DNA of 64,000 bases from Streptococcus uberis (GTDB lineage Bacteria; Bacillota; Bacilli; Lactobacillales; Streptococcaceae): the NCBI RefSeq assembly GCF_000785785.1, contig NZ_JRQN01000011.1:19101-83100 (forward strand), given 5' to 3'. A model generated the notes under the pieces. It was not told the origin of the DNA. It made no database searches and saw nothing but the letters and a program-made list of their open reading frames with translations. The position numbers were made by a program, and so were the translations under genes. This document shows positions 1-64,000 of the stretch, piece after piece; the first letter of the stretch is position 1, and every line of letters begins with the position of its first letter.

Positions 1-291
1 TTGACCAATACAGAATTAGCTAAAAAATTAAACATTAGTCAAGCTGCAGTTACAAAAGCTATTAAAAGTTTAATCAAGCAAGGCATGCTGGCTTCGTCTA
101 AAGATGCGGTAGATGCGCGTGTGACTTACTTTGAACTAACGGAGTTGGCAATGCCAATTGCTCATGAACATACACATCATCATGACCAAACACTCGATGT
201 CTATAAGAGACTGCTTGAAAACTTCTCAACAGAAGAAGCAGTAGTCGTTGAAAAGTTCTTGACAGTTTTTGCCAAGGAATTAGAAAGGTAA
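1..291 (+). CDS. adcR: AdcR zinc-responsive MarR-family repressor, 3' part
   Basis: This is the C-terminal 96 residues of a MarR-type repressor; the reading frame is open at the window edge, so the true start lies upstream. The N-terminal part shown contains the winged-helix recognition region (LAKKLNISQAAVTKAIKSL). A His-rich stretch (HEHTHHHDQ) follows, as expected for the zinc-sensing sites of AdcR. Known role: with bound zinc, AdcR represses its own adcRCB operon and other zinc-uptake genes. The adcC gene begins three bases after the stop, which supports the assignment. Confidence 0.93.
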   Translation: MTNTELAKKLNISQAAVTKAIKSLIKQGMLASSKDAVDARVTYFELTELAMPIAHEHTHHHDQTLDVYKRLLENFSTEEAVVVEKFLTVFAKELER

Positions 292-294
292 AAT

Positions 295-993
295 TTGAGA
301 TATTTAACAGTTGAAAATCTCTCCTTCCATTACGAAAGTGATCCCGTCTTAGAGGGGATCACTTATCATTTGGACAGTGGAGAGTTTGTTACCTTAACCG
401 GAGAAAATGGTGCTGCAAAATCAACTTTGATTAAAGCAACTTTAGGTATTTTGACGCCAAAAGTTGGTACTGTAACTTTTTCGAAAACGAACAAAGAAGG
501 AAAAAAACTTCGAATTGCCTACCTACCACAGCAAGTTGCCAGTTTTAATGCTGGTTTTCCGTCGACTGTATATGAATTTGTTAAGTCAGGGCGTTACCCT
601 CGAAACGGCTGGTTTAGACGTCTTACCAAGCATGATGAAGAACATATTAAAGCTAGTTTGGAATCAGTTGGCATGTGGGAAAATCGGAATAAGCGTATTG
701 GTAGCCTATCTGGTGGCCAAAAGCAACGGGTTGTTATTGCTCGGATGTTTGCTTCAGACCCGGACATCTTTGTTCTGGATGAGCCAACTACTGGTATGGA
801 TAGCGGTACGACGGAAACATTCTATCAGTTAATGAATCATAGTGCCCATAAGCACGGGAAAGCAGTTTTAATGATTACCCATGATCCAGAAGAGGTTAAG
901 GATTATGCAGATCGCAATATCCATTTGATACGTAATCAAGAACTTCCTTGGCGCTGTTTTAATGTACATGACCAAGAGAACAAGGAGGTTTAA
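295..993 (+). CDS. adcC: AdcC zinc ABC transporter ATPase
   Basis: Cytoplasmic ATPase of the high-affinity zinc importer. The start is a TTG codon three bases after adcR. The Walker A motif reads GENGAAKST, with Ala in place of the usual Gly (GxNGAGKST), a small departure worth noting. The signature LSGGQKQR and Walker B IFVLDEP are intact, and the switch His is in MITHD. Length (232 aa) is normal for AdcC/ZnuC proteins. It sits between adcR and the permease adcB with almost no spacing, so the three are one transcript repressed by AdcR-zinc. Confidence 0.93.
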
Positions 994-996
994 GTC

Positions 997-1812
997 GTGT
1001 TAGATATTTTATCGTATGATTTTATGCAACGCGCTGTCATGGCTGTTGTGGCTATCAGTATTTTTGCTCCTATTTTGGGAATCTTTCTCATTTTACGACG
1101 TCAAAGTTTGATGAGTGATACCTTAAGTCACGTTTCCTTAGCTGGGGTTGCACTTGGTGTTGTGATTGGGGTCAATCCCACATGGACAACAATTATTGTC
1201 GTTGCTATTGCAGCTGTTGTCTTGGAGTACCTTCGTGTGGTCTATAAGCACTATATGGAAATTTCGACAGCGATTTTGATGTCTATGGGACTAGCGGTTT
1301 CGCTCATCATCATGAGTAAATCTTCAAGTAATTCAAATGTCAGTTTGGAACAGTATCTCTTTGGATCTATTGTGACAATCAGTATGCAACAAGTCATTGC
1401 TCTCTTTATTATTGCTGTGCTTATATTAGTTTTGACCTTACTCTTTATTAGACCTATGTATATTTTAACTTTTGATGAGGATACTGCCTATGTTGATGGA
1501 CTACCTGTTAGGTTAATGTCAGTACTCTTTAATATCGTTACCGGGATAGCTATCGCTTTAACAATTCCGGCGGCAGGAGCCTTGCTAGTTTCAACTATCA
1601 TGGTCTTACCAGCAAGTATTGCCATGCGAATTGGGAAAAATTTCACTTCTGTAATCTTCTTAGGGATTGGTATTGGATTTGTCGGCATGACTGCCGGAAT
1701 ATTCCTATCTTACTACTGGGAAACACCAGCTAGTGCAACCATCACAATAATCTTTATCACAATTTTCTTGATTGTTAATATTGTTGGACTGATAAAAAAA
1801 CAATTTAATTAA
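997..1812 (+). CDS. adcB: AdcB zinc ABC transporter permease
   Basis: Integral membrane permease of the ABC-3 family (ZnuB/MntB type), 271 aa with about eight hydrophobic segments. The start is GTG with AAGGAGG just upstream, at the end of adcC. The conserved SLMSDTLSHVSLAGVALG segment near residue 35 is typical of metal ABC-3 permeases. It ends before a strong bidirectional terminator, so it closes the adcRCB operon. The zinc-binding lipoprotein (AdcA) is not in this window. Confidence 0.94.
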   Translation: MLDILSYDFMQRAVMAVVAISIFAPILGIFLILRRQSLMSDTLSHVSLAGVALGVVIGVNPTWTTIIVVAIAAVVLEYLRVVYKHYMEISTAILMSMGLAVSLIIMSKSSSNSNVSLEQYLFGSIVTISMQQVIALFIIAVLILVLTLLFIRPMYILTFDEDTAYVDGLPVRLMSVLFNIVTGIAIALTIPAAGALLVSTIMVLPASIAMRIGKNFTSVIFLGIGIGFVGMTAGIFLSYYWETPASATITIIFITIFLIVNIVGLIKKQFN

Positions 1813-1830
1813 AAAAGAAATTACTTAAAT

Positions 1831-1882
1831 AAAACCCTCCTGATGAATTATTTTTCACTAAAATTCATCAGGAGGGTTTTTC
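1831..1882. terminator. Bidirectional Rho-independent terminator (adcB / nuclease)
   Basis: A 19-bp arm (AAAACCCTCCTGATGAATT) is repeated in inverted form after a 12-base loop and is followed by T-runs on both strands. It lies between the convergent ends of adcB and the nuclease gene and can serve both. Confidence 0.93.
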
Positions 1883-1887
1883 TTATT

Positions 1888-2946
1888 TTACCAAGGAAGA
1901 CCTGCAGCTGCAATTTCAGCTTTTGAGGCGTATTGGCCATTTGGTCGGTGCCATCTGCCTCTGTAGTCTCTGGTGTAACCAGTGCTAGCTTGTTGAGCTT
2001 GTTGAGCTTGCTGTGCTTGCTCTTGTGCTAATGCCGCTTGTTGAGCTTGAGCCTGTGCGATAGCGGCTTGTCTTTGTTGTTCTGCTTGCTGTGCAGCTTT
2101 TTGAGCAGCAGCTTCAACTTTTGCTTTCTCTTCAGCTTGTCGTTTTTCTTCTGCGATACGTCTTTTTTCGTCTGCTTTTTTCTGAGCCTTTTGTTTGGTA
2201 GCTGATAAAACGGTATTTTGCGCACGTCCAGTAGCGTAATCGATGCTTGCATTTGGAGAAATATTATCTAAGGTAACTTTACTGATGCCGTTAGTATCTT
2301 GTATTGACTTACCACCAAGTATAATTGCAATCAGTTTTCCATTATTATCAATTCCAACATATTGTAGTTCAATCTGTCTAGGGATTAATTCGTGGTCCTT
2401 ATATATGGGAGTCACTTTATAATCAAGGTAGTAATGGGGATGATTGGAAAGCCAAGAATCGAGTCTTTTCTCATAAAAGAGAAGGCTATCCTCGTTAGAA
2501 GCATTCATTCCTTTATAACTTCCTGAATTAAGCCAACTTGTTAGAGGGGCTAGATTTTTTGCCTCTTCATTTAAACCAGAGAACTGATAGCCTATTAAGT
2601 GTCCGCGGTTCATTAGCCAAGCTTTCTGCTCACCATTTTCAAAGTAAAATTTATAATTATGCCAACCGACGGGATTAGTTTTTAATCGTGTATTCCTTTT
2701 GCGCTTAGGTCCATCACTGTCTTTTAGCTGAATATGTGCCCCATTAGCTCTTTTTAGCTGATCTAGGGGTTGTAATATCAACTGCCTTTTCTTTTTAAAA
2801 GGTAGGAGACCTAAGTTGGTTACCTTAATCTTGGCTGATGCTACAGTTGTCTTTTGTGTATCCCCTGAGACAGGCGGCACTTGATAACTGAACAGAGAAG
2901 TAGCGAGAACAAGAAGTGCAACTTTTGCAAACAGTTTATTTCTCAT
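1888..2946 (-). CDS. Secreted DNA/RNA non-specific endonuclease with C-terminal tail
   Basis: A 352-aa exported nuclease of the beta-beta-alpha-metal (EndA / DNA-entry nuclease) superfamily. A signal peptide covers about residues 1-28. The central domain carries the catalytic motif NRGHLIGYQFSG (a variant of DRGH; His is the general base) near residue 115. After the nuclease domain comes an Ala/Gln/Lys-rich, probably helical stretch (about 245-320), then a compact C-terminal motif rich in aromatic residues (YTRDYRGRWHRPNGQ ... AGLPW). No LPXTG is present, so the tail may hold the enzyme at the wall non-covalently (inference). The Shine-Dalgarno is weak. Substrate preference cannot be read from sequence. 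It is not obviously part of the zinc operon. Confidence 0.82.
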   Translation of the reverse strand: MRNKLFAKVALLVLATSLFSYQVPPVSGDTQKTTVASAKIKVTNLGLLPFKKKRQLILQPLDQLKRANGAHIQLKDSDGPKRKRNTRLKTNPVGWHNYKFYFENGEQKAWLMNRGHLIGYQFSGLNEEAKNLAPLTSWLNSGSYKGMNASNEDSLLFYEKRLDSWLSNHPHYYLDYKVTPIYKDHELIPRQIELQYVGIDNNGKLIAIILGGKSIQDTNGISKVTLDNISPNASIDYATGRAQNTVLSATKQKAQKKADEKRRIAEEKRQAEEKAKVEAAAQKAAQQAEQQRQAAIAQAQAQQAALAQEQAQQAQQAQQASTGYTRDYRGRWHRPNGQYASKAEIAAAGLPW

Positions 2947-3080
2947 GTTTTTTCTTTCTAGCTCATTTTTACGTGGCTTGAGCAGTGCACGTTATCTATA
3001 CCCTCAAGTGGTAAACTTGAGAAATAGTCCAAGTAACTATTTAAAATATTAAAAACTTAGCAGAATTTAACTTTATTCCA
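2947..3080 (-). promoter_or_regulatory. Upstream region of nuclease gene with a short inverted repeat
   Basis: Read on the minus strand this region has a possible -10 (TATAGA) directly after an inverted repeat CTCAAG-N7-CTTGAG (plus-strand 3003-3021). The repeat sits where a repressor would block RNA polymerase. No convincing -35 and no ComX box were found. Confidence 0.3.
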
Positions 3081-3130
3081 TCACAAAAAGAAGGATTTAT
3101 TCTCTATTGGTATCAGAGAATAAATCCTTC
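3081..3130 (-). terminator. Terminator downstream of tyrS
   Basis: A 16-bp perfect arm (GAAGGATTTATTCTCT and its complement) around a 9-base loop, followed on the minus strand by CTTTTTG. It lies about 130 bases past the tyrS stop in the tyrS direction. The 131 bases between it and tyrS hold no gene, only a short palindrome (ATTTCCAAATATGGAAAT). Confidence 0.8.
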
Positions 3131-3261
3131 CTTTAGGTATAATAGTAGATTTCCAAATATGGAAATTCCTGTAACCTTCTTAAGCTTAATTAGTATAGTA
3201 TAAGAGGGCTTCTTTCTTCTCATGACTAAATAACTATAAAATGAAGAAGTGGTTGCGTTTA

Positions 3262-4517
3262 TTAATAAGTTAATACGGCGTATTTTTTCTTACCACGACG
3301 GATAACGGTTAGTTGGCCATCAATTTTATCTTCTTCTTGTAATTGGTAATCTAAGTCTTGGATACGTTCACCATTTAAGTAGATAGCGCCATTGTTCACA
3401 TCTTCACGCGCTTGACGTTTTGATGAAGAGATACCGGCTGTAACTAACATCTCAACAATAGCTAAGTTATCTTCTGCGGTCACGTGGTAGTTCGGTACAT
3501 TGCTTAGACCTTGTTTAAGTTCATTGGCAGATAATTCTTTGATATTTCCAGCAAACAGTTGTTCCGTGATTTTAACGGCTTGATCATAGGCAGCTTTACC
3601 ATGTACTAAGGTAACAACTTCACGTGCCAATGTTTTTTGAGCTAAGCGTTCGTGTCGCGCAGCATCAAATTCTTTTTCGATGGCATCAATTTCATCTAAG
3701 CTTAAGAACGTGAATATTTTCAAGAAGCGAACCGCATCATCGTCCATTACATTTAACCAAAATTGATACATTTCATATGGAGATGTTTTATCTGCGTCTA
3801 GCCATACCGCATTACCTTCAGACTTGCCAAACTTTTTACCAGTTGCATCTGTGATTAATGGAACGGTCATCACATGACAGGATTTGTCAGCTTTTCTGCG
3901 AAGCAACTCAGTTCCTGCGGTCATGTTACCCCATTGGTCAGAACCGCCAATTTGGAGAGTGACATTATGTTTATTATTTAGCTCATAGAAGTCAAATCCT
4001 TGCATGATTTGGTAAGCAAACTCCGTGTATGAAATACCGGTTTCAATCCGTTTTTTAACAGAATCTTTACTCATCATGTAGTTGACGGTAAAGTACTTAC
4101 CAACATCTCGGAGGAAGTCGATGAAGCTAATTTGAGAGAACCAGTCATAGTTGTTCACAAGTTCAGCTTTGTTAGAACCGTTTTCAAAATCAAGGAAGTT
4201 TGATAACTGTCCTTTAATTTTGTCACTCCATTCCAAAACAGTCTCTTTGGTTTGAAGGCTACGTTCAGCATCTTTAAATGACGGATCACCAATTAGACCA
4301 GTTGCCCCCCAACGAGAGCATAGGGTTTATGACCAGCAATTTGTAGACGGCGCGAGGTTAAAATAGCAACCAAGTGACCAAGGTGTAAACTATCAGCTGT
4401 TGGATCATAGCCTGTATAATAGGATACTTGCCCTTCTGTTAATGCTTTGACAAGGGCTTCTTCGTCGGTCGTTTGAAAGACCAAGCCACGAGCTTTGAGT
4501 TCTTCAAAAATATTCAT
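3262..4517 (-). CDS. tyrS: Tyrosyl-tRNA synthetase, one apparent frameshift
   Basis: Charges tRNA-Tyr; class I synthetase of 418 aa once the frame is mended. The N-terminal part has [17 protein letters not shown], containing the HLGH (HIGH-type) signature. KFGKSEG supplies the KMSKS-type loop. The last 60 residues form an S4-like RNA-binding domain. The frame breaks in the codons for ALVGGATG: the minus strand shows GTT followed by six Gs, and seven are needed. Because tyrS is essential and single-copy in most streptococci, a sequencing error is the likely cause. It is divergent from pbp1b with only about 100 bases between, leaving no room for a full T-box leader. Confidence 0.93.
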
Positions 4518-4625
4518 AGGCTTTCTCCATTTTCCTTTTAGTTTCGGAAATCATTATATCAAAAAAAGCTAGTGCTATGCAAGCTTTATCAAAGTTTGGT
4601 ATAATAAAGATTGAGGTGTTTTATA

Positions 4626-6919
4626 GTGAAGCAGAATAAGAAGAAAAAAATAGCCACAAGTCAAAATCTAGAAGTTAAAGATGTTGGTTTTGTTGCCTTG
4701 CGAACAATTAAGTTGTTGACTAATTTCATATATATTGTCATCTTGCTTTTTGGTATGCTCGGAATAGGTATGGCCTTTGGTTATTTGGCTAGCCAAATAG
4801 ACTCCGTTAAATTACCTAGTAAGGATAGTTTGGTGAAGCAGGTTAAAACGACTACCATGATTTCGCAATTGAAATACTCTGATGATAGTCTTATTTCTAC
4901 GATTGATACAGACTTGCTGCGGACACCAGTTGCAAATGATGCCATTTCTCCAAATATAAAAAACGCCATTATTTCAACAGAGGATGAAAATTTCAAGGAA
5001 CATAAAGGTGTAGTGCCGAAGGCTGTTTTTCGGGCTACACTAGGTTCAATTCTTGGTTTAGGAGAATCTAGTGGTGGGTCAACGTTAACCCAACAATTAG
5101 TTAAACAACAAGTTTTGGGAGATGATCCAACTTTCAAACGTAAATCAAAAGAAATTATATATGCCTTGGCTTTAGAGAGGTATGTAAGCAAAGATGATAT
5201 CTTATCTACATACTTGAATGTCTCACCTTTTGGTCGTAATAATAAGGGCCAAAATATTGCTGGGATTGAGGAAGCTGCTCAAGGGATTTTTGGGGTTTCT
5301 GCTAAGGATTTGACAATCCCTCAAGCAGCCTTTTTAGCAGGTCTTCCTCAAAGTCCGATTGTCTACTCTCCTTATTTAGCAACAGGACAATTGAAGTCAG
5401 AAGAAGACATGTCTTTTGGCATTAAACGTCAGCATAATGTTCTTTATAGTATGTATCGAACAGGTTTTCTTTCTAAAAAAGAGTATGAATCTTATAAAAA
5501 CTATCAAATTAGTAAGGATTTTAAACAACCTGAAGCAATAAAAATCAATAAACATGATTATCTCTACTATGCAGTTTTAGAGGATGCTAAAAAGGCAATG
5601 TTTACCTATCTTGTTAAGCGTGATCAGATTTCATCAAGAGATTTGAAAAATGATGAGACTAGGGCTTCCTATGAAGACAGGGCATTGAAAGAGCTGCAAC
5701 AGGGTGGCTATTCTGTTCAAACGACAATTAATAAAAATATATATAATGCCATGCAAAATGCTGTTGCTCAATTCGGTGGATTGCTTGATGATGGATCAGG
5801 TGTGGTTCAAGTTGGGAATGTCCTAACTAATAATTCAAATGGAGCAATTCTTGGCTTCATTGGTGGACGCGATTACAATGTAAATCAAAATAATCATGCT
5901 TTTACTACTGCTCGTTCACCTGGTTCAAGTATTAAACCAATCATTGCATACGGTCCTGCTATAGACCAAGGATTGATGGGAAGTGAGAGTATCCTTTCAA
6001 ATTACCCAACAACCTATTCAAGTGGTCAAAAAATCATGCACGTCGACAGTGAAGGTACGGCAATGATGACTTTGCAAGACGCCTTGAATACTTCTTGGAA
6101 TATCCCTGCTTTTTGGACAGAAAAAATGCTTAGGGAAAAAGGAGTTGATGTTGAATCCTATATGACAAAAATGGGTTACCAGATTAATGATTATTCTATT
6201 GAGAGCTTACCTTTAGGTGGAGGAATTGATGTCTCAGTAGGAACCCAAACTAATGCTTATCAAATGATTGCAAATAATGGTGAATACCATAGGCAGTATA
6301 TGGTTGAAAAAATAACTGCTAGTGATGGTAGAGTTGTCTATCAACATGAGTCAAAAGGTCAACGTGTTTTTTCAGCACCAACAGCAACGATTCTGCAGAG
6401 TCTTTTACGAGGGCCGATAAACTCAGGTGCAACAACTACTTTTAAATCACGTTTAACTGCTATTAATCCAAGCTTAGGAAGTGCAGATTGGATTGGTAAA
6501 ACAGGAACAACAGAAAATTACTCAGATGTGTGGTTGATGCTTGCGACTCCAAAAGTGACTTTGGGTGGCTGGGCAGGACATGATAATAATAGTTCATTGA
6601 CACCTATGGCTGGCTATAATAATAATTCCAATTATATGGCTAACTTAGTGAATGCATTAATCAAGCAGAGCCTAGTCTCTTTAATTCTGGTAAATTTGCT
6701 CTAGATAAAGGTGTTATTCGTTCAAATGTTCTAAAGAATACGGGATTACAGCCTGGAACAGTCACAGTAAATGGGCGTCGTATTACAGTTGGTGGTCCAA
6801 CGGTTACAAGTTTATGGGCTAAAAATGGAGCAGGATCAATGACCTATAAATTTGCTATTGGAGGAACAGATGCGGATTATCAAAAAGCTTGGGCAGGTTT
6901 TGATGATCAGAAAAAGTAA
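4626..6919 (+). CDS. pbp1b: Penicillin-binding protein 1b, one apparent frameshift
   Basis: Bifunctional class A penicillin-binding protein: glycosyltransferase plus transpeptidase acting on lipid II at the cell surface. GTG at 4626 is chosen over the TTG at 4611 because GAGGTG sits seven bases before it. After a cytoplasmic basic stretch and one membrane segment (about 25-55) comes the glycosyltransferase domain ([24 protein letters not shown]). The transpeptidase domain has SxxK in SPGSSIKP, SxN in TSWN, and KTG in [13 protein letters not shown]. The frame shifts near 6656 (GCATT, where GCAATT restores the frame). The continuation [16 protein letters not shown] runs to a stop at 6919, giving about 764 aa, a normal length. 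Confidence 0.92.
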
Positions 6920-6920
6920 C

Positions 6921-6949
6921 TTGAAATTTTGTGATAAATAGTGTATAAT
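6921..6949 (+). promoter_or_regulatory. rpoB promoter
   Basis: TTGAAA, 17 bases, TATAAT, with the -35 starting two bases after the pbp1b stop. A near-consensus sigma-A promoter placed to transcribe rpoBC with a leader of about 225 bases. Confidence 0.8.
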
Positions 6950-6955
6950 ATCAAT

Positions 6956-7050
6956 AACTATTTGTCGTCCAATCTAGTTGAAATATTGTCCAACTAGGAA
7001 GTACAGCAGTTAAATCAAACTGATTCAGTCAGATTTAGCTGCTCTTTTTG
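6956..7050 (+). ncRNA. Structured rpoB leader (Lacto-rpoB-like)
   Basis: Two hairpins follow the rpoB promoter. The first has arms CTAGTTG / CAACTAG (6974-6997). The second has 11-bp arms GCAGTTAAATC / GATTTAGCTGC (7006-7042, one G-U pair) and is followed by TCTTTTT, so it looks like an attenuating terminator well upstream of the gene. A conserved RNA called Lacto-rpoB is known upstream of rpoB in Lactobacillales; place and shape suggest this is that element, but I matched it by position and not by alignment. Confidence 0.55.
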
Positions 7051-7182
7051 TGCCTATTTTTGCTTAATATAATGAATTGTCATCTATATTTAAAGATTCT
7101 AAAAATTCACATTTGGGACAAATTATAAAATTAGACCAATTTGCTTTATTGCAAATGTTAAAAAGAAAAAGGAGCTAAAAAC

Positions 7183-10100
7183 TTGGCAGGACATGAAGTT
7201 CGATACGGAAAACACCGTACACGTCGTAGCTTTTCAAGAATCAAAGAAGTTCTTGATTTACCAAACTTGATTGAAATTCAAACCGACTCATTCCAAGATT
7301 TCCTAGATACAGGATTAAAGGAAGTTTTTGAAGATGTATTACCAATTTCAAATTTTACTGACACAATGGAACTTGAATTTGTGGGTTACGAATTTAAAGA
7401 ACCAAAGTACACTTTAGAAGAAGCTCGTATCCATGATGCTAGTTATTCTGCACCAATCTTTGTTACTTTCCGTTTAGTTAATAAAGAAACAGGTGAAATT
7501 AAAACTCAAGAAGTCTTCTTTGGCGATTTTCCAATTATGACTGAAATGGGAACTTTCATCATCAATGGTGGTGAGCGTATTATCGTATCTCAATTAGTCC
7601 GTTCACCAGGTGTTTACTTTAATGATAAAGTGGATAAGAATGGTAAAGTTGGCTATGGCTCAACCGTAATTCCTAACCGTGGTGCTTGGTTAGAATTGGA
7701 AACAGATGCCAAAGACATCGCTTATACCCGTATTGATCGTACGCGTAAAATTCCATTCACAACATTAGTCCGTGCTTTAGGATTTTCAGGAGACGATGAA
7801 ATTGTTGATATCTTTGGGGAAAGTGATTTAGTTCGCAATACGATTGAAAAAGATATACATAAAAATCCTAGTGATTCACGTACTGACGAAGCCCTTAAAG
7901 AAATTTATGAGCGCTTAAGACCAGGTGAACCAAAAACTGCTGATAGCTCACGTAGTTTATTGATTGCTCGTTTCTTCGATGCACGTCGTTATGATTTAGC
8001 AGCCGTTGGACGTTACAAAGTCAATAAAAAATTAAATATCAAAACACGTTTATTGAACCAAACAATTGCTGAAAACTTAATTGATGCTGAAACAGGTGAA
8101 ATTCTTGTTGAGTCTGGTACAGTAATGACACGTGAAGTGATTGAATCAATTGAAGAGCATATTGATGGTGATTTAAACAAATTTGCCTATACACCAAACG
8201 ATTATGCAGTTGTGACTGAACCTGTTATTCTTCAAAAATTCAAAGTGGTTTCACCAATTGATCCTGATCGTGTCGTAACCTTAGTTGGTAATGCGACACC
8301 AGATGATAAAGTTCGTGCACTTACACCTGCTGATATCCTTGCAGAAATGTCATACTTCTTAAACCTTTCTGAAGGTATTGGTAAAGTCGACGATATCGAC
8401 CACCTTGGTAACCGTCGTATTCGTGCCGTTGGTGAATTGCTTGCTAACCAATTCCGTATTGGTCTTGCACGTATGGAACGTAACGTCCGTGAACGTATGT
8501 CTGTTCAAGACAACGACGTTTTAACACCACAACAAATTATTAATATTCGTCCAGTAACTGCTGCTGTTAAAGAATTCTTTGGTTCTTCACAGTTGTCACA
8601 GTTCATGGACCAACATAACCCATTGTCTGAGCTTTCTCATAAACGTCGTTTATCAGCCTTAGGACCTGGTGGATTGACCCGTGACCGTGCAGGGTATGAA
8701 GTACGTGACGTGCATTATACTCACTATGGTCGCATGTGTCCGATTGAAACACCTGAAGGACCAAATATCGGTTTGATTAATAACTTGTCATCATTTGGTC
8801 ACTTGAATAAATATGGCTTTATTCAAACACCTTATCGTAAGGTTGATCGTTCTACTGGTATTGTTACAAATGAAATCGTTTGGTTAACTGCTGATGAAGA
8901 AGACGAATTCACAGTTGCACAGGCTAATTCTAAATTGAATGAAGATGGCACGTTTGCGGAAGAAATCGTAATGGGTCGTCATCAAGGTAATAACCAAGAA
9001 TTTGCTGCAAGTATTGTTGATTTCGTTGATGTTTCTCCTAAGCAGGTAGTTGCCGTTGCGACAGCATGTATTCCTTTCTTAGAAAACGATGACTCAAACC
9101 GTGCCCTAATGGGAGCTAACATGCAACGTCAGGCTGTGCCATTGATTGATCCCAAATCACCGTTTGTTGGTACTGGTATGGAATATCAAGCTGCACATGA
9201 TTCAGGAGCTGCTGTTATTGCTCAACATAATGGTAAAGTAGTCTTCTCAGATGCTGAAAAAGTAGAAGTTCGTCGTGAAGACGGTTCACTTGATATCTAT
9301 CATGTGACGAAATTCCGTCGTTCAAACTCAGGTACAGCTTATAACCAACGCACACTTGTTAAAGTTGGCGACATCATTGAAAAAGGGGACTTCATTGCTG
9401 ATGGACCTTCAATGGAAAATGGTGAAATGGCCCTTGGACAAAACCCAGTTGTTGCCTATATGACTTGGGAAGGTTATAACTTCGAGGATGCTGTTATCAT
9501 GAGTGAACGTCTTGTTAAAGAAGATGTTTATACATCAGTTCACTTAGAAGAATTTGAATCAGAAACCAGAGACACAAAGCTCGGCCCTGAAGAAATTACA
9601 CGAGAAGTACCAAACGTTGGTGAAGAAGCTCTTAGAGATCTTGACGAAATGGGTATTATCCGTATTGGTGCTGAAGTTAAAGAAGGCGATATTCTTGTAG
9701 GTAAAGTGACACCAAAAGGTGAAAAAGACTTGTCTGCTGAAGAACGTCTATTGCATGCAATCTTTGGAGATAAATCTCGTGAAGTTCGTGATACATCACT
9801 TCGTGTTCCTCACGGTGGAGATGGTATCGTTCGTGACGTTAAAATCTTTACACGTGCAAACGGAGATGAATTGCAATCAGGTGTAAATATGTTAGTTCGT
9901 GTTTACATTGCCCAAAAACGTAAAATCAAAGTTGGGGATAAAATGGCCGGTCGTCATGGAAACAAAGGGGTTGTTTCTCGTATCGTTCCTGTAGAAGACA
10001 TGCCATATTTACCAGATGGAACACCAGTTGATATCATGTTGAACCCTCTTGGGGTACCATCACGTATGAATATTGGACAAGTTATGGAACTTCACCTTGG

Positions 10101-10746
10101 TATGGCGGCACGTAACTTAGGTATTCACATTGCAACACCAGTCTTTGACGGTGCTTCAGCTGAAGACCTTTGGGAAACAGTTAAAGAAGCTGGTATGGAC
10201 TCAGATGCTAAAACAGTTCTTTATGACGGTCGTACAGGAGAACCATTTGATAACCGTGTATCAGTTGGTGTCATGTACATGATTAAACTTCACCACATGG
10301 TTGATGATAAACTTCATGCTCGTTCAGTAGGTCCTTACTCACTTGTTACGCAACAACCTCTCGGTGGTAAAGCACAATTTGGTGGACAACGTTTTGGTGA
10401 GATGGAAGTTTGGGCCCTTGAAGCTTATGGTGCTTCAAATGTTCTTCAAGAAATCTTGACGTATAAATCAGATGATGTGACTGGTCGTTTGAAAGCTTAT
10501 GAAGCGATCACTAAAGGTAAGCCAATTCCAAAACCAGGTGTTCCAGAATCATTCCGCGTACTTGTAAAAGAGTTGCAATCACTTGGACTTGATATGCGTG
10601 TCCTTGATGAAGATGATAGAGAAGTTGAATTACGTGATCTTGACGAAGGTGAAGATGATGATGTCATGCACGTTGATGATCTTGAAAAAGCACGTGAAAA
10701 ACAGGTTCAAGAAACACCAGAAGTATCTGAAACAACTGAAGATTAA
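7183..10746 (+). CDS. rpoB: RNA polymerase beta subunit
   Basis: The 1187-aa beta subunit of RNA polymerase, full length. The start is TTG with AAAGGAG ten bases upstream (product begins [20 protein letters not shown]). The rifampicin-binding segment reads [20 protein letters not shown] with wild-type residues; [10 protein letters not shown] follows. The C-terminal [23 protein letters not shown] is the conserved beta clamp region. The last 30 residues are acidic, as in streptococci. It is followed by rpoC after a hairpin-bearing gap. Confidence 0.98.
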
Positions 10747-10768
10747 AGAATATTAACATTGAAATGAA

Positions 10769-10808
10769 TTTACTAGTCTAGAGCAGATTTGCTCTAGAAA
10801 CTAGTAAA
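10769..10808 (+). promoter_or_regulatory. rpoB-rpoC intercistronic hairpin
   Basis: A long stem (TTTACTAGT-CTAGAGCA paired with TGCTCTAG-AA-ACTAGTAAA, 17 bp with a small bulge) lies between rpoB and rpoC, with no T-run. It ends just before the rpoC ribosome-binding site. It is more likely an RNA-processing or stability element than a terminator (inference). Confidence 0.6.
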
Positions 10809-10835
10809 ATGATAAAACGAAGAAAGGTAAAACTA

Positions 10836-13800
10836 GTGGTTGACGTAAATCGTTTTAAAAGTATGCAAATCACATTAGCTTCACCAAGTAAAGTCCGCTC
10901 ATGGTCTTACGGGGAAGTTAAGAAACCTGAAACAATCAACTACCGTACGTTAAAACCAGAACGTGAAGGTCTGTTTGACGAAGTCATCTTTGGACCAACA
11001 AAAGACTGGGAGTGTGCGTGTGGTAAATATAAGCGTATCCGTTATAAAGGAATCGTTTGTGACCGTTGTGGTGTAGAAGTAACTCGTGCCAAAGTTCGTC
11101 GTGAACGTATGGGACATATTGAGTTGAAAGCACCAGTATCTCATATTTGGTATTTCAAAGGAATTCCATCACGTATGGGATTAACCTTAGATATGAGTCC
11201 ACGTGCCTTGGAAGAAGTTATTTACTTCGCAGCTTATGTTGTTATTGATCCTATGGACACACCTCTTGAGCCAAAATCACTCTTAACAGAACGTGAATAC
11301 CGTGAAAAAATTCAAGAATATGGACACGGTTCATTTATTGCTAAGATGGGTGCAGAAGCCATTCAAGATCTCTTGAAACGCGTTGATTTACCTACGGAAA
11401 TTGCTGAGCTTAAAGAAGAGCTAAAATCAGCAACAGGGCAAAAACGTATTAAGGCAGTTCGTCGCTTAGATGTTCTTGATGCCTTTAATAAATCTGGAAA
11501 CAAACCTGAGTGGATGGTATTAAATATCCTCCCGGTTATCCCACCAGATTTACGTCCAATGGTTCAATTGGATGGTGGCCGTTTTGCTGCTTCTGACTTG
11601 AATGACTTGTACCGTCGTGTTATCAACCGTAACAACCGTCTTGCTCGTTTATTAGAATTAAATGCACCTGGTATTATCGTTCAAAATGAAAAACGGATGT
11701 TGCAAGAAGCCGTTGATGCTTTGATTGATAACGGCCGTCGTGGTCGTCCAATTACTGGACCAGGAAGTCGTCCATTGAAATCATTAAGCCACATGCTTAA
11801 AGGTAAACAAGGTCGTTTCCGTCAAAACTTGCTTGGTAAACGTGTTGACTTCTCAGGTCGTTCCGTTATCGCAGTTGGTCCAACTCTTAAAATGTACCAA
11901 TGTGGTGTGCCACGCGAAATGGCCATCGAACTTTTCAAACCATTTGTTATGCGTGAAATTGTTGCTCGTGAATTTGCTGGTAACGTAAAAGCTGCTAAAC
12001 GTATGGTTGAACGTGGTGATGAACGCATTTGGGATATTCTTGAAGAAGTTATCAAAGAACACCCAGTTCTCCTTAACCGCGCACCGACTCTTCACAGACT
12101 AGGTATTCAAGCATTTGAACCTGTACTGATTGATGGTAAAGCACTTCGTCTTCACCCACTTGTTTGTGAAGCCTACAATGCCGATTTCGATGGAGACCAA
12201 ATGGCCATCCACGTACCACTTTCAGAAGAAGCGCAAGCTGAGGCACGTTTATTGATGCTTGCAGCGGAGCATATTCTCAACCCTAAAGACGGTAAGCCAG
12301 TCGTTACACCATCACAGGACATGGTTTTGGGTAACTATTATCTAACTATGGAAGATCCAGGTCGTGAAGGCGAAGGCATGATCTTCAAGGATAAGGATGA
12401 AGCTGTTATGGCTTATCAAACGGCTATGCGCATTTACACAGTCGCGTTGGTGTTGCCGTTGAAAGTATGCCAAATAAACCTTGGAAAGATAGTCAAAGAA
12501 ATAAAATTTTAGTAACAACTGTTGGTAAAATCTTATTCAATGCAATCATGCCTGAAGATCTTCCTTACTTAAATGAACCAAATAATGCCAATTTAACTGA
12601 GGGTACGCCAGATAAATATTTCCTTGAACCAGGTAAAGAAATCCAAGAATTGATTGATTCATTAGAACTTAATGTACCGTTCAAGAAGAAAAATCTTGGA
12701 AATATCATTGCTGAAACCTTCAAACGTTTCCGTACGACAGAAACATCAGCATTCCTTGACCGTCTTAAAGACTTAGGTTACTACCACTCAACTCTTGCTG
12801 GTTTGACAGTTGGTATTGCTGATATTCCTGTTATTGATAATAAAGTTGAAATTCTTGAAGCAGCTCACCATCGTGTTGAGGAAATCAATAAAGCATTTCG
12901 TCGTGGTTTGATGACTGATGATGACCGTTATGTTGCTGTTACAACAACTTGGCGTGAAGCTAAAGAAGCTCTTGAGAAACGCTTAATTGAAACACAAGAT
13001 CCTAAGAATCCAATCGTTATGATGATGGACTCAGGTGCCCGTGGTAATATCTCTAACTTCTCACAGCTTGCCGGTATGCGTGGGTTGATGGCTGCTCCGA
13101 ATGGTCGTATCATGGAACTTCCTATTCTTTCAAACTTCCGTGAAGGGTTGACCGTTTTGGAAATGTTCTTCTCAACTCACGGAGCTCGTAAAGGTATGAC
13201 CGATACAGCCCTCAAAACAGCCGATTCAGGATATCTTACTCGTCGTTTGGTTGACGTGGCTCAAGATGTTATCATCCGTGAAGATGATTGTGGAACTGAC
13301 CGTGGACTTCTTATCAAAGCTATTACAGATGGTAAAGAAGTTACAGAGACTCTTGAAGAACGTCTTCAAGGTCGTTACACACGTAAGTCTGTTAAACATC
13401 CAGAAACAGGTGAATTATTAATTGGTGCAGATCAATTGATTTCTGAAGATATGGCTCGCAAGATTGTCGAAGCGGGTGTTGAAGAAGTTACAATTCGTTC
13501 TGTATTTACCTGTGCAACTCGTCATGGTGTATGTCGTCACTGTTATGGTATCAACCTTGCAACAGGTGATGCTGTAGAAGTTGGTGAAGCAGTTGGTACG
13601 ATTGCTGCACAATCTATTGGTGAACCAGGTACACAGCTTACAATGCGTACCTTCCATACGGGTGGTGTTGCGTCAAATACCGATATTACTCAAGGTCTTC
13701 CTCGTATCCAAGAAATCTTTGAAGCACGTAACCCTAAAGGGGAAGCTGTTATCACAGAAGTTAAGGGTAAAGTGGTTGATATTGAAGAAGATGCTTCTAC

Positions 13801-14467
13801 ACGTACTAAAAAAGTATTTGTTGAAGGTAAGACTGGTAAAGATGAATACGTTGTTCCGTTTACAGCTCGTATGAAAGTTGAAATTGGTGATGAAATTAAT
13901 CGTGGTGCATCTTTAACTGAAGGTTCTATTCAACCAAAACGTTTACTTGAAGTCCGCGATACTCTTTCTGTTGAAACTTATCTTTTGGCTGAGGTACAAA
14001 AAGTTTATCGTAGCCAAGGGGTTGAAATCGGGGATAAGCACGTTGAGGTAATGGTTCGTCAAATGCTTCGTAAAGTACGCGTCATGGATCCAGGAGATAC
14101 TGACTTATTACCAGGAACACTTATGGATATCGCAGATTTCACAACTGCTAATAAAGACTTTGTTATCTCTGGTGGTATTCCAGCAACTTCTCGTCCAGTT
14201 CTTATGGGGATTACAAAAGCTTCACTTGAGACAAATTCATTCTTGTCTGCTGCATCATTCCAAGAAACCACTCGTGTTCTTACAGATGCTGCTATCCGTG
14301 GTAAAAAAGATCACCTTCTTGGTCTTAAAGAAAATGTTATCATTGGTAAAATTATCCCAGCTGGTACTGGTATGGCTCGTTACCGTAACATTGAACCGCA
14401 GGCAATCAATGAAGTTGAAATTATTGAAGAACCTACTATCGAAGAAACAGTGCAAACTGAAAACTAA
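10836..14467 (+). CDS. rpoC: RNA polymerase beta' subunit, one apparent frameshift
   Basis: Beta' subunit of about 1210 aa after repair. GTG at 10836 is the start (product [19 protein letters not shown]) with AGAAAGG eight bases upstream. The zinc finger is [20 protein letters not shown], the active-site motif NADFDGDQ binds the catalytic magnesium, and the trigger-loop region is [13 protein letters not shown]. The frame breaks at 12417-12420: CAAACGGC should be CAAAACGGC, restoring [25 protein letters not shown] real break would be lethal, so one missing A in a homopolymer is the sensible reading. Confidence 0.97.
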
Positions 14468-14468
14468 T

Positions 14469-14496
14469 AAAAAGAGTCAATTGACTCTTTTTATTT
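14469..14496 (+). terminator. rpoC terminator
   Basis: Perfect palindrome AAAAAGAGTCAA / TTGACTCTTTTT two bases after the rpoC stop, followed by ATTTTA. It ends the rpoBC transcript. Confidence 0.92.
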
Positions 14497-14568
14497 TACT
14501 TGTGAGCATAAACTTTTAAAAAAAATTACTATTTAGCTATAATATTCTAAAGAGAAGGTAATGTATTT

Positions 14569-14943
14569 ATGTATCAAGTAATAAAGATGTATGGCAACTG
14601 GGAACCCTGGTGGTTTGTTGACGGATGGCAAAATGATATTATTTATAAAAAAGAGTTTGATAAGTGGGAGTATGCCTTGAAAGATTACCAGAATGAATGG
14701 GAAATCTTGAAAGAACAGTATCCAAACTTACACAGTCAAAAAAATTTATTGGCTACCTTTTGGAATGACAATGAAAAGAAATGGTGTGAAGATTGTACAG
14801 ATGATTTACAACAATATCACTCACTCTTACTCTTAAAAGATAATGACATTATTCCTCTTGAAAAAAACATTGCTTCTTTTGAACAACGTAATGATAACCC
14901 ACCAGTGTCATCTATTTGCAAATTAAGAATAAAAAAAAACTAA
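14569..14943 (+). CDS. DUF1033 family protein
   Basis: A 124-aa soluble protein rich in Trp, Asp and Lys (YGNWEPWWFVDGWQNDI at residues 8-24). This matches the streptococcal DUF1033 family, which occurs between rpoC and the com operon in many streptococci. No catalytic motif is visible and the function is unknown. It stands as a single gene between two terminators; AGAGAAGG lies upstream of its ATG. Confidence 0.85.
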   Translation: MYQVIKMYGNWEPWWFVDGWQNDIIYKKEFDKWEYALKDYQNEWEILKEQYPNLHSQKNLLATFWNDNEKKWCEDCTDDLQQYHSLLLLKDNDIIPLEKNIASFEQRNDNPPVSSICKLRIKKN

Positions 14944-14971
14944 CTTAGTCCAATAAGTTAGTTTTTTTTTT
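14934..14971 (+). terminator. Terminator after the DUF1033 gene
   Basis: Arms CTAACTTA / TAAGTTAG with a six-base loop, flanked by an A-run and followed by ten Ts. The T-run abuts the ComX-type box of the com operon. Confidence 0.93.
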
Positions 14972-14977
14972 CGAATA
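14970..14977 (+). promoter_or_regulatory. ComX (SigX) box of the comY operon
   Basis: TTCGAATA, one base different from the streptococcal competence consensus TACGAATA, ending 20 bases before the comYA start codon. No ordinary -35/-10 pair is present between the terminator and the gene. The same spacing is seen at the ssb gene of this window. Confidence 0.75.
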
Positions 14978-14997
14978 AATGTGTAAGGAGGTTAATA

Positions 14998-15939
14998 ATG
15001 ATTCAAGGATTGGGGAAACAGTTAGTAAGAGAAGCAGTGACTTTGAATGTCCAGGATATTTATATCTTACCAGAAGGCGACAATTACATTGTCTATTTTC
15101 GGTTAAACGAAGAGCGTTATTATTCTGAAAATTTTCAATCAGGGCAATTACAACAATTAATTAGTCATTTTAAATTTCTCGCTGGCATGAATGTGGGTGA
15201 AAAGAGACGATGTCAATTAGGATCATGTGATTATAGCATTGGTGAAAACTCCATGATTTCACTTCGATTTTCCACTGTTGGAGATTATCGCGGCTTTGAA
15301 AGTATGGTAATCAGGATTATCTATCCTTTTGACAATAATAATAGCTATTGGTCTGATAAAGATAAGAAGCTTAAACAATATCTGATTGGAAGGGGATTAT
15401 TCCTTTTTTCTGGACCGGTAGGATCTGGGAAAACTAGTTTAATGTATCAACTAATCGCAGAGCGAGCTAAAAATAGTCAAGTCATAACAATCGAAGACCC
15501 TGTAGAAATTAAAAATAACATATTTTTGCAATTGCAAGTGAATGAGAGTATTGGAATGACCTATGACAACCTCATCAAGCTATCATTAAGACATCGTCCG
15601 GATATATTAGTCATTGGAGAAATTCGTGACAAAGAAACAGCTAAAGCTGCAATAAGAGCTAGCCTAACAGGAGCTATGGTCTTTTCAACAGTTCATGCTA
15701 AAAGCATACCTGGTGTCTATGCTAGGTTACTGGAATTGGGAATCAGTCACAATGAATTAGAAAACACCCTAAAATTAATTGTTTATCAACGAATAATGGG
15801 AAAGAAAGGCTTAATTGATTTTGCTCATAAAAATTTTATCCAACACACACATGAAGATTGGAATCAAGAGATTAATCAACTGGTTACAAAAGGATGTCTC
15901 TCTAGGGAAGAAGGCGAAAAAGAGAAAATTATCTTCTAA
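14998..15939 (+). CDS. comYA: ComYA (ComGA) competence pseudopilus ATPase
   Basis: Cytoplasmic secretion-type ATPase that powers assembly of the transformation pilus. Walker A is GPVGSGKTSLMYQL (about residues 139-152), the Asp box is TIEDPVEI, and Walker B is DILVIGEIRD. A His box is in STVHAKS. The length of 313 aa is usual for streptococcal ComYA. AAGGAGG lies seven bases before the ATG. It is the first gene of the com operon and its end overlaps comYB. Confidence 0.96.
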   Translation: MIQGLGKQLVREAVTLNVQDIYILPEGDNYIVYFRLNEERYYSENFQSGQLQQLISHFKFLAGMNVGEKRRCQLGSCDYSIGENSMISLRFSTVGDYRGFESMVIRIIYPFDNNNSYWSDKDKKLKQYLIGRGLFLFSGPVGSGKTSLMYQLIAERAKNSQVITIEDPVEIKNNIFLQLQVNESIGMTYDNLIKLSLRHRPDILVIGEIRDKETAKAAIRASLTGAMVFSTVHAKSIPGVYARLLELGISHNELENTLKLIVYQRIMGKKGLIDFAHKNFIQHTHEDWNQEINQLVTKGCLSREEGEKEKIIF

Positions 15940-16904
15940 AAAACAGTATCAACTCATTCAATTGCTACATAATCTCCAAGCAAGTGGCTTTAATCTGGTT
16001 GAAATGGTCTCTTTTTTAAAAAAGAGTAAATTATTAACAGAGACCCATGTAACTATAATGGAAAGTCATATGATAAATGGTAGTAGTTTAGCAAATATAA
16101 TGCTTGAGTTGGGATATTCTGATAATGTGGTAACTCAACTAAGCTTTGCGGAGTTACATGGAAATAGTCAAACCAGTCTTGAAAATATTGAAGCCTATCT
16201 TTTACAGGTAAATCATATAAAAAAGAAAACGCTTGAAGTCATAACCTATCCAATAGTTTTACTTGTGTTTCTGGTCATCATAATGTTAGGCTGCGCCAAT
16301 ATTTATTGCCTTCACTTAAAGAAGGTAATGCCATTACTCAACTCTTAACCTATTTCCCTCAATTATTAGTATGCAGTTTCTTATCTATTCTCTTTACAGG
16401 GTTACTAATGCTTTTTATAAAAAAACGTAGTTCACCGCTCAAATTAATAAGTTTTATTAGCAGGTTACCAGTATTAGGTCAAGTTTTTCAACTCTATATG
16501 ACAGCTTATTTCGCAAGAGAATGGGGGAATTTAATTGGTCAGGGCTTAGAGCTGTCAACGATATTAAATATCATGATAGCTGAAAAATCACAGTTAGTTA
16601 GAGAACTTGGTCAAGAAATGAAGCAGTCATTAATTGAAGCATTGCCTTTGATCAAAAAGTATTAGACTATCCATTTTTTAAAGATGAACTTAGTTTAATT
16701 ATTTCGTATGGTCAAATAAAATCAAAATTAGGAAAAGAGTTGGAAATCTATGCCAAAAACACAATGGAGAATTACTTCAGACTCTTAATTCAAGCAACAC
16801 AAATTATTCAACCGATAATTTTCTTAATAGTTGCATTAGTCATCGTCATGATTTACGCAGCTATGTTATTGCCAATTTATCAAAATATGGGAGGTCACAT
16901 ATGA
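15851..16904 (+). CDS. comYB: ComYB (ComGB) pseudopilus platform protein, two apparent frameshifts
   Basis: Polytopic membrane protein of the GspF/PilC family that forms the platform for ComYA. About 351 aa after repair. The sequence is broken twice: near 16290 (TTAGGCTGC; an added base restores MLGLRQYLLPSLKEGN) and near 16639 (GAAGCATT; GAAGGCATT restores IEGIAFDQKVLDYPFF). Membrane segments occur near IVLLVFLVIIML, in LLVCSFLSILFTGLLMLF and at the C-terminus (IIFLIVALVIVMIYAAMLL). The start ATG lies inside the 3' end of comYA and has no clear ribosome site, so translation is probably coupled. Its TGA overlaps the comYC start. Confidence 0.85.
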
Positions 16905-17227
16905 AAAACACAATCTTATCAGTAAAAAACAAAACAGTAGCTGCATTTACTCTTTTAGAGATGTTGATGGTCATTTTAATCATCTCAGTTCTAATGCTAT
17001 TATTTATTCCGAATCTTAATAAACAAAAAGAAAAAGTATTAGATATTGGTGGCGAAGCACTTGTCAAAATTGTCGAAAATCAGGCTGAATTGTATGCACT
17101 AAATCACGATGGAAAAGAAGCGAGTTTAACTGACTTGAAATCAAGTGGTAATCTAACTGCAGAACAAATCAAGGCTTATGATGATTATTACAGTAAACAC
17201 AATGAAAAGTCAAAAAAAGTTAAGTAA
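16901..17227 (+). CDS. comYC: ComYC (ComGC) major competence pilin
   Basis: Major pseudopilin of the transformation pilus, 108 aa. The type IV prepilin signal is AAFTLLEMLMVILIISVLML, with the +5 Glu, and cleavage expected before Phe. A hydrophobic N-terminal helix and a short charged C-terminal domain follow. Its ATG overlaps the comYB stop (ATGA), showing translational coupling. The prepilin peptidase is not in this window. Confidence 0.95.
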   Translation: MKNTILSVKNKTVAAFTLLEMLMVILIISVLMLLFIPNLNKQKEKVLDIGGEALVKIVENQAELYALNHDGKEASLTDLKSSGNLTAEQIKAYDDYYSKHNEKSKKVK

Positions 17228-17624
17228 AAATATAGCTGCTTTTACGTATATTGAAACATTGATTTGTTTAACGATTGCCAGTTTTTCAATTCTTATGTTA
17301 ACTACGAGTGTTGATATTATTTTTATAAAGGCAAGACATCACCTTTTTTTTATCGAGTTTGAGAATTTTTATCGTCATTGTCAAAAAATCACAATTTTAA
17401 AGCGTTCGGCTGGTGAAATGGAATTTGCAGAGCGATCAATCACATATCAAAGTGAACAAATGGAGTTACCCAAAACAATTAAACTAGGATTTGTGAACAA
17501 GGTGAAATTAAATCAATATGGAGGTAATCATTCATTGGCAAAAATAAATTTTATCAGTTCTGATGAAATAATTACCTATACTTTAAATCTAGGAAGTGGT
17601 ACCTATAAAAAATCAAAAGATTAA
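17202..17624 (+). CDS. comYD: ComYD (ComGD) minor pseudopilin
   Basis: A 140-aa minor pilin. The prepilin-like segment AAFTYIETLICLTIASFSIL (about residues 12-31) includes Glu at the usual place. The ATG at 17202 is chosen because it places this segment near the N-terminus; it overlaps the end of comYC by 26 bases. Fourth gene of the com operon. Confidence 0.9.
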   Translation: MKSQKKLSKNIAAFTYIETLICLTIASFSILMLTTSVDIIFIKARHHLFFIEFENFYRHCQKITILKRSAGEMEFAERSITYQSEQMELPKTIKLGFVNKVKLNQYGGNHSLAKINFISSDEIITYTLNLGSGTYKKSKD

Positions 17625-17895
17625 AGCCTATATCCTTTTTGAAAGTCTTGTTGCATTAGGGATATTAGTTTATATTGTTATCGTCATTTTGGGCTCAATA
17701 AGGCAATATCAACAACTACATCAACAGTATAAAGCTGAAGAAGAAGTTTTAAATAGTGCAATAATGGCTATTCAATCAAGAAAAAATAAATTGGCTATTA
17801 ATGGTACAGATATTTTTGTTCATTCTACAGAAAAGGAAGTAGTAATCACCAATGGTCAAAAAGAAGTATTGCGGATTAGCAAAGTTAATGATTAA
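17596..17895 (+). CDS. comYE: ComYE (ComGE) minor pseudopilin
   Basis: A 99-aa minor pilin with the hydrophobic N-terminal helix IKAYILFESLVALGILVYI; Glu follows the YILF cleavage-type region. A GTG start overlapping comYD by 29 bases is the best candidate; the exact start is uncertain because no separate ribosome site is clear. The small size and position fit ComGE. Confidence 0.85.
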   Translation: MVPIKNQKIKAYILFESLVALGILVYIVIVILGSIRQYQQLHQQYKAEEEVLNSAIMAIQSRKNKLAINGTDIFVHSTEKEVVITNGQKEVLRISKVND

Positions 17896-18304
17896 AGCCT
17901 TCACCTTGTTAGAAGCGATGATTGCACTCTTAGTGGTTTCAGGTTCATTATTAGTTTATCAAGGATTGACCAAGTCAACGTTTGCTAATATTAATTTTTT
18001 AAGACAAAACAATCAAGATAGTTGGCTTTTATTTGCACATCAGTTTAGAGCTGAATTAGAGAGGGCACAATTTGTAGATATTAGTGGAAATAAATTAATG
18101 ATTCAGAAGGATCAGAAAAAAGTATCCTTTAGAGTTACTGAAAAACACGATTTTAGAAAATCTGCGGCTAATGGTAAAGGCTACAATCCCATGCTTTTTC
18201 ATGTTAGAAAGGCCGAAATGTTCTGTCAAGACAAGGAATTAACAATTCATTTTCTATGGGAAAATGGCATGGAAAGGGATTTTGTTTATGTATTTGCAAA
18301 GTAA
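17888..18304 (+). CDS. comYF: ComYF (ComGF) minor pseudopilin
   Basis: Starting at ATG 17888, which overlaps the comYE stop, the product begins MIKAFTLLEAMIALLVVSG, a textbook prepilin signal. The 138-aa length is normal for ComGF. It contributes to the minor-pilin tip complex with ComYD, E and G (family knowledge). Confidence 0.9.
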   Translation: MIKAFTLLEAMIALLVVSGSLLVYQGLTKSTFANINFLRQNNQDSWLLFAHQFRAELERAQFVDISGNKLMIQKDQKKVSFRVTEKHDFRKSAANGKGYNPMLFHVRKAEMFCQDKELTIHFLWENGMERDFVYVFAK

Positions 18305-18638
18305 AGTTAAAGCAGGTGTACTCTTGTATTCACTTTTAATGGCTTCAATTTTTATGATGATTGTACAAATTTATATTAATCAAACAAAACAGTTTTATGC
18401 AGAACATCAAGCTCATATTGCTGTTGCCAAAGCTTATGTAATGGCAGAAATGGTTAGATTAACCAAACTCGAAAAAAAGTCGGGACAATTGAAGTTTAGT
18501 ACAGGTCGAATTCGCTATGTTGAAGAGGAGGGTCACATACATATGGATGTAACGGTTGAAGGGGGGTATCATTACCAATTTAACTTTGATACAGATGAAT
18601 CCAACATTACTAATGCTAATTTGAAAAAAGTAGACTAA
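18288..18638 (+). CDS. comYG: ComYG (ComGG) minor pseudopilin
   Basis: A 116-aa protein with an N-terminal hydrophobic helix (AGVLLYSLLMASIFMMIVQIY) but no canonical FTLLE motif, as is usual for ComGG. It overlaps comYF by 17 bases. It is the last pilin gene; about 230 AT-rich bases without a clear terminator separate it from the next gene. Confidence 0.85.
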   Translation: MYLQSKVKAGVLLYSLLMASIFMMIVQIYINQTKQFYAEHQAHIAVAKAYVMAEMVRLTKLEKKSGQLKFSTGRIRYVEEEGHIHMDVTVEGGYHYQFNFDTDESNITNANLKKVD

Positions 18639-18870
18639 AATCAAAATTTACAAAGGAAAAAGTCAAAAAATAAAAGAAAACTCAAATACCCAAATAAGAA
18701 GAAGGATTAGACTAGACGGATACTTACTTAGAGGAGTAGATAACAGGAAAATTGCAATCGTTACGACATAAGATGAAAAATAATTGAAAATAAATGGCGA
18801 ATTAATGAAAATAGATTTGAATAAAGTGGTCATTCTTTTCAATTAAGCTTAAATTTGTTATGATAGATTT

Positions 18871-19826
18871 ATGGATTTTGAAAAGATTGAAAAAGCCTTT
18901 GAGCTTATTTTGGAAAATAGTCAGTTGATTGAAACTGACTTAAAGACACATATCTACGATGCAATGATTGAACAAAATTCTTTTTATTTAGGTGCAGAAG
19001 GTGCAAGTCCTCAGGTTGAAAAGAACATTAAAGCCTTAAAGGAATTGCATTTATCAAAGGAAGAATGGCGTCGTGCTTTTCAGTTTGTCTTTATCAAAGC
19101 TTCGCAAACTGAAAAATTACAAGCAACCATCAGTTCACCCCAGATAGTCTTGGTTTTATCATGCTCTATATTATGGAGACGTTGGTAGATAAGCAAGCAC
19201 TAGACTTGTTAGAGATAGGTAGTGGAACGGGTAATTTAGCACAGACAGTTTTGAATAATAGTAGTAAAAAAATTGATTACCTCGGTGTCGAGCTTGATGA
19301 TTTATTGATAGACTTGTCTGCTAGTATCTCAGAAATAATGGGATCTTCTGCCAAGTTTTTACAAGAGGATGCTGTTAGACCGCATATTCTCAAAGAGAGT
19401 GATATTATTATTAGTGATTTGCCTGTTGGGTATTATCCAAATGATGATATCGCAAGTCGCTATAAGGTTGCCAGTAAAGACGAGCATACCTATGCCCATC
19501 ATTTGCTGATGGAACAATCTTTAAAATACTTAAAATATGGTGGTTATGCTATTTTTCTAGCTCCAACAAATATTTTAAACAGTCCACAGAGTGATCTCTT
19601 AAAAGAGTGGTTGAAAAATTATGCTCAAGTTATGGCAGTTATTACCTTACCAGATACAATGTTTGGTAATCCCAACAATGCCAAATCACTATTTGTTATT
19701 GGAAAAACCAAGAAGCAATTAGTAGAAACTTTTGTTTATCCGATTACTAATATTCAATCCACAGAAACAATTCAAGATTTTATGAGTAAGTTCAAAAAAT
19801 GGAAACTTGCTAATGTTATTTCATAG
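18871..19826 (+). CDS. Class I SAM-dependent (DNA adenine-type) methyltransferase, one apparent frameshift
   Basis: About 318 aa after repair. The N-terminal 90 residues are helical. The catalytic domain has the SAM-binding loop DLLEIGSGTGNLAQTVL and an N6-adenine-type motif IIISDLPVGYY (a variant of (D/N)PPY). The gene follows the com operon in many streptococci and is annotated there as adenine-specific methyltransferase; no DNA target-recognition domain is evident, so its substrate is open. The frame breaks near 19125: GCAACCATC should be GCAAACCATC, restoring LQANHQFTPDSLGFIMLY. Confidence 0.85.
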
Positions 19827-19881
19827 AATTTTTGATATAATAGTAGAGCATTACAGAAAACGATTACAAGTGAGGTAAAAA

Positions 19882-21074
19882 ATGTCAAAAACAATTGCAA
19901 TTAATGCTGGTAGTTCAAGTCTTAAATGGCAACTATATCAAATGCCTGAAGAAACAGTTCTTGCGCAAGGAATTATTGAACGTATTGGATTAGAAAATTC
20001 AATTTCAACTGTTAAGTTTAATGGTCAAAAACAAGAAGATATTACAGATATCCCAGATCATTCAACAGCGGTTAAAATTCTATTGAATGACTTAATTCAT
20101 TTAGGGATTATTGCATCTTATGATGAAATCACAGGAGTTGGTCACCGTATTGTGGCTGGTGGTGAATATTTCACAGATTCAGTATTAGTTGATGAAAAAG
20201 TAGTTGAACAAGTTGAAGAATTATCAGCATTAGCACCATTACATAATCCAGGTGCAGCAGCTGGTATTCGTGCTTTCCGCGAAATTTTACCAGATATTAC
20301 AAGTGTTTGTGTCTTTGATAATGCTTATCATATGACTATGCAACCACACACTTACTTATATCCAATTCCTCAAAAATACTATACTGAGCATAAAGTACGT
20401 AAATATGGGGCACATGGAACAAGTCATAAGTATGTTGCGCGTGAAGCGGCAAAAATGGTCAATCGTCCTGTTGAAGAGCTAAAAATTATTACAGCTCATA
20501 TTGGAAATGGTGTTTCTATAACAGCTAACTATCACGGAGAATCTATTGATACTTCAATGGGCTTCACACCACTTGCTGGTCCTATGATGGGGACACGTTC
20601 TGGCGACATTGATCCAGCGATTATTCCTTATCTTATTGAACGTGATCCAGAATTGAAAGATGCAGCTGACGCAGTCAATATGCTAAATAAAAAATCTGGT
20701 TTAAGCGGTGTATCTGGTATCTCAAGTGATATGCGCGACATTGAAGATGGTGTTCAAGCAAATGATCCAAATGCAGTTTTAGCTTACAATATGTTTGTTG
20801 ACCGCATTAAGAAATACATTGGTCAGTATTTTGCTGTATTAAATGGTGCAGACGTATTGGTCTTTACAGCAGGTATGGGTGAAAATGGACCATTGGTACG
20901 TGAGGATGTTATTTCTGGATTATCTTGGTTCGGAATGGAACTTGATCCTGAGAAAAATGTCTTTGGTTACCGCGGAGAAATTTCTACGCTGAATCAAAAG
21001 TTAAAGTTCTTGTTATTTCAACAGATGAAGAGTTGTGTATTGCACGCGATGTTGAACGCCTACGCCAAAAATAA
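19882..21074 (+). CDS. ackA: Acetate kinase, one apparent frameshift
   Basis: Converts acetyl phosphate and ADP to acetate and ATP, the last step of the Pta-AckA overflow route. N-terminal [14 protein letters not shown], catalytic segment [13 protein letters not shown], and HIGNGVSI and GMGENG nucleotide-site motifs are all present. The frame shifts near 20989: ACGCTGAATC should be ACGCCTGAATC, giving the normal C-terminus ([20 protein letters not shown]) and 397 aa. A cre-like sequence (ACAGAAAACGATTACA, 19853-19868) lies just after the TATAAT at 19835, suggesting CcpA control; one position departs from consensus. Confidence 0.94.
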
Positions 21075-21098
21075 AATTAGCAATAATTAATATAAATG

Positions 21099-21150
21099 AA
21101 TAGTACCTCAATGGTTAGAAACAATTCTAACAATTGAGGTACTATTTTTT
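21099..21150 (+). terminator. ackA terminator
   Basis: Arms AATAGTACCTCAAT / ATTGAGGTACTATT with an inner TTAGAA/TTCTAA stem, followed by a T-run 25 bases after the ackA stop. Confidence 0.92.
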
Positions 21151-21151
21151 C

Positions 21152-21195
21152 TTGACAAAAAATGTAAAGTGAACTATACTTAAAATGTAAAGTTA
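21152..21195 (+). promoter_or_regulatory. Promoter with paired direct repeats (putative autoregulatory operator)
   Basis: TTGACA, 17 bases, TATACT. Two near-identical copies of AAAATGTAAAGTNAA lie 23 bases apart: one fills the -35/-10 spacer and the second lies just after the -10. Placement over the core promoter of an XRE gene suggests autorepression (inference). Confidence 0.65.
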
Positions 21196-21217
21196 AGTTG
21201 ACAAAAAAGGAGAAAAT

Positions 21218-21421
21218 ATGAAAAATAAACTTCAAGAACTCCGAAAGCAAGGGAAGATAAGTCAATCAGAATTGGCTGAAAATGTTGGCGTAACTCGGCA
21301 AACAATTATTTCACTAGAAAAAGGTCGGTATAATGCTTCTTTGGAATTAGCTTTTAAACTTGCTAGATATTTTGATGTCAAGATTGAAGATATTTTTGAC
21401 TATGAAGGTGAGGATGTGTAA
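21218..21421 (+). CDS. XRE-family transcriptional regulator (67 aa)
   Basis: A compact Cro/CI-like protein that is almost wholly the helix-turn-helix domain (SQSELAENVGVTRQTIISLEKGRYNASLELAFKLARYF). AAAAAAGGAG precedes the ATG. It heads a three-gene unit with two membrane proteins. Such short XRE proteins next to a small membrane protein are common in Firmicutes. It probably controls its own unit through the direct repeats in its promoter. Confidence 0.85.
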   Translation: MKNKLQELRKQGKISQSELAENVGVTRQTIISLEKGRYNASLELAFKLARYFDVKIEDIFDYEGEDV

Positions 21422-21422
21422 A

Positions 21423-21875
21423 ATGATTAAATTACTAATGAAGAGCTTAACAGGTAAAAAAAGCTTTGAAGAATATAAAAAATCAATACAAATATGGTCA
21501 GTATTTTTATTTTTTATTGCATCACTGACATTAATTATCAATTGGAAACTGCATCTTCCTTCATTTGGTAAAGGATTTTTAATTGGTGTAGCATTAGCCT
21601 TGTTTATTCTGATTGGTAGAAATTACTATTTGTTAAGTAATGAAAAGAAATTAAAAGAAGCTTATCTGAGTGCATATGATGAAAGAAATCAGCAAATTCT
21701 TTTAGTTGCGAGCTCTTTTGCCCTGAGTTTACAAATCGTTATCGTTATAATAGGATTATTTTTATTTGTATTTTGGTCAATTGAGTGGTCAATGATTATC
21801 TTTTTAAGTATTGATTTGTATGTTATATTAATTAGTTTCCTGGGAACAAAATTACTATTAAGCAAAATGATGTAG
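21423..21875 (+). CDS. Four-helix membrane protein of unknown function
   Basis: A 150-aa integral membrane protein with four hydrophobic segments, at about residues 25-42, 50-66, 92-113 and 119-142, and a charged cytoplasmic stretch between the second and third (NEKKLKEAYLSAYDERN). That organisation resembles small membrane partners encoded after short XRE regulators. The ATG at 21423 follows the regulator stop by one base, implying coupled translation. No enzymatic motif is visible. Confidence 0.65.
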   Translation: MIKLLMKSLTGKKSFEEYKKSIQIWSVFLFFIASLTLIINWKLHLPSFGKGFLIGVALALFILIGRNYYLLSNEKKLKEAYLSAYDERNQQILLVASSFALSLQIVIVIIGLFLFVFWSIEWSMIIFLSIDLYVILISFLGTKLLLSKMM

Positions 21876-21887
21876 GAGAACAAATAT

Positions 21888-22531
21888 ATGCTTTCAAAAT
21901 TTAAATGGTTTTTAATTGCTTTTGGCATTGTAGTTGTTGAGCAATTACCGATACTCTTAGTAAAAAAAGAACAACCTTTTTGGCAAGTAATCTTGATTTC
22001 AATGCTATTATTGGTTATTACAGCCTTGACTTATTGGTTTGCTAAAAAGAAAAAACTTCTACCGACAAGGCCTCTTTAACGAGTGATTCTGCAATTCTCT
22101 GGATTGGTCTTGGTTTTGCTGCACTTACTATTATCAAATTCATTGGGGGAATTATCCTCTTTTTAGAACATGGTGCCAATGCCAATACTGCAAATCAAAT
22201 GGCTTTGGAGCAAGCTGGCTTTCACCCTATGTTACTTTTTATACTAGCTGCCATAGTAGCACCTATTATTGAAGAAACTGTGTTTCGTGGGATTATTTTT
22301 GGCAAAGTATTTGGTGCAAAATCTTATCTCGGTTTAGTTATTAGTAGCCTTTTGTTTGGAGGTCTACACATGCCATCGGACATCGGCAGTTGGGTTATCT
22401 ATGCCGGCATGGGACTCGTTTTAGGCTTCGTCTATCATAAAACAAAAAATTTAAGCTACTGCATGATCATCCACTTTATCAACAATGGATTAGCTGTATT
22501 ACTCATGCTTTTACTCCCTCATATAAGATAA
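21888..22531 (+). CDS. CPBP-family (CAAX-type) membrane protease, one apparent frameshift
   Basis: About 214 aa after repair. The CPBP/Abi motif is clear: EETVFRGIIFG (double Glu and Arg of motif 1) and FGGLHMP (His of motif 2), then FINNGLA. Streptococcal relatives are linked to bacteriocin self-immunity, but no bacteriocin gene is adjacent here. The frame breaks near 22067: ACAAGGCC should be ACAAAGGCC, joining LLPTK to ASLTSDSAILWIGLG. It follows the four-helix protein by 12 bases, with GGAG upstream. Confidence 0.82.
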
Positions 22532-22562
22532 AAAACCTTGTAATTTTATTACAAGGTTTTTG
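22530..22562. terminator. Bidirectional terminator between the CPBP gene and proC
   Basis: AAAAACCTTGTAAT / ATTACAAGGTTTTT. The stem overlaps the last codons of proC on the other strand. Confidence 0.88.
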
Positions 22563-23319
22563 CTTTGTCGATTGTTTTGTCAATTGCAGAGCTAACAGTT
22601 GGAGTCAGTCCTTTTTCTTCAAGTTCCATTAAACCAGCAATTGTTGTTCCGCCGGGGCTACAAATCTTGTCAATTAAGTCATTAGGGCTATCAGTGCCGA
22701 CTAGTAACTGTTGGGCACTAGCCTGAACAGTTTCAGCCACGATTGCTAATGCTTTATCTTTGGACAAGCCATGTTTGACCCCGGCTTTTGCCATGGCTTC
22801 GATGAAGAGATAAATGAAAGCAGGACTTGAGCCGGCTAATGCTGTAAAGGTATCAAAATCCTTTTCATCAATGACAAAAGTAGAACCAAAGCTATCTGTG
22901 ATCTCTTTAGCAGTTTTCATTAACTCCTCAGAGACCAAATTGTTAGTTGTTAGAGCAGTTGTCGATTGCAAAATTTGTGCATTCATATTGGGCATAATCC
23001 GAATCACAGGTAAATCAGAACCAACAAGTTGACCAATTCGTTTTAAATTTAACCCAGCAGCCATTGATAAAACGGCTTGCTTAAAATTCAATGGCTTCAG
23101 AACTGATTCAAACATCTGAGGTTTAATGCCTAAGATGACTAAATCAACTTGATCAATTAAATCTTGATGTGAGTCGGCATAATTTAGATTAAGCTTTTTG
23201 GCTAATTCTTTTGAGCGGTCTAAGGAAGAACCAGAAATAATGATTTCATGCTCGGTCTTTTTCAAGCCTTGGATAATAGCGCTAGCCATTTTTCCAACCC
23301 CGATAAATCCAATTTTCAT
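22549..23319 (-). CDS. proC: Pyrroline-5-carboxylate reductase
   Basis: Last step of proline synthesis (P5C to proline, NAD(P)H). N-terminal Rossmann motif MKIGFIGVGKMASAII, and the C-terminal family signature around SPGGTTIAGLMELEEKG, are present. The 256-aa length is normal. The gene lies ten bases after pepA on the same strand and is presumably co-transcribed. Confidence 0.95.
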   Translation of the reverse strand: MKIGFIGVGKMASAIIQGLKKTEHEIIISGSSLDRSKELAKKLNLNYADSHQDLIDQVDLVILGIKPQMFESVLKPLNFKQAVLSMAAGLNLKRIGQLVGSDLPVIRIMPNMNAQILQSTTALTTNNLVSEELMKTAKEITDSFGSTFVIDEKDFDTFTALAGSSPAFIYLFIEAMAKAGVKHGLSKDKALAIVAETVQASAQQLLVGTDSPNDLIDKICSPGGTTIAGLMELEEKGLTPTVSSAIDKTIDKAKTL

Positions 23320-23329
23320 AGGCTACCTT

Positions 23330-24397
23330 CTAGTATTTCTTGATTAAATCAACAGTTGAGCGGTCAAGTTTTTTAACAATTGCTTGTAAATACGCTTGTG
23401 CTTCTAGGAAGTCATCCATAGCATAAAGCGTTTGATGTGAGTGGATATAACGGGCACAAACACCAATTGTTGTTGATGGGACACCACCATTTTTAAGGTG
23501 GGCAGCACCAGCATCAGTGCCGCCTTTGGCACAGTAGTATTGGTATTTAACACCAGCTTCTTCAGCTGTTGTTAAAAGGAAATCACGCATATTTTTGAGC
23601 ATGATATGACCTGGGTCATAGAAACGAACTAGAGTTCCCTCTCCGATTGCTCCTTGGTTACCTGAGATATCTCCAGCAGGAGAACAGTCAACGGCAAAGA
23701 AAAGTTCAGGGTCGAATTTGGTAGTAGAAACGTGAGCACCACGTAAACCAACTTCTTCTTGAACATTGGCACCTGCAATTAGAGTGTTTCCTAATTCTTG
23801 CCCTTTAAGACTTTCTAGTAATTCAGAGACCATCAAGACACCATAACGGTTATCCCATGCTTTTGAAATGACATTCTTTTTGTTTGCCGTTAGAATGGTT
23901 TCAGACTGAGGTACGATGATATCACCTGGCGTGATTCCAAAGCTTTCAGCCTCTTCCTTGTTAGCAAATCCACCGTCGAAAGTGATATCACTGATAGATG
24001 GGAGACCTGCAGAGCCATTTCCACCACGTAAAAAGTGAGGAGGAATAGATCCAGAAATAACTGGGATGGCTTGTCCTTGGCGAGTATAGAGGGTGAAGCG
24101 CTGTGAACTGACAACTAAGGGATTCCATCCACCAACTTCAACAACATTGAATGTCCCGTTAGCATTAATTTGGCTAACCATAAAGCCGACTTCATCCATG
24201 TGAGCAGCCACTAAAATACGAGGTGCATCGCTTGCTTTACTTTCTTTGATACCGAAAATGCCACCCAGACCATCTGTTTCGACACGATCAACTAAAGGTG
24301 TGATTTTTTGACGCAAAAAATCACGGACACTATGCTCATAGCCGGCAATGCCATCAAGTTCGGTTACTTCTTTTATTTTTGAAAATAATTCTGTCAT
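23330..24397 (-). CDS. pepA: Glutamyl aminopeptidase PepA (M42 family)
   Basis: Cobalt/zinc M42 aminopeptidase of about 355 aa that removes N-terminal acidic residues from peptides. Metal ligands are visible: VAAHMDEVGFMV, the KAWDNRYG Asp, VQEEVGLRGA and FAVDCSPAGD, and a late IHSHQT His. The start is set at the second of two adjacent ATGs (MTELFSKIKEVTELDG) because GGAAG lies eight bases upstream; a longer N-terminal form is possible but lacks a ribosome site. Confidence 0.93.
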   Translation of the reverse strand: MTELFSKIKEVTELDGIAGYEHSVRDFLRQKITPLVDRVETDGLGGIFGIKESKASDAPRILVAAHMDEVGFMVSQINANGTFNVVEVGGWNPLVVSSQRFTLYTRQGQAIPVISGSIPPHFLRGGNGSAGLPSISDITFDGGFANKEEAESFGITPGDIIVPQSETILTANKKNVISKAWDNRYGVLMVSELLESLKGQELGNTLIAGANVQEEVGLRGAHVSTTKFDPELFFAVDCSPAGDISGNQGAIGEGTLVRFYDPGHIMLKNMRDFLLTTAEEAGVKYQYYCAKGGTDAGAAHLKNGGVPSTTIGVCARYIHSHQTLYAMDDFLEAQAYLQAIVKKLDRSTVDLIKKY

Positions 24398-24472
24398 CAT
24401 TACACTTCCTTTTTTGATTAAGGGGTTCCTTATTATCACTCTCTATTTTACCATTTTTAATGAAGAAACGCC

Positions 24473-24616
24473 CTATAAATATGGATTAACGGTGGAGTTC
24501 AATGATATAAAATAAATCAGAAGTATGAGAGAGAAAATAAGAAAGGCTGCTGCACAGATAATAGTGATACTAGTTTCTTTGGGACTGAAAATAAGTTGAC
24601 TACATGATTGGCACAT
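24473..24616 (-). CDS. Small membrane protein with N-terminal CxxC (47 aa)
   Basis: A short open frame in an otherwise empty 360-base gap. AAGGAG lies five bases before the ATG. The product starts MCQSCSQLIFSPKET, a single CxxC resembling half of a zinc ribbon, then has one strong hydrophobic helix (TIICAAAFLIFSLILLIYFI, about residues 18-37) and a short polar tail. It is 75 bases upstream of pepA on the same strand, so it may lead the pepA-proC transcript. I do not recognise the family; function unknown. Conservation is the missing evidence. Confidence 0.55.
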   Translation of the reverse strand: MCQSCSQLIFSPKETSITIICAAAFLIFSLILLIYFISLNSTVNPYL

Positions 24617-24760
24617 TAGAACTCCTTTTTATGTCCAATTTACCTAAATAGCAATTAAATGTCAATGCTTTAATAAAAAACTAATATAAAGAAATTTTTC
24701 ATTTATCATTCTGGACTTAGACCTATCCCAATTCTTGTATTTTATGATAAAATATAGGAT
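24617..24760. other. AT-rich divergent spacer
   Basis: Between the 47-aa gene and the DUF4651 gene. A TATGATAAAAT stretch at about 24742 could serve as a -10 for the rightward genes; nothing else is recognisable. Confidence 0.35.
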
Positions 24761-25045
24761 ATGATTAATAGAAAACCAAAAGGTATTATTGGATTAGTGG
24801 GTCTATCAGCAGTTGCAGTGACAGCCTTAGTACTCAAAGAAAAATACCAAGAAAACAGAAGACAAAAAATCACAAATGAGATTCGCCAGTATTTTTCTGA
24901 TTTAGGCGAAATTGATGCTCTCTATATCAATGATTATTCCTCAAGCTTTGGGGCTATAAATGGTGGACTGGTTATGTCTGATGGCAGGGCTTACCAATTC
25001 ACCTATAGTCGTGGAGGAATTGTCTTTCAGGAGGAAGAAAAATGA
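24761..25045 (+). CDS. DUF4651-type membrane-anchored small protein
   Basis: A 94-aa protein with an N-terminal hydrophobic helix (GIIGLVGLSAVAVTALVL, residues 8-25) and a small extracytoplasmic or cytoplasmic domain. Streptococci carry this family directly before a thioredoxin-like gene, as here, with a four-base overlap. Function unknown. Confidence 0.7.
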   Translation: MINRKPKGIIGLVGLSAVAVTALVLKEKYQENRRQKITNEIRQYFSDLGEIDALYINDYSSSFGAINGGLVMSDGRAYQFTYSRGGIVFQEEEK

Positions 25046-25359
25046 TTATCCCTAAAACCTATGAAGAAATCGCTGAATGGATTGAAAAGGAAGAAAAATT
25101 AGTACTTTTCTTCACAGCTGATTGGTGTCCTGATTGCCAATTTATCTACCCAGTCATGTCAGAAATTGAAGCAGAACACCAGGATTTAACCTTTGTTCGC
25201 TTAGATCGTGATGACTTTATGGATCTTGCCCAACAGTGGAATATTTTTGGTATTCCAAGTTTTCTAATCATTGAAAATGGAAAAGAAAAAGCGCGTCTGG
25301 TTAACAAATTAAGAAAAACAAAAGCTGAAATTAATCAGTTTATCACAAGTAACAAGTAA
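25042..25359 (+). CDS. Thioredoxin-like protein
   Basis: A 105-aa thioredoxin-fold protein with active site WCPDC in FFTADWCPDCQFIYP and the cis-Pro loop FGIPSFL. The WCPDC active site differs from WCGPC of housekeeping TrxA, so the redox partner may be specialised. It has no signal peptide, so it is cytoplasmic. It overlaps the preceding gene and is followed by ytpR. Confidence 0.88.
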   Translation: MIIPKTYEEIAEWIEKEEKLVLFFTADWCPDCQFIYPVMSEIEAEHQDLTFVRLDRDDFMDLAQQWNIFGIPSFLIIENGKEKARLVNKLRKTKAEINQFITSNK

Positions 25360-25374
25360 GGAAAAGGAAGAAAA

Positions 25375-26001
25375 ATGATATTTGCTTATAATAAAGAACA
25401 AGTTGGCGATGTCTTAATGGTCATCTTAGAAGATACCAAAGATATCAAACGTTCAGTAGAACGTAGGGGCCATATTGCCAGAATTACAGCTGATGAAACT
25501 GGAAAAACACTTGCATGGAATATCTTTGATGTATCACAATTGCTAACTATTGAAGGAAATGGTCAAGTCTTTCCTAGCCAAGAAGACCTAGATTTATTAA
25601 ACCAAGAATTAGCAAAAGAAGGCTTTGAAGAAAAATTAACTGGAACAGCTTTTCCAGTATTTGTAGTAGGACAAATCACAGAAATGGTTGCACATCCTGA
25701 CAGTGATCACCTCAACATTTGCCAAGTGGCTATCGGAGCAGATAAAACAGTACAAATCGTAGCGGGGGCGCCTAATGCAGCACTTGATTTGAAAACAATC
25801 GTTGCCTTACCAGGCGCAATGATGCCGAGCGGCAGCCTTATTTTCCCTGGCAAACTGCGAGGACAAGATAGTTATGGCATGATGTGTTCTCCTCGTGAAT
25901 TAGCACTACCAAATGCTCCTCAAAAACGAGGCATAATCGAATTAGCTGACAGTGCAGTAGTAGGTGAGGCATTTGATACTGAAAAACATTGGCAAGCATA
26001 A
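25375..26001 (+). CDS. ytpR: YtpR family tRNA-binding-domain protein
   Basis: A 208-aa protein whose C-terminal half is an EMAP/Trbp111-like tRNA-binding OB fold (VVGQITEMVAHPDSDHLNIC ... QIVAGAPN ... GKLRGQDSYGMMCSPREL), resembling the N-terminus of PheT. The N-terminal 90 residues are the YtpR-specific part. A ribosome site (GGAAAAGGAAG) precedes the ATG. Its cellular role is not well defined. Confidence 0.88.
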   Translation: MIFAYNKEQVGDVLMVILEDTKDIKRSVERRGHIARITADETGKTLAWNIFDVSQLLTIEGNGQVFPSQEDLDLLNQELAKEGFEEKLTGTAFPVFVVGQITEMVAHPDSDHLNICQVAIGADKTVQIVAGAPNAALDLKTIVALPGAMMPSGSLIFPGKLRGQDSYGMMCSPRELALPNAPQKRGIIELADSAVVGEAFDTEKHWQA

Positions 26002-26009
26002 TAAGTGCA

Positions 26010-26036
26010 GACTCTAGATAATACTAGAGTCTTTTT
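26010..26036 (+). terminator. ytpR terminator
   Basis: GACTCTAG / CTAGAGTC stem with six-base loop and TTTTT. Confidence 0.88.
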
Positions 26037-26068
26037 GTTTAACTAAAAATACAATATAAAAAATAGTT

Positions 26069-26076
26069 TACGAATT
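26069..26076 (+). promoter_or_regulatory. ComX (SigX)-type box of ssb
   Basis: TACGAATT, one base from the TACGAATA competence consensus, ending 21 bases before the ssb start. The spacing matches that of the comYA box (20 bases), which is the main support. Confidence 0.65.
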
Positions 26077-26097
26077 ATTAATTAAGGAGGTACAAAA

Positions 26098-26496
26098 ATG
26101 TACAATAGAGTAATCATGATTGGTCGTTTAGTTGCTGATCCACAACTAATTAAGACTCCAAAGGATAAGTCAGTTTGTCGTGTTTCAGTTGCTGTTAATC
26201 GTCGCTATAAAAATGCCCAAGGTGAAAGACAAGTGGACTTTGTCAATTTAGTCTTATGGGGAAAACTAGCTGAATCCTTAGCTTCATATGGTAGTAAAGG
26301 TAGTCTTATTTCACTTGAAGGTGAATTACGGACAAGGCGCTATGAGAAAGATGGCAAATCTCATTATATGACAGAGGTTCTTTGTCATAGTTTTCAATTA
26401 TTGGAAAGCAGAGCGCAACGTGCCATGCGTGAAAACAATATGACAAATGACCTGGCAGACCTAGTGCTTGATGAGGAAGATGACCTGCCTTTCTAA
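26098..26496 (+). CDS. ssbB: Competence-type single-stranded DNA-binding protein
   Basis: A 132-aa OB-fold protein (MYNRVIMIGRLVADPQLIKT ... VDFVNLVLWGKLAESLASYG). It lacks the long Gly/Gln linker of the housekeeping SSB but ends in DEEDDLPF, the conserved partner-binding tip. The short form and the ComX box upstream identify it as SsbB, which protects incoming single strands during transformation. Terminal genes of the ytpR group are separated from it by a terminator. Confidence 0.88.
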   Translation: MYNRVIMIGRLVADPQLIKTPKDKSVCRVSVAVNRRYKNAQGERQVDFVNLVLWGKLAESLASYGSKGSLISLEGELRTRRYEKDGKSHYMTEVLCHSFQLLESRAQRAMRENNMTNDLADLVLDEEDDLPF

Positions 26497-26588
26497 AAAA
26501 TTTTAATATGATTTTTGATCCTGTCTTATAAGTCTGTTTAGCCTTGTCATGATGGGCTTAGGCAGCGATTTAATTGTCAGAATATTTC

Positions 26589-26648
26589 ACCTAAAAATGA
26601 CAATTTTCAATTTTAGGTGTTGACAGTCCTAAAAAAATGAATTATAAT
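26589..26648 (+). promoter_or_regulatory. Consensus promoter with abutting inverted repeat, trpX-like operon
   Basis: TTGACA, 17 bases, TATAAT (26620-26648), a perfect sigma-A promoter. Immediately upstream is CACCTAAAA-N13-TTTTAGGTG (26589-26619), ending at the -35. The repeat could be an operator or the ssb terminator without a T-run. Confidence 0.75.
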
Positions 26649-26685
26649 TTAGAAAAATTAAACGAAAGAAAACAGGAGGTGCCCT

Positions 26686-26748
26686 ATGGTAAGCATTAGC
26701 ACAACTCATAACATCAATAAGCGTTATTACTTTAGCTTCTTTAGATAG
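26686..26748 (+). CDS. Attenuator leader peptide with Tyr-Tyr-Phe-Ser-Phe-Phe codons
   Basis: A 20-residue open frame with AGGAGGT six bases before its ATG, about 30 bases into the predicted transcript. The C-terminal part reads KRYYFSFFR. Five aromatic codons in six just before the stop is the classical design of an amino-acid-sensing leader. No Trp codon is present. The peptide stop lies two bases before the first arm of a chain of mutually exclusive hairpins that ends in a terminator. Function is inferred from layout. Confidence 0.8.
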   Translation: MVSISTTHNINKRYYFSFFR

Positions 26749-26749
26749 T

Positions 26750-26942
26750 GTTTGTAGTCATGGGAAACATGGATACAAACACGTGAAACGTTAGTTTGTA
26801 TCTATGAGGCTAGGGCTATTTGAGTTGTATGTCCACATAGATAAATCATATCTAAGTGGGCACCACCATAGAGCAGTGTATTTTTTAGCACTCTTGTATT
26901 TGTGTAAGACCATTTAGATTAATCTAAATGGTCTTATTTTTG
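26750..26942 (+). promoter_or_regulatory. Ribosome-mediated transcription attenuator (chain of alternative stems)
   Basis: Segments can pair in sequence: A 26750-26762, B 26768-26780, C 26794-26809, D 26833-26842, E 26850-26859, F 26910-26919, G 26921-26935. A:B has 11 Watson-Crick pairs plus one G-U in 13; B:C 12 plus one G-U in 13; C:D 9 of 10; D:E 9 of 10; E:F 9 plus one G-U in 10. F:G is a perfect palindrome AAGACCATTTAGATT/complement followed by ATTTTTG, a terminator. A ribosome finishing at the leader stop would mask A, giving B:C, D:E and F:G (termination). A ribosome stalled on the Tyr/Phe codons leaves A free, giving A:B, C:D and E:F (read-through). Confidence 0.8.
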
Positions 26943-26965
26943 TACACAAATGAAAGAGGAGTTAT

Positions 26966-27937
26966 ATGAAATTTAAACAAGTATTTTTTACAGTCGGTTT
27001 ATTAAGCCTATTGATTACCTTATCAGCTTGTCGTAAAGAAGCGACAGAAAACAAGAGTCAAGTAAAAGTCGGGATTATTCAGTATGCTAAGCATCCTGCC
27101 TTAGATGCTTCAAAAAAAGGCTTCCTAGAAGCATTAAAAGATGGTGGTTACAAAGAAGGCAAGAATTTACAAATTACCAGTAAGAATGCCCAAGGTGAGC
27201 AAGCTAACCTCCAAACCATGGTTGACCAATTGACAGGTAAGAATGATGTGAATTTTGCTATTGCAACACCAGCAGCACAGGCCTTGTTGACAAGTGATCC
27301 AGATACGCCAGCCGTATTTACTGCTGTAACGGACCCTGTCGGAGCAGGCTTAGTTGACGCAATGGCTAAACCTGGTAAAAATATGACTGGCTCAATTGAT
27401 GCAGGTAATGTACCTCAACAAATTAACTTATTGCTCAAGGCTGTTCCTACTGCTAAAAAAGTGGGTATCTTTTATAATTCCAGTGAAGTCAATTCACAGA
27501 TGCAAGCCAAAGAGGCTAAAAAAGCATTGAAGAAAAAAGGTATTACGGCAATTGAAAAGACAGTTACGACAAGTAATGATGTTCAACAAGTCATGACCAG
27601 TTTAGTTGGCCAAGTAGATGCTGTTTACCTACCGACAGATAATACAGTAGCTTCAACAGCCATGACAATTGGTCAAATTTTAAAAGAAAATAAAATTCCA
27701 GCAATCGGCAGTGACAAAGCATACCTTGACGCTGTACTCTTTACTTCAGGCGTTGATTATGAAGCAATTGGCCGTCAAGCCGGAGAAAAAGCAGTAGCCA
27801 TTCTGAAAGGAAAAAAAGCTTCAACAATTGCCGTTGCTAAACCTGAAAAACCTGAATTAGCTATCAATAAGGATATGGCTAAATCACTGGGTATCAATCC
27901 TTATGAACTTGAAAAACAATTAGTAGAAAACAAATAG
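26966..27937 (+). CDS. TrpX-like ABC transporter substrate-binding lipoprotein (copy 1)
   Basis: A 323-aa lipoprotein of the ABC_sub_bind (TrpX, DUF534) family, with a lipobox LSAC at Cys22 and a periplasmic-binding-protein fold (VKVGIIQYAKHPALDASKKGF ... FAIATPAAQALLT ... VFTAVTDPVGAGLVD). It captures the substrate outside the membrane for the adjacent permease and ATPase. The family is usually called tryptophan-binding, but the upstream leader senses Tyr/Phe codons, so the true ligand may be tyrosine or phenylalanine (inference). GAGGAG precedes the ATG, directly after the attenuator terminator. Confidence 0.85.
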   Translation: MKFKQVFFTVGLLSLLITLSACRKEATENKSQVKVGIIQYAKHPALDASKKGFLEALKDGGYKEGKNLQITSKNAQGEQANLQTMVDQLTGKNDVNFAIATPAAQALLTSDPDTPAVFTAVTDPVGAGLVDAMAKPGKNMTGSIDAGNVPQQINLLLKAVPTAKKVGIFYNSSEVNSQMQAKEAKKALKKKGITAIEKTVTTSNDVQQVMTSLVGQVDAVYLPTDNTVASTAMTIGQILKENKIPAIGSDKAYLDAVLFTSGVDYEAIGRQAGEKAVAILKGKKASTIAVAKPEKPELAINKDMAKSLGINPYELEKQLVENK

Positions 27938-27948
27938 AGGACACTGAC

Positions 27949-28938
27949 ATGGAAGTTAACTATCAAAGGATTACAAAATTAAACAAATTACTCATCATCG
28001 CTCTAGCAAGTATTTTCTTGGTTGCTTGTCGGAAATCATCAACAGACAATATGAGAATGTCACAAAAAGAAATTAAAATCGGTATTCTTCAGTACATGGA
28101 ACATGTTTCTTTAGACCAAGCTCGAGAAGGTTTTAAGGAGGAGTTGAAAAAGAAGGGCTACACAGAGGGTAAGAATGTAACCTTTGATTATCAGAATGCG
28201 CAAGGGGACCAATCTAATTTACAGACCATATCAGAACAGTTGGTCAAAAAAAATGATTTGGTCTTAGCTATTGCAACACCAGCAGCGCAAGCAATGGCAA
28301 CAGCCTCTACTAACACACCGGTTGTCTTTACAGCTGTAACTGATCCTGTATCTGCTAAATTGGTTTCTTCAATCAAAAAACCCGGAGGCCTGTTGACCGG
28401 AGCAAGTGACCAAGCACCAATTGATAAGCAAGTTGATTTGTTAGGTCAAGCCCTTCCCAAGGCAAAAAAAGTCGGCATACTTTATACAAGTAGTGAACGT
28501 AATTCAGAAGTTCAGGTAATAGAGGCTGAGAAAGAGCTAAAGAAAGCTGGATATCAGGTTGTTAAGAAAGCTATTTCTTCAACAAATGATGTGCAAGATG
28601 CGACGAATAGTCTGATGACACAAGTCGATGCGCTTTTTGTTCCGACAGATAATACGGTTGCTTCAACTATGTCTATGATTGGACAACTATCAGTAGAACA
28701 CAAGGTTCCAGTTATTGGTGGCTCAACAGATATGGTCGATGTGGGTGGTTTACTGACCTATGGGACAAACTATCGTCAGTTGGGTAAGCAAGTCGCAAAG
28801 CAAGCTATTAAAATTATCGAAGGTAAAAAGGTGGCTAATATTCCAGTTGAGTCTCCAAAGACACTTGACTTGCATATCAATAAGGAGCAAGCTAAGAAAT
28901 TAGGCTTGGATCTCGGTCACTTATCAGTTAAAAAGTAA
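27949..28938 (+). CDS. TrpX-like ABC transporter substrate-binding lipoprotein (copy 2)
   Basis: A second 329-aa family member, clearly a paralogue of the preceding gene (shared IGILQYMEHVSLDQAREGF, AIATPAAQAMATAS and FTAVTDPVSAKLV segments), starting 11 bases after it. The lipobox is LVAC. Two binding proteins for a single permease/ATPase set suggests either two ligands or two affinities. The N-terminus before the lipobox is 26 residues. GAGGACACTGAC upstream gives a modest ribosome site. Confidence 0.85.
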   Translation: MEVNYQRITKLNKLLIIALASIFLVACRKSSTDNMRMSQKEIKIGILQYMEHVSLDQAREGFKEELKKKGYTEGKNVTFDYQNAQGDQSNLQTISEQLVKKNDLVLAIATPAAQAMATASTNTPVVFTAVTDPVSAKLVSSIKKPGGLLTGASDQAPIDKQVDLLGQALPKAKKVGILYTSSERNSEVQVIEAEKELKKAGYQVVKKAISSTNDVQDATNSLMTQVDALFVPTDNTVASTMSMIGQLSVEHKVPVIGGSTDMVDVGGLLTYGTNYRQLGKQVAKQAIKIIEGKKVANIPVESPKTLDLHINKEQAKKLGLDLGHLSVKK

Positions 28939-28969
28939 ACAAGTAGTGCTATCTACTTAAGGAGGAAAC

Positions 28970-29854
28970 ATGGCATTAGTATTATCAAGCCTGTCACAAG
29001 GGCTCTTATGGTCGGTGATGGCAATCGGCGTATACATCACATTTAGAATTTTAGACATTGCGGATTTAACAGCAGAGGGGTCTTTTCCCTTAGGTGCAGC
29101 GGTTTGTGCTACAGGAATTGTTTCTGGACTTAGCCCTCTATTTTCCACCCTCTTGGCGTTGGTTGCCGGCTTCTTAGCCGGTCTTATTTCCGGATTAATT
29201 CATACCAAGCTAAAAATTCCAGCTCTTTTGACAGGGATCATCACATTAACAGGTCTTTACTCAATTAATCTGAAAGTGCTAGGTCGTGCTAATGTAGCTC
29301 TATTAGGACAAAAGACCTTAGTCAGTCAAGTTTACGATATAGGCTTTACTAAAATAGCCTCAGTTATGATTCTTGGTGGGATCTTTGTCTTATTAGTCAT
29401 TGCTGTTTTGACTTTGCTGATGAAAACTCAATTAGGATTGGCTCTTCGATCAACCGGAGATAACATTCCAATGAGTGAATCCAACGGCATCAAAACCGAT
29501 AACATGAAGATTTTAGGTTACATGATTTCAAACGGTTTAATTGCTCTTTGTGGGGCTCTTCTTTGTCAGAACAATGGCTACGCAGATCTCAATTCTGGGG
29601 TAGGTACCATTGTTATAGGGCTAGCCTCAATAATTATTGCAGAAGTAGTGATTCGGAATTTGAGTATAGGCTGGCGCCTAACGTCAATTGTGCTAGGTTC
29701 AATTATCTACCGTCTGATTATCCTGGCCATCTTATCTATTCCTGGTATGGATGCAGACTTGGTTAAACTCTTCTCAGCTATTCTATTAGCAAGTGTTCTT
29801 TATGTTCCAGAAGTTCAGAAGAAATTACGTATTCGTCAACCCAAATTAAGTTAG
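28970..29854 (+). CDS. TrpY-like ABC transporter permease
   Basis: A 294-aa membrane protein of the BPD_transp_2 (LivH-like) family with eight or so helices (GLLWSVMAIGVYITFRILDIADLTAEGSF is the characteristic N-terminal part, here split by a helix end). GNNGYADLNSGVGTI-like sequence near residue 200 is conserved in TrpY proteins. AAGGAGG precedes the ATG. It partners the ATPase that follows nine bases later. Confidence 0.88.
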   Translation: MALVLSSLSQGLLWSVMAIGVYITFRILDIADLTAEGSFPLGAAVCATGIVSGLSPLFSTLLALVAGFLAGLISGLIHTKLKIPALLTGIITLTGLYSINLKVLGRANVALLGQKTLVSQVYDIGFTKIASVMILGGIFVLLVIAVLTLLMKTQLGLALRSTGDNIPMSESNGIKTDNMKILGYMISNGLIALCGALLCQNNGYADLNSGVGTIVIGLASIIIAEVVIRNLSIGWRLTSIVLGSIIYRLIILAILSIPGMDADLVKLFSAILLASVLYVPEVQKKLRIRQPKLS

Positions 29855-29862
29855 GAGTTCAC

Positions 29863-30666
29863 ATGACAGCATTATTAACAATCGATTCGATTCACAAAGT
29901 TTTTGAAGCAGGCACCGTTAATGAAAACCATGTCTTGCGAGGTCTATCTTTGAAAGTTGAGCAAGGAGACTTTATTTCTATTATTGGGGGAAATGGAGCA
30001 GGTAAATCAACGTTAATGAATAGCTTGGCAGGAACACTTAGTCTTGATCAAGGAGATATACTATTAGAAGGTCAATCAATCAAGAACCAACCAGCTTCCC
30101 GTCGCGCAAAAGTTATCAGTAGAGTTTTCCAAGATCCCAAGATGGGTACAGCATCACGCTTAAGCATAGAAGAGAATATGGCTATAGCTTACCGACGAGG
30201 AAAAAAACGTGGCTTAACTTGGGGAGTCAAAGAAAGTGAACGTCAGATTTTCAAAGTAGCTTTAAAAGAATTAGATTTGTCTTTAGAGAATCGAATGAAA
30301 GTAGACACACAATTCCTTTCAGGTGGACAAAGACAAGCCTTGACACTTCTCATGGCATCATTAGAAAAACCAAAACTATTACTTTTAGATGAACATACAG
30401 CTGCCCTTGATCCTAAAACCAGTGATATGGTTATGAACTTGACAGATAAAATTGTCCAGACACATCAATTAACAGCATTAATGATTACACACAATATGGA
30501 AAACGCTATTACCTATGGAAATCGTCTAGTTATGCTCCATCAAGGCAAAATAGTAGTCGATGTGTCGGGAGAAGAAAAACGCAACTTAACAGTTCCTCAA
30601 TTATTGGACTTGTTCCAATCAAAAAGTGGTCAAGACTTGAGTGATGATGCCCTTATCTTAAGTTAA
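29863..30666 (+). CDS. TrpZ-like ABC transporter ATPase
   Basis: A 267-aa ABC ATPase with Walker A GGNGAGKSTLMN, signature LSGGQRQALTL, Walker B LLLLDEHTAAL (His after Glu, as in LivG/TrpZ-type ATPases) and switch TH in MITHNMENAI. It ends the operon, 50 bases before a bidirectional terminator. Confidence 0.9.
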   Translation: MTALLTIDSIHKVFEAGTVNENHVLRGLSLKVEQGDFISIIGGNGAGKSTLMNSLAGTLSLDQGDILLEGQSIKNQPASRRAKVISRVFQDPKMGTASRLSIEENMAIAYRRGKKRGLTWGVKESERQIFKVALKELDLSLENRMKVDTQFLSGGQRQALTLLMASLEKPKLLLLDEHTAALDPKTSDMVMNLTDKIVQTHQLTALMITHNMENAITYGNRLVMLHQGKIVVDVSGEEKRNLTVPQLLDLFQSKSGQDLSDDALILS

Positions 30667-30717
30667 AGAGAAAGAATAAGACGTTTTAGTGACAGGAAAG
30701 ATAGCATCCGTATTAAC

Positions 30718-30754
30718 AAAAAATGACTGAGATTGTCCTCTCAGTCATTTTTTT
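30718..30754. terminator. Bidirectional terminator, ABC operon / dNK
   Basis: AAAAAATGACTGAGA / TCTCAGTCATTTTTTT with a six-base loop between convergent genes. Confidence 0.92.
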
Positions 30755-30762
30755 GTTGTAGA

Positions 30763-31404
30763 TTAAAGTAAATCGAGTTCTTTTAATTTTTCATCAACCA
30801 TTGCTAAAACACGCTTGAGATCGTCTTCGTTTTGGACGAAATCAAGGACATCACCATTAATTTTCATTTTTGGAGAGATGTCGTAATTATCATACCAGTC
30901 GGGATATTCACCATGTACCTGTTGGTAATAATCTTCAAGTCCAGGATTGTCATCCACTTGTTCAAAACTTCGTCCCCGCTTTTCAATACGTTCTAACATT
31001 TTTTCAAATGAAACATCAATATAGACTAAAAGGTCGGGACGTTTTTTAGGCATACCTTCAAGCTCTTCAAGCATATTGCCAAGTAATTCTTTATAGATAT
31101 CTAGCTCAGTCTCAGTGACGTTACCATTTTTATAATTCAGTGTTAAAAACAGTTCATCTTCAAAGATGGATCTGTCAAGTATGTTGTTATCTGCTTGATA
31201 AGCTTCTTTAATCGATTTAAACCGTTTATTCAAAAAGAAAATTTGAAGCAAGAAAGCATATTTTTTAGGGTCTTCATAATATAAATCAAGAACTGGGTTG
31301 TTATCAACAGCCTCATAAAAGACTTCAGTTCCAAGATGTTCACCAAGTGCAGCTGCAAGAGAACTTTTTCCTGCACCAATAGTTCCAGCTAATACAATCA
31401 ACAT
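30763..31404 (-). CDS. Deoxynucleoside kinase
   Basis: A 213-aa dNK/dGK-dAK family kinase that phosphorylates deoxyadenosine or deoxyguanosine for nucleotide salvage. P-loop LAGTIGAGKSSLAAAL at the N-terminus, ERS-type motif in NILDRSIFEDELF, and the lid-region Arg-rich segment IEKRGRSFEQ are seen. It is 17 bases downstream of dusB on the same strand. Confidence 0.9.
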   Translation of the reverse strand: MLIVLAGTIGAGKSSLAAALGEHLGTEVFYEAVDNNPVLDLYYEDPKKYAFLLQIFFLNKRFKSIKEAYQADNNILDRSIFEDELFLTLNYKNGNVTETELDIYKELLGNMLEELEGMPKKRPDLLVYIDVSFEKMLERIEKRGRSFEQVDDNPGLEDYYQQVHGEYPDWYDNYDISPKMKINGDVLDFVQNEDDLKRVLAMVDEKLKELDLL

Positions 31405-31421
31405 GATACTCCTTTTTTATC

Positions 31422-32399
31422 TTAACGGACAGTTGCAAAAATGTCTTGTACTTGTGCCATTGTTTCAGCACGTGAAACAGCACCGCGAATCTTAGCAGCT
31501 CCGGCAGTTCCACGAAGGTAATGTGGTGCTAAGCCTCTAAATTCACGAACAGCAATCATTTCACCTTTGAGTGAAATTAACCGTGTTAAGTGATCTTCTG
31601 CAATGTCTAGCTTTTTGGCAAATGGAAGATCTGGTAATTCTTGACCAGTTTCAAAAAAATGATTGATTTGAGTGAATAAATAAGGGTTGCTCATTGCTGC
31701 GCGCCCAATCATCACCGCATCAACACCAATTTCTTCGATCATAAATTTGGCATCTTGGACATTGCGAACATCTCCGTTGCCAATAAATGGAATTGTCGTG
31801 ATGGCTTTTGAAACGTGTGCTAAGGTTTCATGATCACAAGTGCCCGTATACATTTGCTTTCGGGTCCGACCGTGCATGGCTAATGCAGCCACACCTGCAG
31901 ATTCAGCTGCTAATGCATTCTCAACGGCTAGCGAGCTGTCGTTCCAGCCTGTGCGCATTTTGACGGTCAAAGGCATGTCAAGTACAGAAGTGACTTCTTT
32001 GATAATCTGGTAGATTTTTTCTGGGTCGCGGAGCCATTTGGCGCCAGCCTCATTTTTAACGACTTTATTAACAGGACACCCCATATTAATATCAACGATA
32101 TCTGCTTTAGTATGCGTTTGGATAAAATCGGCAGCTCGTTTGAGCCCTTCTGCGTCCCCTCCGAAGAGTTGAATGGACATCGGGTGCTCATTTTCATCTA
32201 TATGGAGCATGTGAAGTGTTTTTTCGTTGTTATAGAGGAGACCCTTCTCAGAAATCATTTCCATTACTACTAATCCAGCACCAAATTCTTTGGCGATGGT
32301 ACGAAAGGCAGAATTGGTCACTCCAGCCATAGGGGCAAGTACCGTTCGATGAGGGATTTCAACAGACCCAATCATAAAGGAAGAGTTAAGCTTTGTCAT
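31422..32399 (-). CDS. dusB: tRNA-dihydrouridine synthase B
   Basis: FMN-dependent reductase that makes dihydrouridine in tRNA, 325 aa. Motifs: [31 protein letters not shown] with the catalytic Cys, [11 protein letters not shown], and FIGNGDV. The start is at the ATG giving [19 protein letters not shown], which overlaps the hslO end by 14 bases; further upstream codons in the same frame lie inside hslO and are not part of the family. Confidence 0.93.
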
Positions 32400-33258
32400 T
32401 GATGATTCCTTCCAAATCTCTTTCATCAAATCGATAGATTGTCTGACAAAATTGGCAGACAATCTCGGCACCATGATTTTCGTCAATCATGGCTTTTAAA
32501 TCACTGGTAGGCAAGGTCATTAGTGCAGACTCGAAACGCTCTTTTGAACAATCACAAGTGAAACTGAGCGGTTCTTCAGAAAGGAGTTTGAAATCATCCT
32601 CTCCATAAATGGCTGATAGAAGAGCTTCAATATGGTCATCAGATGCTAAGAGAGATGAAATTGCAGGCATTTGTTGCAACCGTTTCTCGAAACGGGAGAT
32701 TTCTTCCTCAGAAGCTCCAGGCAAAACTTGTAACATAAAGCCGCCAGCTACTTTGACTTTGTCATTGTCATCTAAGAGCACATTTAGTCCAACAGCTGAT
32801 GGTGTTTGTTCAGACTCAGTTAAGTAATAAGCAAAGTCTTCACCGATTTCACCAGAAATTAAGGGAGTGGTTGATGTATAGGGGTTGCCAGTTCCGTAAT
32901 CAATGATTGATACAAAATGACCATTTCCCATAAAAGGACCAACAAGGACTTCACCGGTGGAAGTCTTTTTGATGTCAACGCCTCGGTTTTGAATGTATCC
33001 TTTAACGTGTCCCTTCGTATCAGCAACTGTGATAATGTGTCCAAAAGAAGAATCTCCAATCACTTTCACTGTGATTTTGCTGTCTCCTTTTTGATTGGCA
33101 GCTAAGATTTGGTTAGCGATTAATGTACGCCCCAAAGCAACAGTTGATGATGATAAGGTTTGATGTTTTTCTTGAGCAGTTCTGACAGTTTGTGTACTAT
33201 CAAGAACAAAGGCTCTAAAAGAGCCAGATTTTGCTATTGATTTAATAAGTTTATCCAT
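32386..33258 (-). CDS. hslO: Redox-regulated chaperone Hsp33
   Basis: Hsp33 of 290 aa. The C-terminal zinc redox switch CxC-N(27-ish)-CxxC is intact ([10 protein letters not shown] and [11 protein letters not shown]). Under oxidation the cysteines release zinc and the chaperone activates. In S. pyogenes, hslO marks the left edge of the FCT pilus locus beside rofA/nra. Here the neighbour is an Mga-like regulator. Confidence 0.95.
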
Positions 33259-33285
33259 AGCTAATATTATAGCATAAAGAAAATC

Positions 33286-34797
33286 TTATGGCAGTTGACT
33301 TAGCTGTCTTCTTTCATATTTTTCTTGGAATTGATGTTTTAACTGTTTTCGTAAATGGTCATTTAGGCGAGCTAAAACATCTGAAGGAGTTAATTTGTTG
33401 AAATAGAGAATCGTCACCCCATCAATATCATTTAAGAGGGTATCTGTGATGATTAAATCACAAGCATATTTTTCCTTTAAGTTGGTTAGCTTGTAATCTC
33501 TAAAAATAGTAATATCAAAAAATTGTCCTAAATAGGCCTGTAGAAATAGGCCGACATTACCTTTACCACGCTCGACAACTAATAGCTTTTGTTTCTCAAT
33601 ATGTTGACTTAAATATAGAAATAAATTATCCCAGGTCATTAAAAATAAGTAGGTTAAATGATTAATTGTATAGTCACTAACTTCTTGGGAACAGTCACTA
33701 ATCATAAGGCTAACTTGTTTTTGAACTTCAGCTAAAAAATGTGGATAATCTTGGTTGAAGTGGTTGATAAAATTTTTACGATAGTCATAAACTAAGAAAT
33801 TAAGATAGGCATCCTCGTTACCTAATTTTAGTGCATTATGACAGTGCATTATGATCTCATCTTTATTAGTGATAGGAAATCCAACTTCTTCTTCTAAGTG
33901 CAACAAAGTCTGACGCCAAGTTTTAAAGTGAGAAAAATGGTTCTCGAGATTAGAAACTTGACTTGGAGAGCTTAGCAATTCCTCGGATAGGAAGGTTGAA
34001 AAAAGTTCAGCAATCATTTGCCTAGTTAAGGGGTTTTGGAAAGTCTTGAAGAATCGCTGACGCAAGGCTTTTCCTTGTTCTGTTTCAGAAAGCTGCTCGT
34101 CTAAGTATTGGCTGAGATTAGAAAGCTGAGCAGATTGATAGTTCCCCTTAAGGGAGCGCAATAAATTGACCGCTGAATAAATCAATAAATGTCGGTAGTG
34201 TGTAAAATCCAAGGTCCAGTTTAGCGTGTCTGCTACAAAAGAAACAAGATCCTCAAGAATATTTTTTGGGATGTAAGGGTCAAAAGGCCAATCATCCATA
34301 CTATCAATTTCTGAGAAATATTTGAGGAAGAAAAGTCGGATGGCTTTTTCGTCTCCAACAAAAATGAGTTTTTTGACATCTACTGAAAAGTGATAACGGG
34401 TAGACAGATAGCTATTTGTTTTTTTTAATAATCGTTTTAAAGTTGAGAGGCTAATAAATAATTTATCAGCTAGTTCTTCTAGGGTTTCTTGTTGAGCAAA
34501 AAAGAGTAAATTTAATAACTTCAAAGAGGGGGAATCGTTTAAAAAAGTTTGGTATAATTTCTGAGTTCCGTACTGTTCCTTATAAGTGATAGCTAAATGA
34601 GAAGGTTGGTAAGCCATATCTTCAATTTCGGGAAATGTTTTAAGAGTTGAAATCTCAGTTTGGAGTGTCAGAAAGGAGCAATTTAAATAATGACAAACCT
34701 TTCTGTAGTCTAATAGAGAGTTATGTTCTTGCAAGAGGGTGATCAATTTCAATTCACGCACTTGCTGATTGGTAAAGATATCCTTATGAAATGGCAT
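33286..34797 (-). CDS. Mga-family virulence regulator
   Basis: A 503-aa stand-alone regulator. The N-terminus FTNQQVRELKLITLLQEH matches the start of Mga (FTSQQWRELKL...), and a second helix-turn-helix region lies near residues 105-125 (EELADKLFISLSTLKRLLKK). A PRD-like middle and an EIIB-like C-terminal domain (ACDLIITDTLLNDIDG) follow the Mga/AtxA layout. It is divergent from the M-like gene, as described for mgx/simA in S. iniae and for the region beside lbp in S. uberis. It probably activates the M-like gene. RofA-type regulators occupy this position in S. pyogenes, so the two families should be told apart by phylogeny. Confidence 0.85.
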   Translation of the reverse strand: MPFHKDIFTNQQVRELKLITLLQEHNSLLDYRKVCHYLNCSFLTLQTEISTLKTFPEIEDMAYQPSHLAITYKEQYGTQKLYQTFLNDSPSLKLLNLLFFAQQETLEELADKLFISLSTLKRLLKKTNSYLSTRYHFSVDVKKLIFVGDEKAIRLFFLKYFSEIDSMDDWPFDPYIPKNILEDLVSFVADTLNWTLDFTHYRHLLIYSAVNLLRSLKGNYQSAQLSNLSQYLDEQLSETEQGKALRQRFFKTFQNPLTRQMIAELFSTFLSEELLSSPSQVSNLENHFSHFKTWRQTLLHLEEEVGFPITNKDEIIMHCHNALKLGNEDAYLNFLVYDYRKNFINHFNQDYPHFLAEVQKQVSLMISDCSQEVSDYTINHLTYLFLMTWDNLFLYLSQHIEKQKLLVVERGKGNVGLFLQAYLGQFFDITIFRDYKLTNLKEKYACDLIITDTLLNDIDGVTILYFNKLTPSDVLARLNDHLRKQLKHQFQEKYERRQLSQLP

Positions 34798-35178
34798 AAT
34801 AGCTCCTTATTGAAATTAGTACAACCCCCTTATGGATAAGTGGTAAAACGATTCCATAAAAGCTTGCTTGTACAAGATATACTAAAATGAGAAATATGTC
34901 AATATATTTATAATAAAAAGTTAATAATATCTGCAGCCTATATAAAATTTCTAATAGTTTGAAAATATCGAAAATTTTAAAGTGGAAAAAAACCTATATT
35001 TTTATAGCTTTTATCACAGGTTTCAAAAATTTTAAAACACATTAAAAAAATGAGCTTTATTCTCACCTTAAACTCATATATAATTTATTTATAAGAGTGA
35101 CAAAGTATCCTGGCAATTAGACAGAGAATCTTTGTTACAAAAGGAAACTCTACGAAGTTTAAAAGGAGAAAGAAACAA
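34798..35178. promoter_or_regulatory. Divergent control region, Mga-like / M-like genes
   Basis: About 380 AT-rich bases. For the M-like gene a TATAAT at 35079-35084 is preceded by a poor -35, as expected for an activator-dependent promoter. Two copies of AAAATTTTAAA (near 34973 and 35028) lie upstream and are candidate regulator contacts. The untranslated leader is about 85 bases and ends with AAAAGGAG. No other gene is present. Confidence 0.55.
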
Positions 35179-36609
35179 ATGGCTAAACCAATGAAAGCCC
35201 GTAAACACACGCTTAGAAAGGCAATTACAACAGCAGTACTAGCTGGAACAACCTTCTCAACCCTAGCAGGAACAGTAACAAGTGTATCTGCTTTAGAGAC
35301 AGCGCCTCATAAAGATGACTTAGCGAAGCTTAATGCCCTGTATGCTAAATCATTAGTCTATTCAATCCATGATAAAAATCATCCAAGAATGACAGCTGAG
35401 CAACTTAATAAAGAACTAGCTGAAATTCTTTCAGGGATAAAACCAGAAACCTTAGCGGCACTTAAAGAAGGCACAAATGAAAAGAGTATTTACTACAATA
35501 ACCCTAGATTTAATCTTCTAAAAAGTTACGAAGATAAATTTAAATTAGCAATCCCTCAAGATAGCCGTAGTAAATTAACGTCTCTAACGAAAGTTGTTAC
35601 AGAAGAAGCCGATAAACGCCTTGCTGAGGCTTTGAGAAAAGAAAAAGAAGCTAATCAGGCTTTAGAGGCTGAAAAACAAGCTCTAGAGGCTGAGAAAGCT
35701 GCTTTACAAGAAAAAATAACTGCTGAATTAAACAAAATAATTGCTCAACAAGAAGAGTTGATGAAACTTAAGGAAGCATTGAAGTTAGCTGAGTCACAAC
35801 CAAATGAGAAGGAAGATGTCCCACAAATAGATTCGGCATTACTTGAACAGTTAAAAGCAGCAGAAGCCAAAGCAAACCAACTAAAAGCACAATTAGAGAG
35901 CTCAAAACTAGAAGCAAACCAAATAATTGATAAACTAATGCGTGAAATCAACACTGCTAAAGCTGATCAATCGAATTTAGAAAGCTTGAAAGCTTTAAAT
36001 GAAAAATTACAAGCAACTGTCCAAGACCTACAAACAAAAAATAATGCACTTCTAGAAGCCCTCAACCAAGCTGAATTAGAACGCCAAGTACTTCAAAAGC
36101 AATTGCAGGATGCTGAAAATAAAGGTAAGGAACAATCTAAACCAGAAGTAAATAATAATCAGGCTGAAAAAGATGCTAAGATTGCTGACTTAACAGCACA
36201 ATTAGAAAAACAAAAATCAGATCTTACTAACCTTCAAAATCAATTATCAACAGTTGAAAAAGAGTTAGAGGCAAGCAAGGCTAAACAATCTGAATTAGAA
36301 AGAACTATTGGCGAACTGGAAGCTAAACGTGCTGAAAAAGAGGTACCACAAGCTCCTCAAGCTAACAACAACATGACAAATGTACCGTCAGCGCAAGAAG
36401 CACCAAAAGCACCGCAAGCACCAAAAGTAGCACAATCTGATGTTGCTAAAAAAGAACAAATAAGAACTGAAGCTCCTAAACAAGAAGCTAAGAATAACTT
36501 GCCATCTACTGGCGATGAGATGACAAATCCATTCTTTACAGCTGCTGCAATGGCCATTATTGCAGGAGTCACTGGCTTGACTTTCGCTCATAAACGTAAA
36601 GAAGATTAA
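35179..36609 (+). CDS. M-like cell-wall-anchored surface protein
   Basis: A 476-aa LPXTG surface protein. Signal peptide is about residues 1-38 (HTLRKAITTAVLAGTTFSTL ... SVSA), lacking a clean YSIRK motif. Residues about 135-385 are a long alpha-helical coiled coil with Ala/Glu/Lys/Leu heptads and EKQALEAEKAALQEK-type repeats. A Pro/Ala/Lys wall region (about 386-430) precedes LPSTGDE, a membrane helix and a KRKED tail. This is the layout of SimA (S. iniae / S. parauberis) and Lbp (S. uberis). Ligands cannot be read directly; fibrinogen or lactoferrin binding are family precedents. Codon use is like its neighbours. Confidence 0.88.
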   Translation: MAKPMKARKHTLRKAITTAVLAGTTFSTLAGTVTSVSALETAPHKDDLAKLNALYAKSLVYSIHDKNHPRMTAEQLNKELAEILSGIKPETLAALKEGTNEKSIYYNNPRFNLLKSYEDKFKLAIPQDSRSKLTSLTKVVTEEADKRLAEALRKEKEANQALEAEKQALEAEKAALQEKITAELNKIIAQQEELMKLKEALKLAESQPNEKEDVPQIDSALLEQLKAAEAKANQLKAQLESSKLEANQIIDKLMREINTAKADQSNLESLKALNEKLQATVQDLQTKNNALLEALNQAELERQVLQKQLQDAENKGKEQSKPEVNNNQAEKDAKIADLTAQLEKQKSDLTNLQNQLSTVEKELEASKAKQSELERTIGELEAKRAEKEVPQAPQANNNMTNVPSAQEAPKAPQAPKVAQSDVAKKEQIRTEAPKQEAKNNLPSTGDEMTNPFFTAAAMAIIAGVTGLTFAHKRKED

Positions 36610-36653
36610 GTAGGGTGATGATTTCCCCCGAGACATTCAGTCTTACTTAATAG

Positions 36654-36690
36654 AAAAAGTGTTGCACATGATTTGTGCAACACTTTTTTA
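36654..36690. terminator. Bidirectional terminator, M-like gene / gshF
   Basis: AAAAAGTGTTGCACA / TGTGCAACACTTTTTT with a five-base loop between convergent genes. Confidence 0.92.
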
Positions 36691-36693
36691 GTA

Positions 36694-38969
36694 TCAATCA
36701 GCTATTTCTGGGAAGAGCTTTGCTAAGATTTTGGGAGTAATCATTTGACCAGGTCCTTCATGGCAATAGGTGTGCATGTACATTGATGGATTGAAATTTA
36801 ATTCAATACAAGAACAGTTTGGTTCTTCTAGGCTCGCCTTTTTGCTGATATCTGGAATAATTAAATCGACACCACAGACCCAAGCACCAATTGCTTCTGC
36901 CATTTGAGCAGCTAACTTTTTATAGGATGTATCCATCTGATTCGTTAAATCGACAGAGTCTCCACCGGTTGAAATATTTGAGTTGCGTCGAAGCTCAATT
37001 TTTTGGCCGGCTTCTAGGATGCTGTCCTCAGCTAAGCCTTCTTGAGCTAGCATCAATTTTTCAATATCTCCCAATTGGATTTTTTCTAAGGGTGACCGAT
37101 GATCTTTGCCTCGAAGTGGATTTTGATTTTTGATAGCAATTAATTCTTTAATCGTGTGTTTGCCATCTCCAACCACATTGGCGGGCAGGCGAAGAAGAAC
37201 AGCCTCGCATTTACCATCTAGAATGAAAAAGCGGTATTCTGTGCCGGAAATGAATTCTTCCACCAGAACGTCAGTATCTTCAGAAAAGGCAATATCTAAG
37301 GCTTTTTTATAATCTGTTAGGCTAGCTGGCTTTTGGAAGATGGAGATGCCTAGTCCAAAATTAGTTGATTTTGGCTTGACGACAATTGCTTTATCAGAAA
37401 TAAATTGATAATAACGAATGGCGTCATCTTTTGTCGCAAATTCGCTACCTTTAGGTGTTGGGTAACCTGCCTTGTCAAGAATTTTCTTGGTTACTGTCTT
37501 ATTAGCCATAGCTAAAGGAACGATATAATTATCTTTAGATGTCATATTACCATTTTTAACATACTCAACATGATTCTCATGCCATAGTTTTAAAAATTGG
37601 TCATTCTCGTCCAAAATTTCAAGATGAATTCCTTTTTGGATAACATCAAACATGAGCATTTGTGTTGATAATTCCATGCTTTCATAGCCTTTTAAGGCGT
37701 AGGGGGCTTCTTTTAATTCATCGGCAAAGCCTTTGGCTTGTTTTAATCCAAAAGCTTGTAAAGACCCCTCTTGACTGTAATTGGCTAATCGGCTCCAATG
37801 GTTTGTGCAGGATCAGCTACAGCCTGAGTCATCTGTTCTACTAAGTCCGCGTAGTAATTGTCTAATTGGAAGTGTTGGATGAGTTCCGTCATAGCTTTTA
37901 GAATTGCTTGTGCGTCAGCTTCTTTGGGTAAGGGCTCAAGGGCTGAAGCAAGGGCAACATCTTCGTTGAGTTGACGTGCGCTAGCAATTTCTCCATCAAA
38001 ATCAGTCATATCATCCATCCAGATGAGGCTGAGAATGAAGAGGTGAAAGCTATCCAGAGTTTCTTGTGTGATACCAAGTTTGTGGAAGGGGTTGATATCA
38101 AAGCTGCGAAACTCAATATAGGTGATGCCCTTTTCCAGGTAATCACGAGACTGTTTGCTGCCGCGTAATCGTACAGACGAGTAGAATTCTTTTTCAAGTG
38201 AGAGGGCACCAGAATTAATGGCTGCTTCCATATCTTGAATGTAGTTCTCAATAGAAGAAAAAGAAATGGTAACAGAGTCATCGTTACTATAGCCGAACTG
38301 GTGGCTAGCGCGAAGAGCTCGGACGGTATCTTGTGGTGATTGTTTATAAAAGTCTTTTTCGGCAAGTGGACTAGCTCCGAAAAGGTAAGTGACGAACCAT
38401 TGGTAACGTAAAAATTGTCTTGCAATTTTCATATAGAGCTGATTTTTAAAGTTAGTTAAATTGTCACTGTCGCTTATTTGAAACAAAAGTTTGGTTAAGT
38501 CATGTCCTAGCTCAAAGTTATAGTGAATCCCAGAAATTGATTGTAGTTTTTTGCCATAATTTTTTGCCAATTGCTGGCGATATTGGACTTCCTCTTGGTT
38601 ATCCAGTTTTGCAATTTGGATATCATCTTCAGTAATATATGGTGGCATTGATAAGGGCCAAATATATTCATGTGAATTCATCGAAGATTGAGCAACATCA
38701 GTAATAGCAAGGAGTCGCCTCAGTGCTTGTTTAGTTGTTTGCGAAATCGGGGTAATCAATTCTAGCTGTGATTCACTAAAGTCAGTTTGTATATAGGGGT
38801 GAAAGTTTCTTGAACCAAGGACTTTGGGATGATTGGTTTTTGCAATTTCCCCAGTTTCTTGGATACGTAACCCTTCACGCTCTAAGCCAAAAGTGGCTTC
38901 CATTACATTGGACTGTTGTGGCGCAGTTTGTAATAAGTGATTTAGTACCAAATACTTGGTCTCCTTCAT
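36694..38969 (-). CDS. gshF: Bifunctional glutathione synthetase GshF, one apparent frameshift
   Basis: Makes glutathione in two ATP-dependent steps with a single polypeptide of about 758 aa. The N-terminal half is a gamma-glutamylcysteine ligase (FGLEREGLRI, NFHPYIQTDFSESQLELITP, SGIHYNFEL). The C-terminal half is an ATP-grasp glutathione synthetase (VVKPKSTNFGLGI, EEFISGTEYRFFILDGKCEAV, CIELNFNPSMYMH). The halves are separated by one frame break near 37791, where GGAGCCGAT should be GGAGCCCGAT, restoring TIGARLANYSQEGSLQAFG. GshF occurs in S. agalactiae, S. uberis and relatives and not in S. pyogenes. Confidence 0.93.
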
Positions 38970-39031
38970 AGTCTTTTATTCCAGTTTACCTGTTTCAAGA
39001 CTGAATTTCAAAAAATTGATACGGTTGTCAC

Positions 39032-39060
39032 AAAAAGTGGCCTGCCGAGGCAAGCCCTTT
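39032..39060 (-). terminator. telA terminator
   Basis: On the minus strand GGCTTGCC-TC-GGCAGGCC (one G-U) followed by ACTTTTTG, 12 bases past the telA stop. Confidence 0.72.
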
Positions 39061-39071
39061 CTGAGACTGTT

Positions 39072-40349
39072 TTAAGGCTGTTTATTATCTGAATCTGTTG
39101 GCTGATCAATCTCTTCTTGTGTATGCCGCCCTTGGTTAAGGAGGGCTTGCACAATTTTTTCGTCACGTAATTTTACCGAGTCATTAATCGTTTCTGCTGA
39201 CTTGATAATAGCATGTTCTAATTGAGTACGTTTTTGACGACCGTGTTCAATAGCAGCAATAATGCCATTATTCTGAGTAACTAGGCTTTCTGCCAAGCTT
39301 GTGACAGATTTGATGGACATAGTTGGATTTTGAGCAGAACGTTCTAATGCAGGAATCACTTCTTTACTGGTTTCAGCTAACATTTGAAGGGCTGCATTGT
39401 TGGCGTTGACAATGGCATCCGCAGTCACTCCTGATTTGAGTGATTGTTGTAAAATGCCTAGTTGAGCAATTGACAACTTCATCGTAGGGATAGTGTTGCG
39501 ACGTAGCATGCCAAGCTTTTGACGCATGTCAGAAGACACTTTTACCAAATTTCTCATTTGAGGAGTAGTTGCCCATGCAACATACAAACGACTGAGGTAC
39601 TCTGTATGTTGTTGTTCAAGGGTATTGATGACCTCCGTTGTTCGTGCTAAAAGATCACTAGCATGTTGATATTCTGGTGTTTGGGCATTTAGTTTTGCAA
39701 GTTCTGTTTGGATACTGCTAGCGCGTTTAGTCGCTTCGTTTTGGCTAGCTTCGACAAAGGCAATGACACCTACTAAATTTTCAATTGATGTTGTATTATC
39801 TTCAATCAATAGCTCGGCAGAAACAATATTTCTAGCTAATGTGTCCTCTTGTTTGACCACTGCTGCAGCCATGCCATCCATTTTTTGCTCAATATTTTGA
39901 GCATCAAAATAGAATTCTTGTAAGGTGTCCTTGCTCTGTTTAAACAACTTTTGAAGTAAATTGGGTTTCTTGTCGAGCTCAGCTGGACCAATGTCTTTAT
40001 ATTTAGCAATAAAACCATTCAGTTCACGGTTGGTATTTTTTAAGAGGTCGTCGACTTGTGGAATTTCAATTTTCTTTTGTTCTGAAAGAATATGATTGAC
40101 AGTGTTATTGACGCTCTCAACGGCAGCCTGTCCAAAGTCTAAGAGTGCATTTTGATCTGACATAAAACTGTCGACTATAGCTGGAACCTTACTTTGAATG
40201 CTTGTTTGCTGCTCAGGACTTAGTTTTTCAAAGAAAGAAATAGGCTTGCTCACATCATTAGCTTCTTGGCTAATAATATCGGTTGTTTTATCATTTTTAG
40301 TTATTACATTATTTGCAATCTGATCAATATCAAAATTAAATTCTGGCAT
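39072..40349 (-). CDS. telA: TelA-family toxic-anion-resistance protein
   Basis: A 425-aa soluble, highly helical protein of PF05816 (TelA/YceH), with several predicted coiled-coil stretches. Family segments include RRNTIPTMKLSIAQLGILQQ near the middle and a C-terminal helix pair. The family is named for tellurite resistance, but its general role is in envelope stress and is poorly understood. It lies 12 bases downstream of the XpaC-like gene, the usual pairing. Confidence 0.88.
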   Translation of the reverse strand: MPEFNFDIDQIANNVITKNDKTTDIISQEANDVSKPISFFEKLSPEQQTSIQSKVPAIVDSFMSDQNALLDFGQAAVESVNNTVNHILSEQKKIEIPQVDDLLKNTNRELNGFIAKYKDIGPAELDKKPNLLQKLFKQSKDTLQEFYFDAQNIEQKMDGMAAAVVKQEDTLARNIVSAELLIEDNTTSIENLVGVIAFVEASQNEATKRASSIQTELAKLNAQTPEYQHASDLLARTTEVINTLEQQHTEYLSRLYVAWATTPQMRNLVKVSSDMRQKLGMLRRNTIPTMKLSIAQLGILQQSLKSGVTADAIVNANNAALQMLAETSKEVIPALERSAQNPTMSIKSVTSLAESLVTQNNGIIAAIEHGRQKRTQLEHAIIKSAETINDSVKLRDEKIVQALLNQGRHTQEEIDQPTDSDNKQP

Positions 40350-40361
40350 ATCTCTTCCCCT

Positions 40362-41218
40362 CTATGCTATTGTTTCTTTTTCTTCGGTGTGTTTGTTGGT
40401 TTGCATCATACGTAGGCTAATATCAAAATCACTTAGATCGCTCTCATTAAGTTGTCTTAAGGTTTCATCTAAGTCTAAATCAAACGTTTTGATGGCCTCT
40501 AACGCGTTCTCTAACGTTGTTCAGCTTTATAGTAATCTTTTGGTGATGCTTTAATTTTTAGATAACCATCTAAAATATCATAGAATTTACGCATGTTACT
40601 ATCGTGAATAGCTTCAAGTTCGGCAACATTACTAGCACATTTGATTTTCTTAAGAATCGTTTGATGATCCGTTTGAATAGATTGATAGAGTTCTTGTAAT
40701 TCAGGAGCTTGTTGAAGGATTCGTAAATGCAGATCAGGATTTTCCGGACTAGGACCACTAATTTGCTCTAATTTTTCCAACTGTAAAACGATATCAACTT
40801 TAACAGCATCAGCTTTTTGATTTATCCGATGATACACTTCTTTAGTAATTTGAGGTTTTAACTGCAATGATTCCTCTTTAATATAGTCGATACGTGCTAG
40901 AAGTTGATTAGCTGTCAGTTTGTAATGACTATAGTCATTAATAGCTAAGTAATCATTTAAGAGGAGTGTTTGTTTATCAGCTAAATGAATGGTATTTTTG
41001 AGGTCCTGTATGCGTTTTGCCAACCGCTGCCCCTCTATGCGTTTTTGCGTCTTAGTAATATGTCTAAAGCTGATCCCTAGTCCAATAGCGGTGACAAAAA
41101 GGGGAATGGCTGGAATTATTTCACTTAGCATACCAACCAATAAAATATAAGAAATCAACCAAACCCATCTAGGGAATTTAGGGATATATTGTATTACATT
41201 ATCAAATTTTTTTGTCAT
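40362..41218 (-). CDS. XpaC-like membrane protein, one apparent frameshift
   Basis: About 285 aa after repair. Two membrane helices near the N-terminus (WVWLISYILLVGML and IPLFVTAIGLGISF) are followed by a long helical cytoplasmic domain; this is the XpaC (5-bromo-4-chloroindolyl phosphate hydrolysis) family, which pairs with TelA. The start at MTKKFDNVIQYIPKF has a nearby ribosome site. The frame breaks near 40517: GAACAACGTTAG should be GAACAAACGTTAG, so the protein continues with TLENALEAIKTFDLDLDETL and ends 12 bases before telA. Confidence 0.8.
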
Positions 41219-41455
41219 AAGTGGCTTACCTTTGTTCATACGTATGTTTTTCTTAAAATTCATGTCATTAACCATATTTTACCTTAAAAGGTGATTTTCT
41301 TAAAGGGAATGCCGTAGTATTTACAGATTAATAGTTGTAGGCTTTGTCAGAAGATGCTGATTCTTGCAGATTTAAAAGCTAATGTTCGGATTTTTCATTA
41401 ATGTTGCAAAGTGACTGAGGTGCAAGAGTTTTTTTCCTTAATGTTATTAAGAATG

Positions 41456-42877
<1,422 letters not shown>

Positions 42878-42907
42878 AGAACAGAGAAGACAAAATAGCA
42901 AAAATTA

Positions 42908-42945
42908 AAGATTGCCTTATCTTATTAAGATTAGGCAGTCTTTTT
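42908..42945 (+). terminator. purA terminator
   Basis: AGATTGCCTTATCTT / AAGATTAGGCAGTCT (imperfect) with TTTTT, 30 bases after the purA stop. Confidence 0.85.
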
Positions 42946-42949
42946 GTGT

Positions 42950-43246
42950 GATTTGATTAAAAAATTAATTAAAATAATTATCTATCTTTCTATCATTAGG
43001 TTAGTATGAAAGTATGCATTCTTAACATTTTGATGCAAGAAATGACACTTTATTTCTTTATCTAATAGTTATCAAACTCTTATAAACTAATCGTTCAAGA
43101 ACTTCAAACTGTTTTAAAAAAAAGAACTTCCACTCAACTCCTTAACGTTTTATAATAATACTAATGGGGCGCTAATGAACTTGATATCTAATTAATGGAT
43201 TTTTTTGTTTGCCTCGTAATAATTATAAAAAGGAAAGAGAGGAGTT
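42950..43246 (+). promoter_or_regulatory. AT-rich region upstream of the Trp-repeat protein gene
   Basis: About 300 bases with no gene. Several A/T tracts and TTATAATAATAC near 43151 could give a -10; AGAGAGGAG lies just before the gene start. I see no confident -35 and no operator. Confidence 0.4.
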
Positions 43247-44662
43247 ATGAAAATGACTCAAAAACAACGATTTTCATTGAGAAAATACAAACTTGGTCTG
43301 GCATCTGTAATGCTAGGTGCTTTTTTTGTCAGTACTGCTGTTAGTGCCAATGACGTCCAAGTTGATTCAGTAACAGAAGAAGCAACTGCGGTTGTTACAA
43401 GTTCAGAATCGTCTGATAGTACAGGCAAGGTAAGCACGTCTGGTATTGATATGACGAAAGAATTCTGGACACCAGAAGGGTTTTTGAAAGGGCAAAAAGA
43501 TAACCCTGATCATGTACCCTATAAACATGAGTTGAAGGATAGACTTTGGAATGCAAATGATTTGTTAAAACCAAACTATCTTGAAAAACCTGTAGATACA
43601 ACTAAAGATCTGTGGACACCAAATGGCTTAACAAAAGGGAATGAAAACAATGCACCACATAAGAGCCCAGAAGCCCGTCAAGAATCAGACCGTTTGTGGA
43701 CACCAGGTAAGTTGACAACAGAGAACCAACATAAACCACGTGCCCCATTCGTGTTTAAACCGGAATCAATACCAGCGCCAAAAGATCAAACACCAGATTT
43801 AACAAAACGCTTATGGCAAGCAGGTGGAATCCTAGAAGGTTACGGTAAAAATAAACCACATAAGAGCCCAGAAGCTCGCCAAGAATCAGACCGTTTGTGG
43901 ACACCAGGTAAGTTAGCAAACAGAAAGTTTCCTAAATATGAACCAATAGACTATACTAAGCGCTTCTGGCAACCAGGTAAGTATGGTACTGCAAGCAATG
44001 GTAGCAACGATAAACGTTCAGAGTTGAATGGAAGAGATGACGCAAAACGTTTATGGACACCAGGTAAGTTGACAACAGAGAACCAACATAAACCACGTGC
44101 CCCATTCGTGTTTAAACCGGAATCAACACCAGCACCAAAATTAGATATGAGTCGTAAATTATGGAAACCGGGAACATATGGAACACAAGGTAACAAAGAT
44201 CACGATAAACGTTCAGAATTGAAAGGAAGGGACGATTCAAAACGTCTGTGGACACCAGGTAAGTTAACAACAGAACACCAATACGAACCACGTGAGCCAT
44301 TTTACTATCCGCCATTTCCGGATATGAGTCGTCGCTTCTGGCAAGCAGGAACTTATGATGAGGCTAATAATGACGAGTTTGACAAACATAAACCACAATC
44401 TCGTCGTAACGAAAGTGATCGCCTCTGGACACCAGGTAAGTTAACAACAGAGAATCAATACAAACCACGTGAACCGTTTTACTATTTTGAAAAACCAGAT
44501 CCGTCAAAACGTCTTTGGGAACCAGGAACTTATGATGAGGGAGATAATGTAGATTTTGCTCCACATAAACCATGGACTGGTCGCAATGAAAGTACGCGTT
44601 TATGGGGCCCAACAAAGCTAGGAGAAAGATTATCAAGTCGTAATTCAATTTCTAATGATTAA
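43247..44662 (+). CDS. Secreted Trp-motif repeat protein with YSIRK-like signal, no LPXTG
   Basis: A 471-aa exported protein I cannot place in a known family. The signal FSLRKYKLGLASVMLGAFF is YSIRK-G/S-like, with cleavage expected after VSA at residue 34. The mature part is built of fourteen (K/R/D)x(L/F)W motifs in strict alternation: seven type A (Dx(S/T)(K/R)x(L/F)W, for example DYTKRFWQPGKY) and seven type B (RLWTPGKL or similar). Linkers are rich in Pro, Lys, Arg and His; there is no cysteine. The C-terminus ends in SSRNSISND with no sorting motif or membrane helix, so it should be released or held non-covalently. A 73-base exact repeat (43697-43769 and 44054-44126) shows recent internal duplication. 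A host-ligand-binding role is plausible but unproven. Confidence 0.8.
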   Translation: MKMTQKQRFSLRKYKLGLASVMLGAFFVSTAVSANDVQVDSVTEEATAVVTSSESSDSTGKVSTSGIDMTKEFWTPEGFLKGQKDNPDHVPYKHELKDRLWNANDLLKPNYLEKPVDTTKDLWTPNGLTKGNENNAPHKSPEARQESDRLWTPGKLTTENQHKPRAPFVFKPESIPAPKDQTPDLTKRLWQAGGILEGYGKNKPHKSPEARQESDRLWTPGKLANRKFPKYEPIDYTKRFWQPGKYGTASNGSNDKRSELNGRDDAKRLWTPGKLTTENQHKPRAPFVFKPESTPAPKLDMSRKLWKPGTYGTQGNKDHDKRSELKGRDDSKRLWTPGKLTTEHQYEPREPFYYPPFPDMSRRFWQAGTYDEANNDEFDKHKPQSRRNESDRLWTPGKLTTENQYKPREPFYYFEKPDPSKRLWEPGTYDEGDNVDFAPHKPWTGRNESTRLWGPTKLGERLSSRNSISND

Positions 44663-44790
44663 TCAGGCTAGCTCATATTTCTTCTTTTGGAAGAAGTTAT
44701 CTAAAAAGGATTCTTCAGTTTGGTGCTACAACTGTAGCACTGAGGCATTATGATGATGTGACTGTCCTGAGTAGCTATCCTTTCATCAAA
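44663..44790 (+). repeat. Short hairpin-bearing spacer after the Trp-repeat gene
   Basis: Contains GTGCTAC-AACT-GTAGCAC (about 44721-44738), a stem without a T-run. Nothing else is recognisable before the main terminator. Confidence 0.4.
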
Positions 44791-44796
44791 AAAGTC

Positions 44797-44850
44797 CTAT
44801 AATTTCCGTAGTGTCGTATCCACTACGGAAATTATAGAGACTTTATTTTT
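44797..44850 (+). terminator. Strong terminator after the Trp-repeat gene
   Basis: Perfect 17-bp arms CTATAATTTCCGTAGTG and its complement with a seven-base loop, then AGACTTTATTTTTTG. It lies 135 bases past the stop. Confidence 0.82.
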
Positions 44851-44897
44851 TGTTTGTCACAGACTATGTTACAATAGGTTTAAAAAAGAGGTGATTT

Positions 44898-45260
44898 ATG
44901 ACACATCGCGTATACCAGATGTCTTTTCAGAGTATCTATAAAGCTTTAGCTGCTAAAGTGGAACGGAAAGGGGCGAGTCAAGAAGACTTGAACCAACTGA
45001 TTTCTTGGTTAACTGGCTACTCTTTGGAGCAAATTGTGGCGCTTAAAACGTCAGAAATAACTTATGGGGATTTTATTAATCAAGGCCCGGCCTATACACC
45101 CTACCGGGAAAATATCACGGGGAAAATTTGTGGTGTCCAGATAGAATCCATTGCAGACTCAACCATGCAAGAAATCCGACGCCTGGATAAGTTAGTAGAT
45201 TGGTTGGCGAAAGGTAAAAGTGTCGAAGCTATAAGAAGCAAATATGAAGGCACTAAATAA
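44898..45260 (+). CDS. DUF2200 family protein
   Basis: A 120-aa soluble protein matching the DUF2200 family (MTHRVYQMSFQSIYKALAAKVERKG at the start, here cut by memory of the family; GFINQGPAYTPYR-like GDFINQGPAYTPYRENITG in the middle). No function is assigned to the family. AAAAGAGGTG precedes the ATG. It is a single gene between two terminators. Confidence 0.82.
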   Translation: MTHRVYQMSFQSIYKALAAKVERKGASQEDLNQLISWLTGYSLEQIVALKTSEITYGDFINQGPAYTPYRENITGKICGVQIESIADSTMQEIRRLDKLVDWLAKGKSVEAIRSKYEGTK

Positions 45261-45285
45261 GAAGTTGGTTTAGAACCAATCAACT

Positions 45286-45349
45286 GATACATATAAAAAA
45301 TCCTTATTATTGTTACGAGTAATGTCGTAGCTATAATAGGATTTTTTGT
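45286..45349. terminator. Bidirectional terminator, DUF2200 / GRE activase
   Basis: AAAAAATCCTTATTAT and ATAATAGGATTTTTT form a stem with one bulge between convergent genes. Confidence 0.85.
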
Positions 45350-46121
45350 TAAAAATAACAATGAATATTGTGATTGAGAAAGACTTGCTGATATTCTTCT
45401 AGATCTTCAGGGTGGTAGGCTGCAACATCTGACATGGTGTATCTCTTCCAAGTAGTTTATACTTGTTTTCGCCAAATTGATGGAAGGGGAGGAGTTGAAC
45501 TTGATTGATGTCTAGGTCGTTAAAGAGTTTGGAAAAAGCTTCAGCATCTTCCAAGCTATCATTAAAATGTGGAATAATGGGGATGCGAAGGACGATAGTT
45601 TTGCCACTTTTAAAAGCATAGTGGATATTTTTGATGATCACATCGTTTGCTACCCCGGTTACCTCACGGTGTCTGCTGTTATCATAGTGCTTTAGGTCAG
45701 TATAGATGAAATCAACATATTGGATTAACTCAACAAAGCGACTGTGATTGGTGTAGGCAGTCGTTTCAATGGCAGTATGAAGTCCCTCTTCTTTTGCTTT
45801 CGCTAGAATTTCTTTAGCAAAAGCAAATTGGGCAAATATTTCCCCACCAGAGAGTGTTAGACCACCGCCTGATTCCTCATAAAAATCGCGATCTTTCAGT
45901 ACTTCTTCCATTATTTGGTCAATGGTCTTGACTTGGCCAACAGTTTCGTAGGACTGCCCGTCTGCTTTTAGCATGTTCTCGGGTTCCCTTTTTTGAGATT
46001 CGGGATTGGCACACCAAGGACAGAGTAAGGGGCACCCTTTTAAAAATACGGTAGTCCGAATACCAGGGCCGTCATGGATGCTAAAATGTTGAATATTAAA
46101 TACGATACCTTCTTTTGCCAT
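45349..46121 (-). CDS. Glycyl-radical-enzyme activating enzyme (radical SAM), one apparent frameshift
   Basis: About 257 aa after repair. It uses a [4Fe-4S] cluster (Cx3Cx2C in GCPLLCPWC) and SAM to install the glycyl radical on its partner; GGGLTLSGGE binds SAM. The N-terminal IQHFSIHDGPGIRTTVFLKG is the GRE-activase signature. There is no inserted ferredoxin-like domain after the radical SAM cysteines, unlike many glycerol-dehydratase activases. The frame breaks near 45441: GATACACC should be GATTACACC, giving YTMSDVAAYHPEDLEEYQQV and a stop at 45349. It is divergent from the regulators of the GRE island and surely serves the GRE encoded 6 kb away. Confidence 0.87.
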
Positions 46122-46444
46122 AATGGAATTTTCCTTTCCTATACCGATATCATAACAGATATACGTAAATAAATCAATTACGTTCGAAAGCTTTTACTTC
46201 TTTTCATTTTGAAAGAGAATTGATACAATTAATGGTGAAGCTAACTATATGAATAGACTAGTAAAGTTGATGGTAATAGTCTTTCAAAAGTATTACAGTT
46301 ACCGATTCTTTATTAGAAAATGAGATGGCTTAATGTGCTCTATAGTTGTGCCATCCTATTGTCACTGACAGTCAGGTGATAAGGGACTGTTGAGGGATCA
46401 TCAATGTGACGGTGTTTAAAAGTAGAAGGTGAGATTCTGCAATC
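46122..46444 (+). promoter_or_regulatory. Divergent control region, GRE activase / SorC-type regulator 1
   Basis: A box TTACGTTCGAAA (46178-46189) lies 11 bases before a TTTTCA-N17-TACAAT promoter (46201-46229) reading right. The same arrangement recurs before the DeoR-type gene. The leader of about 200 bases to the regulator start contains short inverted repeats but no T-run terminator. Confidence 0.6.
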
Positions 46445-47416
46445 ATGAGAGAAGAACGAAGACGGCTGATAGCCAAAATTGCTTACATGCATCATGTCAA
46501 AGAGAAAAGTCAGACCCAAATCTCAAAAGAAATGGGTATTTATCGAACCACAGTTTGTCGCATGCTGGCAAAAGCAAAGGAAGAAGGTATTGTTCAGGTT
46601 ACTTTAAAAGGTTATGATACAGAGCTTTTTGCACTTGAAGAATATGTGAAAGAAAAATATTTATTGGAAAATATCGAAATTATTGCCAATAGTCCAGAAG
46701 ACGACGACACCTTACTCTTACAAAAAATGGGTAAAGCCGCTGCAGAAATTGTTCGTAACTTAATTGAAGATGGAGACAGAATTGGCTTATCCTGGGGGAG
46801 TTCCCTTAGTGCTATGATCGATCATTTTGAAGCAAAAGTCACCAATGATGTGGTTGTTCTTCCTTTAGGAGGTGGACCTAGTCATGTTAATGCACATTTG
46901 CATGTCAATAGTTTAATTTATCGATTAGCAAAAGATTTGAAGGCAAAGAGTGTTTTTATCAATGAAAAAGTTATCCAAGAAAATACTGTTGCGGTAGAAG
47001 CATTTAAGTCATCAGGCTACTATAAAAATACGTTACAAAAATGGTCACATCTGAATATGGCAATTGTTGGCATAGGTGGTGAGCTTGATAAGAATGAAAC
47101 TAGTCAGTGGCGAGATTTATTGACAGATAAGGACTATAAGAATCTTCAAGAAGAGCAAGCTATTGGTGAAGTTTCTTATCGGTTTTATAATAAAAAAGGT
47201 ATCAAGGTCTGTAGTTCACTGCAAGATAGGACCATTGGAATTACTATTGAACAGTTGACGATGGTTCCCAAAACCATCGCCATTGCAAGAGGGGCTGAAA
47301 AGACACAGGCTCTGCTTGCGGCACTTAGAGCAGGTTTTATGAATTATCTAATCACTGATCGTGAAACCATTCTAGCAGTTCTCGCCTTGGATGGAGACAA
47401 GTATTACGGGAGATAG
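46445..47416 (+). CDS. SorC-family transcriptional regulator 1
   Basis: A 323-aa SorC/DeoR-effector-domain regulator. The N-terminal helix-turn-helix is KSQTQISKEMGIYRTTVCRMLAKAKEEGIV. The C-terminal sugar-binding domain contains GLSWGSSLSAMI, VLPLGGGPSH and the DRETILAVLALDGD end typical of the family. Such proteins bind phosphorylated sugars or polyols. It is a close paralogue of the gene at 48592. A leftward island gene (activase) is divergent from it. Confidence 0.87.
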   Translation: MREERRRLIAKIAYMHHVKEKSQTQISKEMGIYRTTVCRMLAKAKEEGIVQVTLKGYDTELFALEEYVKEKYLLENIEIIANSPEDDDTLLLQKMGKAAAEIVRNLIEDGDRIGLSWGSSLSAMIDHFEAKVTNDVVVLPLGGGPSHVNAHLHVNSLIYRLAKDLKAKSVFINEKVIQENTVAVEAFKSSGYYKNTLQKWSHLNMAIVGIGGELDKNETSQWRDLLTDKDYKNLQEEQAIGEVSYRFYNKKGIKVCSSLQDRTIGITIEQLTMVPKTIAIARGAEKTQALLAALRAGFMNYLITDRETILAVLALDGDKYYGR

Positions 47417-47426
47417 AAATAAGATA

Positions 47427-47458
47427 AAAAGATATTGCACTTTCGTGCAATATCTTTT
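47427..47458 (+). terminator. Terminator after SorC-type regulator 1
   Basis: AAAAGATATTGCAC / GTGCAATATCTTTT with a four-base loop. Confidence 0.9.
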
Positions 47459-47833
47459 GCTTTCGATTTGACTGGAAAACTATTGCTTTTATTGAAGAAA
47501 TAGATGGAAAATAATTACGAAAAAAACAATGTTATTTACAAATGAAAGTTTATAAACTATGTTAATTTTGTGAGGCAATATGTAAATGATTCATAGTAAT
47601 GCAGCACCTTACTAACATGACTTGGTAAAGACAGAGTTTGTAGTGGTGAAGGTTATTGTGCTTTTATAGCTAAAGAAATATGACTGATGCCCTTGTTGAA
47701 AATTGGTGACAGCATAGTTGATAGGAGTTGAAAATAAGAATACTATTAAATTTTTAATATTTAATTACGTTCGTAAGGTATTATTTCTTTTCAATTTCGT
47801 TTAGAATTGATACAATACCAATGAGGTAGAAAA
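47459..47833 (+). promoter_or_regulatory. Control region of the DeoR-type regulator
   Basis: No gene in about 375 bases. A TTACGAAA sequence at about 47514 and the palindrome TTACG-TT-CGTAA (47765-47776) are seen; the latter is 11 bases before TTTTCA-N17-TACAAT (47788-47816), as at 46178. The start codon follows 17 bases after the -10, so the leader is very short. Confidence 0.65.
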
Positions 47834-48577
47834 ATGAATCGATTAGAAGAAATTGTCCAATTAGTGTCCCAAAAAAAGAAGATAGATGTCAATAGTTTAT
47901 CTGAGAAATTAGGTGTTTCAAAGGTAACTATCCGAAAAGACTTAGATAAGCTAGAAAGTAAAGGGTTGTTAAGACGAGAACATGGCTATGCTGTGTTAAA
48001 TAGTGGTGATGATTTAAATGTTCGTTTGTCTTATAATCACGATGTTAAACAAAAAATTGCTGAGAAAGCAGCAGAATTGGTTCATGATAATGATACCATT
48101 ATGATTGAATCAGGATCAACTTGTGCTTTGCTGGCAGAAGTTTTGTGTCAAAGTAAACGTAATATTAAAATCATTACGAATTCTTGTTTTATTGCTAATT
48201 ATATCCGTCAGTATTCAACCTGTCAGATTATTTTGTTAGGTGGTAATTATCAGCCTAATTCAGAGGTGACTGTTGGTCCCTTGTTGAAAGAGATGATTTC
48301 CTTATTCCATGTGACACATGTTTTTGTTGGAACAGATGGGTTTAATGCTGAGATAGGATTTATGGGGAAAGACATGATGCGCACAGAAGGTGTCAGAGCA
48401 ATGGCGCAAGCTGCTGAACAAGTTACCATCCTAACAGACTCTAGTAAATTTGATCGATCAAGTTTAGTGCACCAGCTATCTTTAGAAACTGTTAAGCGTG
48501 TTATCACCGATTCGCATCTGAAGGCAGACCATAAGGAAGTCTTGCTAGAAAATGGCATCGACGTGATTTTTGTATAG
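47834..48577 (+). CDS. DeoR-family transcriptional regulator
   Basis: A 247-aa DeoR repressor with N-terminal helix-turn-helix VNSLSEKLGVSKVTIRKDLDKLESKGLLRREHG and the DeoR sensor domain (IMIESGSTCALLAEVL, ILLGGNYQPNSEVTVG, FVGTDGFN). Ligands are phosphorylated sugars in known members. GAGGTAG precedes the ATG. It is followed by the second SorC-type gene 14 bases later. Confidence 0.9.
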   Translation: MNRLEEIVQLVSQKKKIDVNSLSEKLGVSKVTIRKDLDKLESKGLLRREHGYAVLNSGDDLNVRLSYNHDVKQKIAEKAAELVHDNDTIMIESGSTCALLAEVLCQSKRNIKIITNSCFIANYIRQYSTCQIILLGGNYQPNSEVTVGPLLKEMISLFHVTHVFVGTDGFNAEIGFMGKDMMRTEGVRAMAQAAEQVTILTDSSKFDRSSLVHQLSLETVKRVITDSHLKADHKEVLLENGIDVIFV

Positions 48578-48591
48578 GATAGGAGCTTAGG

Positions 48592-49575
48592 ATGAAAGAT
48601 GAACGCAAACGCCTCCTAGCTAAAATTGCTTATATGTACTACATAGAAGAAAAGAGTCAGACACAAATTGCGAAAGAACTATCTATCTATCGAACAACTA
48701 TTTGCCGTCATCTTGCTAAGGCAAAGTCAGAGGGTATTGTTCGTATTGAAATTAGTGACTTTGATACCAAACTTTTTCAACTTGAAGACTACGTGAGACA
48801 AAAGTATGGGATTGAAAAAATTGAATTGGTCGCTGATATCGCATCTGACAGACCAGAAGAAGTTCTCACAAAGGTTGCTAGGGCAGCGGCTGAATTGGTT
48901 CGACAGACCATTAGTGATGGTAACCGTGTTGGCTTATCTTGGGGGTCTTCTATCTCGAGTATGATTGATGAATTGGATGGCAAGTCATTGAAAGATATTT
49001 CAGTTTTACCATTGGCTGGTGGACCAAGTCATATTAATGCAAAATATCATGTTAATACCCTTGTTTACCGTTTGGCACGTATTTTTCACGGTGAAAGTAC
49101 TTTTATCAATGCTATGGTCATTCAAGAAAATGTTGCTCTGAGTCAAGGGATAAGCGGTTCAAAGTATTTTCAAACAATTTTGAAGGATTGGCAGCAGTTA
49201 GATCTTGCAATTGTCGGAATAGGTGGCGAACCTAATGAAACACAAGAAAGTCAGTGGCGAGATCTGTTAACAGCTGAAGATTATGAGGAGTTGCGACAGC
49301 AAGATGCTGTCGGTGAAATTTGTTGCCGTTTCTTTAATGAAAAGGGGCAGGCCGTCTATCAAAATCTTCAAGATCGAACAATTGGAATTGACTTAGAACA
49401 ACTGAGAGAAGTTCCTAAGACTATTGCTATTGCAAGTGGGACTGAGAAGGCAAAAGCGATTCAAGCAGCTTTAAAATCAGGGGTTATTAACTGCTTAGTT
49501 ACTGATCGAACAACGATCTTAGCTGTCTTAGCTTTAGAAGGAGATAAGCAAATCAATAACTTTCTGGCTGAGTAG
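48592..49575 (+). CDS. SorC-family transcriptional regulator 2
   Basis: A 327-aa paralogue of the regulator at 46445, similar over its whole length (KSQTQIAKELSIYRTTICRHLAKAKSEGIV; GLSWGSSISSMI; VLPLAGGPSH). It is co-transcribed with the DeoR gene. The two SorC proteins may form heteromers or answer different effectors; either is inference. Confidence 0.87.
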   Translation: MKDERKRLLAKIAYMYYIEEKSQTQIAKELSIYRTTICRHLAKAKSEGIVRIEISDFDTKLFQLEDYVRQKYGIEKIELVADIASDRPEEVLTKVARAAAELVRQTISDGNRVGLSWGSSISSMIDELDGKSLKDISVLPLAGGPSHINAKYHVNTLVYRLARIFHGESTFINAMVIQENVALSQGISGSKYFQTILKDWQQLDLAIVGIGGEPNETQESQWRDLLTAEDYEELRQQDAVGEICCRFFNEKGQAVYQNLQDRTIGIDLEQLREVPKTIAIASGTEKAKAIQAALKSGVINCLVTDRTTILAVLALEGDKQINNFLAE

Positions 49576-49584
49576 TAAAACTTA

Positions 49585-49626
49585 TAAAAAAGTCACCTTC
49601 TGATAATTCAGAAGGTGACTTTTTAT
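49585..49626 (+). terminator. Terminator after SorC-type regulator 2
   Basis: AAAAAAGTCACCTTCTGA / TCAGAAGGTGACTTTTT with a TAAT loop. Confidence 0.93.
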
Positions 49627-49654
49627 AGGAGTTGCTAGGCTAATTGTTTAAAAA

Positions 49655-49803
49655 TTACGAACCATCCAACAATTAGCACAAATGTGCTAGTTAAATAATT
49701 ATCGCACTAAAGTATTGCTAAAGAAATGCCTCGATGATAAAATTTAATTATAAAATGTAAACGGTTGCAATCAAAGGTAGTAACTAATATAAAAGGAGTT
49801 AAT
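49655..49803 (+). promoter_or_regulatory. PTS operon control region with operator-like boxes and cre
   Basis: TTACGAA (49655-49661) is followed by TAGCAC-AAAT-GTGCTA (49674-49689), then AATGTAAACGGTTGCAAT (49755-49772), which fits the cre consensus WWTGNAARCGNWWWCAWW with one mismatch. Thus CcpA control is likely. The dyad GCACAAATGTGC is repeated exactly upstream of the GRE gene. A -10 like TATAAA lies at 49750, partly under the cre; the -35 is unclear. Confidence 0.65.
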
Positions 49804-50130
49804 ATGGAAATTATTATACCGGATCAAATGATTATGGGGCTTATTTTAGATGCAGGTAATGCCAAACAGCATATCTACCAAGCCTTAAAATTGGCAAAAA
49901 AAGATGATTTTACAGCCTGTGATGAGGAGATTGCTTTGGCCGATCAAGCCTTACTTGAAGCACATAATTTGCAAACACAGTTCCTAGCACAAGAAGCTAG
50001 AGGGACTAAGTCAGAGATTACGGCTTTATTTATTCATTCACAAGATCATTTGATGACGACAATTACTGAAATCAACCTCATCAAAGAAATTATTGATTTG
50101 CGTCGTGAACTTCAATTACAAAACCATTAA
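49804..50130 (+). CDS. PTS lactose/cellobiose-family IIA component
   Basis: A 108-aa IIA protein of the Lac family. The phosphorylated His is in HSQDHLMTTI, the family signature. The start at MEIIIPDQM has AAAAGGAG upstream; earlier in-frame codons have none. It takes phosphate from HPr and passes it to IIB. First of the three PTS genes. Confidence 0.9.
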   Translation: MEIIIPDQMIMGLILDAGNAKQHIYQALKLAKKDDFTACDEEIALADQALLEAHNLQTQFLAQEARGTKSEITALFIHSQDHLMTTITEINLIKEIIDLRRELQLQNH

Positions 50131-50146
50131 AATAAAGGAGAAAAAG

Positions 50147-50455
50147 ATGATTAAGATAGGATTATTTTGTGCAGCAGGCTTTTCAACCGGTATGTTGGTT
50201 AATAACATGAAAATCGCTGCAGAAGACAGAGGTATTGCATGTGATATTGAAGCTTACCCTCAGGGAAACTTAGCTGACTATGCCCCAAATCTAGATGTTG
50301 CTCTTCTTGGTCCACAGGTAGCATATACCCTTGATAAATCAGAAGCAATTTGTAAAGAAAATGGCATTCCAATTGCAGTTATTTCATTTGCAGACTATGG
50401 CATGCTTGATGGTAATAAAGTTTTAGATTTAGCATTGTCACTAATTGACAAGTAG
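50147..50455 (+). CDS. PTS lactose/cellobiose-family IIB component
   Basis: A 102-aa IIB protein with the phospho-cysteine near the N-terminus (IGLFCAAGFSTGML). AAAGGAG lies upstream of the ATG. It is between IIA and IIC. Confidence 0.9.
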   Translation: MIKIGLFCAAGFSTGMLVNNMKIAAEDRGIACDIEAYPQGNLADYAPNLDVALLGPQVAYTLDKSEAICKENGIPIAVISFADYGMLDGNKVLDLALSLIDK

Positions 50456-50465
50456 GAGGCTTAAC

Positions 50466-51779
50466 ATGAAACAAGTCAATACACAAAAAATAATTACACC
50501 AATTATGACATTTGTTAATATGCGTGGAATTATTGCACTTAAAGATGGTATGCTTGCCATTTTACCCCTAACGGTTGTTGGTAGTTTGTTTCTTATTATT
50601 GGGCAATTACCATTTGAAGGCTTAAATAATGCCTTAGCTGATATGCTTGGAAAAAACTGGACAGAACCTTTTATGCAAGTTTACAGTGGTACGTTTGCCA
50701 TTATGGGGTTGATTTCTTGTTTCTCAATTGGTTACTCTTACGCAAAAAATTCAAAAGTTGAGCCATTGCCTGCCGGCGTGCTCTCTTTAGCTGCCTTTTT
50801 CATTCTTTTAAAATCATCATATGTGCCAATAAAAGGTGAACCAATTGGTGATGCCATGAGTAAAGTTTGGTTTGGTGGACAAGGGATCATCGGAGCCATT
50901 CTTATTGGTTTAACTGTAGGAGCTATTTATACTTTCTTTATCAAACGACACATGGTGATTAAGATGCCTGAACAAGTGCCACAAGCTATTGCTAAACAAT
51001 TTGAAGCGATGATTCCTGCTTTTGCAATTTTTATTCTTGCCATGATTGTTTACATTATGTCTAAAATGATGACTGGTGGAGGAACATTTATTGAAATGAT
51101 TTACTCCGTCATTCAAGTGCCACTTCAAGGGCTAACAGGTTCCTTGTATGGTGCCATTGGTATTGCTTTTTTCATTTCCTTCTTATGGTGGTTCGGGGTC
51201 CATGGGCAATCTGTTGTCAATGGTATTGTAACGGCATTATTACTCTCAAATTTAGATGCCAATAAAGCCATGCTAGCGACAGGTAAATTATCATTGTCTA
51301 ATGGTGCACACGTTGTTACGCAACAGTTTCTGGATAGCTTCCTTATCATCTCAGGATCTGGCATTACCTTCGGCTTAGTTATTGCGATGCTATTTGCTGC
51401 AAAATCTAAACAATATAAAGCTTTAGGTAAGGTTGCTGTTTTCCCAGCTTTGTTTAACGTGAATGAGCCAATTGTTTTTGGCTTCCCAGTGGTTATGAAC
51501 CCATTGCTGTTCCTACCATTTATTATGGTTCCAGTTTTTGCAGCGATAATTGTTTACAGTGCAATTTCAATTGGTTTTATGCAACCATTTGCTGGTGTTA
51601 CCTTACCTTGGTCAACCCCAGCTATTATTTCAGGCTTCATGGTTGCCGGTTGGCAAGGAGCTTTTATTCAATTAATTATTTTAACCATGTCAACAATCAT
51701 TTATTTTCCATTTTTCAAAATTCAAGACAAAATGGCCTATGAAAGTGAATTAGAACAAGAAGTTAAGCTTGCAAAGTGA
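50466..51779 (+). CDS. PTS lactose/cellobiose-family IIC membrane component
   Basis: A 437-aa integral membrane transporter of the EIIC Lac family with about ten helices. The region WWFGVHGQSVVNGIV and the FNVNEPIVFGFPVVMNP motif are the conserved substrate-site segments. TAGGAGG precedes the ATG. The PTS family covers beta-glucosides, chitobiose and lactose; here the gene neighbours suggest a polyol-like or anhydro sugar, an inference. Confidence 0.9.
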   Translation: MKQVNTQKIITPIMTFVNMRGIIALKDGMLAILPLTVVGSLFLIIGQLPFEGLNNALADMLGKNWTEPFMQVYSGTFAIMGLISCFSIGYSYAKNSKVEPLPAGVLSLAAFFILLKSSYVPIKGEPIGDAMSKVWFGGQGIIGAILIGLTVGAIYTFFIKRHMVIKMPEQVPQAIAKQFEAMIPAFAIFILAMIVYIMSKMMTGGGTFIEMIYSVIQVPLQGLTGSLYGAIGIAFFISFLWWFGVHGQSVVNGIVTALLLSNLDANKAMLATGKLSLSNGAHVVTQQFLDSFLIISGSGITFGLVIAMLFAAKSKQYKALGKVAVFPALFNVNEPIVFGFPVVMNPLLFLPFIMVPVFAAIIVYSAISIGFMQPFAGVTLPWSTPAIISGFMVAGWQGAFIQLIILTMSTIIYFPFFKIQDKMAYESELEQEVKLAK

Positions 51780-51780
51780 T

Positions 51781-51904
51781 GCACAAATGTGCAAAATATT
51801 TTAACTTGATTTTACCATCTGGAAACTCTTACTTGCCTCCAGTAATATGATAGAATAGTTACGAAAGAAACATTATTAATTTCGTAAGAAACGAGGACAA
51901 CCTT
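51781..51904 (+). promoter_or_regulatory. GRE gene control region with two dyads
   Basis: GCACAAATGTGC (51781-51792) starts directly after the IIC stop. TATGATAGAAT gives a -10 at 51851-51856. TTACGAAA-N13-TTTCGTAA (51859-51887) lies just after the -10, a repressor-type position. GAAACGAGG precedes the gene. Confidence 0.65.
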
Positions 51905-54322
51905 ATGATCCAAACACAAACTTCCCATTTTGGCAACCTCACAAAAAGAATGTCAGCTTACCGCGAGGCTGTTTTAGACAAAAAACCGTATATTGATGCT
52001 GAACGTGCTATTCTAGTAACAGAAACTTATAAAGCACATCAAGACAAACCAGCAAATCTCAAGCGAGCTTATATGTTGCAAAATATTTTGGAGCATATGT
52101 CAATCTACATTGAAGATGAAAGTTTGATTGCTGGAAACCAAGCTTCTTCAAACAAAGATGCACCAATCTTCCCAGAGTATACCCTTGAATTTGTTATTAA
52201 TGAATTGGATCTCTTTGAAAAACGTGATGGTGATGTCTTCTATATTACAGAAGAAACCAAAGAACAATTACGGTCGATTGCACCCTTCTGGGAAAACAAT
52301 AACCTTCGTGCACGCGCAGGGGCTCTCTTACCAAAAGAAGTTGACGTCTATATGGAAACTGGCTTCTTCGGCATGGAAGGTAAGATGAACTCAGGCGATG
52401 CCCACTTAGCTGTTAATTACCAAAAAGTCCTTGAGTTTGGATTGAAAGACTTTGAGAAGCGAGCACATGCAGCAAAAGATGCTTTAGACTTGACCGTTCC
52501 GGAAAATATCGACAAGTATCATTTCTACGACTCTATTTTCATCGTCATCGATGCCATTAAAACCTACTCTCGCCGTTATGCGGAGTTGGCTCGTCAAATG
52601 GCTGAAACGGCTTCGGCTGATCGCAAAGCTGAACTTTTGGAAATTGCCCGTATTTGTGACAAGGTGCCTTATGAGCCAGCTGAGACATTTGCAGAAGCGG
52701 TCCAATCTGTTTGGTTTATCCAGTGTATTTTGCAGATAGAATCAAATGGTCACTCCCTCTCTTATGGACGTTTTGACCAATACATGTATCCTTATGCCAA
52801 AGCAGATTTAGAAGCTGGACGTGAAACAGAAGACTCAATTGTTGAACGCTTAACCAATCTTTGGATTAAAACCTTGACCATTAATAAAGTGCGTAGCCAA
52901 TCTCATACTTTCTCATCTGCTGGTAGCCCAATGTATCAAAATGTAACGATTGGTGGTCAAACCAGAGATAAAAAAGATGCCGTCAACCCAATGTCATACA
53001 TGGTCTTGCGTTCAGTAGCCCAAACCAAATTACCACAACCAAACTTGACTGTTCGTTACCATAAAGGCTTAGATAATGACTTTATGAATGAATGTATCGA
53101 AGTCATGAAACTTGGATTTGGGATGCCAGCTATGAATAATGATGAAATTATTATTCCATCCTTTATCAAAAAAGGTGTCTTGGAAGAAGATGCTTATGAC
53201 TATTCAGCTATCGGCTGTGTTGAAACAGCTGTCCCTGGTAAATGGGGCTACCGTTGTACAGGAATGAGCTATATCAACTTCCCTAAAATCCTATTAATCA
53301 CTATGAATGATGGTGTTGATCCATCATCTGGTAAACGCTTTGCAAAGGGACATGGCTACTTTAAAGATATGAGCTCTTATAATCAGTTGAAAGCAGCCTG
53401 GGATGAAACACTCCGTGAAATTACTCGGATGAGTGTTATTGTCGAAAATGCCATTGACCTTGGTCTGGAGCGCGAATGCCCAGATATTCTATGTTCTGCC
53501 TTAACGGATGATTGTATCGGCCGTGGGAAGACTCTGAAAGAAGGCGGTGCCGTCTATGACTTTATCTCTGGCCTTCAAGTAGGGATTGCCAACCTTGCTG
53601 ATTCCTTAGCAGCGCTTAAGAAATTAGTCTTTGAGGAGAAGAAACTGACCCCTCAAGAATTATGGCATGCTCTGGAGACCGATTTCGCGGGAGACCGCGG
53701 TGAAGAAATCCGCCAAATGCTAATCAACGATGCTCCTAAATATGGGAATGACGATGATTATGCAGATCTTTTGGTGGTAGATGCTTACGACACTTACATT
53801 GATGAGATTGCGAAGTATCCAAGTACCCGTTATGGTCGTGGTCCTATTGGTGGTACCCGTTATTCAGGAACGTCTTCTATTTCGGCCAATGTTGGTCAAG
53901 GTAAAGGAACTTTGGCAACACCAGATGGTCGTCATGCGGGAACACCTCTTGCTGAAGGTTGCTCGCCTGAACATAGTATGGATAAAAAGGGACCAACCTC
54001 TGTTCTTAAATCTGTTTCTAAATTAAGGACAGATGAAATTGTCGGTGGGGTCTTGTTAAATCAAAAAGTTAACCCACAAACACTTGCTAAAGAAGAAGAT
54101 AAAGTCAAGTTGATGGCCCTTCTAAGAACCTTCTTCAATCGTCTGTATGGGTATCACATTCAATACAATGTGGTCTCTCGTGACACACTCATTGATGCAC
54201 AAAAGCATCCTGAAAAACACCGTGATTTAATTGTCCGTGTGGCTGGTTATTCTGCGTTCTTTAATGTTCTCTCTAAAGCCACTCAAGATGATATCATCGA
54301 ACGGACTGAACATACATTATAA
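51905..54322 (+). CDS. pflD: Glycyl radical enzyme, dehydratase/lyase type (PflD-like)
   Basis: An 805-aa glycyl radical enzyme. The radical glycine is G781 in RVAGYSAFF; the active-site thiyl Cys is C438 in [11 protein letters not shown]. The residue pattern CVE (Cys438, Glu440) is that of glycerol-dehydratase-type and related lyases, whereas pyruvate formate-lyases have Cys-Cys. The usual name, pyruvate formate-lyase 2, is therefore doubtful. It is activated by the radical SAM enzyme at 45349. Following genes encode an F6P-aldolase-type enzyme and glycerol dehydrogenase, as in the E. coli pfl/fsa/gld groups. A substrate such as 1,5-anhydroglucitol 6-phosphate is an inference from context. 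Confidence 0.88.
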
Positions 54323-54335
54323 AAGGAAAAGTATT

Positions 54336-55004
54336 ATGGAATATATGTTAGATACCCTCAATCTTGAGGCAATCAAAAAATGGTCAAAAATTTTACCCCT
54401 GGCTGGAGTTACGTCAAATCCGACAATTGCTAAAGCTGAAGGTGATATCGATTTCTTTGAACGTATTAAAGAAGTTCGTACTATTATTGGAGATCAAGCT
54501 TCTATTCATGTTCAAGTAGTCGCAAAAGACTATGAGGGGATATTAAAGGATGCTGCTGAAATTCGTCGTCAGGCCGGAAATGATATTTTTGTTAAAATTC
54601 CTGTAACAACTGAAGGATTAGCAGCTATTAAGACCTTAAAGGCCGAGGGCTATCATATTACTGCCACAGCAATCTATACAACATTCCAAGGTTTATTAGC
54701 TATTGAAGCTGGTGCCGATTATTTAGCACCTTACTACAATCGTATGGACAATTTAAATATTGATCCAGAAGCTGTCATTGGACAGTTAGCCGAAGCGATT
54801 GATAGAGAGTGTTCAGATAGTAAAATTTTAGCTGCCAGTTTTAAAAATGTTGGTCAGGTAAACAAAGCCTTTGCTTTAGGTGCGCAAGCTATAACAGCAG
54901 GTCCAGATGTTTTCGAAGCAGGTTTTGCAATGCCTTCTATTCAAAAAGCAGTGGATGATTTTGGGACTGATTGGGAAAGCCTCTATAACCAAAGACACAT
55001 ATAA
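54336..55004 (+). CDS. Fructose-6-phosphate aldolase / transaldolase-like protein
   Basis: A 222-aa class I aldolase of the small transaldolase family (FSA/TalC/MipB). The Schiff-base lysine is K87 in [14 protein letters not shown] and TAGPDVF near the C-terminus bind the phosphate. FSA enzymes cleave or form bonds with hydroxyacetone or dihydroxyacetone as donor. It follows the GRE gene by 13 bases with AAAAGGAAAAG upstream, so the two are one transcript. Confidence 0.9.
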
Positions 55005-55036
55005 TGTGATAAAAAGGAACAGATTGGAGATTTTTT

Positions 55037-56124
55037 ATGAAAGTATTTGCTAGTCCATCTCGCTATATTCAAGGGAAAAATGCCTTGTTTGATAATCATA
55101 AGCATATTCTCAATTTAGGTGTCAAACCAATTCTCTTATGTGATGACTTAGTGTATCAGATAGTTGGCGAAAAATTTGAAACTTACCTCAATGAGCATGA
55201 CATTTCTGTAAATTATGTTGCCTTTAATGGTGAAGCATCGGATAATGAAATCAACCGTGTTACTGAGCTTGGTCGTGATAAGGAAAATGATTTAATCATT
55301 GGACTTGGTGGCGGTAAAACAATTGATAGTGCCAAAGCTATTGCTGATCAACTTAATATTCCATTAATCATTGCCCCAACGGTAGCATCAACGGATGCCC
55401 CAACATCTGCTTTATCAGTTATTTATACAGACGATGGTGCTTTTGAAAAATATATTTTTTATTCAAAAAACCCAGATCTTGTATTGGTTGATACCCAAGT
55501 TATCTGTCAAGCTCCACCACGTTTGCTAGCCTCTGGGATAGCAGATGGCTTAGCAACCTGGGTTGAAGCACGTGCGGTTCTTCAAAAGAATGGTGATACC
55601 ATGGCTTTTGGCAACCAAACCTTAGCAGGAATAGCAATAGCTCAAGCTTGCGAAAGAACACTCTTTGCTGATGGTTTACAAGCCATGCTAGTTGCCAAGA
55701 AAAAGTTGTGACCAAAGCATTTGAAAATGTGGTCGAAGCCAATACCCTACTCAGTGGTCTAGGTTTTGAAAGTGCTGGCTTAGCAGCTGCGCATGCTATT
55801 CATAATGGGTTTACTGCCTTAGAAGGGGATATTCATCATTTAACCCATGGTGAAAAAGTAGCTTATGGGACATTAACCCAGTTGTTCTTGGAAAATAAAC
55901 CTAAAGAAGAGATTGATCGGTATATTCGTTTTTACCAACAAATTAAAATGCCAACGACATTAAAGGAAATGCATCTTGATCAAGCAAGCTATGATGAATT
56001 ACTTAAAGTTGGTAAGCAAGCAACCATTGAAGGTGAAACAATTCATCAAATGCCATTTAGTATATCAGCAGAAGATGTAGCTGATGCACTCTTAGCTGTT
56101 GATGCCTATGTGAAGACTCTTTAA
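55037..56124 (+). CDS. gldA: Glycerol dehydrogenase, one apparent frameshift
   Basis: Zinc-dependent NAD glycerol dehydrogenase of about 362 aa. NAD-binding [32 protein letters not shown], and the metal ligands around [18 protein letters not shown] and [11 protein letters not shown] are present. GldA also reduces hydroxyacetone to 1,2-propanediol. The frame breaks at the A-run 55700-55704: five As where six restore [20 protein letters not shown]. Last gene of the GRE operon. Confidence 0.92.
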
Positions 56125-56148
56125 TCTTGTAGGAATCAGTCAAAAGAT

Positions 56149-56268
56149 AGTGGGAAAAAATCAGTAATTTAGTAGAAATTTGATTTTGTCTTCCCACCTC
56201 CGCAAAGTTGAGTAGGGCTGTAACACCTGATTTCAACGTATTAGAGTTCACTCAACCACCGCGTTACT
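56149..56268. repeat. Dispersed intergenic repeat, copy 1
   Basis: About 77 bases (GTGGGA-AAAAATCAG ... GATTTTGTCTTCCCACCTCC ... GTTGAGTAGGGCTGTAACA) match the right edge of the window. The left part folds as a stem. Copy 1 continues with ACTCAACCACCGCGTTAC, which can pair back with GTTGAGTAGGGCTGTAAC. Non-coding, in a gene-end spacer. It resembles intergenic elements known in pyogenic streptococci. Confidence 0.75.
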
Positions 56269-56296
56269 TACATAAATCTATAAAAACATACTAAGA

Positions 56297-56346
56297 TTAG
56301 TAGTGAAGAAATTTCCGACGGGAGAAATCTTCACTACTTTTTCCTT
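56297..56346 (+). terminator. Terminator after gldA and the repeat
   Basis: AGTAGTGAAGAAATTTC and GAAATCTTCACTACT form a stem (one mismatch) followed by TTTTTCC. Confidence 0.8.
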
Positions 56347-56436
56347 TGTGATAAAGTAGAGGTGGTTTTTCTATCTGATGTATAATGTTGGCATCAAAAA
56401 GTAAATCTCATGAAATGTAGAAAGGTCCGTAAGGTC

Positions 56437-56907
56437 ATGTCATTATTCCAAAAAGAAAAGAGTCGTCATGTTGTAGCGTTTAATGATGAGCAAAAAACGG
56501 TCATAATATTTAACAAAAAAATTGATTACAGTCAGCTTAAAGAGGTTAAGTTGTTGGTTTCGGGTGTTTCTTCTACGATAGAAGAATTACAAATGAGGCT
56601 TGATCCACAGCTGCATTACCTTGATTATTATGCCATGACATCTTTAGAAGTCGTTATTATGTTGAAATCACCTTCTAAAAGTGAAGTCATTTCTTTTTTT
56701 AAGACACCCTATCAAGCTTCAGAAAAAGAAAGGCTAGCTTTGGCTAGAGAAGCTATTGACATAGTCAGCAAATTAACGAAGCTAATCAAAAAAAGCAATC
56801 ACAGCCAATTTGACAGCCAAGAAGCTAGTCATTATACTTGGATTATAAAAAAGGTGAGTAATTACTTACCTAAAAGGGGTGTATATGGAACAGTTATATG
56901 TGCTTGA
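56437..56907 (+). CDS. Hypothetical cytoplasmic protein upstream of an ABC-2 exporter
   Basis: A 156-aa protein beginning MSLFQKEKSRHVVAFND if the ATG with AAGG upstream is used; nine more residues are possible. No helix-turn-helix, signal peptide or membrane segment is visible. The C-terminus overlaps the following ATPase gene by 23 bases and reads VYGTVICA, so the natural end may be earlier or altered by a frameshift. Because it precedes the exporter it could be a regulator or accessory of it. I do not recognise the family. Confidence 0.55.
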   Translation: MSLFQKEKSRHVVAFNDEQKTVIIFNKKIDYSQLKEVKLLVSGVSSTIEELQMRLDPQLHYLDYYAMTSLEVVIMLKSPSKSEVISFFKTPYQASEKERLALAREAIDIVSKLTKLIKKSNHSQFDSQEASHYTWIIKKVSNYLPKRGVYGTVICA

Positions 56908-57610
56908 TGCATTAGAAAAATCATATGGCCAAACGAAAATCCTTGATAAGGTTAGCTTTTCGCTATGTGCCGGTCAAATTGTTGGACTCATAGGACCGTC
57001 TGGTGCTGGTAAATCAACGATGATTAAATTGAGTTTAGGCATGGAAAAAGTTGATTCAGGCCAGTCAACCATATTAGGTGTTGCGATGCCCAATCGACAA
57101 GTGCTTGGGAAGATTGGATACATGGCACAATCGGATGCTCTTTATGAAAATTTGACAGCTTATGAAAATCTTAAATTTTTTGCTCGAATGAAAGACATGA
57201 AAGGTCAGTCCCTTAAAGAATCAATTATGCATGTCAGCAAAATTGTTGGTTTAGAAAATGATCTGTCTAGATTAGTTTCGGGCTTTTCAGGAGGAATGAA
57301 AAGGCGCCTATCATTAGCTATTGCCTTATTAGGTCACCCTCAAGTTTTGATTCTAGATGAACCAACAGTTGGCATCGACCCATCCTTACGTTTGAAAATT
57401 TGGCAGGAATTATACCAGCTAAAAGATAGGGGTGTCGGCATTTTAGTAACAACCCATGTTATGGACGAAGCCGAGAAAACAGATAAAGTGGGTTTGTTGC
57501 TCGATGGACGGTTAATAGCACTAGATACACCAACGAATTTAAAAGCATGCTATGGCGTCTCAAGTATAGAAGAAGTCTTCTTGAAAGCAGAGGGAGAACA
57601 AGATGATTAG
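56885..57610 (+). CDS. ABC-2 type exporter ATPase
   Basis: A 241-aa ATPase of the DrrA/CcmA drug-exporter group. Walker A is GPSGAGKSTMIKL, signature FSGGMKRRLSLAI, Walker B QVLILDEPTVGIDP and switch TTHVMDEAE. The start is the ATG with GGGGTG upstream. Its end overlaps the permease gene, giving an ATPase-permease pair. Confidence 0.9.
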   Translation: MEQLYVLDALEKSYGQTKILDKVSFSLCAGQIVGLIGPSGAGKSTMIKLSLGMEKVDSGQSTILGVAMPNRQVLGKIGYMAQSDALYENLTAYENLKFFARMKDMKGQSLKESIMHVSKIVGLENDLSRLVSGFSGGMKRRLSLAIALLGHPQVLILDEPTVGIDPSLRLKIWQELYQLKDRGVGILVTTHVMDEAEKTDKVGLLLDGRLIALDTPTNLKACYGVSSIEEVFLKAEGEQDD

Positions 57611-58726
57611 TGCTATTGTAAAAAAGATCATTACGGAGTTACTCAGGGACAAACGAACGGTCCTTATGATGTTTGTTGCCCCTATTTTCATCCTTTTTCT
57701 TATGAATGTGATGTTTTCAGCAGAAACCAGTGTATCTGTGAATCTTGCAGGGAAGAACCTCCCAACAGAATTGGTCAAAGGATTAAAGAAAGTAGATGGC
57801 ATTCGTCTGACAACTGTTTCTTCACGAAAAGAAGCAGTTAAAGGAATGACAACCGATAAGTATGATGCTTACCTTGTCAGAGAAGATGATGGGAACTACG
57901 GTCTCCTCCACGCTAATACAGATAGCTCAAAGACCAAATTCACGCGTCAAGCCATTAAATCAGCCTGACGGCAGATGGACAAAAGGAACTGATTTCAAGC
58001 ATCAGTAAAAAATTAGCACAGTTAGCACTGCCAAAGGCAACACCGCAAACGAAAACTGCACTTCAAATCGACCCATCTAAACTTCCCAAAATAAGTCAAA
58101 GCTATCACTATGGCGATAAAAATACCAGCTTCTTTGCAAAAATGATACCCGTTCTAATTGGTTTTATTACTTTTTTCTTTGTTTTTTTGATTTCGGGAAT
58201 GGCTTTGCTGAAAGAAAGGACCTCAGGCACACTTGATCGTCTCTTAGCAACCCCAGTCAGAAGATCACAAATTGTTTTTGGTTACATGATTTCCTATGGC
58301 ATACTGGCCTTAATTCAGACAACCATTATTGTCATTGCATCTGTTTACTTTATGAAGTTAGAAGTTGTAGGTAACATTTATTTATTAATCTTTGTTAGTA
58401 ATGTTTTAGCATTAGTGGCCTTAGCCTTTGGAATTTTGTTATCAACGCTTGCGAAATCAGAATTCCAAATGATGCAATTCATTCCCTTGGTCGTTTTACC
58501 ACAGCTTTTTTTCTCGGGCATCATTCCATTAGACACCATGGCTAGCTGGGTCAGAGGCATTGGAAAATTCTTGCCCTTATCATACTCTGGACATGCTATG
58601 TCAGCAATCGTTTTACAAGGTAAAGGAATTGCTGATATTTGGCTGGATATAGCTGTTTTGTTAATGATTTTAGTTGTCCTCACAATTGCTAATATTTTAG
58701 GGATGAAACGCTACCGTAGAGTGTAG
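57603..58726 (+). CDS. ABC-2 type exporter permease, one apparent frameshift
   Basis: About 374 aa after repair. An N-terminal helix (VLMMFVAPIFILFLMNVMF) is followed by a large external domain (about 35-180) and five further helices, the ABC2_membrane_3 layout (PVLIGFITFFFVFLISGMALLKERTSGTLDRLLATPV). The frame breaks near 57964: TCAGCCTGACG should be TCAGCCCTGACG, restoring SALTADGQKELISSISKKL. Substrate unknown; YhgE-like or drug exporters are the nearest group. Confidence 0.85.
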
Positions 58727-58774
58727 AAAGGACTTTGTCTTCACTTTGAAAAGACCCTTGATCTTTTTTTTTGA

Positions 58775-58807
58775 GGTCATATTCAGGTCACATTTCTTTT
58801 TTATAAT
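58775..58807 (+). promoter_or_regulatory. HssR-type direct repeat and hrtBA promoter
   Basis: GGTCATATT-CA-GGTCACATT (58775-58794) closely follows the known S. aureus HssR site GTTCATATT-N2-GTTCATATT (8 and 7 of 9 positions). It occupies the -35 region of a TATAAT at 58802-58807 that has no -35 of its own, the layout of an activator-dependent OmpR-family promoter. Confidence 0.72.
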
Positions 58808-58837
58808 AAGGACATATTCATTATGAAGGAGAAAATG

Positions 58838-59926
58838 ATGTTGACATTAGCATGGGAAGAAATTAAATACCAACCCAAAAAATATATTTTAATCGAACTA
58901 CTTATTGTCTTAATGTTGTTTATGGTTCTTTTCTTAACAGGTCTTAGCAATGGTCTTGGACGTGAGGTAAGTGCTCAAATTGATAACTATGGCAATTTAA
59001 CTTATATCTTAAAAGATGATGCTAAAGGTAATATTACCTATTCTAATATGACGCAAAAAGATAAAGATAACTTATCAGATAAAGCACTTACTAATCTATC
59101 AGGCTTGACGATTCAAAGAGCAAATGTGACAAAAGACGGCAAAGGAGATAAAAAAGATATTAGCTATTTTGCTATTGAAACTAGTAAACTCTTAAACCCT
59201 GACATTAGTCAGGGGAAGGCTTTATCGACAGGTAAAGAGGTAGTTCTTGATGACAGTTTTAAACGAGAAGGGATTCGTATTGGTGATAAACTTAAGGACT
59301 CAGCCTCTGAACTCAGTTTAACAGTTGTTGGCTTCACAAAGGATGCTAAATATGGCCATAGTGCTATTGGATTTATCAGTAAAGACACTTATGTTGCTAT
59401 GCGTCAGGCAAACCAACCTCATTATGAGTGGTTACCTCAGGCTTATGTGACTGATCATCAACTGTCAAATAAAGATTTGCCAAGTAGTTTAAAAGCTTAT
59501 CAGAAGCAGTCAATTATTGAACAGATTCCAGGCTATCAAGCTGAGCATTTGACCTTAACAATGATTACTTGGGTGCTTTTACTGGCTTCGGCAGCTATTT
59601 TAGGCGTTTTCTTTTATATTTTAACCTTGCAAAAATTACATCAGTTTGGTGTCTTAAAAGCTATCGGATTCACCATGTCAAAAATTGCTTTAGCACAAAT
59701 CCTGCAAATTGTCATTTTAGCAAGCATTGGTATTAGTGTAGGAATCCTAGCAACACTTGGTTTGGCTCAAGTTATGCCTTCAGGTATGCCATTCTTTTTA
59801 GAATACCAAAGGATAGTAGTGGTTGCATTAAGTTTTGTCGCTATTACTGTTACCTGTGGCGCACTTTCTTTATTGAAAGTGAGACAAGTAGACCCTGTTC
59901 AAGTTATTGGTGGAAATGGAGAGTAA
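58838..59926 (+). CDS. hrtB: HrtB-like heme exporter permease (FtsX family)
   Basis: A 362-aa MacB/FtsX-type permease with four helices: one near residue 20-40, a large external domain, then three at the C-terminus (ITWVLLLASAAILGVFFYIL; ILQIVILASIGISVGILATL; VVVALSFVAITVTCGALSLL). This is the HrtB layout. The start (MLTLAWEEIKYQPKK) is set by AAGGAG six bases upstream; ATGs 3 and 15 bases earlier are less well placed. With HrtA it should extrude excess heme. The identity rests on the operon, the direct repeat and the adjacent sensor pair. Confidence 0.75.
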   Translation: MLTLAWEEIKYQPKKYILIELLIVLMLFMVLFLTGLSNGLGREVSAQIDNYGNLTYILKDDAKGNITYSNMTQKDKDNLSDKALTNLSGLTIQRANVTKDGKGDKKDISYFAIETSKLLNPDISQGKALSTGKEVVLDDSFKREGIRIGDKLKDSASELSLTVVGFTKDAKYGHSAIGFISKDTYVAMRQANQPHYEWLPQAYVTDHQLSNKDLPSSLKAYQKQSIIEQIPGYQAEHLTLTMITWVLLLASAAILGVFFYILTLQKLHQFGVLKAIGFTMSKIALAQILQIVILASIGISVGILATLGLAQVMPSGMPFFLEYQRIVVVALSFVAITVTCGALSLLKVRQVDPVQVIGGNGE

Positions 59927-59927
59927 A

Positions 59928-60608
59928 ATGAGTGTATTACAATTAAAAGGAATAACAAAAAGTTTCCAAGATGGTGAACAAGAACATCTTATTTTAAATA
60001 ATCTTGATTTGACTGTTGATAAGGGGGAATTTGTTGCTATTTTAGGTCCTTCAGGATCGGGCAAGTCAACACTTTTATCAATTGCAGGGCTGTTGTTATC
60101 AGCTGATTCTGGGCAGGTCAAATTGGCTGATCACGAACTAAGTCAGTTGAAGCAAAGCCAATGGACAAAAAAAAGGAATGAATTGCTCGGCTTTATCTTC
60201 CAAGATCATCAATTGTTACCTTTTATGTCTATCAAACAACAATTAGCTCTGGTTGCTGGAATAAAAGATGACCGCAAGAAAAAAGAAATTGAAGCAGATA
60301 TTCAAGAATTACTTAAAGAATTAGATATTTTATCTTGTCAAAATAAACGACCTAATAAAATGTCAGGTGGACAAAAGCAACGCGCAGCTATTGCACGTGC
60401 CTTTGTAGGTAATCCCCAGTTAATTTTAGCTGACGAGCCAACAGCCAGTCTAGATGCCACTAGAGGGCGTGAAATTACTGAACTCATCCGAAAAGAAGTC
60501 AAGGCAAAAGGGAAGGCAGCTGTCATGGTAACACATGACCAACGCATCTTAGACTTAGTTGATACGATCTATGAATTAAAAGATGGTAAATTAGAAAAAG
60601 TTTCTTAG
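59928..60608 (+). CDS. hrtA: HrtA-like heme exporter ATPase
   Basis: A 226-aa MacB-type ATPase beginning MSVLQLKGITKSFQDGEQ. Walker A GPSGSGKSTLLSI, signature MSGGQKQRAAIARA, Walker B LILADEPTASLD and switch VTHDQ are intact. It starts one base after the permease stop, so translation is coupled. Confidence 0.82.
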   Translation: MSVLQLKGITKSFQDGEQEHLILNNLDLTVDKGEFVAILGPSGSGKSTLLSIAGLLLSADSGQVKLADHELSQLKQSQWTKKRNELLGFIFQDHQLLPFMSIKQQLALVAGIKDDRKKKEIEADIQELLKELDILSCQNKRPNKMSGGQKQRAAIARAFVGNPQLILADEPTASLDATRGREITELIRKEVKAKGKAAVMVTHDQRILDLVDTIYELKDGKLEKVS

Positions 60609-60644
60609 TGCCTGGTGTGATATAATGTCATCAAAGGAGAGTTT

Positions 60645-61334
60645 ATGTTTCATATCCTAGTAGCAGAAGATGATATCAGTTTAAATAAGATTATCACTAC
60701 AAAATTAAAGCAAGCTAATTTTCAAGTTTTTTCAGCATCCAATGGTCAGGAAGTTCTAGATATTTTGGATCAACAGCAGATTGATTTATTGATTACGGAC
60801 ATCATGATGCCCGTGATGGATGGTTATACTTGTGTCAAGCTGTTAAGAGAAGCCGACTATACCTTACCAATCTTAATGATGACAGCAAAATCTCAGTTTG
60901 AATCCTTAGAAGAAGCTTTTAAAGTCGGCGTTGATGATTATTTGGTTAAACCTATTCGATTGCAAGAACTCGTTTTGAGAGTGCAGGCTCTTTTAAGACG
61001 GGCGCAATTGGAAGCCAATCACGTGTTGAACTTTGCTCATACAAGATTAGATTATCAAGATTTGACAGTTACCAATCTGGATACTGGTGCTATTGAACAG
61101 GTCCCAATGAAAGAATTTTATGTTCTTTATAAGTTATTGAGTCGCCCTGAAAAAATCTTTACACGACTAGATTTACTAGATGATATTTGGGGCATGGGAG
61201 ATGATAAGGATGAACGTCTGGTAGATGCCTGCATTAAGCGGATTAGACAAAAATTTAAAGGCAATTCTGATTTTGAAATAGTCACTATCAGGGGGCTAGG
61301 CTACAAAGGAAAAGTGATACATGAAAAAAACTAG
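60645..61334 (+). CDS. hssR: HssR-like OmpR-family response regulator
   Basis: A 229-aa regulator. The receiver has the acidic pocket in VAEDD, phospho-Asp in DLLITDIMMPVMDG, Thr in MMTAKS and Lys in YLVKPIRL. The C-terminal winged helix (MKEFYVLYKLLSRPEKIFTRLDLLDDIWG ... ERLVDACIKRIRQKF ... TIRGLGYKG) is OmpR-like. AAAGGAGAG precedes the ATG. Its C-terminus overlaps the kinase gene by 14 bases. It probably binds the direct repeat before hrtB. Confidence 0.82.
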   Translation: MFHILVAEDDISLNKIITTKLKQANFQVFSASNGQEVLDILDQQQIDLLITDIMMPVMDGYTCVKLLREADYTLPILMMTAKSQFESLEEAFKVGVDDYLVKPIRLQELVLRVQALLRRAQLEANHVLNFAHTRLDYQDLTVTNLDTGAIEQVPMKEFYVLYKLLSRPEKIFTRLDLLDDIWGMGDDKDERLVDACIKRIRQKFKGNSDFEIVTIRGLGYKGKVIHEKN

Positions 61335-62381
61335 GGAACTTCAATTTTCATTGCGTTATTATTTTGTGATGTTATTCATTGCAATCTTAATTATCAGCTG
61401 TTTATCTGCTATTGTCCTGGTAACCTTACTAAAAACAATGTTCAACCTGGAGGGGGGCACTTATTTTTGGCTTACAATGTATAGTTTGGTTATTTTACTT
61501 GTAGGTAGTCTCATTATGTGGCAAGGATCAATTCACTTGACCAAGCAATTAGCGATTTGAACCGAGCTGTTAAACGTGTTTCCACAGGTGATTTTTCAAC
61601 AAAAATAGTTCGCAAAGCTTACCCTAACGATCAGGCACCTTTTCACAATGAGATTGATGAGTTAAGTCAAAATTTTAATCAAATGTCAGAGGACTTACAG
61701 AATTTAGCCCAATTGCGTCAGGATTTTATCTCAAATGTCTCGCATGAGTTGAAGACACCAATAGCTTCACTTTCAGGAATTAGTGAATTATTATTGTCAG
61801 ACCAACTAGAATTAGCTGATAGAGCAGACTTATTGCATTTGATGCAAAGTGAAACAGATAGATTAAGTCGCTTGTGTGAGAGCATTTTAAATTTATCAGG
61901 ACTTGGTAAAGGGTATCAAGCTAAGGATGAGTCCGTAAATATTAGTGAGCAAATCAGACATGCGGCGATTATGCTAACAGAAAAATGGCAAGACAAAGTA
62001 ATCAATTTTTCACTACCTGACGCTTCAACAAGTCCCATCATCACAGATGCAGATTTAACCATGCAAGTGTGGATGAATGTGATGGATAATGCCATTAAAT
62101 ATTCCCCAGAGCAAGTTGACTTGACTGTTACCTATGATCAAACGCCAAAAGGCTTATCAGTCAGCATCACAGATAAGGGAATTGGGATCAGTTCAGAGAA
62201 CCAGCGTCATGTTTTTGAACAATTTTATCAAGCAGACCAGTCACATGCCAGTCAAGGAAATGGGCTAGGTCTAGCAATCGTTAAACAAATTGTAGTCTTG
62301 TTAAATGGAGAGATTAGTTTAGTCAGCGTAGTGGGACAAGGAACGACTGTCACCATTGATTTGCCAAATATAAAAAGCTAG
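61321..62381 (+). CDS. hssS: HssS-like sensor histidine kinase, one apparent frameshift, minimal sensor loop
   Basis: About 353 aa after repair. Two membrane helices (about 13-36 and 49-70) are separated by only about a dozen residues (KTMFNLEGGTYFW), followed by HAMP, DHp with H-box SNVSHELKTPIASL, and the ATP-binding boxes (NAIKYSPEQ, ITDKGIGIS, QGNGLGLAIV). Staphylococcal HssS has a much longer extracytoplasmic domain, so sensing here may be in the membrane. The frame breaks near 61546: AAGCAATTAGC should be AAGCCAATTAGC, giving HLTKPISDLNRAVKRV. Confidence 0.82.
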
Positions 62382-62386
62382 AGGAA

Positions 62387-62445
62387 TTGAATTGCAGACC
62401 AACTATTAGAAAAGGGCTCTAATAATTGGAGGCAGTTCAATTTTT
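62387..62445 (+). terminator. Terminator of the hrt/hss operon
   Basis: TTGAATTGC ... CCAACTATTAGA paired with TCTAATAATTGG ... GCAGTTCAA, followed by TTTTT. It begins six bases after the kinase stop. Confidence 0.88.
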
Positions 62446-62448
62446 AAC

Positions 62449-62616
62449 TTGTTCAGTTTAAGACTATTTTTATACGTGTTTGGAAAGCTAAGTCTAGGAA
62501 GAAAGCGACAGGTTAATCAGATCATCAAAGTGATGAAACTGGCCAAGGAAATTCGTAAAGCTTCAGAAATGTACCTTAAAAATAGTAGCATAAGTCATCA
62601 TAACTTGTTTGGCTGA
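62449..62616 (+). other. Possible 55-codon open frame after a terminator, doubtful
   Basis: A TTG-initiated frame with a hydrophobic start (FSLRLFLYVFG) and a basic helical remainder (QIIKVMKLAKEIRKASEMYL). It stays open for 56 codons in AT-rich DNA, but lies immediately after a terminator and lacks a ribosome site and promoter. It could be a remnant of a longer gene. I would not call it a gene without homologues. Confidence 0.2.
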
Positions 62617-62675
62617 CAATAAATATTACAGACATTTTAGACATGTATTACAATTTTGCAAAAGTCCGGTTATTA

Positions 62676-62705
62676 TTGTCAAATTTTATTGAATAAGTGT
62701 ATAGT
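62676..62705 (+). promoter_or_regulatory. Promoter for a small hydrophobic peptide gene
   Basis: TTGTCA, 18 bases, TATAGT. It lies 72 bases before the start of the 35-residue open frame. Confidence 0.55.
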
Positions 62706-62777
62706 GAATGTAATACATAGATTGATGACTTGTAATTATCTAATAAGAGACTCAGATAAACGACATGAGAGGTTAGG

Positions 62778-62885
62778 ATGGTTATACAGTGGTGTAACGA
62801 ATTCCTAATCTTTTTCTTTTTTGTAACAATTGTGATGATAGACCCCTTCTTTAAAAACTTGATGGTAAGGGCTGGTTACTGGTGA
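62778..62885 (+). CDS. Small hydrophobic peptide (35 aa)
   Basis: A short frame with AGAGG five bases before its ATG and a promoter upstream. The product has a polar start (MVIQWCNE), a strongly hydrophobic core (FLIFFFFVTIVMI) and ends in FKNLMVRAGYW. The ribosome site can pair with an early coding segment (GGTTAGGA, 62771-62778, with TCCTAATC, 62803-62810), which would limit translation. It could be a membrane-active peptide, a toxin, or a signalling precursor; I do not recognise it. About 290 bases upstream of an XRE regulator. Confidence 0.45.
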   Translation: MVIQWCNEFLIFFFFVTIVMIDPFFKNLMVRAGYW

Positions 62886-63177
62886 GTGAAAACAACTGTC
62901 ACTTTATTGCTGATACTTCAAGTGCGACTTTACCTAATAAATAAGCTATTTAGAATTATTCTAATTGAAATAGTGTGGGAATGGGATGATTTCTGGAGAC
63001 ACTAGAAATAAAAAGCACAACTTTTAAAAGTTGCTATATTATTAAATTGAGTAAATCTTATAATGAGTTATCAGATTTGACAAACCTTTTAAGGTTGAAA
63101 GCAAATAAAAATGTCATTAAAAAAACTAAACAAAATTTAGATATATATGTAAAATGAATGCTATGAGGTAAAAATTA
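62886..63177 (+). promoter_or_regulatory. Spacer before the XRE gene with a 16-base palindrome
   Basis: No gene. CAACTTTTAAAAGTTG (63018-63033) is a perfect palindrome and a possible operator for the following regulator. The XRE start codon is preceded by ATGAGGTAAAAATTA. Confidence 0.4.
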
Positions 63178-63516
63178 ATGGAAAATAAAATATTACAGGA
63201 GTATATTTCCAAGAGGATTCGACTTTTAAGGTTGGAACGAGGGATGACCCAAGAACAACTAGAGGAAAAAGCAGACCTCGGGACTAATTATGTGTACAAA
63301 TTAGAAAATCAGTCAACCAATATAAAAGTGAAAACTCTCGAGAAAGTGATGAAGGCATTAGAAGTAGACTTTGAAGGCTTTTTTGACATTAGCTTGATTG
63401 AAGAAAATTCGGAACTGTCAGATCTCATGATGCAAATCAAAGAATTATCTTCAGGACAACAAGATCGCATCATAAAAGCCTTATCAGTGATAATCGGAGA
63501 AATAAAAGGTAAATAG
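63178..63516 (+). CDS. XRE-family transcriptional regulator (112 aa)
   Basis: N-terminal helix-turn-helix RLLRLERGMTQEQLEEKADLGTNYVYKLENQSTNIKVKTLEKVMKAL (shown in pieces of one domain) with an acidic helical C-terminal part of 45 residues (SDLMMQIKELSSGQQDRIIKAL). It is too short to hold the TPR peptide-binding domain of Rgg/ComR regulators. Targets unknown; the palindrome upstream is a candidate. Confidence 0.8.
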   Translation: MENKILQEYISKRIRLLRLERGMTQEQLEEKADLGTNYVYKLENQSTNIKVKTLEKVMKALEVDFEGFFDISLIEENSELSDLMMQIKELSSGQQDRIIKALSVIIGEIKGK

Positions 63517-63541
63517 GCCTTCGTTTCTCTCAATAGAAAAG

Positions 63542-63567
63542 AAGCGTATTGAGTTACGCTTTTTTTA
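63542..63567 (+). terminator. Terminator after the XRE gene
   Basis: AAGCGTA / TACGCTT with a six-base loop and a seven-T run. Confidence 0.88.
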
Positions 63568-63639
63568 ATGAAAAGTTCAGAAAATAAGCTAAGTATAAAT
63601 ATATATGATAAAATGGAACTGAATGATGGAGGTAAACCG

Positions 63640-63915
63640 ATGGAAAAAATGTGTCAATCTTGTGCCATGCCCTTAATGCCAAAGGGACAGGATTTTAGAG
63701 GAAGCAATGGCGATGCGACCAAATCAGCTGATTACTGTTACTTGTGCTATGTTAATGGTCACTTTACCTCTCCTGATATTACTTTTGCGCAAATGGTTGC
63801 TTTAGGACGTGATGGTATCTCAAAGGGGAAAGGGAACACCATAATAAAGATGCTCTTCAAAGCGAGTTATCCTATGTTATTAAAAAAGACAAAACGTTGG
63901 CAAAACGTAAAATAG
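63640..63915 (+). CDS. Putative zinc-ribbon protein
   Basis: A 91-aa protein with MEKMCQSCAMPLMP (CxxC) and DYCYLCYVNG (CxxC), a four-cysteine zinc ribbon of the zf_ribbon_3 type. GGAGG lies eight bases before this ATG; an earlier in-frame start has no ribosome site. These small proteins are usually annotated as transcriptional-regulator-like, without demonstrated function. Confidence 0.78.
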   Translation: MEKMCQSCAMPLMPKGQDFRGSNGDATKSADYCYLCYVNGHFTSPDITFAQMVALGRDGISKGKGNTIIKMLFKASYPMLLKKTKRWQNVK

Positions 63916-63919
63916 AGAG

Positions 63920-64000
63920 AGTGGGACAAAATCAGTCATTTCCTGGAAATTTGATTTTGTCGTCCCACCTCCGCAAAGTTGAGTAGGGCTGTAACAGTTG
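63920..64000. repeat. Dispersed intergenic repeat, copy 2 (cut by window end)
   Basis: GTGGGACAAAATCAG ... GATTTTGTCGTCCCACCTCC ... GTTGAGTAGGGCTGTAACA. It matches copy 1 at 56149 over about 77 bases and lies in the same kind of place, just after a gene end. The stem here is better paired than in copy 1. Confidence 0.75.

Follow-up and report, generated by a model that had tools for sequence, protein, structure and literature searches.

The attenuators of the trp, his and phe operons of Escherichia coli consist of a short leader open reading frame with codons for the end product, mutually exclusive hairpins and an intrinsic terminator, and transcription is terminated when the leader is not translated. 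These four features match the layout described here upstream of a transport operon of Streptococcus uberis, where termination without translation is a prediction. The E. coli type differs in having four segments, whereas we find seven plus a further one, L, whose sensor codons pair with segment C, and in that a single scaffold serves several amino acids here. In lactic acid bacteria and related organisms, T-boxes are better known. Within Firmicutes, his leader peptides are described in Bacillus, Peptostreptococcaceae and Erysipelotrichales, the his genes of Lactobacillales being mostly under T-boxes (PMC2965389, PMC9413887); these leaders share ribosome-mediated attenuation with our locus but concern his genes and other taxa. 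The trpX gene of Streptococcus suis is reported to be under a Trp T-box (PMC9382623). That system resembles ours in its homologous TrpXYZ operon and its terminator choice; however, a T-box senses tRNA directly, and T-box-linked paralogues carry the Gln of the Trp pocket. Literature searches by the leader and by its Rfam names, covering open-licence PMC papers, turned up no account of it.

The window, that is, the whole analysed stretch of 64,000 nucleotides, contains the following elements in front of the operon. Percentages of paired cells and counts of two-sided changes come from the leader alignment described further below.

26620..26648, plus strand: predicted promoter, TTGACA, 17 bp, TATAAT (12 of 12 consensus matches)
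26674..26681, plus strand: Shine-Dalgarno sequence of the leader, AGGAGGTG, read from the sequence
26686..26748, plus strand: leader open reading frame, MVSISTTHNINKRYYFSFFR and stop, 20 codons, read from the sequence
26725..26742, plus strand: sensor codons Tyr14 Tyr15 Phe16 Ser17 Phe18 Phe19, read from the sequence; stall sites Tyr14 to Phe16 predicted by masked folding
26730..26747, plus strand: segment L (sensor and stop region), partner of C by folding; L:C 92.4% of cells paired, 52 two-sided changes against 19.2 in shuffles
26749..26762, plus strand: segment A; A:B 88.5% paired, 35 against 5.9
26768..26781, plus strand: segment B; B:C 91.4% paired, 9 against 3.4
26794..26815, plus strand: segment C, partner of B, D or L by covariation of L:C, B:C and C:D
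26833..26843, plus strand: segment D; C:D 85.1% paired, 10 against 3.5
26850..26859, plus strand: segment E; D:E 84.8% paired, 20 against 6.3
26906..26919, plus strand: segment F, 5' arm of the terminator; E:F 90.3% paired, 33 against 6.4
26922..26941, plus strand: segment G, 3' arm of the terminator and T-run, also found by terminator scan; F:G 84.2% paired, 119 against 44.0

As in leader-peptide attenuators generally, a short reading frame with its ribosome site and a run of relevant codons is joined to an intrinsic terminator by mutually exclusive helices. The leader has five Tyr/Phe codons and the tail YYFSFFR before its stop; the strong ribosome site, the 20 codons and this ending are as given in the preliminary description of the locus. 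So are its six exclusive stems from A:B to F:G, including the terminator, all of which we recovered base by base: A:B has 12 Watson-Crick pairs and one G-U pair out of 14, B:C has 12 and one out of 13, C:D pairs at 10 of 11 positions, D:E at nine of 10, E:F has nine Watson-Crick pairs and one G-U pair out of 10, and the F:G stem pairs at all 14 positions and is followed by a T-run (terminator scan, 26904-26937). That list of stems lacked a seventh helix, L:C, in which the leader codons at 26730-26747 pair with C at 26799-26815 and which is present in the minimum free energy fold. The folding energy of the leader region is -96.1 kcal/mol, compared with -59.7 +/- 5.0 kcal/mol for 200 dinucleotide shuffles (z -7.2), none of which folded as well. 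The longest chain of linked 10-nt helices counts six in the real sequence and at most five in the shuffles (five in two of 200).

No T-box (RF00230), a finding which the preliminary description had named as contrary to its reading, was matched anywhere in the window at the gathering score or within 26500-27100 at E<=10, no known Rfam element was found in the leader region at cut-off, and there are no tRNA genes within the 64-kb window. A Lacto-rpoB RNA (RF01709, 72.9 bits) at 6960-7017 is the sole Rfam element that exceeds its cut-off anywhere in the window.

Leaders of this aromatic type are present at 61 of the 110 trpX-homologue loci listed (28 of 30 and 33 of 80), a list that includes the window itself and some records twice; at two more loci, L055 and L079, the core was found further upstream by model R2. 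The carriers named among these loci belong to Streptococcus, Enterococcus, Vagococcus, Lactobacillus, Lacticaseibacillus, Lapidilactobacillus, Atopobacter, Alkalibacterium and Ruoffia, which we take to be Lactobacillales, and their leader tails range from YYYGYYG, without Phe, to AFFAGFFFG, without Tyr. Among the Lactobacillales in the list, Streptococcus henryi L033, Trichococcus L040 and Enterococcus MMGLQ5-1 L105 have neither a leader nor an R2 match, and locus L053 is cut off. The TrpX homologue of the S. henryi locus is close, at 63% identity, and no leader can be recognised in front of it; a second locus of this species, L046, has one. In place of the aromatic leader, L029 carries a trpB motif and L030 a T-box, both among the first 30 loci.

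We aligned 47 representative leaders chosen from the 61 (alignment A2; MAFFT, by sequence only and unfitted to structure). A scripted terminator search was positive in 46 of the 47, and four ends were placed by eye. In all seven helices 84-92% of cells are paired, as opposed to 25-51% when the partner is slid by 1-3 columns, and the number of cells with two-sided changes exceeds that of all 500 shuffles for every helix, in raw counts that ignore kinship. When pairs showing a two-sided change are counted instead of cells, L:C (178 of 500), C:D (220 of 500) and D:E (72 of 500) do no better than shuffles, and the same is true of L:C (137 of 500), B:C (307 of 500) and C:D (276 of 500) by the number of pair types. 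Within L:C, replacement of the codon UUU by UAC (Phe to Tyr) is matched by replacement of AAA by GUA in C, and neighbouring pairs change from UA to AU in 14 sequences and from UA to CG in 14. The alignment of streptococcal and related leaders had been proposed as a check on the attenuator reading; in it the stems covary, leader and terminator are conserved, and we saw no homologous leader of which the terminator alone remains. The RNAalifold consensus on the leader core was B:C and not L:C with A:B. It was dropped as a model structure and, since it gave B:C only, the structure of covariance model R1 of the core (L:C and A:B, 98 positions) was set by hand.

The switch was modelled by folding the RNA with ribosome-covered positions masked, the footprint being assumed to reach 12 nt past the A-site codon. 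With no ribosome the mean pair probabilities are 0.97 for L:C, 0.89 for A:B, 0.90 for D:E and 0.91 for F:G, a terminating fold, and with a ribosome on the stop codon the fold consists of B:C, D:E and F:G, again with the terminator. When the ribosome is stalled at Tyr15 or Phe16 and the RNA extends to F, we obtain A:B at 0.87-0.88, C:D at 0.81 and E:F at 0.95-0.96; a stall at Tyr14 gives this read-through fold in about half, and stalls at Phe18 or Phe19 follow the terminator path. This suggests Tyr14, Tyr15 and Phe16 as the useful stall sites, with termination predicted for stalls at Phe18 or Phe19. The full-length RNA, however, adopts B:C, D:E and F:G at equilibrium even with a ribosome at Tyr14 to Phe16, the terminator being favoured in every state, and B:C with D:E is preferred in the RNA prefix ending at E under a stalled ribosome. 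Since the equilibrium fold returns to these helices under a stall, read-through would have to be kinetic.

From this modelling we infer stalling, folding kinetics, termination and read-through as follows. In the absence of translation, L:C and A:B would form, followed by D:E and the terminator F:G, and transcription would stop. With sufficient charged tRNA, a ribosome at the stop codon would cover L and A, leaving B:C, D:E and F:G to form, with the same outcome. With insufficiently charged tRNA-Tyr or tRNA-Phe, a stall at Tyr14 to Phe16 would hide the 5' part of L and leave A free, A:B, C:D and E:F would form, and the operon would be transcribed, which would require kinetic trapping of the folding during RNA synthesis. 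The preliminary description had proposed the parity of the last two states, together with folding of the leader with A masked or free as a check: in the masked folds a ribosome at the stop codon gives the terminator, and stalls at Tyr15 or Phe16 give the read-through fold in RNA reaching F, but the full-length equilibrium is the terminator. Its six-stem logic also needs amendment. Without L:C, the seven-segment chain would begin with A:B and end in read-through when the leader is untranslated; helix L:C supplies the predicted termination in that state. We consider it very likely that the element is a conserved leader operating as a ribosome-dependent transcription attenuator of a predicted Tyr/Phe uptake operon. 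The earlier reading as Tyr/Phe leader-peptide attenuation draws support from conservation, covariation and the way in which codon identity tracks gene function.

Rfam holds a family, RF02863 ("Enterococcus sRNA 2410"), that we take by name to be the E. faecium sRNA_2410, an RNA of 195 nt for which Northern blotting showed two transcripts (PMC5593968). Every RF02863 match lies over the leader and spans the codons into the terminator stem; the window scores 57 bits, under the gathering cut-off of 61 that six of 42 other trpX-homologue loci reach. The entry differs from our reading in being filed as a small RNA gene. If it were a trans-acting small RNA, as its Rfam type ("Gene; sRNA") and the discrete RNA of E. 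faecium would have it, proximity to transporter genes would be incidental. The structure, however, lies 5' of amino-acid operons with a leader reading frame and a terminator, its sensor codons follow the downstream gene, and the match starts among the leader codons and stops within the terminator, like a terminated leader; we regard a purely trans-acting role as very improbable. The terminated leader RNA of an attenuator may have an additional second role.

The trpB motif (RF04312) is a second related entry, which PMC11109978 presents as a strong riboswitch candidate in an account that leaves room for a classic attenuator. The window leader scores 28.2 bits against it, under the gathering cut-off of 59. 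A search of 299 genomes of the class gave 17 matches in 15 genomes, of which 13 are directly preceded by a leader reading frame containing one or more Trp codons. The leader ends in WQxW[RH][RK] in nine of the 17 (L420-L422, L424, L426-L428, L435, L436), and this makes the trpB motif probably a Trp leader attenuator; the four matches other than the 13 comprise one His leader, two Tyr/Phe leaders of the long-scaffold type and one match without a leader. The WQSWHR tail is also that of locus L357, whose Trp leader (tail IWQSWHR) lies on the long scaffold and precedes a trpXYZ operon, and the chain of exclusive helices is shared as well. Unlike the seven-segment leader, the Streptococcus copy L420 shows five segments, with A:B, B:C, C:D and a terminator D:E, again an odd number, and the motif is published as a riboswitch candidate. 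A separate RF04312 copy in the genome of the window (L400, 60.7 bits) precedes a trpX paralogue; A:B, B:C and a terminator are among its best nine helices and C:D is not. The trpB motif was absent from 13 trpX loci outside Lactobacillales, three of which have a T-box, and a scan of the regions upstream of L029-L110 for reading frames with paired Trp codons yielded no convincing candidate. Locus L429 of genome G449 has the leader FHHHHRFKGL with four His codons and an RF04312 score of 54.5 bits (cut-off 59), and the gene following it is hisZ-like (218.3 bits, cut-off 271.65), which suggests a His member of the same superfamily.

A riboswitch binding the free amino acid, as proposed for the trpB motif, would account for the strongly conserved structure, and the published standing of that motif speaks for it. 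It would leave unexplained the exchange of codons with compensating changes in C, and the structure contains a leader reading frame with a ribosome site and codons that match the pathway. Moreover, 16 of the 17 RF04312 matches lie near a leader reading frame, whose codons are for Trp in 13 cases, His in one and Tyr/Phe in two. We give direct binding of the amino acid very little credence compared with a ribosome reading the codons.

Sensor codons were compared with downstream genes at 179 further loci from 103 genomes (80, 19 of 20, and 80), which are not a random sample since copies were taken mainly from multi-copy genomes and two families. Genes were labelled by the first match that the first two open reading frames gave; L323, without a reading frame, counts as other. 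Leader peptides of L225 and L238 were assigned by hand (choice of frame) and L268 was left out. Some labels rest on size and position beside scanned relatives, namely the aromatic ones of L255, L348, L350, L351 and L359 (prephenate dehydratase) and of L379, L381 and L385 (transketolase), and "other" for L393 and L399.

Tails rich in Phe, Tyr or Trp occur at 158 loci, 139 of them before aromatic genes, 19 before other genes and none before branched-chain genes. The 139 consist of 93 TrpX-type cases and 46 others: 12 aroE, 10 aminotransferase, seven prephenate dehydratase, five aroF, four transketolase, three D-2-hydroxyacid dehydrogenase, two aroC, and one each of aroB, a TrpXYZ-type permease and an MFS-chorismate mutase fusion. 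Among the 19 are eight polar amino-acid ABC transporters, four MFS, two DASS, two amino-acid permeases, one PTR2, one unknown and one case with no reading frame. Tails rich in Ile, Leu or Val occur at 21 loci, 20 before branched-chain genes (10 livJ, five ilvE, three ilvA, two ilvB), one before a peptide-binding protein and none before aromatic genes. Crossover between the two classes is thus zero (Fisher p = 8e-26, for loci that are not phylogenetically independent), and 20 of the 179 loci have an other or unassigned downstream gene. The 15 genomes with Ile/Leu/Val leaders belong to one family (f4), including Ruoffia halotolerans, placed there by an identical leader; 13 of these 15 genomes carry an aromatic copy in addition. 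Since downstream genes differ as well in relatives without aromatic codons, the loss of these codons does not speak against the preliminary description.

The partner of the codons changes with them. As many as five pair types occur in L:C among 104 matches aligned to the model. Pairing of L with its own C is seen in 94% of cells for the aromatic class and 99% for the aliphatic one, and pairing with the C of the other class in 50-52%, in a fitted alignment where part of the drop is due to register. C differs along with the sensor codons between the Tyr/Phe and Ile/Leu/Val classes. A third alternative is nascent-peptide arrest of the TnaC kind, by which the peptide YFSYFR would itself stall the ribosome in response to the free amino acid. 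The C-terminal Phe-Arg and the Ser/Gly of aromatic leaders are indeed strongly conserved, but these residues are encoded by nucleotides paired with C, Tyr and Phe swap freely, and the run is Ile, Trp or His in other copies; arrest by the peptide appears most unlikely beside stalling at the codons.

The scaffold is a family with exchanged sensor codons (Tyr/Phe, Trp, Ile/Leu/Val and His), which is the wider and new part of our result. We think it probable, with less assurance than for the single locus, that it is a re-codable switch, whose specificity has moved among the Tyr/Phe, Trp, Ile/Leu/Val and His regulons with compensating changes in C, which replaces T-boxes, and which explains both the Rfam small RNA and the orphan riboswitch candidate. 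The same probable reading has the chain vary in length by two, from seven segments to five in a Trp copy, and because the change is by two the on/off sense is kept. What began as a guess on a single locus becomes a widespread family that, in lactic acid bacteria and related organisms, would control both import and biosynthesis of aromatic as well as branched-chain amino acids. An Rfam small RNA and a riboswitch candidate with over 900 representatives each gain a candidate function that can be tested, and the family is a natural experiment in the change of specificity of an RNA regulator; if true, the switch would be a ready-made programmable amino-acid sensor.

At nine loci (L239, L256, L372-L374, L383, L384, L389, L394) an aromatic leader precedes a pair of genes for an aminotransferase and a D-2-hydroxyacid dehydrogenase, which could make phenyllactate or related acids. 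One leader, VIINRIYIR (L329, genome G782), mixes Ile and Tyr and precedes a peptide-binding protein and an M20 peptidase.

Model R1 matched the core in 257 of 395 Lactobacillales genomes, covering 62 of 80 genera, with up to five copies each; the remaining 138 of the 395 had no core match under strict filters. Among 398 genomes drawn from the class, 35 match the core, five of them outside Lactobacillales. Scans of more than 40 genomes used stricter filters, so that absences are soft. Ribosome-mediated attenuation had been called uncommon in Firmicutes in the preliminary description; given the core in 257 of 395 genomes, it is not rare in Lactobacillales. Rare copies in Bacilli outside the order (L249-L251, L253, L256) precede aroF, a transketolase gene with aroF downstream, or the aminotransferase pair.

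The operon downstream of the leader encodes four proteins.

26966..27937, plus strand: first TrpX-like substrate-binding lipoprotein, NF041285 288.3 bits (cut-off 390); pocket Asp250 and Tyr265 by alignment
27949..28938, plus strand: second TrpX-like substrate-binding lipoprotein, NF041285 353.8 bits (cut-off 390); pocket Ser and Tyr by alignment
28970..29854, plus strand: ABC permease, an open reading frame whose matches (AI-2, B6, sugar and urea ABC permeases) are weak and score far under cut-off
29863..30666, plus strand: ABC ATPase, an open reading frame matching many ABC ATPase families, none at cut-off among the best 25 matches listed

Both lipoproteins stay below the NF041285 equivalog cut-off of 390, and four proteins linked to Trp leaders score 464.5-467.9 bits. 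Among solved relatives, CD0873 is reported to bind Tyr, VC_1101 Phe and SP1069 Trp, with Glu263 of CD0873 touching the Tyr hydroxyl and Gln284 of SP1069 the indole (PMC6816091). We placed the pocket columns by alignment and linked them to that numbering ourselves. The nearest solved chain to the first window protein is tyrosine-bound CD0873 (6hni 233.7 bits; 3lkv 184.8; 3lft 165.0), and it has Asp at the position of the CD0873 Glu and Tyr265 at that of SP1069 Gln284; the second has a Ser and Tyr pocket and scores 236.3, 202.7 and 210.4 bits against the same three chains.

Gln at the SP1069 Gln284 position is found in 23 of 189 proteins and in neither window protein. Of the 166 proteins linked to these leaders, 158 have Tyr there and eight have Phe, and none has Gln. 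The 23 comprise 20 Streptococcus paralogues, which are weaker matches of the TrpX search, and the proteins of L030, L029 and L357; the pocket entry "ARO V,Q" is L029, which carries a Trp leader (RF04312). Fifteen of the 20 paralogues have a T-box match (13 over cut-off), three a trpB motif and two neither. On the basis of its pocket residues the first window protein is predicted to be a Tyr/Phe binder. The preliminary description had argued from the codons that this "tryptophan" transporter handles Tyr or Phe; a pocket without the Trp Gln agrees with the codons, and we infer the transported substrate as a prediction from both. More broadly, the leaders allow substrates to be predicted for transporters annotated only as "tryptophan". 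A trend (p = 0.002) linking leaders with Phe alone to a non-polar pocket, and Tyr-rich leaders to Asp or Ser, was set aside and is not relied on, since Ser is still present in 12 of the 21 cases in which the leader lacks Tyr.

The two TrpX-like proteins at 26966-28938 stand in tandem with unlike pockets (Asp/Tyr and Ser/Tyr), and such tandems recur in relatives, where some are triple.
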